Below, in pieces: positions 1 through 38,932 of a DNA stretch of 38,932 nt. Location: the IMG/VR virus record IMGVR_UViG_3300042691_022806, positions 1 to 38,932 of that record; one strand, written 5' to 3'. The position numbers were made by a program, and so were the translations under genes. Numbering within the stretch: the first letter of the stretch is position 1; each line of letters opens with the position of its first letter. The notes under the pieces were generated by a model. It searched no databases. It saw nothing but the letters and a program-made list of their open reading frames with translations, and was not told where the DNA came from. Source of the stretch: a virus.

Positions 1-1691
1 TTCTCTACGTAACAAAAGACGGAAACGATACAAACACAGGTAAGAAATTAGGTGATGCAAAGGCAACGATCAAAGCAGCAGTAGCGATTGCCTCAACAAT
101 TCCAGGAACAGTTGTTAAAGTATCTGCTGGAACTTATACAGAAGATAATCCAATTACAATCGGACCACAGGTTAGCATAGTTGGCGACAGTCTAAGAGAA
201 GTTACTGTCGTTCCTACTAATGCAAATCAGGATCTATTCTACGTTTCTCCTGGAAACTATGTTGCAGAAATGTCTTACAGTGGAACACTGAATCCAGGTA
301 AGGCAATTTTTGCATTTGATCCAAACGAAATCAAATATTTTGCACAGTCACCATACGTTCAGAACTGCACAAACTTTATTCCAAATAGTATTGGGATGAA
401 GATTGATGGATCAAAAGCAATTGGTCCATTGAAGTCAATGGTTGTTGACTCTTATACACAATACAATCAAGGTGGTATTGGAGTTTCAATCACAAACAGT
501 GGATATGCTCAATTAGTTTCTCTGTTCACAATTTGTGATGACATTGCTGTTTACTGTGGATCAGGCGCTGCTTGTGACCTGACGAACTCTAATGCTTCTT
601 TTGGTAACTATGCCCTTGTTGCTGATGGTGTTGGTGCGAAACAATATACTGGAATTATAACCTCAGCACTAAATGCAGGTTCTGATACTATTGTTTTAGA
701 TTTATCAACTCCAACACTTGGAGTTCAAACTGCAAGTTACAACAACACAACTGGTCTTTTAACGATTACAACAAACGCCAATCACAATTTAAGTGTTGGA
801 ATGGGCGTAACAATCGCTGGTCTTGGGTTTACTTGCCCATCTGGACCAGGTACATTAACATATCCAACTGGAAATTATGGATATGTATTTACTGTTGACT
901 CTGTTGGAGCAGCAAATAGTTTCTCTGCTTATGTGGGAGCATCGACTCTTCCTCACACTTATGTTGGTGGAGGAACAGTTGCGGTTGATGTTATAAGACC
1001 TTTTGATGGTCAGGTTGTTTATATTGAGAATTTATATTATACTGTTAATAAGATTAATATTACAAATCCTGGAAGTGGATATAACTCAACTCCAACGATT
1101 ACGATTGGAGATCCAAGCACTGGAAATGATTGGGGAGTAACTGCTACTGCCGTTGCAGAATTGGTTGGTGGATCAGTTACAAATATTGAGATGATATCGA
1201 ATGGTAGAGGATATACTTCAACACCAACTGTCACTTTCTCTGCTCCCGATGTTGGAATAAATACAGCAACGGGTACGGTAGAGTTGCTTCCAACTTACTA
1301 TTCAATAGTCAGATCTACTCCAATATCATCTGGAATATGTACAGTTACTCTGAATGAAAATATTCCATATAATGTTGGTGTAGGGACAACAGTTCCATTC
1401 TTTAAGCAGAGTAGAGTATTAGCTTCTGGACATTCTTTTGAGTATATTGGATCTGGGACAAATATAAATTCTTGTTTACCAGCACAAGGTGGTGTTCCTA
1501 TTCAAGCAAATGAGACTGATGCGAGAAATGGTGGACTAGTTGTTTATACAAGTACTGATCAATCAGGAAATTTCCGAATTGGTGATGGTGTTCAGATTAA
1601 CCAAGTCACAGGAACGATTTCTGGTACGTTCTATTCTAAGAGTTTGTTTGCCACAATGACACCATTTATACTCGCATTAGGAGGAGATTAA
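1..1691 (+). CDS. Beta-helix virion structural protein, 5' end missing
   Basis: The reading frame is open from position 3, upstream of the ATG at 270, so this is the C-terminal 563 residues of a larger protein and the ATG at 270 is internal. The first ~90 visible residues (YVTKDGNDTNTGKK, then a GTYTEDNP-type turn) look like the start of a right-handed parallel beta-helix (pectate-lyase-like) fold. The middle holds two related units of the form GxGYxSTPTxT (about 1068-1110 and 1206-1245). The C-terminus (GGLVVYTSTDQSGNFRIGDG, then a hydrophobic tail) is of a kind I associate with T4-like cyanophage structural proteins. Likely a tail or baseplate-associated virion protein. No catalytic motif is seen, so an enzymatic role is unsupported. 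Confidence 0.8.
   Translation, partial: LYVTKDGNDTNTGKKLGDAKATIKAAVAIASTIPGTVVKVSAGTYTEDNPITIGPQVSIVGDSLREVTVVPTNANQDLFYVSPGNYVAEMSYSGTLNPGKAIFAFDPNEIKYFAQSPYVQNCTNFIPNSIGMKIDGSKAIGPLKSMVVDSYTQYNQGGIGVSITNSGYAQLVSLFTICDDIAVYCGSGAACDLTNSNASFGNYALVADGVGAKQYTGIITSALNAGSDTIVLDLSTPTLGVQTASYNNTTGLLTITTNANHNLSVGMGVTIAGLGFTCPSGPGTLTYPTGNYGYVFTVDSVGAANSFSAYVGASTLPHTYVGGGTVAVDVIRPFDGQVVYIENLYYTVNKINITNPGSGYNSTPTITIGDPSTGNDWGVTATAVAELVGGSVTNIEMISNGRGYTSTPTVTFSAPDVGINTATGTVELLPTYYSIVRSTPISSGICTVTLNENIPYNVGVGTTVPFFKQSRVLASGHSFEYIGSGTNINSCLPAQGGVPIQANETDARNGGLVVYTSTDQSGNFRIGDGVQINQVTGTISGTFYSKSLFATMTPFILALGGD
1678..1686 (+). promoter_or_regulatory. Strong ribosome binding site (AGGAGGAGA)
   Basis: An AGGAGG core lies about 9 nt before the ATG at 1693 and inside the last codons of the preceding gene. 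It is one of few strong Shine-Dalgarno sites in the window and supports translational coupling of the two genes. Confidence 0.6.
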
Positions 1692-1692
1692 A

Positions 1693-2022
1693 ATGCCATT
1701 ACCATTAAACGTATATCAAACTATCACACAAGTTGTTGGTGTTAATACTGTCGGAATTTATACTGCACCTGTCGGATACAGTGGAATTATTTTGCTAGCA
1801 CAGGCAGCAAATATTGGATCTGACACTCATACCGTTTCTTTTTCTCATAAAAGATCTTCGGTAACTACTGAAATTGTAAAAGATTTGCCAATACCAGCAA
1901 ATGATTCAAGTAATTTATTGTTTGGTAAATTGATCCTTGAAAGTGGTGATTCTATTCAGATCAGTTCGAATAGTGCCACCAATATTAAATTCATCGGAAG
2001 CATCCTAGAAACTCTTAACTAA
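1693..2022 (+). CDS. Small virion structural protein (109 aa)
   Basis: A 109-residue, beta-rich, Thr/Ser/Ile-rich protein with no membrane segment or signal peptide. It starts 1 nt after the preceding stop, with a strong ribosome binding site, so it is probably co-translated with the beta-helix protein. In style it resembles the small proteins at 10747-11073 and 24073-24468: an N-terminal VxxVGIYTA-like strand, a polar middle, and a (D/A)P(I/A)xxxxS(S/T)-like segment before the last strands. Such short all-beta proteins are common beside cyanophage fibre genes. A role as fibre tip, collar or accessory virion protein is inference. No enzyme motif is visible. Confidence 0.7.
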   Translation: MPLPLNVYQTITQVVGVNTVGIYTAPVGYSGIILLAQAANIGSDTHTVSFSHKRSSVTTEIVKDLPIPANDSSNLLFGKLILESGDSIQISSNSATNIKFIGSILETLN

Positions 2023-2030
2023 TATTAGAA

Positions 2031-5000
2031 ATGTCCCAACCATATAAGAGCGGCAGACAACAGAATCTTAATCTTGGTATTACATCAATTACCGAGAGTC
2101 GCACAGTCTTACAAACGATTGGTAAAGTTGGTATTGGGACAACTAATGCACAACAGCATTCACTATTTGTTGTTGGATCTACAAATATTACTGGTGATAT
2201 TCGTGTAGGTGGTGCATCTACATTTGTTGGAGTCGGAACATTTAATAATGATTTGTATGTTGCAAATCAGTTATATGTTGGTGGAGTTAGTATTACTGGT
2301 GGCGCAACGGTTGGCGCAGATATTGTAACTAGAAATCTTCTAGCATCTGGTATATCTACACTTACTGGTCAAGTCAATGCCAATAGTGGATTAGATGTCA
2401 CTGGGCATACTGAACTTGATAATTTAAATGTAAGTGGTATTGCCACAATCAACAACCTGAATGTTCAGACAGGTTTTGATGTTTATGATACCACAGCAAC
2501 ATTCCATAACAATGTTCGTATTGATGGAAACCTAAGTATTGGTGGAACCGCAACGGTTATTGTTGCACAAGATTTAAAAGTATTTGATAAGGAAATAACT
2601 CTTGGCATTGCTACGAATGCTTTTGGTCAAGATATTTCAACTGATGATACTGCCAATCATGGTGGTATTGCGATTGCATCAACAGAAGGGTCACCGTTAG
2701 TAGATCTTTCTCTGGTTGGTTACAGCACAATGCCATCAACTTATAAACAGTTGATGTGGGTTGCTTCTAACTCATATGGTGTTGGAACAACCGATGCCTG
2801 GATGTTTAATTATGCAGTTGGTATTGGATCAACTCTTGTACCTAATGGTGCTTATCTGGCAGTTGGAGAAATCCAAGCAACGAAGGATACTCTTACTACT
2901 CCAAACCTCAATTCAACAAATCTTAATGTAACAAGTTCTTCAACTCTTGGTATTACATCAGCATCACAACTTTATGTTTCTGGTGTTTCTACTTTTGTTG
3001 GTGTAGGAACTTTCCAGAACGATCTTTATGTTGGTGGTGATCTATATGTTAGAGATGATGTATTTCTTGATGAACTAACTTCAAGAAATCTAAGAGTTAC
3101 TGGTCTTACAACCGTTGGCACTGTATCTGCAATCAGTGTAAATGCAAGTGGTATTATCACTGCAAATAGTTTCAGACCTAGCAGTGGTTTTATTCAGGCG
3201 GCAGATGGTACTAACTCACTCTACATTTATAATGGATCTGGAAATGTAGCATTTCAAGGAACGATTGGTGCTTCAAGCATTAATAATGGGCAAGGATATC
3301 AGGCGATTAACTTCACCACAACATCCACACCAACAGTTCTCATTCCAAATGATCTGAATGTAACTGGTCTCACAACTCTTTCCTCTGCTGGTGGTATTAC
3401 GACTACTGGTGGAGATCTTTATGTTGGTGGTGATCTCTACATTAAAGATGACCTATTCTTTGATGAGTTTACTGCCCGAAATGCAACAGTAACTGGCACT
3501 ACAACTCTTGGATTCACAACTACTGGACAACTTTATACTAAAAATATAGAAATTGCTGGTGTTGCAACGTTTAGAGGAAATGCATATTTTGGTGATACTG
3601 ATGTTCTTAATTTTGGTGATGGTAACGACTTACAAGTATTTCACGATGGATCAAATAGTTATGTAAGAGAAACTGGATCTGGTAGTCTTGTTCTTGCATC
3701 TGATGGTGTAGGTGTTGATGTATACAATGTTGCTCAGGGAGAATATCAGGCACGTTTTATTAATAATGGTGCTGTTGAGTTATATCATAATAATGTTAAG
3801 CGTCTTGAAACAACTGGATATGGTATAACAGTTTATGATACCATTCAAGCACCACAAATTAATATTAGTGGTATAGGTACAATTGATGGAGTAACAATTT
3901 CATCTGGAATTATTACATCATCAAATCCTGGTGTTACAACCATCAAATATTATGGAGATGGTTCAAACCTATTTGGTGTTAACGCCTTTAATGTTGTTAA
4001 TCAGGTTTTATCTGCATCACCTGTTTATCCAACATTTGCAAATAGTATTGGTGTCACATCCATTGGTATTTCTCCAACTGAGATGGGATATGTTCCTTCT
4101 AGTGGCAATCTTGGTATTGGTTCGACAAATCCAACTGCTAAATTGCAGGTCATTGGTGATGTCATCATTAGTGGGATCACAACACTAGGATCTGGTGCCA
4201 CTACAACTCAAACACTATTCACAAATCAGTTAAGTGTTTCTGGTGTATCAACATTCATTGGAGTTACTACAAGCAAGTCAACCATTTTTGGAAATCAGTT
4301 AAGTGTTTCTGGTGTTTCGACACTGGCAACACTTCACGCTCCAAAACTAACTCCTGATGGAACTGACTTTGGTGGATCCGAATATCTTGCAAAGGCAGAT
4401 GGTGCTGGTGGTTGGACTTGGGCAAGTGTTCCAGGAATATTCTCAGTCAATAATATTCTGAATGGTTTTATTGTCAAGGATGAAGGAGTTGTAGTAGGAA
4501 CTGCTGGAAGCATTACAACCCTTGATTTTAAAGGAAATAATATTATTGCAACGGCAGATCCACAACCAAATGGTATTGCAACTGTTCGTGTATCTGATAC
4601 TCCAACTTTCGATTCTCTTGTAGTTAACACTGGAATTACAACATTAGGAGTTACAACTTCTACATCACTATTCTCAAATCAACTCAGTGTTTCTGGACTT
4701 TCTACCTTTATTGGTGTAGGAACATTTAGAAGTGATTTATATGTTGGTGGAAACCTTTACATTCAGAACGACCTTGTATTTGATGAGGCAACAGTTCGTA
4801 ATATTAATGTAACTGGAGTATCAAGTTTAGGTATTGCCTCAGCAACAACCTTATTTGTTTCTGGTATTTCTACATTTAACAATGTTGTTAACATTGGTTC
4901 TGCGATTACTGCATATCCTGCAACTGGTATTATCAGTGCCACAGCATTCTATGGTGATGGTTCAAACCTTGCTAATACTGGATCCACATTAAACGCCGCA

Positions 5001-5882
5001 TCTGGAACTCAAAGACTAGTATTAACAAGCCAGACAACTGGCACAATGACTCAATCGGCAACAAACTCCGATTTGGTCTATGATTCGTCCACTAATACTT
5101 TAAGTGGAACTAACTTTGCACCCACACAACTAAGTGTTTCTGGTGTTTCTACGTTTAGTGGACCAGTAAGCACAGGTACTACGACAGGATTTTCTGGTCA
5201 GTATTTACAGTCCACTGGTATTGGTGTTACTTGGGCAACGTTCCCAACTTTAAGAACCACTCAAACTAATGTTGCAACAAATGGGCAAACAACATTTAGT
5301 TTTGCTTATAATGTAAACTTCCTTGATGTATTTGTCAATGGTGTTAAGTTAACTTCAAGTGAATATACTGCTGTAAACGGATCTACAATTACTCTGAGTT
5401 CACCTGCATTTGATAATGATATTGTTGAGTTTGTTTCTTATAACACAACCAGCACTGGTGGATCTGGTGGTGGTGGAGGTGCCACTATAATTGATGACCT
5501 TACTGATGTTAATCTATCATTACCAGTAGCGGCGGGAGAAAATCTTACTTACAATGGAACTAGTTGGGTAAATGATTATACGGCAACTGCAACAACTTCA
5601 TCAACATCTCAAACTACAATTCATTCATTATCATCTTCAACATATCGTTCTGTTGAATATACCATTCAGGCAACACAAGGATTGAAGTATCACCTCACTA
5701 AGTTACTTGTTGTACACGACGGTCTTATTGCATATCATACTGAATATGGAACGGTATTTACGATTGATTCACTTGGAACATTTGATGTTGATATTTCTGG
5801 TGGCAATATTCGTTTGCGTGTAACTCCATCGGCAGCAATAACAACAAACTATAAAATTAAGTTCACTGCAATTAAGGTCTGA
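2031..5882 (+). CDS. Large repetitive tail-fibre-like protein (1283 aa)
   Basis: The largest gene of the window. It is built of short beta-strand repeats of the form (L/Y)SVSGVSTFxGVGTF and IxTRNLxVTG. A ~55-60-residue unit (VGTF..DLYVGGxLYIxxDLxFDE) recurs about four times, near 2215-2365, 2960-3115, 3410-3570 and 4675-4825. Two GDGSNL motifs lie near residues ~640 and ~975. Around 3600-3840 is a GDGNDLxxFHDGSNSY...ELYHNN module shared with the proteins at 5915 and 23345. Near the C-terminus is a QTTFSFAYN...DVFVNGVKL domain also found in the 29647 protein, followed by a GGGGG linker and a final beta domain. Most likely a trimeric fibre or whisker-like virion component. No intramolecular-chaperone (S74-type) ending is recognisable. 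Confidence 0.8.
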   Translation: MSQPYKSGRQQNLNLGITSITESRTVLQTIGKVGIGTTNAQQHSLFVVGSTNITGDIRVGGASTFVGVGTFNNDLYVANQLYVGGVSITGGATVGADIVTRNLLASGISTLTGQVNANSGLDVTGHTELDNLNVSGIATINNLNVQTGFDVYDTTATFHNNVRIDGNLSIGGTATVIVAQDLKVFDKEITLGIATNAFGQDISTDDTANHGGIAIASTEGSPLVDLSLVGYSTMPSTYKQLMWVASNSYGVGTTDAWMFNYAVGIGSTLVPNGAYLAVGEIQATKDTLTTPNLNSTNLNVTSSSTLGITSASQLYVSGVSTFVGVGTFQNDLYVGGDLYVRDDVFLDELTSRNLRVTGLTTVGTVSAISVNASGIITANSFRPSSGFIQAADGTNSLYIYNGSGNVAFQGTIGASSINNGQGYQAINFTTTSTPTVLIPNDLNVTGLTTLSSAGGITTTGGDLYVGGDLYIKDDLFFDEFTARNATVTGTTTLGFTTTGQLYTKNIEIAGVATFRGNAYFGDTDVLNFGDGNDLQVFHDGSNSYVRETGSGSLVLASDGVGVDVYNVAQGEYQARFINNGAVELYHNNVKRLETTGYGITVYDTIQAPQINISGIGTIDGVTISSGIITSSNPGVTTIKYYGDGSNLFGVNAFNVVNQVLSASPVYPTFANSIGVTSIGISPTEMGYVPSSGNLGIGSTNPTAKLQVIGDVIISGITTLGSGATTTQTLFTNQLSVSGVSTFIGVTTSKSTIFGNQLSVSGVSTLATLHAPKLTPDGTDFGGSEYLAKADGAGGWTWASVPGIFSVNNILNGFIVKDEGVVVGTAGSITTLDFKGNNIIATADPQPNGIATVRVSDTPTFDSLVVNTGITTLGVTTSTSLFSNQLSVSGLSTFIGVGTFRSDLYVGGNLYIQNDLVFDEATVRNINVTGVSSLGIASATTLFVSGISTFNNVVNIGSAITAYPATGIISATAFYGDGSNLANTGSTLNAASGTQRLVLTSQTTGTMTQSATNSDLVYDSSTNTLSGTNFAPTQLSVSGVSTFSGPVSTGTTTGFSGQYLQSTGIGVTWATFPTLRTTQTNVATNGQTTFSFAYNVNFLDVFVNGVKLTSSEYTAVNGSTITLSSPAFDNDIVEFVSYNTTSTGGSGGGGGATIIDDLTDVNLSLPVAAGENLTYNGTSWVNDYTATATTSSTSQTTIHSLSSSTYRSVEYTIQATQGLKYHLTKLLVVHDGLIAYHTEYGTVFTIDSLGTFDVDISGGNIRLRVTPSAAITTNYKIKFTAIKV
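4223..4315 (+). repeat. 24-bp identical direct repeats inside the large fibre gene
   Basis: The same 24 nt, encoding the LSVSGV repeat core, occur at 4223-4246 and 4292-4315, 69 nt apart and in the same frame. A close variant lies near 5125-5145. Recombination or slippage between copies would change fibre length by whole codons. Confidence 0.75.
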
Positions 5883-5888
5883 TAAATA
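5881..5888 (+). promoter_or_regulatory. T4-type late promoter GATAAATA
   Basis: A 7/8 match to the T4 late box TATAAATA, followed by CCTAAAAA. It overlaps the stop codon of the large fibre gene and lies 26 nt before the TTG start at 5915. Confidence 0.75.
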
Positions 5889-5914
5889 CCTAAAAACTAA
5901 GGGGATAGTGAACC

Positions 5915-7102
5915 TTGGCTAATCAGAATTTTAGAGTCAAAAATGGACTCGAAGTAGGTACAAGTGTAACAATAAGTGCAGGAATTGTAACTGCCAATTC
6001 TTTTGTAGGTAATGGAAGCCAACTAACAAATTTATCTGCAAATTATGCTAGTGTAAGTGGAGTATCATCATCAGTTGTTGGTGGTGCGGTATCTGCAACT
6101 AGTTTAAGAGTAACTGGTATTTCTACATTTGATGGTGCAGTAAATCTAAGAAACGGGTATAATTTAAATATTGGTGATAATAATGATCTGAGGATTTACA
6201 ATGATGGAACCGACAGTAGAATTGAAGAGACTGGTTCGGGATCTCTTTATATATCAGGATCTGATATTAATATTCAACAGCATTCTACGAACAAAAATTT
6301 CGCAAGATTCGTAGGTCCTGCTGCTGAACTTTATTATGATAACAATAGAAAGTTATCAACATCTGGTATAGGAGTTACTGTTACTGGAACTCTTGTTGCT
6401 GATCATATTAATTTAAGTGGTGTCGCTACTGCTACAACTTTTATTGGAACTTTAAGTGGAAATGCTAGCAGTGCAACTTATGCCACTAACGCTGGTATTG
6501 CTACTTATTCTGCTAGTGCTGGTATTGCTACTTATTCTGCTAGTGCTGGTATCGCCACCTATGCTACTAACGCTGGTATTTCTACCGTTGCACAAGGTTT
6601 AACTGGAACTCCTAATATTATTGTCAATAATATTAATTCTTCCGGGATTTCTACATTAGGGATAGTACAAATTTCCTCTGGTATTATTACTGCAACATCG
6701 GGTATTGTTACTTATTATGGTAATATATCTAATACTATATCTGGAAGATGGACATTAGGTGCAAGTGGATCAAGTCATTATACTTTTGTCGGTGTTGGAT
6801 TTACTGAAACTACTAATGATCCAACTTTATATTTAAAGAGGGGAGAAATTTATGAATTTGTAAATAACTCTGGTGGATCTCATCCATTTCAAATTCGTGT
6901 ATCTAATGGTGGTGCCGCTTATAATAATGGAGTTACTAATAATGGCGCTTCTTCTGGGACCATAAGATTTGAAGTTCCCTATAATGCACCAGATACTTTG
7001 TACTATCAGTGTACAAATCATTCATCAATGGGTGGTGACATTAAAATTCTTGGTGGATCGGGGGGAGGAATTAGTGCTATTAATTGGATAAATTCTTTGT
7101 AA
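5915..7102 (+). CDS. Fibre-like protein with C-terminal cupredoxin-like domain (395 aa)
   Basis: Starts with TTG at 5915, behind an AAGGGG ribosome binding site and a late promoter; the alternative GTG at 5908 runs straight into a stop. Order of parts: N-terminal MANQNFRVKNGLEVG module; VGNGSQLTNL motif (residues ~30-40); a GDNNDLRIYNDG...ELYYDN module (~85-150); a tandem nine-residue AGIATYSAS repeat (~190-220); a GLTGTPNI segment; then a cupredoxin-like domain (~276-378). In that domain H323 (SHPFQI), C366, H369 and M372 (CTNHSSM) match the order of type 1 copper ligands, although the C-x2-H-x2-M spacing is one to two residues tighter than in plastocyanin or azurin. Probably a virion protein. 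Copper binding is not proven. Confidence 0.78.
   Translation: MANQNFRVKNGLEVGTSVTISAGIVTANSFVGNGSQLTNLSANYASVSGVSSSVVGGAVSATSLRVTGISTFDGAVNLRNGYNLNIGDNNDLRIYNDGTDSRIEETGSGSLYISGSDINIQQHSTNKNFARFVGPAAELYYDNNRKLSTSGIGVTVTGTLVADHINLSGVATATTFIGTLSGNASSATYATNAGIATYSASAGIATYSASAGIATYATNAGISTVAQGLTGTPNIIVNNINSSGISTLGIVQISSGIITATSGIVTYYGNISNTISGRWTLGASGSSHYTFVGVGFTETTNDPTLYLKRGEIYEFVNNSGGSHPFQIRVSNGGAAYNNGVTNNGASSGTIRFEVPYNAPDTLYYQCTNHSSMGGDIKILGGSGGGISAINWINSL
6473..6589 (+). repeat. 27-bp tandem repeat coding AGIATYSAS
   Basis: Two identical 27-nt units (6491-6517 and 6518-6544) are flanked by diverged half or full units from 6473 and up to about 6589. The period is nine codons, so copy-number change keeps the frame. 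Confidence 0.8.
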
Positions 7103-7107
7103 TAATT

Positions 7108-7115
7108 AATAAATA
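7108..7115 (+). promoter_or_regulatory. T4-type late promoter AATAAATA
   Basis: A 7/8 match to TATAAATA, 24 nt before the ATG at 7140, in the short gap between two late genes. Confidence 0.65.
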
Positions 7116-7139
7116 ACTCAATGGGTAGATCTCTAAGAA

Positions 7140-7508
7140 ATGGCTAATCCAAATATTATATCTGCAACTAGTTTAACTGGCAATTCTAAGGTTGTTAATT
7201 TAACAACAACTAACAATACCGGTATTGTTACTAATTCAATTTCTAGTAATCAAGTATACAGAGTAACTTGTATTCGTGCGACAAATTATGATGGTACAAA
7301 TGCTGCTGATATATCAGTATCAATTTACGATGCTAGTGAGGCATCTACTGGATATCTAGCATATACAATCAACGTTGTCGCAGATTCAACTTTTAATGTC
7401 ATTGATAAAACGGAAACTGTTTATCTTGAGGAGGGTGATTACATTTCCGCCCAGTCTAGTGCAGCAAATGATATTTCTGTTTATTGTAGTTATGAGGTCA
7501 TTGGATAA
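7140..7508 (+). CDS. Small virion protein, paralogue of the 37068 gene (122 aa)
   Basis: An all-beta protein without a recognisable enzyme motif. It aligns along its length with the protein at 37068-37439: shared MAxPNI start, YRVTCIxAxNxDGT/YRINSIIVANDDGT, ADSTFNVIDK/ADSTLVVLDR, YLEEGDYI/YLLENKSI and a final (V/C)CSYE ending. Both paralogues sit directly before a glycine-rich gene. Here the stop and the next start overlap as TAATG, so the two products are probably made together. A role as a connector for the following glycine-rich adhesin is inference from this conserved pairing. Confidence 0.72.
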   Translation: MANPNIISATSLTGNSKVVNLTTTNNTGIVTNSISSNQVYRVTCIRATNYDGTNAADISVSIYDASEASTGYLAYTINVVADSTFNVIDKTETVYLEEGDYISAQSSAANDISVYCSYEVIG

Positions 7509-8302
7509 TGAACAAGGACATACTTGGAGGTTTTAAAGGCAATACCAGCACTTTAATTACTGCAAATGTTACAAGTATTCCTAGTGGAAAATACACTGCT
7601 AATGAGATTATGAAATTGAGATATAGGGGTAGTTGGCCAATTTGGTCTGCTGGTGAGGGTAGAGGAGATTATTTTCCAAACCCAGGAGCGGGAACTACAA
7701 ACTTCACTCAAGTTTTACCACAGGCAACACACGTAATTGTAATTGCTGCTGGTGGTGGAGGTAGTGGGGCAGCAGACAATGACTGTCAGGGGCAAGGTCC
7801 TGGCGGTTCTGGGGGATTTGGAAAGGCATTAGTTTCTTTATCTGCCGTAGGATCAAATGTTGCCAACTTTAATGTTGGATCTGGTGGACCTGGTATTAGT
7901 GGAAATGATGCTGAGGGTGTTGCTGGGAATGCTACGAATGTAACAATAGGAAATTTTAGTATTACAGCGAATGGTGGTGGAGGGGGATATAGTAAAAACA
8001 ATGGTGGTAATGCTGGAAATAGTGGAAACTGCTCTTCAAATAATGCCTTATTATTTTCTACGAGTAATGTTTTTTATAGTCCACTTTTAAATAGAATGAC
8101 TAGTGTTGCTGATGCAACATTCCAGACTGTTAGAACCAGTGTTGGTGGAGGTGGTGGCGGTTGTGGTGGTTCTAGTGGACCGGGAACTAATGGATTTGTT
8201 TATTTGAGATATGGTAGCGGCATTAATGCATCTACTACCTTGACACCTGCACAAGATCCACCTTCATCTGGGAATATTCACCCATATACTGCATCGTATT
8301 AA
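7508..8302 (+). CDS. Glycine-rich putative adhesin (264 aa)
   Basis: A leading ~80-residue region is followed by a glycine-rich domain (THVIVIAAGGGGSG, then GGSGGFG and GGGGGYSKNNGG) and an ending with GGGGGGCGG. The VIVIAAGGGG strand followed by Gly runs matches the phage glycine-rich domain also seen at 18794, 24471 and 37475, but this copy is shorter and more diverged. Such domains in T4-like adhesins (Salmonella phage S16 gp38) form packed polyglycine II helices, so a receptor-binding role is plausible. It overlaps the preceding gene by 1 nt and is followed after 17 nt by an oxygenase gene, a possible modifying enzyme. Confidence 0.72.
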   Translation: MNKDILGGFKGNTSTLITANVTSIPSGKYTANEIMKLRYRGSWPIWSAGEGRGDYFPNPGAGTTNFTQVLPQATHVIVIAAGGGGSGAADNDCQGQGPGGSGGFGKALVSLSAVGSNVANFNVGSGGPGISGNDAEGVAGNATNVTIGNFSITANGGGGGYSKNNGGNAGNSGNCSSNNALLFSTSNVFYSPLLNRMTSVADATFQTVRTSVGGGGGGCGGSSGPGTNGFVYLRYGSGINASTTLTPAQDPPSSGNIHPYTASY

Positions 8303-8319
8303 TTTTTTAATTTTTTCTT

Positions 8320-8958
8320 ATGTTTACTGATTTTGTTGAAATATATCAAACTAATCTTGATTGTCAAAAAATTATTGATTGGTTTAATATTAATAAAGAA
8401 CTTCAAGGTCAAGGAGTCATATCCGAAGACAATAAAATTTGTGTTAAAATAGATAAAAAAAATACTACTGATATTTCTTTATCATTAGCGAAAGTGAAAA
8501 ATGATACATCTCTTTCTGAAATTTTTTATCCTTTATTTCTTAATCTGAAAGGGGCATTCGAACAATATATTAAAAAGTATAATATTCTAGATGATGTTAA
8601 GATCGAAATTGATGACAAGTTTAATATTCAACACTACAAAAATAAACAACATTTTAAAAAATTTCATTTTGAATCATCTGGGTCCAAACATAGGAAAAGA
8701 ATACTGACCTGGATGATATACTTGAATGATGTTCCTAATGGTGGGCACACAGTATTTCCATATTATAATTACACTATTCAACCAATAAAAGGACACATAC
8801 TAATATGGCCAGCTGAGTTTACCCATACTCATTTTGGAGATACTGTTATTGATGAAAAATATATTGCTACTGGATGGTTTAATCTACTAGACAGTGACGA
8901 TTATTTTAGCGAACAAATTAAAACTTTGAACGAAGAACCAATTTATTTTAATGTTTAA
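8320..8958 (+). CDS. 2OG-Fe(II) oxygenase, prolyl 4-hydroxylase-like (212 aa)
   Basis: Double-stranded beta-helix oxygenase. The core FHFESSGS...TWMIYLNDVPNGG, then IWPAEFTHTHFG and KYIATGW, is that of phage prolyl-4-hydroxylase-like proteins. Predicted iron ligands are H116 and E118 (H-x-E rather than the usual H-x-D) with H169 or H171 as the distal ligand; K180 fits the 2-oxoglutarate-binding lysine. These enzymes hydroxylate Pro or other side chains using O2 and 2-oxoglutarate. It lies directly after a glycine-rich adhesin gene and has no clear Shine-Dalgarno site, only a T-rich leader. Base composition is visibly more AT-rich than the fibre genes, hinting at separate acquisition. The substrate is unknown; the adjacent adhesin is a candidate. 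Confidence 0.82.
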   Translation: MFTDFVEIYQTNLDCQKIIDWFNINKELQGQGVISEDNKICVKIDKKNTTDISLSLAKVKNDTSLSEIFYPLFLNLKGAFEQYIKKYNILDDVKIEIDDKFNIQHYKNKQHFKKFHFESSGSKHRKRILTWMIYLNDVPNGGHTVFPYYNYTIQPIKGHILIWPAEFTHTHFGDTVIDEKYIATGWFNLLDSDDYFSEQIKTLNEEPIYFNV

Positions 8959-8961
8959 ACT

Positions 8962-9534
8962 ATGGATCAAGAATTAGAGTTTCAAATAAGTGAGATCTTT
9001 CCATCTCTCATAATAAAAAAAGATATATCAGATTGTATAACTGATGATATCTTATCCACATTTGATAATATTGTTGAAAATATGTCCGAGAAAGTTCCCT
9101 TATCGGAATCATTTTCTTCTAGGAGAGAAATGAATTCTATATTGGATCTTCCAGCGTTTGAAGATTTAAAGGATCATCTTGTAAAAAGCATACTTCAATT
9201 TTGTTTACAACAATATCAAGTTAACAGATTGGACCTTGTTGAAAGTTTTGCAATTCATATCCCGAAAGATGGGTATTATGAGATTAGAAAAAATTATAAT
9301 TGCACTTTTAACTTATTAATAAATTTAACATCTTCATCTAATATTGTTCTACATAATCCAATATACTTGACTAAACCGTTGGATTACGATGTCCAAATTG
9401 CAAATAAATATAATAGTCAATATTCTTTTATTCCTTTTAATCAATACGAGGCAATGATTATTCCTTCTGGGATATATTATGGATTTCCAAAGAGGGAAGA
9501 AGAACTAAAATTAATCACATCCATAATTCGGTAG
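8962..9534 (+). CDS. Probable inactive 2OG-oxygenase-fold protein (190 aa)
   Basis: Not recognised with certainty. The overall pattern matches the 2OG-Fe(II) oxygenase family typified by TIGR02466: an FP.LI start, a helical middle, then GYYEIRKNYN...NLLINL..SSNIVLHNP and a final IIPSGIYYGFPKREEELKLI. In that family the first segment carries H-x-H and the last carries a His. Here the positions read R109-K-N111 and Y172/Y173, so the metal ligands appear lost. It starts 3 nt after the preceding oxygenase and shares its AT-rich composition, so the two are probably co-expressed. It could be a structural or regulatory partner of that enzyme; this is inference from fold pattern and position. Confidence 0.6.
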   Translation: MDQELEFQISEIFPSLIIKKDISDCITDDILSTFDNIVENMSEKVPLSESFSSRREMNSILDLPAFEDLKDHLVKSILQFCLQQYQVNRLDLVESFAIHIPKDGYYEIRKNYNCTFNLLINLTSSSNIVLHNPIYLTKPLDYDVQIANKYNSQYSFIPFNQYEAMIIPSGIYYGFPKREEELKLITSIIR

Positions 9535-9540
9535 ATAAAA

Positions 9541-10083
9541 ATGGCCTGGTATCAATATAATAATGAATATCCGACAAATGGGTTGCCCCAAAGAATTCGT
9601 ACTCTTGATGGAAAAACCAGAACTTGTTTGTGGGAATGTTCTGAATCTGAATTAGAATCTTTGGGATTTTCTACGGTTTCAGACCCACCAAAATATGACG
9701 ATTCATTTCAGGATTTGGTGTGGGATAATGAAACTTCAAATTGGAGTGTTCAAATAACAACGGATCCTCAAAAAATTTCCGATGCTTGGCAAGAGAGTGA
9801 AATTTATAAAGAAAAATTAAAAATAAAACTTTTAGAAAAAGTCTCAGTTCATCTTCAAAACGGGGGAACAATATCTACAAATTTCAATAATGCTCTTACC
9901 ATATTAGATCAATTTAATCAAAACAACTATTCACATCCATTTGATTTCAATTGGCAGCATCCAATATCTTTGGGATACACTGATGATGTGATTGCAGGAA
10001 TTGGATCAACTGAAATAAGATTGGTACACAGTGCATTTGTAGATTTTATTACTGAGACTTATCTTCCAAATAAGAAGTATTGA
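9541..10083 (+). CDS. Small virion-associated protein with LPQRIRTLDG motif (180 aa)
   Basis: The N-terminus (YPTNGLPQRIRTLDGKTRT, ~10-28) is of a type found in marine phage structural or fibre-assembly-like proteins; an ExExESLGF segment and an acidic helical middle follow. The C-terminal half is mostly helical with no catalytic motif. It follows the oxygenase pair after 6 nt and precedes a late promoter, so it probably ends the transcription unit that began at 7140. A fibre-assembly or small structural role is possible, with low certainty. Confidence 0.6.
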   Translation: MAWYQYNNEYPTNGLPQRIRTLDGKTRTCLWECSESELESLGFSTVSDPPKYDDSFQDLVWDNETSNWSVQITTDPQKISDAWQESEIYKEKLKIKLLEKVSVHLQNGGTISTNFNNALTILDQFNQNNYSHPFDFNWQHPISLGYTDDVIAGIGSTEIRLVHSAFVDFITETYLPNKKY

Positions 10084-10095
10084 TTCTAATAAAGT

Positions 10096-10103
10096 AATAA
10101 ATA
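10096..10103 (+). promoter_or_regulatory. T4-type late promoter AATAAATA
   Basis: A late box followed by ACTAAAAA, only 13 nt before the ATG at 10117. Any transcript starting ~7 nt downstream would have almost no leader. Confidence 0.72.
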
Positions 10104-10116
10104 ACTAAAAACCATA

Positions 10117-10740
10117 ATGGCTAATAATAGGGAGTTATCGCAACTAGGTTCATTTATAAGTGTAGATGATACCAGTAGAAATATTGGAATTGCTACAACT
10201 GCGACTCCTTATGTTGGTATTGGAACCACCAATCCCCAATACAAACTTGACGTTTATGGTGACATAAACTTTACACAAGATCTTTACAAAAACGGTCAGT
10301 TATTTGTTGCTGGTGTTGGTGTAGGGTCTAATCGAACAAATCCACAGTCTGGAATTGTTACTAATAGAATTGGCGTTGGATTTACCGACATTAACATTGT
10401 TGGTACAGGTATTAGTGTTACTGGATATGGCAGCACCATTGTCATTGACTTTGGTAACATTGCTGCTGCTTCTGGTGGTGCATTAAGTATATCAACAGTA
10501 TTTTCTCCAAGAATTCAGGACATTGCTTTTGTTGGTGGGGCAAGTACTTCAATCATTGGAGTTTCTACACAGACTGATAGATTTGTTTATGATACTCAAA
10601 CTGGTTCTGTGGGAATTGGAAGCGCATCACCAGCATATAAATTGGATGTAAACGGGGATATAAATAGTTCAACAGCACTTAAAGTTGGTGGAGTTAATGT
10701 ACTTGATGAAGCGGTACGACTTGCAATTGCACTAGGATAA
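10117..10740 (+). CDS. Tail-fibre-like protein with YKLDVxGDI motifs (207 aa)
   Basis: Two copies of a VGIGTTxPxYKLDVxGDIN unit lie near residues ~32-52 and ~166-187. This is a motif seen in many phage fibres just before the foot or chaperone domain. The middle is Ser/Gly/Ile-rich beta sequence (GVGFTDINIVGTGISVTGYG). No peptidase S74 chaperone domain follows, so if trimerisation needs a chaperone it is supplied elsewhere. It is separated from the next gene by 6 nt. Likely a short fibre or fibre subunit. Confidence 0.72.
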   Translation: MANNRELSQLGSFISVDDTSRNIGIATTATPYVGIGTTNPQYKLDVYGDINFTQDLYKNGQLFVAGVGVGSNRTNPQSGIVTNRIGVGFTDINIVGTGISVTGYGSTIVIDFGNIAAASGGALSISTVFSPRIQDIAFVGGASTSIIGVSTQTDRFVYDTQTGSVGIGSASPAYKLDVNGDINSSTALKVGGVNVLDEAVRLAIALG

Positions 10741-10746
10741 TAAACA

Positions 10747-11073
10747 ATGGCGAATACCTTCAAGCTCAAAACCAAAGCAAATGTAGGCGTAACCACGCAG
10801 AATGTTTATGTAGTTCCTAGTAACACAACAACAACTGTAATTGGAATTACCCTTGCAAATACTTCTGGAAGTGGTATTATTGTTGGTGTAGGAATCACAA
10901 GAGCGGCGGCAGATAACATTAAGCTCTTAAAGAATGTTCCTATTCCACAAGGATCTTCTCTGGAATTTATGCAAGGTAATAAGGTTGTTTTGGAAGCAAG
11001 CGATACTCTTACAGTAAATAGTGATACTAATAATAGTCTTGATGTTGCATTGACTATTATGGAGATGACCTGA
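10747..11073 (+). CDS. Small all-beta virion protein (108 aa)
   Basis: A short protein with the style of the 1693 and 24073 genes: NVYVVPSNTTTTVIGI, then NVPIPQGSSLEFMQGNKVVL and a hydrophobic last strand. The segment xPIPxxSSLxF can be laid beside LPIPANDSSNLLF of the 1693 protein, so the two are probably paralogues. The next ATG is 1 nt after the stop, implying coupled translation with the following fibre module. No catalytic or membrane feature. Probably a small structural protein at a fibre or tail tip. Confidence 0.65.
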   Translation: MANTFKLKTKANVGVTTQNVYVVPSNTTTTVIGITLANTSGSGIIVGVGITRAAADNIKLLKNVPIPQGSSLEFMQGNKVVLEASDTLTVNSDTNNSLDVALTIMEMT

Positions 11074-11074
11074 T

Positions 11075-11440
11075 ATGGCACTCGAAAGACTTACAAAGGT
11101 TGATGAAAAAGGACTTGAATCTCCTTTAAGTCTTTCTAATGGATTAGTTGCTTCTGGTGTTATAACTGCAACTTCTTTTGTTGGGGATGGTTCTAATCTA
11201 ACTAATATTAGTGGATTTGCAGATGCACAGGCGCAGAGTTGTGGTTTAGATCAAGTTTTCACCACACCAGTTACCTTAACTCTTGGTGGTTCTGGATGTG
11301 GTATTAAAACAATAACTGCTACTGCTGCACAAGGCAACGTTGCCTTCGTAAGAGCAAAAAATATTACAATCGCTACTGGTTCCACAATACACATTTCTTC
11401 TGGAACCACAGTTAAAACTAATGTTCTTGGACTGTTCTAG
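11075..11440 (+). CDS. Short fibre module protein with GDGSNLTNI motif (121 aa)
   Basis: N-terminal MALERLTKVDEKGLESPLSL is similar to the next gene (MALTKVGGGLLQSPLSV). The central VITATSFVGDGSNLTNISG is the cyanophage fibre motif repeated across this window. The C-terminal NITIATGSTIHISSGTTVKT belongs to a family of beta-ladder endings (see the 11886, 29647 and 35714 genes). It is a compact three-part fibre subunit: anchor, shaft motif, foot. Immediate neighbours are similar modules, suggesting they arose by duplication. Confidence 0.7.
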   Translation: MALERLTKVDEKGLESPLSLSNGLVASGVITATSFVGDGSNLTNISGFADAQAQSCGLDQVFTTPVTLTLGGSGCGIKTITATAAQGNVAFVRAKNITIATGSTIHISSGTTVKTNVLGLF

Positions 11441-11447
11441 GAGGTAA
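11439..11447 (+). promoter_or_regulatory. Strong ribosome binding site (AGGAGGTAA)
   Basis: Lies just before the ATG at 11449 and overlaps the stop of the preceding gene. Its strength contrasts with most late genes here. Confidence 0.65.
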
Positions 11448-11448
11448 T

Positions 11449-11889
11449 ATGGCACTTACAAAAGTTGGTGGTGGTTTACTTCAATCTCCATTAAGTGTTG
11501 GAGTTGTTACTGCAACAACATTTAATGGTAACGTTAATGCGGGAGTTATTACTGCAACAAGCGGTATTCAGGCGATTGGTATTTACTCTGGCGGCACTGC
11601 GATTCACAGTGGAGTTATAACTGCTCTAAACTTTGTTGGAACTGGAAATACATTTTTAGTCCACAATAATACAATTGATATTAGTATTTCTGGTGGAGGG
11701 GGAGGTGCATCTGTAGTTTATGATAATACTGTATTTGCTTATGATAACATTATTGACACTGATATCACTATTTCACAACCATACAAAACTGCCGCAATCT
11801 ACACCGATCTTGATGTAACTGCCGATATTGAGTCTGGTGCTCAGTTAAGTGTAGATGATGGTTGTATTTTAAATATTGTAGATCTATGA
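11449..11889 (+). CDS. Short fibre module protein (146 aa)
   Basis: Order of parts: MALTKVGGGLLQSPLS anchor, VVTATTFNGN and VITATSG beta-strand repeats, a SGGGGGA hinge (~118-124 by position in the gene around 11690-11710), then a C-terminal foot of the form DNIIDTDITIS-QPYKTAAIY...LSVDDGCILNIVDL. The next gene encodes a near copy of this foot alone. The stop overlaps the next start (ATGA at 11886-11889). Likely a minor fibre subunit. Confidence 0.7.
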   Translation: MALTKVGGGLLQSPLSVGVVTATTFNGNVNAGVITATSGIQAIGIYSGGTAIHSGVITALNFVGTGNTFLVHNNTIDISISGGGGGASVVYDNTVFAYDNIIDTDITISQPYKTAAIYTDLDVTADIESGAQLSVDDGCILNIVDL

Positions 11890-12083
11890 CTTTACCTATC
11901 CAGATCTTTACTGACAATACATTTAGAAAAGTTCAAAAGAACATTGTGGAGTCTGATATTACACTAACATCTCCTTATAAAACTGGATTTATCTTAGTAG
12001 ATTCTTATTCAACTGTTGATATTGAGCCTAATATTGTGTTAAGTATTGATGATGGATGTGTTTTGATTATAACAGAAAACTAA
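11886..12083 (+). CDS. Stand-alone fibre foot domain (65 aa)
   Basis: The start is set at ATG 11886, overlapping the preceding TGA as ATGA. An upstream ATG at 11862 would add eight residues read out of frame inside the previous gene and is less likely. The product (KNIVESDITLTSPYKTGFILV...VLSIDDGCVLIITEN) is a duplicate of the C-terminal domain of the preceding protein, without its anchor and shaft. Possibly the result of domain duplication, or a separate capping subunit. It is short, but the clear similarity supports it as a real gene. Confidence 0.65.
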   Translation: MTLPIQIFTDNTFRKVQKNIVESDITLTSPYKTGFILVDSYSTVDIEPNIVLSIDDGCVLIITEN

Positions 12084-12091
12084 TCTAAATA
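12084..12091 (+). promoter_or_regulatory. Late promoter variant TCTAAATA
   Basis: A 6/8 match to TATAAATA, with the ACTAAAAAG downstream extension found at the better late boxes; 19 nt before the ATG at 12111. Confidence 0.5.
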
Positions 12092-12110
12092 ACTAAAAAG
12101 AAATTTCAAG

Positions 12111-13169
12111 ATGTCAACATTAAGAGTAGACAATATTAAATCAAGAACTGGGTCAACAGTTACGATTCCAGAATCTAATACTCTTGCAGTGACCGGTATT
12201 GTTTCTGTTACAAACACTGGCAGAATTACAAATGCTGGATCTTTAACTAATTCTGGAAATGTAAATATCACTGGTGGTATTACGACCGTTGGTGGTGCAG
12301 CAACGATTAGTGGTAATGTTTGGATTTCAGGCATTACAACTATTTCGGGCAATCTAGTTAATAACGGAACATTTACAAGCACTGGAACTTTTTCACCAAC
12401 TAACATCAATACTAGTGGTAGTGCAACGGTTGGTAGTTTATCAGTTACTGCTGGTGCGACTGTTGGTGGAGCATTAACTGTTACCGGTGATTTAACAGTT
12501 AATGGAACTACAACAACCATTGATACTGTAAACTTGGTTGTAGAAGATAAGAACATTGGTATTGGAACCACTACATCACCATCTAATACGACTGCCGATG
12601 GCGGTGGTCTAACAATTTTTGGTGGATCTGATGGAGATAAGACTTTCACTTGGAACAGTAACTCTGATGCATTTGCTTTCAGTAATGCGGTTGACATCAA
12701 AGGTGCAGTAGAAACTGTAAGTACTGCATCAACTTATCCGATCTCTGGTTCTACAAATGTTATTCTAGAATGTGATGCTCACAGTGGAACTGTATTTACT
12801 CACAACCTTGCAAATGGGCAGGTTGGTATTGTTTCATTAAGAGACTTCCCAGTTACAAAAAACTCTCTGACAACTTATACGATTATCTTTACACAGACTA
12901 CAATTACATCAGGATCTGGTATAGGTAATACCACTGCTGCTACTGGTATCGGAACAAATATTTTCTTGAAACCTTATAATGTTGCTGGATTCTCAACTTC
13001 GGCAAGAGTTGCTACGGCATCCACAATAACGTTATCAACAACATCAAATGATGTTGATATTGTAAGTCTTGCGGTTCATTATAATGGTGGAGCAACTGGA
13101 ACTATTGCGAACTATAATGTTCTTGCAACTAACAATGGTGGTTTCAGATACGGTGGTATAAGACCATAA
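12111..13169 (+). CDS. Tail-fibre-like protein, MSTLRVDNI type (352 aa)
   Basis: N-terminal module MSTLRVDNIKSRTGS, shared with the genes at 18074, 21093, 31207, 33751, 35714 and 36166. Then a beta-repeat shaft of short (S/N)xGxxxxTGG strands (~25-130), a DLTVNGTTTTIDTVNLVVED domain followed by ADGGGLTIFGG (~130-190), and a C-terminal domain (~200-352) with ILECDAHSGTVFTH and a GGFRYGG ending. This architecture and ending closely match the 33751 protein. It is followed after 25 nt by a glycine-rich adhesin gene, making it the first member of a fibre/adhesin cassette. Confidence 0.75.
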   Translation: MSTLRVDNIKSRTGSTVTIPESNTLAVTGIVSVTNTGRITNAGSLTNSGNVNITGGITTVGGAATISGNVWISGITTISGNLVNNGTFTSTGTFSPTNINTSGSATVGSLSVTAGATVGGALTVTGDLTVNGTTTTIDTVNLVVEDKNIGIGTTTSPSNTTADGGGLTIFGGSDGDKTFTWNSNSDAFAFSNAVDIKGAVETVSTASTYPISGSTNVILECDAHSGTVFTHNLANGQVGIVSLRDFPVTKNSLTTYTIIFTQTTITSGSGIGNTTAATGIGTNIFLKPYNVAGFSTSARVATASTITLSTTSNDVDIVSLAVHYNGGATGTIANYNVLATNNGGFRYGGIRP

Positions 13170-13194
13170 TAAACTTTTAAGTGAAAATTTAACA

Positions 13195-14097
13195 ATGTTT
13201 AATCATCAAATAAAAGAAAAACCATTTTTTACTGGCATTACTCGTGGAGTAGGTGGATCTGGATTTGGTAGAGCAAGATCTGCTTCTCGTAGAACAGGAA
13301 AACTAGTTCGCTTTAAACTATGGGGAGGTGCCGGAGGAACATCTCAGGATTGTAGTGGAAATCCATCAGGATCTGCTGCCGCAGGCGGATTTATTGATGT
13401 AGAAGGAGAATTTAATCCTGGAACTACTTTTTACATTGTTGTTGCTGGTGGAGGGTCTTTTAATGGTGGTGGTGGATACGGTGGAGGAGGTTCTATTGGC
13501 GGCGGCGGTGGCGGAAGCGGTGGTGGTGCTAGTTATGTAATATTCAATAGTTCCACTGCAACTCTTTCTAATTTAGTTGTTGTTGCTGGTGGTGGTGCAG
13601 GTGGACAATCTAGTTCTGGTCAAGGTATTGCTGGATCTGGTGGAGGACCATCTGGTGTAGGTGGAAGTGGAGGATCTGGTGGTGGAACTCAATCTGGCGG
13701 TGGTGCTGCTGGAACAGGAGGATTTGGTGGAGGTGGATCTCCTGGATCTCCTGGAAGCTTTTTGCAGGGTGGTACTGGAATGAGTTGTAAAGGATCTGGT
13801 GGTGGATCTGGATATTATGGAGGTGGTGGTGGATCTGGTGATTGTGGCGCTTGTGCTTCTGGTGCTGGTGGGGGAGGATCTAGTTATTATTCACCAACTT
13901 ATATTTCAACTTTAAATAATAACTTACAAGCGTATGGTACTTCTATACACCCAGTCGCTCAATCTGATCCGGATTGGGATGGATCTGCTGGAAATGGAAA
14001 CGGATCTAACGGTAGAAATGGTAGGGTAGTAATATATGTTGATGGTGTAAAATCAATCTTTACTTATACAGGATCTATTCAATCTTTATCTATTTAA
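13195..14097 (+). CDS. Glycine-rich adhesin, WGAGG type (300 aa)
   Basis: The N-terminal anchor PFFTGITRGVGGSGFGRA is nearly repeated in the 14755 protein. The rest is a glycine-rich domain: FKLWGGAGG, NPGTTFYIVVAGGG, a GGGGYGGGG run, LVVVAGGGAGG, GGGTQSGGG, then GSGYYGGGGGSG and a short non-glycine tail. This order matches the glycine-rich domain of metazoan ALK/LTK receptors (Pfam Gly_rich), which folds into polyglycine II helices. Cys residues in QDCSG, MSCKG and GDCGACASG could stabilise the fold. Probable receptor-binding tip protein, paired with the preceding fibre. Confidence 0.78.
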   Translation: MFNHQIKEKPFFTGITRGVGGSGFGRARSASRRTGKLVRFKLWGGAGGTSQDCSGNPSGSAAAGGFIDVEGEFNPGTTFYIVVAGGGSFNGGGGYGGGGSIGGGGGGSGGGASYVIFNSSTATLSNLVVVAGGGAGGQSSSGQGIAGSGGGPSGVGGSGGSGGGTQSGGGAAGTGGFGGGGSPGSPGSFLQGGTGMSCKGSGGGSGYYGGGGGSGDCGACASGAGGGGSSYYSPTYISTLNNNLQAYGTSIHPVAQSDPDWDGSAGNGNGSNGRNGRVVIYVDGVKSIFTYTGSIQSLSI

Positions 14098-14105
14098 TTA
14101 CACTA

Positions 14106-14750
14106 ATGGAATACGTACAGAATTATAATTTTTCTAACGAAAATAGTTTGCAGATAATTTCCAATTATCTCAAATCAAAGGAAGGGTTCATTTTAGATAA
14201 CTTTCCTTTTATCGGTGATTTTGGAACTTCTATTAGAGATGATCAAGTTACTAGTAGATCAGGAGGATATAATGTATTTCATATGCAGGATGAATGTCCT
14301 GAATTACAAAATCTATTAAATTTTATTTCAGAATCTTACTTTCATTATATTGACAATATTTTACCAAATAAAACATTTGACAATAAAGATATTAATCCTG
14401 CAATTAATTGTTGGTTAAATATTTTACATACTAGTGAAAATATTGATATGCATAAACACTCTGATGTGTATGGTGATCTTTGGTCTTTTGTTTCTGGAAC
14501 TTTTGTTTTAAGTGCTAAAAATACTTCAACATTTTATAAAAGTAATAATAATATTGAAATATTTGAAAATACAAATGTTGATGGACAACTAACTATTTTC
14601 CCACCATACTATTATCATTGGACTTCTATTCACACTGATGAGGAACCAAGATTAACTTTGGGATTTGATATCTTTTTCCAAAAAGATCATGCAAAATCGA
14701 ATATAAATTTTTATAATATATTAGTAGATCTTAATAACTCGGAAGGATAA
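14106..14750 (+). CDS. 2OG-Fe(II) oxygenase-like protein (214 aa)
   Basis: The core NCWLNILHTSENIDMHKHSD with a downstream YYYHWTSIHTDEEPRLTLGF matches the oxygenase family with an H-x-H/D motif. Predicted ligands are within H116, H118 and D120, with distal H171 or H176; R182 fits the 2-oxoglutarate-binding Arg. No signal peptide or membrane segment, so it should act in the infected cell cytoplasm. It lies between two glycine-rich adhesin genes (8 nt after one, 4 nt before the other), which makes the adhesins its obvious candidate substrates. It is AT-rich compared with its neighbours. Confidence 0.75.
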   Translation: MEYVQNYNFSNENSLQIISNYLKSKEGFILDNFPFIGDFGTSIRDDQVTSRSGGYNVFHMQDECPELQNLLNFISESYFHYIDNILPNKTFDNKDINPAINCWLNILHTSENIDMHKHSDVYGDLWSFVSGTFVLSAKNTSTFYKSNNNIEIFENTNVDGQLTIFPPYYYHWTSIHTDEEPRLTLGFDIFFQKDHAKSNINFYNILVDLNNSEG

Positions 14751-14754
14751 AGTA

Positions 14755-15828
14755 ATGATATTTGAATGGCATAAAAAAGAAGCACCATTTTTTACTGGAA
14801 TTACCCGTGCTGTTGGTGGTGCCGGATTCGGTAAACCTGCAGGCGGTGGTGGACCTAGACGTGATAATAGACCCATCATCATTACTATGTGGGGTGCTGG
14901 TGGAGGTGGATATATAAGAAAAGCTGGTCCTGAATGGGGTCCACCATCAATATCTGGTGGAATAGGTGCTTCAATGATTGCAACAACGACTGTTGATAAT
15001 CTTGGGTTATCATCTGGGGATCAAATTTACATATATGTTGGTGGTGCTGGGGCAATGTCTGGTCCGGGAGGACCTAATGGTGGGCATCCAGGTGGTGGTG
15101 GGGGAGGAAGTGGTGGATATGGTGGTGGTGGGGGAGGAATGTCCTCTGTTTATATGAAAGGTTCTTTTTCGACAGGGACATTATTGCTTATTGCAGGTGC
15201 AGGTGCTGGTGGAGCAGGAGCATTTTTAGATATATCACATCTTGATTCCAGATTTTCAAGTCGTGGAGGAACGCAATCATCTGGTGGTGCGGGAGGACCT
15301 GGTGTTTCTGGTGGTGGTCCAGGAAGTCCTGGATCACAATTTAATGGTGGTAGCGCAGGAACTCACGGTGGTGGAGGTGGAGCAGGATATTATGGTGGTG
15401 GTGGTGGACCTGGTGATGGAGGTGCTGCAAATGGAGGTGCTGGTGGAACAGGATCTTGTTATATAAACACTTCATACTTCACAGAAGATACCGCAGATTC
15501 TGGTCTTGTTAATGGTGTTGTCATTGCAAATATTTTTAGAAGATTCCCAGCACCATTTAATCCACCAATGCCATTTAGTGGACCTCCAACTGCATCATAT
15601 CCATTCTTTCCACTTATAGGATATCCTGGTCCTTATTATCAAGGTGCTCATCAACCAGCATCAAGTCCATTTCCTGGACAAAATACTGGGCATCCTTTAT
15701 ATAATCCTACATATGGGGGAGGATCTAGATCAGGTAGTGATGGATATCCCGGATCTGTTCATATAACTTTTAATGGAGTAACGTATTCATACACATCTGT
15801 TGGTCCTCACGTTTTTACAGTTCCATAA
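14755..15828 (+). CDS. Glycine-rich adhesin, WGAGG type, Pro-rich tail (357 aa)
   Basis: Paralogue of the 13195 gene: anchor APFFTGITRAVGGAGFGK, then IITMWGAGGGG, GDQIYIYVGGAG, long GGGG runs, LLIAGAGAGG, GGTQSSGGAG and GAGYYGGGGGPGDGG. Unlike its paralogue it carries a Pro/Tyr/Phe-rich region (~255-335: PAPFNPPMPFSGPPTASYP and similar) before a final HITFNGVTYSYT strand. Many prolines sit in P-G or G-x-P contexts, and an oxygenase gene lies 4 nt upstream, so proline hydroxylation is a reasonable but unproven idea. Probable receptor-binding protein. Confidence 0.78.
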   Translation: MIFEWHKKEAPFFTGITRAVGGAGFGKPAGGGGPRRDNRPIIITMWGAGGGGYIRKAGPEWGPPSISGGIGASMIATTTVDNLGLSSGDQIYIYVGGAGAMSGPGGPNGGHPGGGGGGSGGYGGGGGGMSSVYMKGSFSTGTLLLIAGAGAGGAGAFLDISHLDSRFSSRGGTQSSGGAGGPGVSGGGPGSPGSQFNGGSAGTHGGGGGAGYYGGGGGPGDGGAANGGAGGTGSCYINTSYFTEDTADSGLVNGVVIANIFRRFPAPFNPPMPFSGPPTASYPFFPLIGYPGPYYQGAHQPASSPFPGQNTGHPLYNPTYGGGSRSGSDGYPGSVHITFNGVTYSYTSVGPHVFTVP

Positions 15829-15831
15829 TAT

Positions 15832-15860
15832 TTGACACTTTTCCTAACTTCCTATATAAT
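15832..15860 (+). promoter_or_regulatory. Perfect sigma70-type promoter TTGACA-17-TATAAT
   Basis: TTGACA at 15832-15837 and TATAAT at 15855-15860 with a 17-nt spacer. It begins just after the stop of the glycine-rich gene and ends 23 nt before the ATG at 15884. This is a host-RNA-polymerase early or constitutive signal, unlike the late boxes around it. Confidence 0.85.
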
Positions 15861-15883
15861 GAACCTGAATACATTATTCACAT

Positions 15884-16504
15884 ATGGCATTTCAAACTAT
15901 TTGGTATTTCAGTGATCTACCAGAAGACGTAGTAGATATTCTCGAACGAGACCTTACAGAAAAGTTCGAAGAACAAATGGCGGACTCCCGACTGCATGGA
16001 GACGCACTCAATAAAGATAAACGAAACTCACAAAACGCTTGGATTCCCACCACACATTGGGTTGGTGGATTCGTCTGGCATTATATTCAAAGAGCAAACC
16101 GTGAGAACTTCCTCTATGACTTGCATTGTATTGATGGAGAATCAATGCAGTTCACCAAGTATGAAGAAGGACAGTTTTATGGTTGGCACAATGACGCAGG
16201 ACTTGCAACTCAATACAAACCTGTAAGTGTTGGTAATCGTCAAGAAGGACTTGCACAAGACTTCGTGAATGAAAATGTTGAACTTATACGGAAACTTTCT
16301 TTTGTGGTTCAACTGAGTGATCCTGATGATTATGAAGGTGGTAACCTACAACTGCTTGATGAAGCAGGTAATAGTTACATCGCACCCCGTAAGCGTGGTA
16401 CTGTAATCCTGTTTGACTCCCGTACAATGCACCGTGTTCTCAAAGTTACAAAAGGAACCCGTAAATCCCTTGTTGGATGGACGGTTGGCAAACGCTGGAA
16501 GTGA
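15884..16504 (+). CDS. 2OG-Fe(II) oxygenase, PKHD-type hydroxylase (206 aa)
   Basis: A typical prolyl/lysyl-hydroxylase-like domain of the phage PKHD type: QFTKYEEGQFYGWHNDAG, then LSFVVQLSDPDDYEGGNLQL, GTVILFDSRTMHRVLKVTKG and RKSLVGW. Iron ligands H102, D104 and H183 and the 2-oxoglutarate-binding R193 are all present at standard spacing, so it should be active. It starts ~17 nt after the expected transcript start of the perfect sigma70-type promoter and has no strong Shine-Dalgarno site. Arg codons are mainly CGT/CGN, unlike the AGA-rich mix of nearby fibre genes. First gene of a four-gene operon. Substrate unknown. Confidence 0.9.
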   Translation: MAFQTIWYFSDLPEDVVDILERDLTEKFEEQMADSRLHGDALNKDKRNSQNAWIPTTHWVGGFVWHYIQRANRENFLYDLHCIDGESMQFTKYEEGQFYGWHNDAGLATQYKPVSVGNRQEGLAQDFVNENVELIRKLSFVVQLSDPDDYEGGNLQLLDEAGNSYIAPRKRGTVILFDSRTMHRVLKVTKGTRKSLVGWTVGKRWK

Positions 16505-16513
16505 GGTAGAGAT

Positions 16514-17227
16514 ATGGCAGAACAAATGAGCGAACTGCAACTGATGATGCAGGAAAGGATGAATACGGGTACTGCCTGGACTCACAACGAATCCTTTGAG
16601 AAGAACGGATACTTAGTCATCAAAGACCTCTGGGATCCAGAAGAACTTTACCATCCAGTTCCACAAGAACGTGGACAACTGAACTGGTGGGGTAAAAAGA
16701 TGGACCAGTTCACGCATCATGAAGTTGAACAACAAGTTGAAGGTTCTCTTGCACGTTATTGGCACCCACAGTATCGTCAGATTCATTGTGGTATTCGTAT
16801 GAAACTGGAAGAAGCACTGGGTCGTAAACTTTATAATACTTATTATTATGATAGGTATTACTTTCCAGGACAAGCACTAACCCGTCACGCAGATCGTGAT
16901 GCCTGTGAGATTTCTGTAACGGTTCATATCAGCACTAATCTTGATGAAGAGTGGCCGATCTGGATTAAGACCCCAGACACTTACGCCGATAAGAAAAAGA
17001 CACAAGTTCTAGTTCCTGGTGAAAACCGTTCCGTGATCCTTAAAGCAGGTGATGGAATGGTTTATAAAGGTTGTGAACGTCCTCATTGGCGAGATCCAAT
17101 GCCTGGTGCAAAGAAGAATAAGAAATTGTTTGGTAAGAATCAAGAACTTTATTATCATCAGATCTTCTTCCACTATGTCCTACAAGATGGACAACGTGCT
17201 CATTGTGCATGGGATAGAGCACGATGA
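16514..17227 (+). CDS. 2OG-Fe(II) oxygenase (237 aa)
   Basis: A second oxygenase of the operon, starting 9 nt after the first behind a GAGGTAGAG ribosome binding site. The core RYYFPGQALTRHADRDACE-ISVTVHI followed by GDGMVYKGCERPHWRD gives iron ligands H125, D127 and H191; R193 is a candidate 2-oxoglutarate contact. An N-terminal Met/Gln/Glu-rich helix (1-18) and NGYLVIKDLWDPEEL resemble the substrate-side segments of phytanoyl-CoA-dioxygenase-like enzymes. It shares the CGT-rich codon use of the first gene and overlaps the next by 4 nt. Likely a cytoplasmic enzyme; substrate unknown. Confidence 0.85.
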   Translation: MAEQMSELQLMMQERMNTGTAWTHNESFEKNGYLVIKDLWDPEELYHPVPQERGQLNWWGKKMDQFTHHEVEQQVEGSLARYWHPQYRQIHCGIRMKLEEALGRKLYNTYYYDRYYFPGQALTRHADRDACEISVTVHISTNLDEEWPIWIKTPDTYADKKKTQVLVPGENRSVILKAGDGMVYKGCERPHWRDPMPGAKKNKKLFGKNQELYYHQIFFHYVLQDGQRAHCAWDRAR

Positions 17228-17778
17228 AGGCACCACTTTTTGAATACCCTTCTTATCAATATCAGATTGATGATTGGGATTTTAAAAAGAAGGGTTTGTT
17301 AAATCGTATTAACTCTCAGAAGTTTGTAAGAACCACTCTGCAAACTTTTGAGACGGATCGCCAAACAAATAAAAAGTCATATCTACATTACTTCCAAGAT
17401 CTTATCAAACCTCAACTGTTTGAGTTTTGTCAAGAAGCACAAGTGACTTGTAGTATGACTGATTGCTGGGCAGTGAGGTATAAGCAAGGGGACCACCAGA
17501 CGATTCACAATCATAAGAGTTGGGGATTTTCTGGTGTTCTTTATGTGGAGTACGATTCTAAACATCATACTCCAACTTGTTTTGTTGCTCCTTGGCAGGA
17601 TCCAAGAACTGATACAACGACTCTTGCATATCCACAAGATGTTACGGAAGGAACATTGTTTATTGTTCCTTCTTATACCTTACACTTTGTTCATCCCAAT
17701 CAATCAAGAAAACAGAGAACTATTATATCTTTTGATTTATTACCTAAACTTCCAGATCATCAAGCAATAAATATTTGA
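17224..17778 (+). CDS. 2OG-Fe(II) oxygenase, TIGR02466-like (184 aa)
   Basis: The core HQTIHNHKSWGFSGVLYVEY, then TEGTLFIVPSYTLHFVHPNQ and KQRTIISFDLL, is the pattern of the putative oxygenase family TIGR02466. Predicted ligands are H95 and H97 (H-N-H) with H154 or H157; R165 fits the cosubstrate Arg. The start overlaps the previous stop as ATGA, so translation is coupled. Compared with the degenerate 8962 protein, this copy keeps all metal ligands. It is the third different oxygenase subfamily in one operon, arguing for distinct substrates rather than redundancy. Confidence 0.82.
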   Translation: MKAPLFEYPSYQYQIDDWDFKKKGLLNRINSQKFVRTTLQTFETDRQTNKKSYLHYFQDLIKPQLFEFCQEAQVTCSMTDCWAVRYKQGDHQTIHNHKSWGFSGVLYVEYDSKHHTPTCFVAPWQDPRTDTTTLAYPQDVTEGTLFIVPSYTLHFVHPNQSRKQRTIISFDLLPKLPDHQAINI

Positions 17779-17782
17779 AAAA

Positions 17783-18040
17783 ATGGCAAAGTATCATATC
17801 CAACATATTCAAGATGTCGGTCGTGGTCCTCAGGTGATTTTCTATCAAGGAGATAATCACTGGACCACAGAACATGAGCACAGAAAGATTTATGATAAGA
17901 AAGCAGATGCTACAAAAGAACTTTACAATTTTGGTGGTACGGTTGTAAAAGACGTAACTTATGATCCAAATGCAACCGATGGTGATGGTGATGGTATTGT
18001 TCAGGAAGGAACAGAATTTGAGCGATCTATTGACACTTGA
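17783..18040 (+). CDS. Small protein with DGDGDG calcium-loop-like motif (85 aa)
   Basis: Starts 4 nt after the oxygenase stop and closes the operon. The first 55 residues are polar and His/Tyr-rich; residues 66-71 (DGDGDG) followed by IVQEGTEFE resemble an EF-hand or dockerin calcium loop, although the closing Glu is at loop position 13 rather than 12. There is a single loop only and no signal peptide. A metal-binding accessory role to the oxygenases is conceivable but unproven. I do not recognise the family. Confidence 0.7.
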   Translation: MAKYHIQHIQDVGRGPQVIFYQGDNHWTTEHEHRKIYDKKADATKELYNFGGTVVKDVTYDPNATDGDGDGIVQEGTEFERSIDT

Positions 18041-18044
18041 ATAG

Positions 18045-18052
18045 CATAAATA
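18045..18052 (+). promoter_or_regulatory. T4-type late promoter CATAAATA
   Basis: A late box followed by ACTGAAAA, 21 nt before the ATG at 18074. It marks the return to late structural genes after the oxygenase operon. Confidence 0.75.
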
Positions 18053-18073
18053 ACTGAAAAGTAGCGTAAAGAG

Positions 18074-18790
18074 ATGTCGCAATTAAGTGTTGATTCCATA
18101 ACTGGTAGAGTATCAGGATCGGCACCGTCTTTGCCAAACGGTGCTGTTGTTACTGGTGTTGTAACTGCCACAACTTTTAGTGGTAATGTTACTGGAAACC
18201 TCACTGGCAATGTCACTGGTAACGTTACTGGTAACCTAACTGGAAATGTTACTGGAACGGCATCAACTGCAACATTAGCAACCAATGCACAAGGGCTGAC
18301 TGGTTCTCCTAACATTTCAGTTTCTGGTATTAATAATACTGGTGTTTCAACTCAAACTGATACAAGACTTTCATCTATTGCGGATAAAACCACTCTGGTC
18401 AGTGGTAATACTGTAAGTCTTGTTTATAATACTGGTGGTGGTAATGTTGCGATCTGCACAAACCCAACAGGACCAATCACACTCAATGTAACTGGTATTC
18501 CAACTGATAGTTCTTTTGATAACCGTGCAATCTCATTTGCAGTCATTGTTCAGCAAAATACAACTGCTTATGGTTGCTCTGACGTATCACTGAACGGTGT
18601 TGTGTTTAACTCTCGTGCAGCGGCTGGTGTTCAGACTGCCATTGCCTATGTTTCTGGAACGGTCGCAACGGCAAGCACTACTGGTTATGATGTCTTTAAC
18701 TTCACTGGTATTAATACTGTTGGTTCTGCGGCATCAACACTTAACTACAAGTTACTCTCAAACGTAAGCGGCGGATATAGAAGGTACTGA
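18074..18790 (+). CDS. Tail-fibre-like protein with GN[VL]T repeats (238 aa)
   Basis: N-terminal MSQLSVDSITGRVSGSAP module, VVTGVVTATTFSGN shaft start, six tandem GN[VL]T tetrapeptides (~37-60), a GLTGSPNISV segment, and a C-terminal domain (~95-238) closely similar to that of the 21093 protein (TTLVSGNTVSLVYN, VAICTNPTGPITLNV, FTGINTVGSAAST). The C-terminus ends ...NVSGGYRRY, and 3 nt later an adhesin starting MAPIV begins. This is a fibre/adhesin cassette. Probably trimeric; the tip is likely formed or capped by the next product. Confidence 0.76.
   Translation: MSQLSVDSITGRVSGSAPSLPNGAVVTGVVTATTFSGNVTGNLTGNVTGNVTGNLTGNVTGTASTATLATNAQGLTGSPNISVSGINNTGVSTQTDTRLSSIADKTTLVSGNTVSLVYNTGGGNVAICTNPTGPITLNVTGIPTDSSFDNRAISFAVIVQQNTTAYGCSDVSLNGVVFNSRAAAGVQTAIAYVSGTVATASTTGYDVFNFTGINTVGSAASTLNYKLLSNVSGGYRRY
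18182..18253 (+). repeat. 12-bp repeat, six units, coding GN[VL]T
   Basis: Six consecutive 12-nt units of the form GG-N-AAY-STN-ACT. Related runs with four, two and three units occur in the genes at 21093, 31207 and 33751. Confidence 0.8.
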
Positions 18791-18793
18791 TTT

Positions 18794-20788
18794 ATGGCTC
18801 CTATCGTTACTTCTCTGGCATCGATTGTAAAACAGTTTGGTATTGGTGCGATTATTGCTTCTGCTCCTTCTGGCGGTGGAGGTATTACTTATACGGGAGC
18901 ATCTGGTGGTGTTATAAGTGACTATCTGGATCCTGGACCTGGTATTAGATATAGAGCTCATATTTTTACTTCATCAGGAACTTTTACGGTTACTGATCCT
19001 GCTATTACTTCTGTTCAGTATCTTGTAGTTGCAGGTGGTGGAGGAGGAGGATCAGAAGCAGGTGGTGGTGGAGGAGCAGGTGGATTTAGGACAAATATTC
19101 CTGGAACTCCACACTCAACAACTGCACCATTTCCAACTTCTATTACAAGTTATCCAGTTGTTGTTGGTAGTGGTGGTGGTGGTGCAACTCCCTCTTCTGG
19201 TTATACAGGTTCAGACGGATCAAATTCTTCATTTGGACCAATAACTTCAAATGGTGGTGGTGGTGGAACCGGTCTTTATCCAAGTGGTGGATATGCCGGA
19301 AGAAATGGTGGATCTGGTGGTGGAGGTGGTAGAGGAGGATCTCCTTATAATAATATAGTCAGTCCAGGAGGTTCATCGCTAACGGTAACAACACCTTCTC
19401 CTTGGCCAGGACCATCTACACAAGGATTTGGTGGTGGTGAAGGATATGCATATGCAGTAAATTATTCCGATCCAAACCATAGTTATACTGGTGGTGGAGG
19501 TGGAGGTGCCGGTGGAGCAGGAGGTAATTCATCCGCTCCCGGATCTTCTCCACCAGCAGTTGGAGGAACTGGTGGTAATGGATTGGCATCATCTATCGCA
19601 TATGGACCATCAAATCCAGTAACATATGCTGGTGGTGGTGGCGGTAGCGCAGGAAAACAAGGTGGAACTAATGGTACTCCTGGTCCTGGTGGTCCAGGAG
19701 GAGGTGGTGCTGGATCTTCTCCTGCTGGACCTATAACTACTGCTGTAAGTGGAACTTATGCAACCGGTGGTGGAGGAGGAGGATCTGGTAGTCCAACTTT
19801 GGCAGGATCTGGTGGTTCTGGAATCGTAGTAGTCCGTTATACACTTCCTGCGTCCTCTGGAACCGCAAAGGCAACTGGTGGTGCTATTAGCTTTTTTGGT
19901 GGTAAGACTATTCATACCTTCACAAGTTCTGGTACTTTTGCAACAGCATCAAACTGGACTACCACAACAGTGGAATATGTTGTTGTCGCTGGCGGCGGCG
20001 CTGGTGGAGGTGATTTTGGTGGTGGCGGTGGTGCTGGTGGATTTATTGCTGGTACAACTCCAATAGGAGCACATCCAGTTTCAACAACTATTCAAGTTGG
20101 TGCTGGTGGAGCTATTGGCCCAACAGCATCAGATGCTGGCGGCAATGGAACTCCATCTTATTTTGGAACTCCTCTTACTGCTTATGGTGGAGGTGGTGGA
20201 GGTGGTGGAGGATCTGGACCTCAAAATTGGGGGGTAAATGGAGGATCTGGTGGTGGAGCAAGAGGAAATAGATCATCTGATAGTCTTGTTAAAGGAGAAG
20301 GTGATAGGCAAACTGGAACATCAACTCCAGCACCAATAACACCTCAGGGATATCCAGGAGGTGTTGGTAATGTACCAGGTGCGCCATCAGTTTTTTCTGG
20401 TGGTGGCGGTGGTGCAGGCGGCGCTGGTGGAGGTTCAGATTCTGATCAACACGGTGGTATTGGGAAACAAATACCAGCAACATTCCATAATCCAATATCT
20501 TCTCCAGGACCATCTCCAACTCCAGGTGGTTTAGGATCACCTGGACCGACATCAACTAATGTTTCTGGTGGAACTCCTGGTAAGTTTTGGTTTGCTGGTG
20601 GTGGCGGTGGCACCACTAGTGGAACCGGCGGCGGTTCTGGGGGACCATATGCTGGAGGAGGAAATGGTAATAGTGGAGGATCTGGATCTCTGAACACTGG
20701 TGGTGGAGGTGGAGGTGGTGCCAACAATGGATGGGATCCAACTTTAAGAGGTGGTTCCGGTATCGTCCTTATCGCCTACCCTTCATAA
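18794..20788 (+). CDS. Double glycine-rich putative adhesin (664 aa)
   Basis: The MAPIVTSLASIVKQFGIG anchor is followed by two complete glycine-rich domains. Copy 1 (~50-350): HIFTSSGTFTV, VQYLVVAGGGGGG, YPVVVGSGGGGA, a GGGGGAGG run and GSGIVVVRYTL. Copy 2 (~365-664): IHTFTSSGTFAT, VEYVVVAGGGAGG and GSGIVLIAYPS. They are joined by a KATGGAISFFGGK linker also used in the 27376 protein. The non-glycine strands at the start and end of each copy fit a beta frame closed around polyglycine II helices. It is paired with the fibre encoded 3 nt upstream. Probable receptor-binding protein. Confidence 0.76.
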   Translation: MAPIVTSLASIVKQFGIGAIIASAPSGGGGITYTGASGGVISDYLDPGPGIRYRAHIFTSSGTFTVTDPAITSVQYLVVAGGGGGGSEAGGGGGAGGFRTNIPGTPHSTTAPFPTSITSYPVVVGSGGGGATPSSGYTGSDGSNSSFGPITSNGGGGGTGLYPSGGYAGRNGGSGGGGGRGGSPYNNIVSPGGSSLTVTTPSPWPGPSTQGFGGGEGYAYAVNYSDPNHSYTGGGGGGAGGAGGNSSAPGSSPPAVGGTGGNGLASSIAYGPSNPVTYAGGGGGSAGKQGGTNGTPGPGGPGGGGAGSSPAGPITTAVSGTYATGGGGGGSGSPTLAGSGGSGIVVVRYTLPASSGTAKATGGAISFFGGKTIHTFTSSGTFATASNWTTTTVEYVVVAGGGAGGGDFGGGGGAGGFIAGTTPIGAHPVSTTIQVGAGGAIGPTASDAGGNGTPSYFGTPLTAYGGGGGGGGGSGPQNWGVNGGSGGGARGNRSSDSLVKGEGDRQTGTSTPAPITPQGYPGGVGNVPGAPSVFSGGGGGAGGAGGGSDSDQHGGIGKQIPATFHNPISSPGPSPTPGGLGSPGPTSTNVSGGTPGKFWFAGGGGGTTSGTGGGSGGPYAGGGNGNSGGSGSLNTGGGGGGGANNGWDPTLRGGSGIVLIAYPS

Positions 20789-20791
20789 ATA
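20784..20791 (+). promoter_or_regulatory. T4-type late promoter CATAAATA
   Basis: Overlaps the stop codon of the 18794 gene, is followed by CCTAAAAAA, and lies only 14 nt before the ATG at 20806. Confidence 0.75.
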
Positions 20792-20805
20792 CCTAAAAAA
20801 CCATA

Positions 20806-21069
20806 ATGACAAGAGCAAGAGATACATCAAGAGTTCAAATCGGTATCAATACTGCTGTCAGTGGTGCTGATGAGTTTACTTATGTACCTAAAACTGCACT
20901 CATTGTTAGTGAAAACATAGACTTCAATACCTCAAACTCTGGTGCAGAAGATTCTATTATCACTCTTGAAAGAACCCATATGAGAGTTGATTCTGGTATT
21001 GGGGTTACAATTGGTAGTGGTAAGAATCTGATTATTAACCCTTCTAACTTACCACATACAGTTTCATAA
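20806..21069 (+). CDS. Small fibre-module protein (87 aa)
   Basis: An N-terminal basic stretch (TRARDTSRVQIGINTAVSG) is followed by beta-ladder sequence of the foot type (SENIDFNTSNSG...MRVDSGIGVTIGSGKNLII). The GVTIGSGKNLII ending can be compared with the C-termini of the 35714 and 33039 proteins. It has its own late promoter upstream and another right after its stop, so it may be a single-gene late unit. Role unclear; a small virion subunit is likely. Confidence 0.62.
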   Translation: MTRARDTSRVQIGINTAVSGADEFTYVPKTALIVSENIDFNTSNSGAEDSIITLERTHMRVDSGIGVTIGSGKNLIINPSNLPHTVS

Positions 21070-21072
21070 ATA
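21065..21072 (+). promoter_or_regulatory. T4-type late promoter CATAAATA
   Basis: Overlaps the stop of the 20806 gene, is followed by ACTAGAAA, and lies 20 nt before the ATG at 21093. Confidence 0.75.
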
Positions 21073-21092
21073 ACTAGAAAGTATAAGACAAG

Positions 21093-22040
21093 ATGTCAGA
21101 ACTTAGAGTTGATAATATTGTAAGTCAGGACGGAACTGCCGCACCTGTTTATAGTCAAGGTGTTATTGTTGGTTCTGGAAAGACTTTTACCGTTAGAGGT
21201 AATGTAGACTTTCAGTCTGGTGCAAATGTTTCTGGGGCGGTTACGTTCTCAACTTTGAGCATCGCTTCTGGATATAGTGTAACTGGTGTAGTAACTGCAA
21301 CTAGTTTCAGTGGAAACTTAACTGGTAATGTCACAGGAAATGTAACTGGAAACGCAACGGGTCTTTCTGGTTCTCCTAATATTACTGTTGGCAATGTCGT
21401 TGGAACGGCAGCAACATTTACAAATTTAACTGTAAATGGAACTCAAACCATTATCAACACTACAAACTTAGAGATCACAGATCCATTAGTTGGCATTGGA
21501 TCTGGAAATACGACTGATGCTCAGGCGAATGGTGATGGTATTCAAATCTATGGTGCAACACCAAAGACCTTTACATATAATGATACGAAGAAAGCATTTG
21601 AAGCAAATATTCCAATCGCACCAAATGAAAGCAGATTTATTACAGGAGCAGAAAAAACTGTATTAGTATCTGGAAATACTGCATCATTAACTTATAACTC
21701 TTCAAGTGCTAATGTTGCAATCTGTACAAATGCAACTGGAAATATTACATTGAACGTTGTTGGTATTCCAACTTCAAGTGATTTTGACAATCACGCAATT
21801 ACCTTCACTGTGATTGCAACTTCGACAAATGGCATTGCGAGAACTTGTACTGCGGTTAATCTTAATGGAGTTCCTGAAACGATTAAATGGGCAGGTGGTT
21901 CATTAGCGAATGCGATCTCTGGATTAACAACAACTTCTGGATATACAATCTACGGATTCACTGGTATCAATACTGTTGGATCTGCAAGTAGCACTGCAAA
22001 CTATGAACTCTTTGGTGTAGCAAGCGGAGGTTTCTTCTGA
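21093..22040 (+). CDS. Tail-fibre-like protein, MSELRVDNI type (315 aa)
   Basis: Order: MSELRVDNIVSQDGTAAPV module; VVTATSFSGN with four GN[VLA]T units (~72-88); GLSGSPNITV; a NLTVNGTQTIINTTNLEITD domain with ANGDGIQIYG (~115-160); and a C-terminal domain shared with the 18074 fibre (KTVLVSGNTASLTYN, VAICTNATGNITLNV, FTGINTVGSASST). It ends ...GVASGGFF, and 1 nt later begins MAPII of a lectin-like protein. The same fibre C-terminus thus precedes a different adhesin fold than in the 18074/18794 cassette. Confidence 0.76.
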   Translation: MSELRVDNIVSQDGTAAPVYSQGVIVGSGKTFTVRGNVDFQSGANVSGAVTFSTLSIASGYSVTGVVTATSFSGNLTGNVTGNVTGNATGLSGSPNITVGNVVGTAATFTNLTVNGTQTIINTTNLEITDPLVGIGSGNTTDAQANGDGIQIYGATPKTFTYNDTKKAFEANIPIAPNESRFITGAEKTVLVSGNTASLTYNSSSANVAICTNATGNITLNVVGIPTSSDFDNHAITFTVIATSTNGIARTCTAVNLNGVPETIKWAGGSLANAISGLTTTSGYTIYGFTGINTVGSASSTANYELFGVASGGFF

Positions 22041-22041
22041 T

Positions 22042-22893
22042 ATGGCACCTATTATAAGCAGACTTTCTTCTCTTGGTGGAGGAGGAACTGGTGGATTTAC
22101 TTTTGGTAAGAGAAAAGGTCCTTCTGTCGCTGCGACTCGCACAGGTATATATTTGTGGGAACTTGATTTACGAAATACAACCTGTATAGAATGGTCCAGT
22201 AACACAACTTTTTCTTCTAGTGATACTGGATATGACAGATATGGATTTAATTTAGGAGGATCAACTGTATATGGCCTACTTCAAAATCACGATGGCAGTG
22301 GAAGTAGTACAGCAAAAGTTCCTATAACATTTTCAACTCCAAGGACAAAAATATTTTTTATAACTTGGTATTATAAATCATCATTCGGTACTGATGAGCG
22401 TGGAGGATATCTCTCAACAACTCCAACTTTATTTGGGACAAATTACACTATTCATCCTGGTGGCGTGTATAGAAATGGTGGTGGTGGAGATGGTGATGGA
22501 TTAGTTTTTGAGACTAGTGCTGGAACTAGTGATTTTCAAACTGCGGCCGGAACACGATACACTTTATCTGCTGGTATGTCTGCTTATGCTTCTGGATGGC
22601 ATTCTTTGGCATTTATGTTTGACTCATCTTCTACAAGTGTTCCGGTTTACATCAATGGAACTTTGAGAGAAACACTAACTCACAATGGAACTTTTGGAAA
22701 TTTTACTGGTGCTAGACTTGCTGCGTGGAATGATTATGGTAGTGGATATAGTGTTTCTAATGCTTGTATGTCATATTCTATGGCAATAGATGGATTAAAT
22801 TTAACATCTGGTAATATTTCTACAATTCACAGCACTGTATATAATAATCTGTCGTCAAGTTCTACTAGATTAAGTACTTTAATTAGTATCTGA
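22042..22893 (+). CDS. Putative concanavalin A-like lectin-domain adhesin (283 aa)
   Basis: The MAPIISRLSSLGGGG anchor matches the anchor of the 18794 glycine-rich protein, but the rest is not glycine-rich. It has strand-rich sequence with a GWHSLAFMFDSSS segment (185-197) followed by VPVYINGTLRETLTH, the usual W-H-x-x-A-x-x-(Y/F)-D...(V/I)NG signature of LamG/concanavalin A-like domains. It sits in the position a glycine-rich adhesin holds in neighbouring cassettes, 1 nt after the fibre gene. Probable glycan- or surface-binding virion protein. The fold call is from a signature only, so moderate certainty. Confidence 0.65.
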   Translation: MAPIISRLSSLGGGGTGGFTFGKRKGPSVAATRTGIYLWELDLRNTTCIEWSSNTTFSSSDTGYDRYGFNLGGSTVYGLLQNHDGSGSSTAKVPITFSTPRTKIFFITWYYKSSFGTDERGGYLSTTPTLFGTNYTIHPGGVYRNGGGGDGDGLVFETSAGTSDFQTAAGTRYTLSAGMSAYASGWHSLAFMFDSSSTSVPVYINGTLRETLTHNGTFGNFTGARLAAWNDYGSGYSVSNACMSYSMAIDGLNLTSGNISTIHSTVYNNLSSSSTRLSTLISI

Positions 22894-22894
22894 A

Positions 22895-22902
22895 CATAAA
22901 TA
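22895..22902 (+). promoter_or_regulatory. T4-type late promoter CATAAATA
   Basis: Immediately after the stop at 22893, followed by CTCAAAAAA, and 15 nt before the ATG at 22918. Confidence 0.75.
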
Positions 22903-22917
22903 CTCAAAAAACCTCCA

Positions 22918-23319
22918 ATGCCATACATCGGAAGACCCCAAGCAACGGGACCATATCTCAAACTTGATGACATCTCTGATGAGTTTGATGGAAGTAAAGT
23001 AACATTCAATATCACGCTTGGTGGTTCTCCGTTCTTTACATCAAACGCTTATACATTACTTCTCTCACTTGATGGTGTTATTCAAGAACCCATCAAGTCT
23101 TTTGTTGTAAATGAGAATCAGTTAACATTTGCATCTGCACCTTCTTCAACATCAACTTTTTATTGTGTCGTTCTTGGAACAACATTGAATACTTCTGCAC
23201 TTACAAGTTTAACGATTGGTACTAGAACAAGTGCCGCAACACTTGCATTAAATGGAGAGCAACTTGGAGTTCTTCAAAGAGATGGAACAAAAGGATTCAT
23301 TGCTTTCAATGTGGCATAA
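22918..23319 (+). CDS. Small virion protein, MPYIG/LDDIS type (133 aa)
   Basis: The N-terminal MPYIGRPQATGPYLKLDDIS module is shared with the start of the 29647 protein (MPYIGNYHVTG...KILDDIS) and is a module I associate with cyanophage structural proteins. Then FDGSKVTFNITLGGSPFF and LLLSLDGVIQEPIKSFVVNEN form a beta domain of the type (V/I)xLDGVxQxPxxxF, also seen in the 29647 protein as ISINGVIQQPNKL and TIDGVVQHPS. Late promoters flank it on both sides. Likely a short fibre or fibre-adaptor subunit. Confidence 0.7.
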   Translation: MPYIGRPQATGPYLKLDDISDEFDGSKVTFNITLGGSPFFTSNAYTLLLSLDGVIQEPIKSFVVNENQLTFASAPSSTSTFYCVVLGTTLNTSALTSLTIGTRTSAATLALNGEQLGVLQRDGTKGFIAFNVA

Positions 23320-23322
23320 ATA
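23315..23322 (+). promoter_or_regulatory. T4-type late promoter CATAAATA
   Basis: Overlaps the stop of the 22918 gene, is followed by ATCAAAAG, and lies 22 nt before the ATG at 23345. Confidence 0.75.
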
Positions 23323-23344
23323 ATCAAAAGACTATTCAGATATA

Positions 23345-24052
23345 ATGGCGAATAGATATCCGCTGATTTATAATCCAAGTGCAAACCAACTTCAAGAACT
23401 CCAAGCAGGAGATAATCTTGATCTTGGTGGTTCTGGGATTAGTAGTGTAGCAAATATTAATTCTTCCGGGATTATTACAGCATCTTCATTCAGCGGTGCA
23501 TTTAGTGGAACGGCAACCCTTGCATCGGGACTGACTGGATCACCTAGTATTACGATTACTGGTCTTTCCGTTTCTGGTATTTCAACATTTGCTCAGGATA
23601 TCAATCTTAATGATAATGTTAAGGCAAACTTTGGTGATGGTGATGATTTAAGAATCTATCACGACGGAACCAATAGTTATGTAGAAGATACTGGAACAGG
23701 AGATCTATATCTTTCTGGTTCCACTAATGTCATCATCCAACATCATTCCACTGGTGAGACGATGGCAAAGTTTGTCGGTAATGGTGCCGCCGAACTTTAT
23801 CACGATAACAGTAAGAAGTTTGAAACTGTTAGTGCTGGTGCAACTGTTACTGGAACTTTATTTGCAACTTCCGTAAGTTCTCCATCAGTTGTTGTAGGAA
23901 CTGCCGCTACACTGAATACTTCTGGACTGACATTAACTGGTGGTGTTGTTGCAACTGGTATTGTAACAGCCCAAGCATTTAAAGGTGATGCCTCACAACT
24001 TACAAATCTACCATCAAGTTTTAGTGTTCTTGACGCTTATCTGTTCTCATAA
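23345..24052 (+). CDS. Tail-fibre-like protein with YHDG/LYHDN module (235 aa)
   Basis: Starts MANRYPLIYNPSANQLQELQ, then GDNLDLGGSGISSVANINSS, strand repeats (GIITASSFSG), GLTGSPSITITG, a complete GDGDDLRIYHDGTNSY...AELYHDNSKKFET module (~95-160), and a final VTAQAFKGDASQLTNLPS motif. The YHDG module is the best preserved of three in this window (others at 2031 and 5915). The gene stands alone between two late promoters. Probable short fibre protein. Confidence 0.74.
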   Translation: MANRYPLIYNPSANQLQELQAGDNLDLGGSGISSVANINSSGIITASSFSGAFSGTATLASGLTGSPSITITGLSVSGISTFAQDINLNDNVKANFGDGDDLRIYHDGTNSYVEDTGTGDLYLSGSTNVIIQHHSTGETMAKFVGNGAAELYHDNSKKFETVSAGATVTGTLFATSVSSPSVVVGTAATLNTSGLTLTGGVVATGIVTAQAFKGDASQLTNLPSSFSVLDAYLFS

Positions 24053-24055
24053 ATA
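24048..24055 (+). promoter_or_regulatory. T4-type late promoter CATAAATA
   Basis: Overlaps the stop of the 23345 gene, is followed by ACTAAAAAA, and lies 17 nt before the ATG at 24073. Confidence 0.76.
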
Positions 24056-24072
24056 ACTAAAAAAGTAATACG

Positions 24073-24468
24073 ATGACACTTCAAAGAACAAAACTTTTGA
24101 ATATTCAGGCGGTAACTGGTATTGCTACGGTTGGTATCTTTACTGCTGGAACCACTTCGACTCCTGCTGGTGTTGCTGGAACGACTTACATCCGAAGTGT
24201 CATAATGCATAACACTGGTCTTGGAACTGCAAGAACATCATTATATGTTTATCCAAGTGCTCAAAGCGTTTCTGGTGTTGGTATAACTGCAAATAGAATT
24301 TTGAGAATTGACCTTGCACCAAACGAAACAACTTTCTTTGAAACTAATTACCCAATTGTTTTGACGACTGGTGATAAGTTAGCTGTTGAAGTTAATGCAC
24401 CAGATTCTGGTGGTGCTGGTATTGGATCTGCTGTTAACTTTATGGTTAATGGCGATACAGATATCTAA
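24073..24468 (+). CDS. Small all-beta virion protein (131 aa)
   Basis: MTLQRTKLLNIQAVTGIATV start, an IRSVIMHNTG strand, a LAPNETTFFETNYPIVLTTG segment, and a final SAVNFMVNGD strand. The layout (first strand VGIFTAG, later (A/L)PxxxxxFF) is like that of the 1693 and 10747 proteins. The next gene, a glycine-rich adhesin, starts 2 nt after the stop, the same arrangement as 7140/7508 and 37068/37475. A connector or tip protein working with the adhesin is the simplest reading; no enzyme motif is seen. Confidence 0.68.
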   Translation: MTLQRTKLLNIQAVTGIATVGIFTAGTTSTPAGVAGTTYIRSVIMHNTGLGTARTSLYVYPSAQSVSGVGITANRILRIDLAPNETTFFETNYPIVLTTGDKLAVEVNAPDSGGAGIGSAVNFMVNGDTDI

Positions 24469-24470
24469 TT

Positions 24471-25463
24471 ATGTCTGTAAAATCTTTTGGAAATCCTGGA
24501 GCAAGTTTTAAGTACAGGTTTGGTGGAACTGGAAAAAGAGCTTCAAGACCTGTATCTCCTCCACCTTTTCAAGCAACCGGGGGAACTACGGTAGATTCTG
24601 GTGGATATAGAATCCATATTTTTACAACATCTTCAACACCAGGATTTAATATTACATCTCTTGGCACAGGAGTTGTAGAAGTTCTTGTCGTTGCTGGTGG
24701 AGCAGCAGGTGGCGGTGGAGGAGGCGGCGCTGGTGGCGTAAGAAACTTCCCATATACCTTTACTGCAACAGGATCATATCCAATCACTGTTGGTGGTGGT
24801 GGAACTCCTGGTGGAAGTGAAAGTCCTCAAGTTGATGCTGGTGATGGAAACCCATCATTTATTTCTGGTCCAGGTGGTGCTATTATTTTTGCAACTGGCG
24901 GTGGTGGTGGAGGTATGCATGATCATGCTCCAAGTGTAGGTCAAACTGGTGGTTCTGGTGGTGGACGTGCAGCAATAGGACCTGGTTTCCAACCAGGAGC
25001 TTCAACTGTTGCTTCACCTGATGGAATATCTCCAACAGTTCAAGGTTATCCTGGTGGTGGAGCATTCCAATATGATGCAGGTAACGGAACTTCTGCTGGT
25101 GGTGGTGGCGCTGGTGCTGCTGGTGGAAACGGAACTCCCCCCGCTAATGGTACAGGTAGAGTTGCTGGTGCTGGTGGTATTGGTATTCCTATTTCTTGGA
25201 TGCCACCTTCTTATGGAACACCTGGACCACAACCAGGAAGATACTTTGCTGGCGGCGGTGGTGGCGCCGGTTGGGGAAATATTGGTGGACCAGGTGGAGC
25301 AGGCGGTGGTGGTGCTGGTGGATATAGTCCTGTAACTCCAACATCTTCTGGACAAGCAGGAAGTACGAATACTGGCGGTGGAGGTGGAGCAACTTCTTTT
25401 CCACCATATGGTGTTGGTGGAACTGGAGGTTCTGGTATTATTGCTATTAGATATCAAATCTAA
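24471..25463 (+). CDS. Glycine-rich putative adhesin (330 aa)
   Basis: The N-terminal MSVKSFGNPGASFKYRFGGT and KRASRPVSPP form an anchor also seen in the 25488 and 27376 proteins. A glycine-rich domain of the VEYLVVAGG type follows: YRIHIFTTSSTPGF, VVEVLVVAGGAAGGG, YPITVGGGGTPGG, ATGGGGGGMHDHAPS, repeated GGGGAG tracts, and a closing GSGIIAIRYQI strand. It contains many P-G pairs (YPGGG, GPGGAGG). The gene follows its small partner after 2 nt and is followed by a late promoter. Probable receptor-binding protein; binding partner unknown. Confidence 0.76.
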   Translation: MSVKSFGNPGASFKYRFGGTGKRASRPVSPPPFQATGGTTVDSGGYRIHIFTTSSTPGFNITSLGTGVVEVLVVAGGAAGGGGGGGAGGVRNFPYTFTATGSYPITVGGGGTPGGSESPQVDAGDGNPSFISGPGGAIIFATGGGGGGMHDHAPSVGQTGGSGGGRAAIGPGFQPGASTVASPDGISPTVQGYPGGGAFQYDAGNGTSAGGGGAGAAGGNGTPPANGTGRVAGAGGIGIPISWMPPSYGTPGPQPGRYFAGGGGGAGWGNIGGPGGAGGGGAGGYSPVTPTSSGQAGSTNTGGGGGATSFPPYGVGGTGGSGIIAIRYQI

Positions 25464-25466
25464 ATA
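25459..25466 (+). promoter_or_regulatory. Late promoter variant TCTAAATA
   Basis: Overlaps the stop of the 24471 gene, is followed by TTAAAAAA, and lies 21 nt before the ATG at 25488. First two bases deviate from consensus. Confidence 0.5.
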
Positions 25467-25487
25467 TTAAAAAAGTAGTTAATATAA

Positions 25488-27359
25488 ATGGCACTTCGTT
25501 CACTAGGCAATCCAATCGCCAGTTTTATTGATTATCTCTCAAAAACGGGAACTGATGCGTCTAGACCTATACCTCAACCAATAAATGCAACTGGAGGTTC
25601 TATTTTATCTCCTGGTGATGGATATACATATCATATATTTACTGGGTCTGGATCATTTTCTGTATCTAGTATTCCAGGTAACGAACCATCGGCAGTAGAT
25701 GTTTTTCTTGTTGGTGGTGGTGGCGGCGGCGGTGCTGGAAATAGAGGATCTGCCGCCGGCGCTGGTGGATTAATTTATCGTCCAAATGTACCTATTACTA
25801 CAACTTCATATCCAATTAATATTGGATCTGGTGGCGCAAGTGGTACTTATAATGCTCCAGATGCTGGATTTGATAGAAAAGGGTCTCCTGGAAGTAATAG
25901 TACATTTGGAGCACCCCAAGCGGGTCCTTGGCCTGCTTCATCACTTGTCGCATTAGGTGGTGGTAGAGGCGGAGGTGGCGACGGATCAAACAATGGGGGA
26001 ACTGGTGGTTCTGGTGGTTCATCTTGGTATCCATCATATCCAGCAGTCGCAGGAACACAAACGACAGATCCAACAATTCCTGCTGATAGTAGAACTTATG
26101 GTTTTGGCAATCCTAGTGGTGCATCCTCAGGAAGTCCAGTTTATGGTGGAGGAGGTGGTGGTGCAGGTTCGGCAGGAAGACCTGCAAATGATGGAACTTA
26201 TGCAGGTGGAGGTGGAGCAGGAAAGCAATATCCACAATTTGGGTCCACAAATATTTCTGGATTTTCTTTTTCTCCTTATAATGGACGATTTGCTGGTGGA
26301 GGAACCTCAGCAGATTTTCCGGCAGGAGTTTTTGGTGGACAAACACGATCTAATCCGGAAAGTGTTCCATTTGGTGGGGGTGCTGGAAATAATGACCTGA
26401 CAACTCCAGGTTCAAACCCAGTATTAAATGGTGCTCTTAATACTGGTGGTGGAGGAGGATCTGGTGGATCTGGTGGAGCAGGTGTATGTATTGTACGTTA
26501 TAGAAATGATGCTACAACACCAAATGTATATTTATTTTATTACACTGGTGCTCAGCAAACTTTTACTGTTCCATCTGTAAGAACTTTCACCACTGCAACA
26601 ATATATGCTTGGGGTGCAGGTGGTGGTGGTGGGTATACAGGAGGGTCTGGATCTGGTGGGGGCGGAGGATTTTCGCAAGCAACTATTCCAGTTTCTCCTG
26701 GAAATTCATTTGCAATTGTTGTTGGTGGTGGTGGTGATACTAGAGGACCTAATGCTGGACAAGGATCTTCTGCGTATGGTGGTGGCGGTCTTGTTGGTCC
26801 TTTAGGATTTGGTGGGAATGGTGGTGGACTTACTGGAATTTTTTATGACACTCCTTCAATATCTTTTAGTGCTCCATCTTTACCAAGATCAATTGTGATT
26901 GCTGGTGCAGGTGGTGGTGGTGGATGGGAAATTGGTGGATCTGCTGGTGCTGGTGGAGGATCTACTGGTGGAAATGGGCAATCAGGATCTTCTGGAACCG
27001 CAGGTGGTGGTACACAATCTGCTGGCGGTGCAGGAGCACAAACTACTAATGGTAATGGTGGAGCATTATTTGGTGGCACTGAACCAGGAACTGACGGTGG
27101 TGGTTCTGGTGGTGGTGGTGGTGGATATTATGGTGGTGGTGCTGGTGGAAATTTTGCAAATGGTGAACCTGGTGGTGGTGGATCTGGATATGTGGGTGGA
27201 CATCCTTTATTTGCAACATCGAATACTACAACTACTCGAGGATCTGGTGCATCTGTTGCAAATTCTTCATCACCATATTATATCCCTGGAATAGGAAACG
27301 GTGGTGCTTCTGGTGCGAATGTTGGACAAAATGGTTATATGGTTATTGTACTGAACTAA
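25488..27359 (+). CDS. Hybrid double glycine-rich putative adhesin (623 aa)
   Basis: Anchor MALRSLGNPIASFIDYLSKT-GTDASRP. The first glycine-rich domain (~40-345) is of the VDVFLVGGGGGGG type with a closing GAGVCIVRYRN strand. The second (~350-623) is of the WGAGG type: YAWGAGGGGGY, GNSFAIVVGGGG, IVIAGAGGGGG, GGGTQSAGG, GGGGGYYGGGAGG and GYMVIVLN. It therefore fuses the two glycine-rich families that other genes here carry separately (24471 type and 13195 type). This is direct evidence that the families are exchanged as cassettes. Probable receptor-binding protein. Confidence 0.76.
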   Translation: MALRSLGNPIASFIDYLSKTGTDASRPIPQPINATGGSILSPGDGYTYHIFTGSGSFSVSSIPGNEPSAVDVFLVGGGGGGGAGNRGSAAGAGGLIYRPNVPITTTSYPINIGSGGASGTYNAPDAGFDRKGSPGSNSTFGAPQAGPWPASSLVALGGGRGGGGDGSNNGGTGGSGGSSWYPSYPAVAGTQTTDPTIPADSRTYGFGNPSGASSGSPVYGGGGGGAGSAGRPANDGTYAGGGGAGKQYPQFGSTNISGFSFSPYNGRFAGGGTSADFPAGVFGGQTRSNPESVPFGGGAGNNDLTTPGSNPVLNGALNTGGGGGSGGSGGAGVCIVRYRNDATTPNVYLFYYTGAQQTFTVPSVRTFTTATIYAWGAGGGGGYTGGSGSGGGGGFSQATIPVSPGNSFAIVVGGGGDTRGPNAGQGSSAYGGGGLVGPLGFGGNGGGLTGIFYDTPSISFSAPSLPRSIVIAGAGGGGGWEIGGSAGAGGGSTGGNGQSGSSGTAGGGTQSAGGAGAQTTNGNGGALFGGTEPGTDGGGSGGGGGGYYGGGAGGNFANGEPGGGGSGYVGGHPLFATSNTTTTRGSGASVANSSSPYYIPGIGNGGASGANVGQNGYMVIVLN

Positions 27360-27362
27360 ATA
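27355..27362 (+). promoter_or_regulatory. Late promoter variant ACTAAATA
   Basis: Overlaps the stop of the 25488 gene, is followed by TTCAAAAAA, and lies 13 nt before the ATG at 27376. The second base deviates from consensus. Confidence 0.5.
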
Positions 27363-27375
27363 TTCAAAAAAGATA

Positions 27376-29076
27376 ATGGGAATAAGATCTTTAAATAATT
27401 CGGTTCAAGAATTTTTAGACACTTTTCTAAGAAGTGGAACTGACGCTTCTACTCCACGAAGTGCTGAACCACAAGGTTTGGCAGCATCTGGTGGGGTTAT
27501 TAGTGTTTACAGTGATGGTTCAACAGTTTATAGATCTCATATCTTTACTTCTTCAGGTACTTTTGATGTAAGTGCAATAGGAAATTTTGGTTCTAATGTA
27601 GAATATCTTATTGTTGGTGGTGGTGGAGGAGGAGCTAATCCATCGCAAGGAGCAAATCGTATTTCTGGATCTGGTGCTGGTGGTATGTTATCTGGACCTA
27701 CTCCGGTAACTACTACCTCTTACTCTATTTCTATTGGTGCTGGTGGGGCAGGAAACGGACCAATATCAAATAATGGAGGAAATACAATTGCTTTTAGTCA
27801 AACCGCTTTTGGTGGTGGTGGTGCTGGACATAGTGATCCTGCACCAACTTCTGTTGGTTCTCCTGGTGGTTCTGGTGGTGGTGGTTGGTATATTGGTCCT
27901 GGTGCTGGTGGTTCCGGAACACCTGGACAAGGAAATCCAGGATCACCAGGATTTGGTTCTCCAGAATATGGGGGAGGAGGTGGTGGTGCTGGTGGAGCAG
28001 GACAAAGAAGATTTGGTGGAGCAGGAGCACCTAATGTTTATGCATTTGGACCATCAAATCCAGTAACCTATGCTGCTGGTGGAGAATCAAGTGATCATCC
28101 ATCTGCCGATCGTACTGCAAATGGAACTTATTCAACAGGAAATGGTGGATCGGGTAGGGGATCTGGTGGTTCAGGTATTGTTGTAGTTCGATATCAAATT
28201 GGAACTAGTCAAACGGGGACAGCAAAAGCAACTGGTGGTGCTATAAGTTATAGTGGGGGTAAGACTATTCATACATTCTTATCATCAGGAACTTTTACAA
28301 CAACATCTAATATTTCTTCAGCTGAGTATCTTGTTGTTGGTGGAGGTGGCGCAGGAGGAACTGGATTAAATGGTGGTGGTGGAGGAGGTGCTGGTAGATA
28401 TTTGACTGGTACAACATCTATTCCTGTGTCATCATCTTTCCCAGTATCTGTTGGTAGTGGAGGTGCTATAAATTTTCCAGGAGATGGAATAACTGGATCT
28501 AATAGTGTTGCTTCATTTCCAGCAGGATCTATAACTGCTCAAGGTGGCGGCGGTGGTGGTGGAAATGCTAATGCAGGTGTTGCAGGTGGATCTGGTGGTG
28601 GTGCGGGAAGAGATTCAAATGGGGCATCTGGTGGTGCTGCATCTCCTGGACCTGGCGGCAATCCTGGTGGAACAGCAGCGCCAACTTCTTCATTTGCAGC
28701 ATCAGGTGGTGGAGGTGGTGCTGGTGGTGCTGGTCAACCATTTCAAGCGCCTCCTGGACCAGGAGTTGAAGTTTCTGGTGGAGGTGGTGATGGACTTTCT
28801 AACAGTATTTCTGGAACGGCAACCATCTATGCAGCAGGCGGTGGTGGTTCAGGAAGATTAAAAACTTCTGGTGGTTCATCAGGTGTAGGTGGAGGTGGTG
28901 CTGGTTATGCAGATCCAACTAATCCAACTAATAGAGATTATTATAATGGTAGGGCAAACACTGGATCTGGTGGTGGTGGATCTGGATATTCTTCACCATA
29001 TACTTGGACACCATTTGTGACATATGGATCGGGAAATGGTGGTTCCGGTATTGTCATCATTGCATATCCTTCATAA
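27376..29076 (+). CDS. Double glycine-rich putative adhesin (566 aa)
   Basis: The anchor MGIRSLNNSVQEFLDTFLRS-GTDASTP is related to those of the 24471 and 25488 proteins. Two glycine-rich domains of the VEYLIVGGGGGG type follow (copy 1 ~55-275, ending GSGIVVVRYQI; copy 2 ~285-566, ending GSGIVIIAYPS). They are joined by the KATGGAISYSGGK linker that is nearly the same as in the 18794 protein, so these two genes share a common two-domain ancestor despite different anchors. Probable receptor-binding protein. No promoter lies within; the next gene has its own. Confidence 0.75.
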   Translation: MGIRSLNNSVQEFLDTFLRSGTDASTPRSAEPQGLAASGGVISVYSDGSTVYRSHIFTSSGTFDVSAIGNFGSNVEYLIVGGGGGGANPSQGANRISGSGAGGMLSGPTPVTTTSYSISIGAGGAGNGPISNNGGNTIAFSQTAFGGGGAGHSDPAPTSVGSPGGSGGGGWYIGPGAGGSGTPGQGNPGSPGFGSPEYGGGGGGAGGAGQRRFGGAGAPNVYAFGPSNPVTYAAGGESSDHPSADRTANGTYSTGNGGSGRGSGGSGIVVVRYQIGTSQTGTAKATGGAISYSGGKTIHTFLSSGTFTTTSNISSAEYLVVGGGGAGGTGLNGGGGGGAGRYLTGTTSIPVSSSFPVSVGSGGAINFPGDGITGSNSVASFPAGSITAQGGGGGGGNANAGVAGGSGGGAGRDSNGASGGAASPGPGGNPGGTAAPTSSFAASGGGGGAGGAGQPFQAPPGPGVEVSGGGGDGLSNSISGTATIYAAGGGGSGRLKTSGGSSGVGGGGAGYADPTNPTNRDYYNGRANTGSGGGGSGYSSPYTWTPFVTYGSGNGGSGIVIIAYPS

Positions 29077-29080
29077 TTAC

Positions 29081-29108
29081 TTTACAAATACTTAATATCT
29101 GATATAAT
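29081..29108 (+). promoter_or_regulatory. Probable sigma70-type promoter TTTACA-16-TATAAT
   Basis: TTTACA (29081-29086) and a perfect TATAAT (29103-29108), 16 nt apart, lie 39 nt before the ATG at 29148. A late box overlaps its -10 element, so the gene may be transcribed both early and late. Confidence 0.65.
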
Positions 29109-29113
29109 AAATA
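29106..29113 (+). promoter_or_regulatory. T4-type late promoter AATAAATA
   Basis: Overlaps the TATAAT of the sigma70-type promoter; 34 nt before the ATG at 29148. Confidence 0.55.
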
Positions 29114-29147
29114 CTTTCACAGTCATAATCATTCATATAAGAAAACG

Positions 29148-29582
29148 ATGGCACATTTTGCACAACTAGACGAAAACAACGTTGTTACTCAAGTTATCGT
29201 TGTGAGTAACGAAGATACTTCGGACGTAAACGGGAACGAAGTAGAAGAAATCGGAGTTGCCTTCTGCAAGAAACTCTTAGGTGCTGATACCAACTGGAAG
29301 CAAACCTCATATAATAACAATATGAGAGTTCGTTATGCAGGTATCGGATATTCTTACAATGAAGCACTAGACGCTTTTGTACCTCCCAAGCCTTTTGAGT
29401 CTTGGGTTCTGAATGAAGAAACCGCCGATTGGCAATCACCAATTGGTCCTGCTCCTGCACTTACAGAAGAAGAAATTGCATCAATGTCATTCTATCGCTG
29501 GAATGAGGAAACAGGTGCTTGGGAACTCTTCACACCAGAACCACCATCAGGTGGAGAAGGGAACGATACTCTATCGCTTTGA
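29148..29582 (+). CDS. Marine-phage MAHFAQLDENNVVTQV protein (144 aa)
   Basis: The first ~85 residues (MAHFAQLDENNVVTQVIVV, then FCKKLLGADTNWKQTSYNNN and YAGIGYSYNEALDAFVPPKP) form a domain I associate with many marine phage structural gene clusters. Then an ESWVLNEETADW unit and a similar YRWNEETGAWE unit form a small internal repeat (~93-104 and ~124-132). No catalytic residues can be named; function unknown, probably virion-associated. It is isolated: it has its own promoter(s), lies 71 nt from the upstream gene, and ends in a clear intrinsic terminator. This single-gene unit suggests separate control. Confidence 0.75.
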   Translation: MAHFAQLDENNVVTQVIVVSNEDTSDVNGNEVEEIGVAFCKKLLGADTNWKQTSYNNNMRVRYAGIGYSYNEALDAFVPPKPFESWVLNEETADWQSPIGPAPALTEEEIASMSFYRWNEETGAWELFTPEPPSGGEGNDTLSL

Positions 29583-29588
29583 TTACTT

Positions 29589-29611
29589 GGAGGGGCAACC
29601 CTCCTTTTTTT
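29589..29611 (+). terminator. Rho-independent terminator
   Basis: A perfect 6-bp stem (GGAGGG at 29589-29594, CCCTCC at 29599-29604) with a GCAA tetraloop, followed by seven T (29605-29611). It starts 7 nt after the stop of the 29148 gene and is the only convincing intrinsic terminator in the window. Confidence 0.92.
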
Positions 29612-29613
29612 AT

Positions 29614-29621
29614 GATAAATA
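29614..29621 (+). promoter_or_regulatory. T4-type late promoter GATAAATA
   Basis: Starts 3 nt after the terminator T-tract and lies 25 nt before the ATG at 29647. A new late unit begins right behind the terminator. Confidence 0.75.
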
Positions 29622-29646
29622 ACTGAACAGGACATAATAAAAGTCA

Positions 29647-31176
29647 ATGCCTTACATCGGCAATTACCACGTCACTGGTGATACTGCAAGTAACTTTAAA
29701 ATACTCGATGATATCTCATCATATACCGCAACGATTGATGGATCATCTTCTAGTATCGTATCCACAGGAAGTGATACGATAAAGATTCTTGATCACCGTT
29801 TTGTAACTGGACAAAGAGTTACTTATACTAATGGTGGTGGGACTAGCATTGGTGGATTAACAAGTGGAAATGCTTATTATATTATTAAATATGATCGAGA
29901 TAATATTAGTCTGGCAGACTCTGCATCAAATGCCACAAATAATATTGCAAGAAATCTAACATCAGTTGGCACTGGTTCTGCTCATACACTGAATGTTGCC
30001 TTTGATGGAGTCAATACATCATTCCGACCTACAAGAGACAATGGAACTCATTGTAGAATCACTGATGCCGCACAACTTCAAATTTCTATCAATGGAGTTA
30101 TTCAGCAACCGAATAAACTATCTTCTTTAAGTTCTGGATTTGCGATTGATGCTGGTGGAAATATTAAGTTTTCGACTGCACCAACATCATCAGAAGTTTT
30201 TTGGGGATATGTAATTGCCGAATCACTGGCAACCTTTGATATTACTGATAACAAACTTGATAATTTCTCAGGTGATGGAGTCACAACTGACTTCACACTT
30301 TCACAGTCTGTTCCTAATAATGCTAGTGTTGTAGTTACCATTGATGGTGTCGTACAACATCCATCAGATAACAACGGAACTCGTGCTTATTCTGTTTATG
30401 ATACTGTACTTGCATTTACTGCTGCTCCACCAGCAGGAACTCAAATTCAAGTTCGCCACATTGGATTTTCAAGTCCAGTCAATAGTGATGTAACTTCTTT
30501 CTATGGAAGAGTTGGACCTGTTACAATTGTTGATACTGATCCAGTTGTTGCAATTCAATCTGGTGGACTTGGAATTGGTACGGTAAGAACCATTAACTTT
30601 GTTGGATCTGGTAATAGCATTCGTCAGGTTGGTAATACTGTTGAGGTTACCATTTCTGGTTCTGGTGGTGGATCTGGTGTCATTTATAAGGAAACATTTA
30701 ATGTTACTTCTAATAGAACCGTATTCAGCTTAACTAATTCTTATAATACTGGATATGTTGATGTATATCTTAATGGTGTTCGTTTATCTGCAACGGACTT
30801 TACTGAGACTGATAGTACTACAATCACTCTTGCAGAACCTGCGATTGCTGGTGATATTGTAGATGTCGTCATTAATAGTTCTGTTGTTCAGAATACCGTT
30901 CTTAACTCAACAGTTGATAACTTAACAGTTAATACCTCATTGACTGGGCAGATTGGTGGTGGTGAAGAGACAGTTGGTATTGGTAGTGGATCATTCTTGG
31001 GTGAAGTTATCAGTATGCCAACAGTTATAAGTGTAAGTGCAACTTCAACTGTTGCACCAAAGGCAGGACATAATATTACTTTTGTTAAGCATCAAGAAGT
31101 TAAGATTGAATCACCTTGTGATCTGATTCTTGATAGTGATGATTTTATAATTGACGTATATGATCTGAACATATAA
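29647..31176 (+). CDS. Modular tail-fibre-like protein, MPYIG type (509 aa)
   Basis: A composite protein. MPYIGNYHVTG..KILDDIS module (as in 22918) with an inserted ~85-residue stretch (ATIDGSSSSIVSTGSDTIKI to HTLNVA). Then two (I/T)DGV(I/V)Q(Q/H)P domains (~130-195 and ~210-280), a VTSFYGRVGPVTI segment, a GSGGGSG hinge (~338-345), a FNVTSNRTVFSLTNSYNTG/ YVDVYLNGVRL domain (~350-400) shared with the 2031 protein, and a foot with GEVISMPTVISVSA...LDSDDFIIDVYDL like those of 33039. It reads as a chain of interchangeable fibre modules. Long single-gene late unit. Confidence 0.76.
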   Translation: MPYIGNYHVTGDTASNFKILDDISSYTATIDGSSSSIVSTGSDTIKILDHRFVTGQRVTYTNGGGTSIGGLTSGNAYYIIKYDRDNISLADSASNATNNIARNLTSVGTGSAHTLNVAFDGVNTSFRPTRDNGTHCRITDAAQLQISINGVIQQPNKLSSLSSGFAIDAGGNIKFSTAPTSSEVFWGYVIAESLATFDITDNKLDNFSGDGVTTDFTLSQSVPNNASVVVTIDGVVQHPSDNNGTRAYSVYDTVLAFTAAPPAGTQIQVRHIGFSSPVNSDVTSFYGRVGPVTIVDTDPVVAIQSGGLGIGTVRTINFVGSGNSIRQVGNTVEVTISGSGGGSGVIYKETFNVTSNRTVFSLTNSYNTGYVDVYLNGVRLSATDFTETDSTTITLAEPAIAGDIVDVVINSSVVQNTVLNSTVDNLTVNTSLTGQIGGGEETVGIGSGSFLGEVISMPTVISVSATSTVAPKAGHNITFVKHQEVKIESPCDLILDSDDFIIDVYDLNI

Positions 31177-31179
31177 ATA
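31172..31179 (+). promoter_or_regulatory. Consensus T4 late promoter TATAAATA
   Basis: A perfect 8/8 match overlapping the stop of the 29647 gene; 27 nt before the ATG at 31207. Confidence 0.82.
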
Positions 31180-31206
31180 CAGTTAAATTGGTACTAGGAT
31201 AATTTA

Positions 31207-32061
31207 ATGTCTAGGCTTAGATCGGATAAACTAGTAAATAAAAATGCAACTGGCGCACCTGAATTAACTTATGGTGCAACAGTTCCTTCCACTGGTACGA
31301 TCTCTGGTGCTGGTAGTATTAACCTCACTGGCATTGTAACCGCCACGACTTTTAGTGGAAATTTAACTGGAAACGCAACTGGATTAACTGGAACTCCCAA
31401 TATTACTGTTGGATCTGTAACTGGAAGCAGTGCAACTTTCAGTGGTAATGTATCTGTTGGTGGAACTTTAACTTATGAAGATGTAACTAATATTGATTCT
31501 GTTGGATTAGTCACGGCAAGAACTGGTGTTAGAGTTACTGCTGGTGGTCTTGTTGTAACCTCTGGTGTTACTACTATTGGAACACTCGAAGGAAATTCTG
31601 GTCTTGTAAGTGTTGGATCGACAATCAGAACAAGAGGTTTTGTAGAGACTCAATCTTCTGCATCAGTTGCTTCTAATGTTTTAAGTCTTGACGCATCAAA
31701 CGGAACAGTATTTACTCATACAACTTCTGCACAGATTGGTATTGTTTCATTCTCTGGTATCAGAACTGATACGGCAGGAACTCAAACATTCAGTGTTTTG
31801 GTTACACAGGGTGCATCACCAACTAATACAACTGGTGCAACTGGTATTGGAACGCAACTTGCAACTGTTGTGACAACTGGTGGGGTTGGATATAGCACTC
31901 ATATTAAAGTTGGAGCTGGATCTTCAATTATTTTGACTGGAACCGCAGGAGCATTGGATTTATTAACATTCATTGTTTCTTATGATGGTAATGCTCCTTC
32001 AAATAGTGCATTTAGAGTAGTAGGATTTGCAGCAACTGATTTTAGAAACGCTATTGTTTGA
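31207..32061 (+). CDS. Tail-fibre-like protein, MSRLRSDKL type (284 aa)
   Basis: MSRLRSDKLVNKNATGAPEL module, INLTGIVTATTFSGN with two GN[LA]T units, GLTGTPNITV, VGGTLTYEDVTNIDSVGLVT (an N-V-D-S-V-G-L-V-T-A motif common in phage fibres), and a C-terminal domain (~140-284) with SLDASNGTVFTH like the 12111 protein. It ends ...FRNAIV, and 6 nt later an adhesin beginning MAPLTSG starts. It is the fibre half of a fibre/adhesin cassette. Confidence 0.76.
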   Translation: MSRLRSDKLVNKNATGAPELTYGATVPSTGTISGAGSINLTGIVTATTFSGNLTGNATGLTGTPNITVGSVTGSSATFSGNVSVGGTLTYEDVTNIDSVGLVTARTGVRVTAGGLVVTSGVTTIGTLEGNSGLVSVGSTIRTRGFVETQSSASVASNVLSLDASNGTVFTHTTSAQIGIVSFSGIRTDTAGTQTFSVLVTQGASPTNTTGATGIGTQLATVVTTGGVGYSTHIKVGAGSSIILTGTAGALDLLTFIVSYDGNAPSNSAFRVVGFAATDFRNAIV

Positions 32062-32067
32062 TAATTT

Positions 32068-33021
32068 ATGGCACCTTTAACAAGCGGATCGAGTAAGGCA
32101 ATATTTCAAGAAACTTCACAGCAACGTGTGGGAAGAGGTCGTTATGGTCGCGGTGGTACAAGAGCTACAGTTCCTGTTACTATAAAACTTTGGGGTGCTG
32201 GTGGAAATACTGGTCAATGGCAAGGTGGAAATACAGGAAAACCAGGAGGCGGCGGTGGATTTGCATCTGCTTCTTTTTTATTGGAACCAGGAACTACACT
32301 GAAACTAAGAGTAGGTGGTGCGGGAGTATCTGGATCTGGACGAACAGCAGGTTCGGGAGTTGGTGGATATAATGGTGGAGGTAATGCCAATATAAGCAAT
32401 AACGGAACTGGTGGTGGTGGAGGTGGAATGACCTCTGTTTGTATCGGAACTCATTCGTTTTCTAATGCTTTGATTGTTGCTGGTGGAGGTGGTGGTGGAA
32501 ACTATTACTATGGATCTGCAGGTGGTGGTGCCGGAGGAGGAACATCTGGCAGTCCTGGAGGAGAAACACCACTTTCTGGTGGGGGTGGAACTCAATCTGC
32601 TGGCGGAACAAACCCAACTACACCAGTTAATAATGGATCTGCATTTCAAGGTGGAAGTTGTGTAAGTATGTTTGATAATAGTTTTGACTGTGGTGCAGGT
32701 GGCGGTGGTGGTGGATATTATGGTGGAGCTGCTGGTTCTGGTTGTAATGCTGGCGATGCTGGCGGCGGATCTGGATATGTAGCTTTGAGTGGATCTATAA
32801 ATGGTAAAGATGTTATAACACAGTCATCTACATTAACTGCTGGATCTGGTAGAGTGGTTGGGGGTAGTGGAGACTCTGATTATCCTGGTAGTAGCACTGG
32901 ATATGGATCTTCTGGTGGATCTGATTTTACTGCATATAATGGAGCGGCAAAAATAACTGTCAATGGATCTTCAACATCTTATAGTTATTCTGGATCAGAA
33001 GTTACTATAACTATTCCATAA
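32068..33021 (+). CDS. Glycine-rich adhesin, WGAGG type, Cys-containing (317 aa)
   Basis: MAPLTSGSSKAIFQE anchor, basic GRGRYGRGGTRA stretch, then an ALK/LTK-type glycine-rich domain: VTIKLWGAGGN, EPGTTLKLRVGGAG, GGGGGGMTSVCIG, ALIVAGGGGGG, GGGGTQSAGG, GGGGGYYGG and GSGYVAL, ending in a KITVNGSSTSYSYSGS segment. Cys residues (SVCIG, GSCVS, FDCGA, GSGCNAG) number four, unusual for phage glycine-rich proteins and possible disulfide or metal sites. It follows its fibre partner by 6 nt. Probable receptor-binding tip. Confidence 0.77.
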   Translation: MAPLTSGSSKAIFQETSQQRVGRGRYGRGGTRATVPVTIKLWGAGGNTGQWQGGNTGKPGGGGGFASASFLLEPGTTLKLRVGGAGVSGSGRTAGSGVGGYNGGGNANISNNGTGGGGGGMTSVCIGTHSFSNALIVAGGGGGGNYYYGSAGGGAGGGTSGSPGGETPLSGGGGTQSAGGTNPTTPVNNGSAFQGGSCVSMFDNSFDCGAGGGGGGYYGGAAGSGCNAGDAGGGSGYVALSGSINGKDVITQSSTLTAGSGRVVGGSGDSDYPGSSTGYGSSGGSDFTAYNGAAKITVNGSSTSYSYSGSEVTITIP

Positions 33022-33024
33022 ATA
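33017..33024 (+). promoter_or_regulatory. T4-type late promoter CATAAATA
   Basis: Overlaps the stop of the 32068 gene, is followed by TCTAAAAA, and lies only 14 nt before the ATG at 33039. Confidence 0.75.
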
Positions 33025-33038
33025 TCTAAAAACTTCCA

Positions 33039-33719
33039 ATGACATTCACAAAGATACTTGGACCTGGTATTGCAACGGACACCAATGTCCAGGTAGGTAT
33101 CTTAACCGCCACAAAGTTTTACGGTGACGGTTCAGATTTAACAGGTGTTTCTGCTTCTGGTAGTGGTATTGGTACAGCCCTAAGTGAAGACCTGACCAGT
33201 CCTTTAAATAAAATTTACTATACAGATTCTGTTTTAAGTATTGCTAGTACTACTACTGTCAATGCTCCATCACCAATAAATGTTGCATATACACAATATG
33301 CAGAAATTGCCGTTGAAGAGGATATTGATTTTATTGTTGCGGATGGTGATGATTTCATTACCGATGTACTTGGTATTTCAATTGATGGTACAGATCCATT
33401 ACAAAGTTTTGGTGGTAGAATAAGATCTGATAATTTTACAAATAGGGCAGGAACAGGTGCCCCCAACTTTCCACAAGGAATAAATGTAAGTGGTATTACA
33501 AGTATTGGTAATACCAAAACACTTGGATCTTCAAAGTTTTTACAGAGTGTAGTTGCAGTTGAAGATGTTGTTTATGTTGAGGAAGATACAACCCTCACCT
33601 CTCCTTATAATACTCCTTCAACTCTTCATACAAAAAATAAAATCGTTTCTGTGAATTCTACAAAAGTCCTTACGATCGGTAATGGTGAAGAGTTTATCAT
33701 TGATATATTACAACTATAA
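33039..33719 (+). CDS. Fused two-unit fibre-module protein (226 aa)
   Basis: Unit 1 (~1-118): MTFTKILGPGIATDTN start, ILTATKFYGDGSDLTGV motif, and a foot ending FIVADGDDFITDVLGI. Unit 2 (~122-226): an internal GRIRSDNFTNRAGTGAPNFP, which is the N-terminal module used by separate genes such as 33751 and 35714, followed by NVSGITSIGN and a second foot (LTSPYNTPST...LTIGNGEEFIIDILQL). The protein therefore looks like two complete small fibre proteins joined by loss of a stop/start junction. Single-gene late unit. Confidence 0.72.
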   Translation: MTFTKILGPGIATDTNVQVGILTATKFYGDGSDLTGVSASGSGIGTALSEDLTSPLNKIYYTDSVLSIASTTTVNAPSPINVAYTQYAEIAVEEDIDFIVADGDDFITDVLGISIDGTDPLQSFGGRIRSDNFTNRAGTGAPNFPQGINVSGITSIGNTKTLGSSKFLQSVVAVEDVVYVEEDTTLTSPYNTPSTLHTKNKIVSVNSTKVLTIGNGEEFIIDILQL

Positions 33720-33722
33720 ATA
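33715..33722 (+). promoter_or_regulatory. Consensus T4 late promoter TATAAATA
   Basis: A perfect 8/8 match overlapping the stop of the 33039 gene; 28 nt before the ATG at 33751. Confidence 0.82.
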
Positions 33723-33750
33723 CAAATAAACTTGGTATCCGGATAAGTTA

Positions 33751-34638
33751 ATGTCTACACTCAGAGCTGATAATATTAGTAATAGGACAGGCACTGGTGC
33801 TCCATCATTCCCTAATGGTGCCGTTGTAACTGGCGTGGTGACTGCTACAAGTTTTAGTGGTAATGTAACTGGTAATGTAACTGGAAACGCAACGGGTCTT
33901 TCTGGATCCCCAAACATTACGGTTGGTAATGCAACTGTAACTGGTGATTTAACAGTTCAAGGAACAACAACAACACTTGATACTGTAAATCTGATTGTAG
34001 AAGACAAAAATATTGGTATTGGAACTACATCATCCGCATCAAATACGAGTGCAGACGGCGGCGGTATCACAATCTTTGGTGGAGCAGGAGGAGATAAGAC
34101 TTGGACTTGGGAAAGAGGTAGTAGTTCTTTTGTTTATTCTGATCCTAATAAGTTCAAGGGTGTTCTGGAAACAGTATCGGCAGCAACCACTTATATGAGT
34201 GGTAGCAATCTTGTTTTGGAAATGGATGTAAGAAACGCAACGACTTATACTTACACCATTCCAACTGGTGCAAACATTGGTATTGTGTCGTTCAAGAATA
34301 TGCCCGCCTTTACTGGTAATGCAAACGGAACGACACTGACTTGCATCTTTACTCAGATGTCATCAACACCAGCAGGAACTGGAAACACAACTGGTACAAC
34401 TGGTATCGGAACCAACTGTTTTGTGACTGGATATGAGAACGGGGCGGCAGTTGCTGGTATTTCAACCAGAGCATTGGTTGGTTCTGCAACAACAATTACT
34501 CTATCTTCAACTGCAAATGATAGAGACTTTGTTTCGTTCTTTGTGCATTATACTGGTGGTACGAATACAACCGCAACAAGTTACCAGGTTTATGCGACGA
34601 AGAACGGAGGATTTAGACAAGGTAACGTAGGAGTCTGA
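33751..34638 (+). CDS. Tail-fibre-like protein, MSTLRADNI type (295 aa)
   Basis: MSTLRADNISNRTGTGAPSF module, VVTGVVTATSFSGN with three GN[VA]T units, GLSGSPNITV, DLTVQGTTTTLDTVNLIVED with IGIGTTSSASN and ADGGGITIFGG (~75-125), and a C-terminal domain (~130-295) ending ATKNGGFRQGNVGV. From the DLTV domain on it is a close paralogue of the 12111 fibre. The next product, a glycine-rich adhesin beginning MAPIF, starts 4 nt after the stop, so this is another fibre/adhesin cassette. Confidence 0.77.
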   Translation: MSTLRADNISNRTGTGAPSFPNGAVVTGVVTATSFSGNVTGNVTGNATGLSGSPNITVGNATVTGDLTVQGTTTTLDTVNLIVEDKNIGIGTTSSASNTSADGGGITIFGGAGGDKTWTWERGSSSFVYSDPNKFKGVLETVSAATTYMSGSNLVLEMDVRNATTYTYTIPTGANIGIVSFKNMPAFTGNANGTTLTCIFTQMSSTPAGTGNTTGTTGIGTNCFVTGYENGAAVAGISTRALVGSATTITLSSTANDRDFVSFFVHYTGGTNTTATSYQVYATKNGGFRQGNVGV

Positions 34639-34642
34639 TAGT

Positions 34643-35647
34643 ATGGCACCGATTTTTACTGGGTCTAAACTAGGTTTTGGTAGAGTTGATGCTGCTGGTC
34701 CTTCTGGTCCTGGTGTTTTTTCTGCAACTGGTGGAACAACTATAACTCCTGGAAATGGATATAAGTATCACGTATTTACTGCTTCTGGTGATGCCTTTAC
34801 AGTAACTGGTTTTCCCGTTAGCGTAGAACTTTTAGTCGTTGCTGGTGGTGCCGGAGGTGGCGGTAACTATGGTGGAGGTGGTGGTGCTGGTGGAGCAATA
34901 TATTATGGTCCTCCTTCCAGTGTAACGGGACAAGTAAGTGGATCTTCTTATCCTATTCCTGTCGGAACACATCCAGTTACTATTGGTGGTGCTGGTGCCG
35001 GTGGACCAAGCAATAGCGGTACACCGGGTGCTGGAGTTGCGGGTGGTAATACAACACTAGGTTCTTTATTAACTGCTGTTGGTGGTGGACCTGGTGGTGG
35101 CAACAACTATGGTGGTGGTCCAGGAGGATCTGGCGGTGGTGGTTCTTATGTAGGAACTGGACCAACAACTGGTACAAATGGAACAACAAATCAAGGATAT
35201 GGAGGTGGTCCAAGAAGAGTAGATAGTCCACCATCTAATGGAGGATCTGGTGGAGGTGGAGCAGGAGGAAGTGGAACTACCGCTCCATATACTGGATCGA
35301 GCGATTATGGTGGAGCAGGAGGAAATGGTGGCGCTTATCCTATTTTTGCGGCACCTTTTATATTACCAGCAATACCTGCACCTAATCAACCGGTGATTGG
35401 ACCAACTGGACTGTACGCAGGCGGTGGTGGTGGTGGATCTGGTGGATATCAAAGTAATAGTTTTGGTGGACCTGGTGGACCTGGTGGTGGAGGACCTGGT
35501 GGATCTCAACAACCAGGATTCAACACAAGACCAGGAAATCCTGCTACTGGATATGGATCAGGTGGTGGTGGATCTTCTGGTGGCGCTGGAACTGGAAGTG
35601 GCGCTCCTGGAACTGATGGTATCGTGATCATTCGCTATCTAGTATAA
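34643..35647 (+). CDS. Glycine-rich putative adhesin (334 aa)
   Basis: The MAPIFTGSKLGFGRVDAAGP anchor combines MAPI of the 18794/22042 group with an FTG..x(2)GFG element like that of 13195 and 14755. A VELLVVAGGAGGGG-type glycine-rich domain follows: YKYHVFTASGDAFTV, HPVTIGGAGAGGP, PGGGNNYGGG, a Pro/Ala/Ile-rich segment (~230-262: FAAPFILPAIPAPNQP), GGPGGPGGGGPGG and a closing DGIVIIRYLV strand. Repeated G-G-P triplets are the most collagen-like stretch in the window. Probable receptor-binding protein paired with the 33751 fibre. Confidence 0.77.
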   Translation: MAPIFTGSKLGFGRVDAAGPSGPGVFSATGGTTITPGNGYKYHVFTASGDAFTVTGFPVSVELLVVAGGAGGGGNYGGGGGAGGAIYYGPPSSVTGQVSGSSYPIPVGTHPVTIGGAGAGGPSNSGTPGAGVAGGNTTLGSLLTAVGGGPGGGNNYGGGPGGSGGGGSYVGTGPTTGTNGTTNQGYGGGPRRVDSPPSNGGSGGGGAGGSGTTAPYTGSSDYGGAGGNGGAYPIFAAPFILPAIPAPNQPVIGPTGLYAGGGGGGSGGYQSNSFGGPGGPGGGGPGGSQQPGFNTRPGNPATGYGSGGGGSSGGAGTGSGAPGTDGIVIIRYLV

Positions 35648-35676
35648 AACGCACCAAACAACCAACTTCCTTGTGT

Positions 35677-35684
35677 AATAAATA
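35677..35684 (+). promoter_or_regulatory. T4-type late promoter AATAAATA
   Basis: Lies in the 66-nt gap after the 34643 gene and 29 nt before the ATG at 35714. Confidence 0.65.
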
Positions 35685-35713
35685 CTTTTAATATTGGATG
35701 ATTCTATAATCTA

Positions 35714-36151
35714 ATGTCAAGAATCAGAGCAGATAAGATAGTCAATCGTGCCGGTACGGGTGCTCCTGAATTCCCATATGGCATAGTTGTTAGTGGTGTT
35801 GTAAGTGCAACTACATTTGATCAGAATATAAGTGGCATTGTTAGTGCAACTGGTGGTTTTAATATCAATATTCAGTCCAGTGGAGTTTCAATCGCCAACA
35901 CGATTAAGACATTAAATTTTACTGGAGCTCAAAATAGTTTTGCTTATAATTCTACAACTAAGGTAGTTGATGTTAATATTTCTGGTGTTTCTGCTACTGG
36001 TATTAATACTGGTGGATTCTGGTCTAATCCAAACACCATTAGTAATGCGGTTTCTTTAACTAATCCAAATCATAACTATGGTATGTTTGGACCAGTTCAA
36101 TTAAATGCCACTGTTACTGTTGGTGCTGGCAACACCTTTACTATTGTTTAG
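35714..36151 (+). CDS. Short fibre-module protein, MSRIRADKI type (145 aa)
   Basis: MSRIRADKIVNRAGTGAPEF module, then VVSGVVSATTFDQN, an IANTIKTLNFTGAQNSFAYN beta segment with DVNISG, and a foot NAVSLTNPNHNYGMFGPVQL-NATVTVGAGNTFTIV. The VTVGAGNTFTIV ending is a common foot of cyanophage and pelagiphage fibre-like proteins. Complete small fibre subunit: anchor, short shaft, foot. First of four consecutive short modules. Confidence 0.74.
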   Translation: MSRIRADKIVNRAGTGAPEFPYGIVVSGVVSATTFDQNISGIVSATGGFNINIQSSGVSIANTIKTLNFTGAQNSFAYNSTTKVVDVNISGVSATGINTGGFWSNPNTISNAVSLTNPNHNYGMFGPVQLNATVTVGAGNTFTIV

Positions 36152-36160
36152 AGGAGGTGA
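36151..36160 (+). promoter_or_regulatory. Near-perfect Shine-Dalgarno site GAGGAGGTGA
   Basis: It contains GGAGGTGA, the full complement of the bacterial 16S 3' end, 5 nt before the ATG at 36166. It is the strongest ribosome binding site in the window. Confidence 0.78.
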
Positions 36161-36165
36161 ATTAA

Positions 36166-36441
36166 ATGTCAACTTTAAGGGTTAATAAACTTGTAAATCA
36201 AAATGATAATGGAAGAGTTTCATTCAGTCGTGGAGTGACTGTTGGTGCTGGTCAGACAATATTTGGTACATATTCTATAAATTCTACGGGTATAATGACT
36301 TCTCCATCATTATCTGTTGGTAGCACAATGGTTTGTTCTGGTGTAATTACTGCTACATCTTTCTTGGGTGACGGGACAGGACTAACAAACGTTCCTGGAT
36401 TTTCAAAGGGTAAAGGTATTACTTTCGCAATTTTAGGTTAA
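36166..36441 (+). CDS. Short fibre-module protein A of a tandem triplet (91 aa)
   Basis: MSTLRVNKLVNQNDNGRVSF module, GVTVGAGQTIFG, VITATSFLGDGTGLTNVPG motif and a C-terminus FSKGKGITFAIL. The product is the first of three adjacent paralogues (36166, 36446, 36731) that share the order N-module, GV/GA-I/P-AG segment, (G)N(H/I)NITG-like strand, GDG/GNG motif and a G-K-x-x-x-F-x-x-I-L ending. No foot domain follows, unlike 35714. It has the strongest ribosome binding site here, so it may be made in high amounts. Confidence 0.74.
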   Translation: MSTLRVNKLVNQNDNGRVSFSRGVTVGAGQTIFGTYSINSTGIMTSPSLSVGSTMVCSGVITATSFLGDGTGLTNVPGFSKGKGITFAILG

Positions 36442-36445
36442 AACT

Positions 36446-36727
36446 ATGTCAGTAGATTCTAAAATTAAAGTCGATTCAATTGAAGCATATGACCCTCCTG
36501 GTCCTGTGAATCTTCCATATGGTGCTATCCTTCCAGCAGGATCTACGTTTGAACTTGGAGGAAATCACAATATCACTGGAATTGTAACCACAGGTTCTTG
36601 CACAGCAACTAATGTCAATGTAAATGGCACTCTAGTTGGAACTTTTGTTGGGGATTCTTCAACTATTACAGGACTTCCTGTTATAAATGAAGGTAAAGCA
36701 GTCACGTTCTCTATGATTCTAATTTAA
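36446..36727 (+). CDS. Short fibre-module protein B of a tandem triplet (93 aa)
   Basis: MSVDSKIKVDSIEAYDPPGP-VNLP module (a diverged form of the L-R-V-D-N-I start), GAILPAGSTFELGGNHNITG strand, TNVNVNGTLVGTFVGDSS with TITGLPVI, and a C-terminus NEGKAVTFSMIL. It aligns best with the next gene (PAGxxxxxxGNxNITGxxT and TNxNVxGT). It starts 4 nt after the preceding stop. Likely arose by tandem duplication and then diverged. Confidence 0.73.
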   Translation: MSVDSKIKVDSIEAYDPPGPVNLPYGAILPAGSTFELGGNHNITGIVTTGSCTATNVNVNGTLVGTFVGDSSTITGLPVINEGKAVTFSMILI

Positions 36728-36730
36728 GAT

Positions 36731-37024
36731 ATGTCTAAAATTAAAGTAAACTACGTTGTCAATAAAAATGAAGACGGACCAGTCGAATTTACGAAAGGTG
36801 TAACAATTCCTGCTGGTGTGGGATTAGATATTCAAGGAAACATCAACATCACTGGCGTTGCAACTTTTGGGCAATATAATGTTACTAATATGAATGTTGC
36901 TGGAACTATAACTGCCAATAAATTTGTTGGAAACGGATCTGCTCTATCAAATCTTCCTACGATGACTAATGGCAAGATGTTTGCATATAAAAGAATACTC
37001 GGATATGATGAATTTAGAGCATAG
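36731..37024 (+). CDS. Short fibre-module protein C of a tandem triplet (97 aa)
   Basis: MSKIKVNYVVNKNEDGPVEF module, GVTIPAGVGLDIQGNINITG, TNMNVAGTITANKFVGNGSA with LSNLPTM, and a C-terminus TNGKMFAYKRILGYDEFRA that is longer than in its two siblings. It starts 3 nt after the preceding stop. The conserved G-K-x-x-x-(F/Y)-x-x-I-L end in all three, despite different surrounding residues, suggests a shared docking or trimer-closing element. Confidence 0.73.
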   Translation: MSKIKVNYVVNKNEDGPVEFTKGVTIPAGVGLDIQGNINITGVATFGQYNVTNMNVAGTITANKFVGNGSALSNLPTMTNGKMFAYKRILGYDEFRA

Positions 37025-37031
37025 TACTCAG

Positions 37032-37039
37032 TATAAATA
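37032..37039 (+). promoter_or_regulatory. Consensus T4 late promoter TATAAATA
   Basis: A perfect 8/8 match 8 nt after the stop of the 36731 gene and 28 nt before the ATG at 37068. Confidence 0.8.
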
Positions 37040-37067
37040 AATCAAAGAGAAATACTTACAATAAACT

Positions 37068-37439
37068 ATGGCTGCTCCTAATATTGTTGGCGTAACTACT
37101 GTCACCGGTGAAACTACATATGTAAGTTGTACTGGATCGGATCAAGTTCTGGTAGATAATCCAGCTGATAGTAACTACGTTTATAGAATTAATTCAATTA
37201 TTGTAGCAAATGATGACGGCACTAGTGCTGGTGATATTACAGTTACAATTAATAGTGCTGCAAATGGTGGAGGAACTCCATATCACCTTGCAAAAACTGT
37301 GGCAGTAGCGGCAGATTCTACTTTAGTTGTTCTGGATAGAGCATCTTCAATTTATCTGTTGGAAAACAAATCAATCGTTGTAAATGGAACTAACAATCGT
37401 CTTGATGTTGTTTGTTCATACGAAAAAATAATTGACTGA
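37068..37439 (+). CDS. Small virion protein, paralogue of the 7140 gene (123 aa)
   Basis: Starts MAAPNIVGVTTVTGETTYVS; it aligns throughout with the 7140 protein (YRINSIIVANDDGT, AADSTLVVLDR, YLLENKSIVV and VCSYEKIID against the matching segments there). Both copies precede a glycine-rich gene. Here the gap to that gene is 35 nt and holds a weak late box, whereas the 7140 pair overlaps by 1 nt. A connector for the glycine-rich product is inferred from the repeated pairing. Confidence 0.73.
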   Translation: MAAPNIVGVTTVTGETTYVSCTGSDQVLVDNPADSNYVYRINSIIVANDDGTSAGDITVTINSAANGGGTPYHLAKTVAVAADSTLVVLDRASSIYLLENKSIVVNGTNNRLDVVCSYEKIID

Positions 37440-37448
37440 TATAACTGA

Positions 37449-37456
37449 TATAAATC
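37449..37456 (+). promoter_or_regulatory. Possible late promoter TATAAATC
   Basis: A 7/8 match, deviating at the last base, 18 nt before the ATG at 37475 and followed by AAAAAGGGATAG, which may act as its ribosome binding site. Confidence 0.4.
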
Positions 37457-37474
37457 AAAAAGGGATAGAGAAAA

Positions 37475-38344
37475 ATGACTATTAATAGTTTTAATAGAGG
37501 AAATTCTCTTTCAAGGATTGGTAGAAATGTCACTGTTGCATCAATTAGAACTGCATCTTCCAGTGGTGGGACTAAAACAATAAGTGGTTCGCACGCAATA
37601 CATACTTTTACTGGATCAGGTACATTATCTGTAACTTATGCTGCAGGAGAGGTAATTTATGCCCCTTCTAGAAACAAAGAATTAAAAACTACAACTTCAA
37701 CATCACTTTCAATAGAATACCTCATAGTTGGTGGTGGAGCTGGTGGGCAAAGTGGACATGAAAGCGGTGGCGCTGGTGGACAAGTTGTACCAGGAACATT
37801 TACAACATCTTCAACATCGTTACCAGTGTCTGTTGGTGGGGGCGGTGCTGCTAGTTCACCTGGTCCAAATGGTTCTGGTAATAATGGAAGCCCTTCATCT
37901 TTTGGTCCTGTAACCACACCATCTGCACCTTCTGGTGGCGTGGGACCAACTGGATCTCCTTCTGGTTCACAAGGAGTCGGAGCTCCTGGTAATGGTGGAA
38001 GTAGACCTGGTGGTAATGGAGTTCAAAACTCATTGAGTGGAACCAATCTATATTATGGTGGAGGCGGCGGCGGCGCTGGTGGTGTTAGTTACGAAACCTC
38101 TCAAGGTGGTAATGGTGGATATGGTGGAGGAGGAGCAGGTGGAACTGCATCTGGTGGATCTGGTGGTCGTCCAGGAAACCAAGATGGAACTTATGGATCT
38201 CCTACTCCCTCTGGAGGATCTGCTGCTGCAGCAAATACTGGCGGTGGAGGAGGTTCTGGTGGAATTTCATGGTGTGGAACGGTATATTGTGGAGGAAATC
38301 AAGGGGGATCTGGAATAATCATTGCAAAATTTCTTCAGGAATGA
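37475..38344 (+). CDS. Glycine-rich putative adhesin (289 aa)
   Basis: The N-terminal MTINSFNRGNSLSRIGRNVT anchor is distantly like those of 24471/25488. The domain opens with HAIHTFTGSGTLSV, is interrupted by a ~25-residue insertion (VIYAPSRNKELKTTTSTSLS), and continues IEYLIVGGGAGG, SLPVSVGGGGAA, repeated PGNGGS/PGGNG and GGGGGAGG tracts, and a closing GSGIIIAKFLQE. Two Cys lie near the end (WCGTVYCGG). The last ~25 codons contain the likely promoter of the glutaredoxin gene. Probable receptor-binding protein. Confidence 0.75.
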   Translation: MTINSFNRGNSLSRIGRNVTVASIRTASSSGGTKTISGSHAIHTFTGSGTLSVTYAAGEVIYAPSRNKELKTTTSTSLSIEYLIVGGGAGGQSGHESGGAGGQVVPGTFTTSSTSLPVSVGGGGAASSPGPNGSGNNGSPSSFGPVTTPSAPSGGVGPTGSPSGSQGVGAPGNGGSRPGGNGVQNSLSGTNLYYGGGGGGAGGVSYETSQGGNGGYGGGGAGGTASGGSGGRPGNQDGTYGSPTPSGGSAAAANTGGGGGSGGISWCGTVYCGGNQGGSGIIIAKFLQE

Positions 38345-38350
38345 TATAAT
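38322..38350 (+). promoter_or_regulatory. Probable sigma70-type promoter TTGCAA-17-TATAAT
   Basis: A perfect TATAAT (38345-38350) with a 17-nt spacer to TTGCAA (38322-38327, 4/6 match). It lies across the end of the glycine-rich gene, 54 nt before the glutaredoxin ATG, and fits early expression of that gene. Confidence 0.6.
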
Positions 38351-38404
38351 AAAAAAGGCATAGATGTACATAACTATACATAAAGTAAACATTTACAAAA
38401 CTAT

Positions 38405-38641
38405 ATGAATTTCACAGTTTATTCGAAACCAGGTTGCCCTTATTGTGACAAAGTTAAAAATGTGTTAGAGTTGACAAAACTCCAACACGTCGTGTATACT
38501 TTGGATAAGGACTTTACCAGAGAAGGATTTTACGCAGAATTTGGTGAAGGATCTACATTCCCGCAAGTAATTTGTGATACTAAAAAATTAGGAGGATGCG
38601 TTGACACAATCAAATTCCTCAAAGAGAATCAAATCGTCTGA
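38405..38641 (+). CDS. nrdC: Glutaredoxin (78 aa)
   Basis: A thioredoxin-fold protein of usual phage glutaredoxin length. The active site C11-P-Y-C14 follows the first strand (MNFTVYSKPG), the cis-proline loop TFPQV lies at 51-55, and GGC is at 63-65. It should carry out dithiol-disulfide exchange using glutathione and, in T4-like phages, supply electrons to ribonucleotide reductase for dNTP synthesis during infection; NrdC is the T4 counterpart, so the symbol is by analogy. It follows a probable sigma70-type promoter and marks the border from structural to metabolic genes. Confidence 0.93.
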   Translation: MNFTVYSKPGCPYCDKVKNVLELTKLQHVVYTLDKDFTREGFYAEFGEGSTFPQVICDTKKLGGCVDTIKFLKENQIV

Positions 38642-38852
38642 TGAGACCCTAAATAAAAAGGAAGACCACTTCAATCGTGGTGTTGAACTCATACTTAATG
38701 GAGGCAAAAAGAAGCAAACACACCCATTCCATATCATTTTTGAAAAGATGGTTTGCTTCTTAAATCGGGAAGTAACTATCTATTTTGAATTTTCCTTTCA
38801 TTCAAGGAAGAAGAAAGTAGTTTCCCGGAGAAAAAGAAATGTTAGCAGTTAG
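38601..38852 (+). CDS. Possible small basic protein, TTG start (83 aa)
   Basis: An open frame with a TTG start 5 nt after an AGGAGG, overlapping the glutaredoxin end by 41 nt and the next ATG by 14 nt. The segment NKKEDHFNRGVELILNGGKK (~18-37) looks like real coding sequence, but the C-terminal third (RKKKVVSRRKRNVSS) is low-complexity and lies over inverted repeats, so the true gene may be shorter or the product may end by another route. No domain recognised. The AGGAGG also encodes part of the glutaredoxin, so it could be coincidental. Confidence 0.4.
   Translation: MTQSNSSKRIKSSDETLNKKEDHFNRGVELILNGGKKKQTHPFHIIFEKMVCFLNREVTIYFEFSFHSRKKKVVSRRKRNVSS
38709..38761 (+). repeat. 11-bp perfect inverted repeat
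   Basis: AAGAAGCAAAC at 38709-38719 and its exact complement at 38751-38761, with a 31-nt loop. There is no T-tract, so it is not a standard terminator; it could form an RNA stem upstream of the membrane-protein gene. Confidence 0.7.
38766..38827 (+). repeat. Nested inverted repeats before a membrane-protein start
   Basis: Outer arms CGGGAA (38766-38771) and TTCCCG (38822-38827) enclose inner arms TTGAAT (38785-38790) and ATTCAA (38800-38805), 12 nt before the ATG at 38839. Possible leader RNA structure. Confidence 0.5.
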
Positions 38853-38932
38853 TCTAGTATTTGGTTCATTCCTAACGGTTTTGTTTCTTATAGTGGGACT
38901 TGTAACAGGTTGGGTAGCACGAGAATATATGA
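38839..38932 (+). CDS. Small membrane protein, 3' end missing
   Basis: ATG at 38839 opens a frame running off the window: MLAVSLVFGSFLTVLFLIVG, then LVTGWVAREYM. The first ~26 residues form one strong transmembrane helix, followed by a charged start of the next segment. The upstream GGAG (38827-38830) is a fair ribosome binding site at ~8 nt. It fits the small single-helix membrane proteins common in T4-like cyanophage genomes. Function is unknown. Confidence 0.7.
   Translation, partial: MLAVSLVFGSFLTVLFLIVGLVTGWVAREYM

Follow-up and report, generated by a model that had tools for sequence, protein, structure and literature searches.

A fibre protein encoded in a viral DNA of 38,932 bases (the window: the whole of the linear IMG/VR record IMGVR_UViG_3300042691_022806, which resembles T4-like marine cyanophages, e.g., Bellamy and S-SM2) ends in a domain whose predicted structure is almost certainly a cupredoxin fold. 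The explanation that best accounts for the data, and one that we consider likely, is that this cupredoxin carries an intact type 1 copper site with an amicyanin-type loop and forms a separate globular module on a trimer-type fibre. Copper binding at this site is quite likely. The fold and the site are known, and their location is new. Within the open-licence PMC literature, a search by title found no description of a cupredoxin or copper domain on the fibres of cyanophages or other phages, and the cyanophage plastocyanin gene (petE), as presented in the available text of one report, is a separate metabolic gene (PMC2984593). The only listed paper to combine cyanophage and cupredoxin, PMC9605863, deals with Borgs.

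The window is full of fibre and adhesin genes; several of its proteins have glycine-rich domains, and 2OG-Fe(II) oxygenases are also encoded. Positions 7508 to 38344 hold a string of glycine-rich-domain proteins (PF21722 and PF12810) together with 2OG-Fe(II) oxygenase genes and look like an adhesin-rich region. The 395-amino-acid fibre protein and its parts are listed in Table 1. In comparisons with PHROGs, hits of the N-terminal part are to virion structural and tail fibre families, while its C-terminal half matches phrog_677, the baseplate wedge tail fiber connector (E 2.6e-31), with the last ~105 residues falling on profile positions 304 to 409 (E 4.4e-37). The T4_gp9_10_N domain (PF07880) gave no match in this protein at E <= 1 in Pfam, which sets the protein outside the connectors; it is thus regarded as a fibre that shares only a C-terminal module with the gp9/gp10-like connector.

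Table 1. Features of the fibre protein gene and of its predicted copper site, in window coordinates.
Feature	Position	Strand	Basis or remark
Tail-fibre protein, 395 aa	5915..7102	+	TTG start, AAGGGG Shine-Dalgarno-like stretch upstream
Beta-rich fibre trunk, residues 83-156	6161..6382	+	Strands in full-length model, block pLDDT 77-92
Low-confidence linker, residues 182-271	6458..6727	+	pLDDT 38-46 in most blocks; ATYSASAGI-type repeats
Predicted cupredoxin domain, residues 277-379	6743..7051	+	AlphaFold2 model; Foldseek and VIA-align matches to copper proteins
His323 codon, candidate equatorial copper ligand	6881..6883	+	Read from sequence
Cys366 codon, candidate equatorial copper ligand	7010..7012	+	Sole Cys of the protein
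His369 codon, candidate equatorial copper ligand	7019..7021	+	Read from sequence
Met372 codon, candidate axial ligand	7028..7030	+	Sole internal Met of the protein

The first-pass annotation had reported H323, C366, H369, and M372 in the order of a type 1 copper site, within a beta-sandwich-like pattern at 6740 to 7060. A reading of the sequence bears out the four residues and their order, the extent found here is close to the one proposed, and the beta-sandwich agrees with the eight-stranded cupredoxin fold predicted by AlphaFold2. The C-x2-H-x2-M spacing had also been described as tighter than in plastocyanin; that part stands, but the loop is of the same length as the amicyanin loop, with which it aligns without a gap, and we take it to be the loop named for amicyanin. 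Histidines occur in the protein only at positions 123, 164, 288, 323, and 369.

Residues 267 to 392 were modeled with AlphaFold2 from a 68-row alignment, giving a domain of eight strands, as in a Greek-key type beta-sandwich, with a mean pLDDT of 88.7, a pTM of 0.82, and core blocks at 95 to 98. The four candidate ligands are residues 57, 100, 103, and 106 of this model. In the same numbering, the first His lies just ahead of strand 59-62, the Cys closes the penultimate strand (95-100), and the second His and the Met lie between the Cys strand and the final strand (107-113). These are the canonical places of cupredoxin ligands in the model, and we infer from the topology that the four residues cluster. 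A full-length model (28 rows, mean pLDDT 70.0) sets the domain apart as a separate globule (90 to 95) after the low-confidence linker.

Structural comparison of the model points to copper proteins. Of the 15 PDB matches that Foldseek returned at E <= 0.001, nitrite reductase, rusticyanin, and plastocyanin account for 14, and the 15th comes from one chain in a respiratory supercomplex; the TM-scores of the PDB matches are moderate (TMq 0.36 to 0.54). By VIA-align, the best match is Hyphomicrobium nitrite reductase 2dv6 (Z 11.3, rmsd 4.0, 99 residues aligned), with another Hyphomicrobium nitrite reductase structure, 6tfo_C, at Z 11.1 (rmsd 2.4, 97 aligned) and rusticyanin 2cal at Z 9.6 (rmsd 2.7, 94 aligned). 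Foldseek matches in BFVD include proteins labelled "beta-sandwich" from metagenomic genomes of pithovirus and marseillevirus (E 1e-5 to 1e-7).

Searches of Pfam, NCBIfam, and, with a single sequence, the PDB gave sub-threshold matches only, and so profiles were needed to link the domain to copper proteins. The window copy scored 12.5 to 13.4 bits against PF00127 (plastocyanin/azurin; gathering score, 21.2) and 13.6 bits against the NCBIfam amicyanin equivalog TIGR02657 (cut-off, 110.2), which places it outside both families, while PF00127 matches at E <= 1 were found in 20 of 33 relatives (best E, 1e-4). The top PDB match by E value in the single-sequence search, the Src SH3 domain (0.083), was dismissed as chance. 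With a profile of 15 divergent copies, PDB sequences of plastocyanin were reached at E 0.0016 and of amicyanin at E 0.006. In this search, Cys, His, and Met were in register with the same ligands of plastocyanin; in an earlier profile alignment to plastocyanin (E 0.45), the four candidates fall on all four copper ligands. Copper proteins account for 36 of the 45 PDB sequences at E <= 1 in the 15-copy search, and the other 9 are eight penicillin acylase chains and one mannosidase.

Conservation of the four ligands in relatives, which the first-pass annotation had named beforehand as a test, proved strong. All four are invariant in 33 of 33 rows of a first alignment and in 68 of 68 rows of a second, both of which, like the genome-contig set described below, are biased by retrieval patterns that partly contained the C and H; this is why scans were repeated with queries cut ahead of the Cys, with one of the six search patterns per scan still containing the first His. 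These ligand-blind scans recovered the full set, HCHM, in 60 of 60 unique copies of one set and in 52 of 59 with a pelagiphage query, where the remaining 7 are HCHH. A syn9 query gave 142 matches, comprising 101 HCHM copies, 1 HCHS copy, and 40 ligandless partial matches, and a ligand-blind scan with the S-H9-1 domain gave 18 stretches, none of them a confirmed relative. The seven HCHH copies (loci L315, L317, L319, L321, L322, L323, and L324) keep H, C, and H and have His in place of the axial Met (C-x2-H-x2-H).

A combined count was restricted to unique copies that cover at least 80 of 103 columns and have an aligned Cys column; partial matches were left out, among them the HCHS copy and the 40 ligandless matches from the syn9-query set. 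Among the resulting 287 near-complete copies, 278 are HCHM, 7 are HCHH, 1 is HCHQ, and 1 is FAVM. Reduction to 65 representatives at <70% identity leaves 62 HCHM and one each of HCHH, HCHQ, and FAVM. In these representatives, the ligand columns are 97 to 98% conserved versus a median of 48% over 96 columns, and three non-ligand columns (Y, P, and G) are 100% conserved. Type 1 copper sites have a fixed H-C-H set and a variable axial residue, and the pattern read from the aligned sequences, with His, Gln, or Ser in place of Met in a few distant copies, matches this. Eight further cultured or single-cell phages yielded 15 domain matches, 13 of which have the full set by reading and 2 of which are ligandless. 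In S-SKS1 (L091), the ligands are kept within a longer loop, C-x4-H-x2-M, in a protein of >1,450 amino acids.

Copies without the site bear on the alternative that the domain is a metal-free adhesive cupredoxin fold, with the ligand residues kept for packing or the lone Cys kept as a thiol. Phage fibres often reuse beta-sandwich folds for binding, and ligandless relatives do exist. The S-B43 copy (L092, CDS 2446-4788) has lost His, Cys, and His together to become FAVM, and the 40 ligandless partial matches, which have E, Q, N, S, H, L, or D in the first ligand column and no aligned C-H-M, sit in the gene after gp9 of syn9-like phages, where their persistence suggests that the fold is usable without copper. 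However, wherever the site is kept, so are H, C, and H, across 35 to 59% identity to the window copy and in phages and bacteria alike, and metal-free use leaves unexplained why three ligands stay or go together. Also, apo-cupredoxins fold without copper, and so folding alone would not fix the ligand residues. We regard this metal-free use as improbable.

In the gene after gp9 (L081, L082, L437, and L442), there is a second match, which is distant but whose site reads as complete in Syn19 and S-RIM12, along with a third, ligandless one. RB11-B has a copy matching that of S-B43 at 203664-203927 and a second copy, with the motif intact, at 138470-138769.

The domain has matches in 364 of 50,697 phage records, and 355 of these records are named Synechococcus phage, Cyanophage, or Prochlorococcus phage. 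Most copies in cultured cyanomyoviruses form the C-terminal end of a T4 gp9/gp10-like baseplate protein. For instance, syn9 gp9 has T4_gp9_10_N at one end and the cupredoxin domain at the other, and it matches phrog_677 over 409 of 412 positions (E 3.4e-190); the P-TIM68 homologue, like that of syn9, has T4_gp9_10_N. The N-terminal part of syn9 gp9 matches 1,077 records, many enterobacterial T4-like phages among them, whereas the cupredoxin part matches 324 records, all of them cyanophage, Prochlorococcus, or marine, which marks the domain as one grafted on in the marine lineage. A profile search found no domain match in T4, Ma-LMM01, S-CRM01, P-SSP7, or HTVC008M.

Fibre-like proteins of podoviruses (P-SCSP2 and P-GSP1) also have the domain, N-terminally; a pelagiphage fibre has it internally, and subtilase-like proteins (S-H9-1 and ACG-2014e) have it C-terminally. 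In this last pair (L087 1303-3309 and L089 1264-3324), the S-H9-1 protein matches the PF00082 subtilase family at E 3.3e-21, and the ACG-2014e protein, similar in sequence and layout to that of S-H9-1, corresponds to a Peptidase S8/S53 protein in BFVD. In S-CAM1 (L088 2305-4560), the domain is seemingly circularly permuted inside a subtilase-like protein, with the C-H-M strand (residues ~202-218) ahead of the His-bearing part (~235-309).

Beyond phage records, 48 loci on genome contigs carry the domain, and 50 of their 51 unique copies are HCHM under a search pattern that included the C and H. Many of these carriers are exported, and many have a lipobox, according to a simple pattern test for signal peptides; the exported carriers are marine Bacteroidota lipoproteins with Lipoprotein_15 repeats or a CHRD domain. 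Three MAG contigs (L227, L231, and L274), classified under Gammaproteobacteria, Rickettsiales, and Rhodobiaceae, have domain-bearing ORFs that are fibre- or gp9-like, and so these contigs are probably phage sequence. Sequence comparison places the domains of cyanophage baseplate and fibre proteins and those of exported bacterial proteins in one common family.

Judging from its protein family, the window protein would be a component of the virion. For a probable relative there is proteomic evidence: the available text of a study of S-SZBM1 lists in the virion proteome a baseplate wedge protein of 498 amino acids, S-SZBM1_206, with 9 peptides and 24.9% coverage (PMC9146016). The domain match in S-SZBM1 falls under a gene named baseplate wedge protein, and the gene order and lengths parallel those of P-TIM40, whose 491-amino-acid gp10-like protein ends in the domain. 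By annotation name, gene order, and length, S-SZBM1_206 is probably the domain-bearing orthologue. In the cryo-EM work on P-SCSP1u, the available account describes the distal fibre parts as unresolved; the related P-SCSP2 has the domain.

As to function, we tentatively put forward a role in attachment or at the tip, with copper as a stabiliser, a reading that we hold as plausible while giving it somewhat less than even weight. The module would most likely be a tip or connector domain for attachment, and bound copper would rigidify the ligand loops and cap the lone cysteine. The finished particle would hold one copper ion per chain. Phage proteins fold in the cytoplasm, and the module lacks an export signal, so this copper would most likely be acquired after lysis. 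Electron transfer would be possible but is not demanded by the data. A more far-reaching proposal, which we rate as rather unlikely, is that marine cyanomyovirus particles as such are copper proteins, with type 1 sites on the baseplate connector and the fibres that acquire copper from the lysate or seawater once the particle is assembled and whose copper state controls attachment or baseplate firing. If true, a virion machine would contain a redox-active metal centre, and this centre would be common to most cultured marine cyanomyoviruses.

Other uses of the four residues fare worse. A site for another ion (e.g., Zn, Fe, or Ag), or a general metal staple by which the fibre tip is stiffened in the manner of the T4 gp37 iron, is very unlikely. 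Metal-stabilised fibre tips are known from the HxH iron sites of T4 gp37, as described in the available text of PMC11705849, but the HxH motif, the hallmark of iron-binding tail fibres, is absent from the window protein, and a Cys/His2/Met set in a cupredoxin fold is a copper signature. Still less probable is a working redox copper centre that gates adsorption by light or host electron flow. According to the available text of PMC7112961, P-HM2 does not adsorb in the dark and P-SSP7 lacks this effect. P-HM2 has two HCHM copies and P-SSP7 has none, but these are only two phages, from different families, and no electron-transfer partner is known. S-PM2 reportedly shows light-dependent adsorption despite an incomplete site. 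With the site present in P-HM2, absent from P-SSP7, and incomplete in S-PM2, light-gated adsorption is unsupported as a rule. Finally, although short motifs may arise randomly, chance has practically no standing here, since the arrangement was reproduced in 1 of 200,000 composition shuffles of the 395-amino-acid protein, H-x(36-52)-C-x2-H-x2-M occurs in none of the 1,233 other ORFs of at least 150 amino acids (389,136 residues) from the examined loci, the fold is predicted, and conservation by itself already refutes it.

Returning to the copper-site reading, the presence of the same domain on many related ocean viruses means that their particles may carry copper. Were the site filled, the host-contact apparatus of a highly abundant group of ocean viruses would bear a blue-copper centre, and copper would join the metals in the proposed role of phages as seawater metal ligands. 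A filled site would also open cyanophage attachment to testing, and it would account for a conserved domain whose only label in PHROGs and GenBank is baseplate or hypothetical protein.

Among known copper proteins, amicyanin and plastocyanin share with the window domain a beta-sandwich in which a His precedes a strand, a Cys ends the penultimate strand, and a His and a Met lie in the next loop, and amicyanin shares the length of the C-x2-H-x2-M loop as well. These two proteins are free, soluble electron carriers, whereas the window domain is the end of a phage fibre, and the context of the first ligand is HPF in the window domain and PHN-type in amicyanin and plastocyanin. The site is amicyanin-like, yet it lies outside the amicyanin equivalog family. 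The closest solved folds by Z score, the N-terminal cupredoxin domain of Hyphomicrobium nitrite reductase and rusticyanin, are 16 to 25% identical to the window domain in the alignments. Nitrite reductase and rusticyanin are respiration enzymes or electron carriers, not adhesins.

Nearer relatives differ in what the domain is attached to. The last ~105 residues of the phrog_677 connector are the same domain as that of the window protein, but the syn9 connector has T4_gp9_10_N and the window protein does not. Exported lipoproteins of Flavobacteriia and their relatives have a C-terminal domain with the full HCHM set (44 to 57% identical in the Bacteroidota loci), which follows a signal peptide and Lipoprotein_15 repeats or CHRD, whereas in the window protein it follows fibre repeats. 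The Ferrojan/Trojan Horse fibres (HxH of T4 gp37 and alterophage R22Y) offer a parallel of another kind, in that a metal centre on a marine phage fibre has been proposed for them in the available text of PMC11705849. In those fibres, HxH motifs hold octahedral iron between three chains, whereas the window fibre has no HxH and would hold its metal, predicted to be copper, at one site within each chain.
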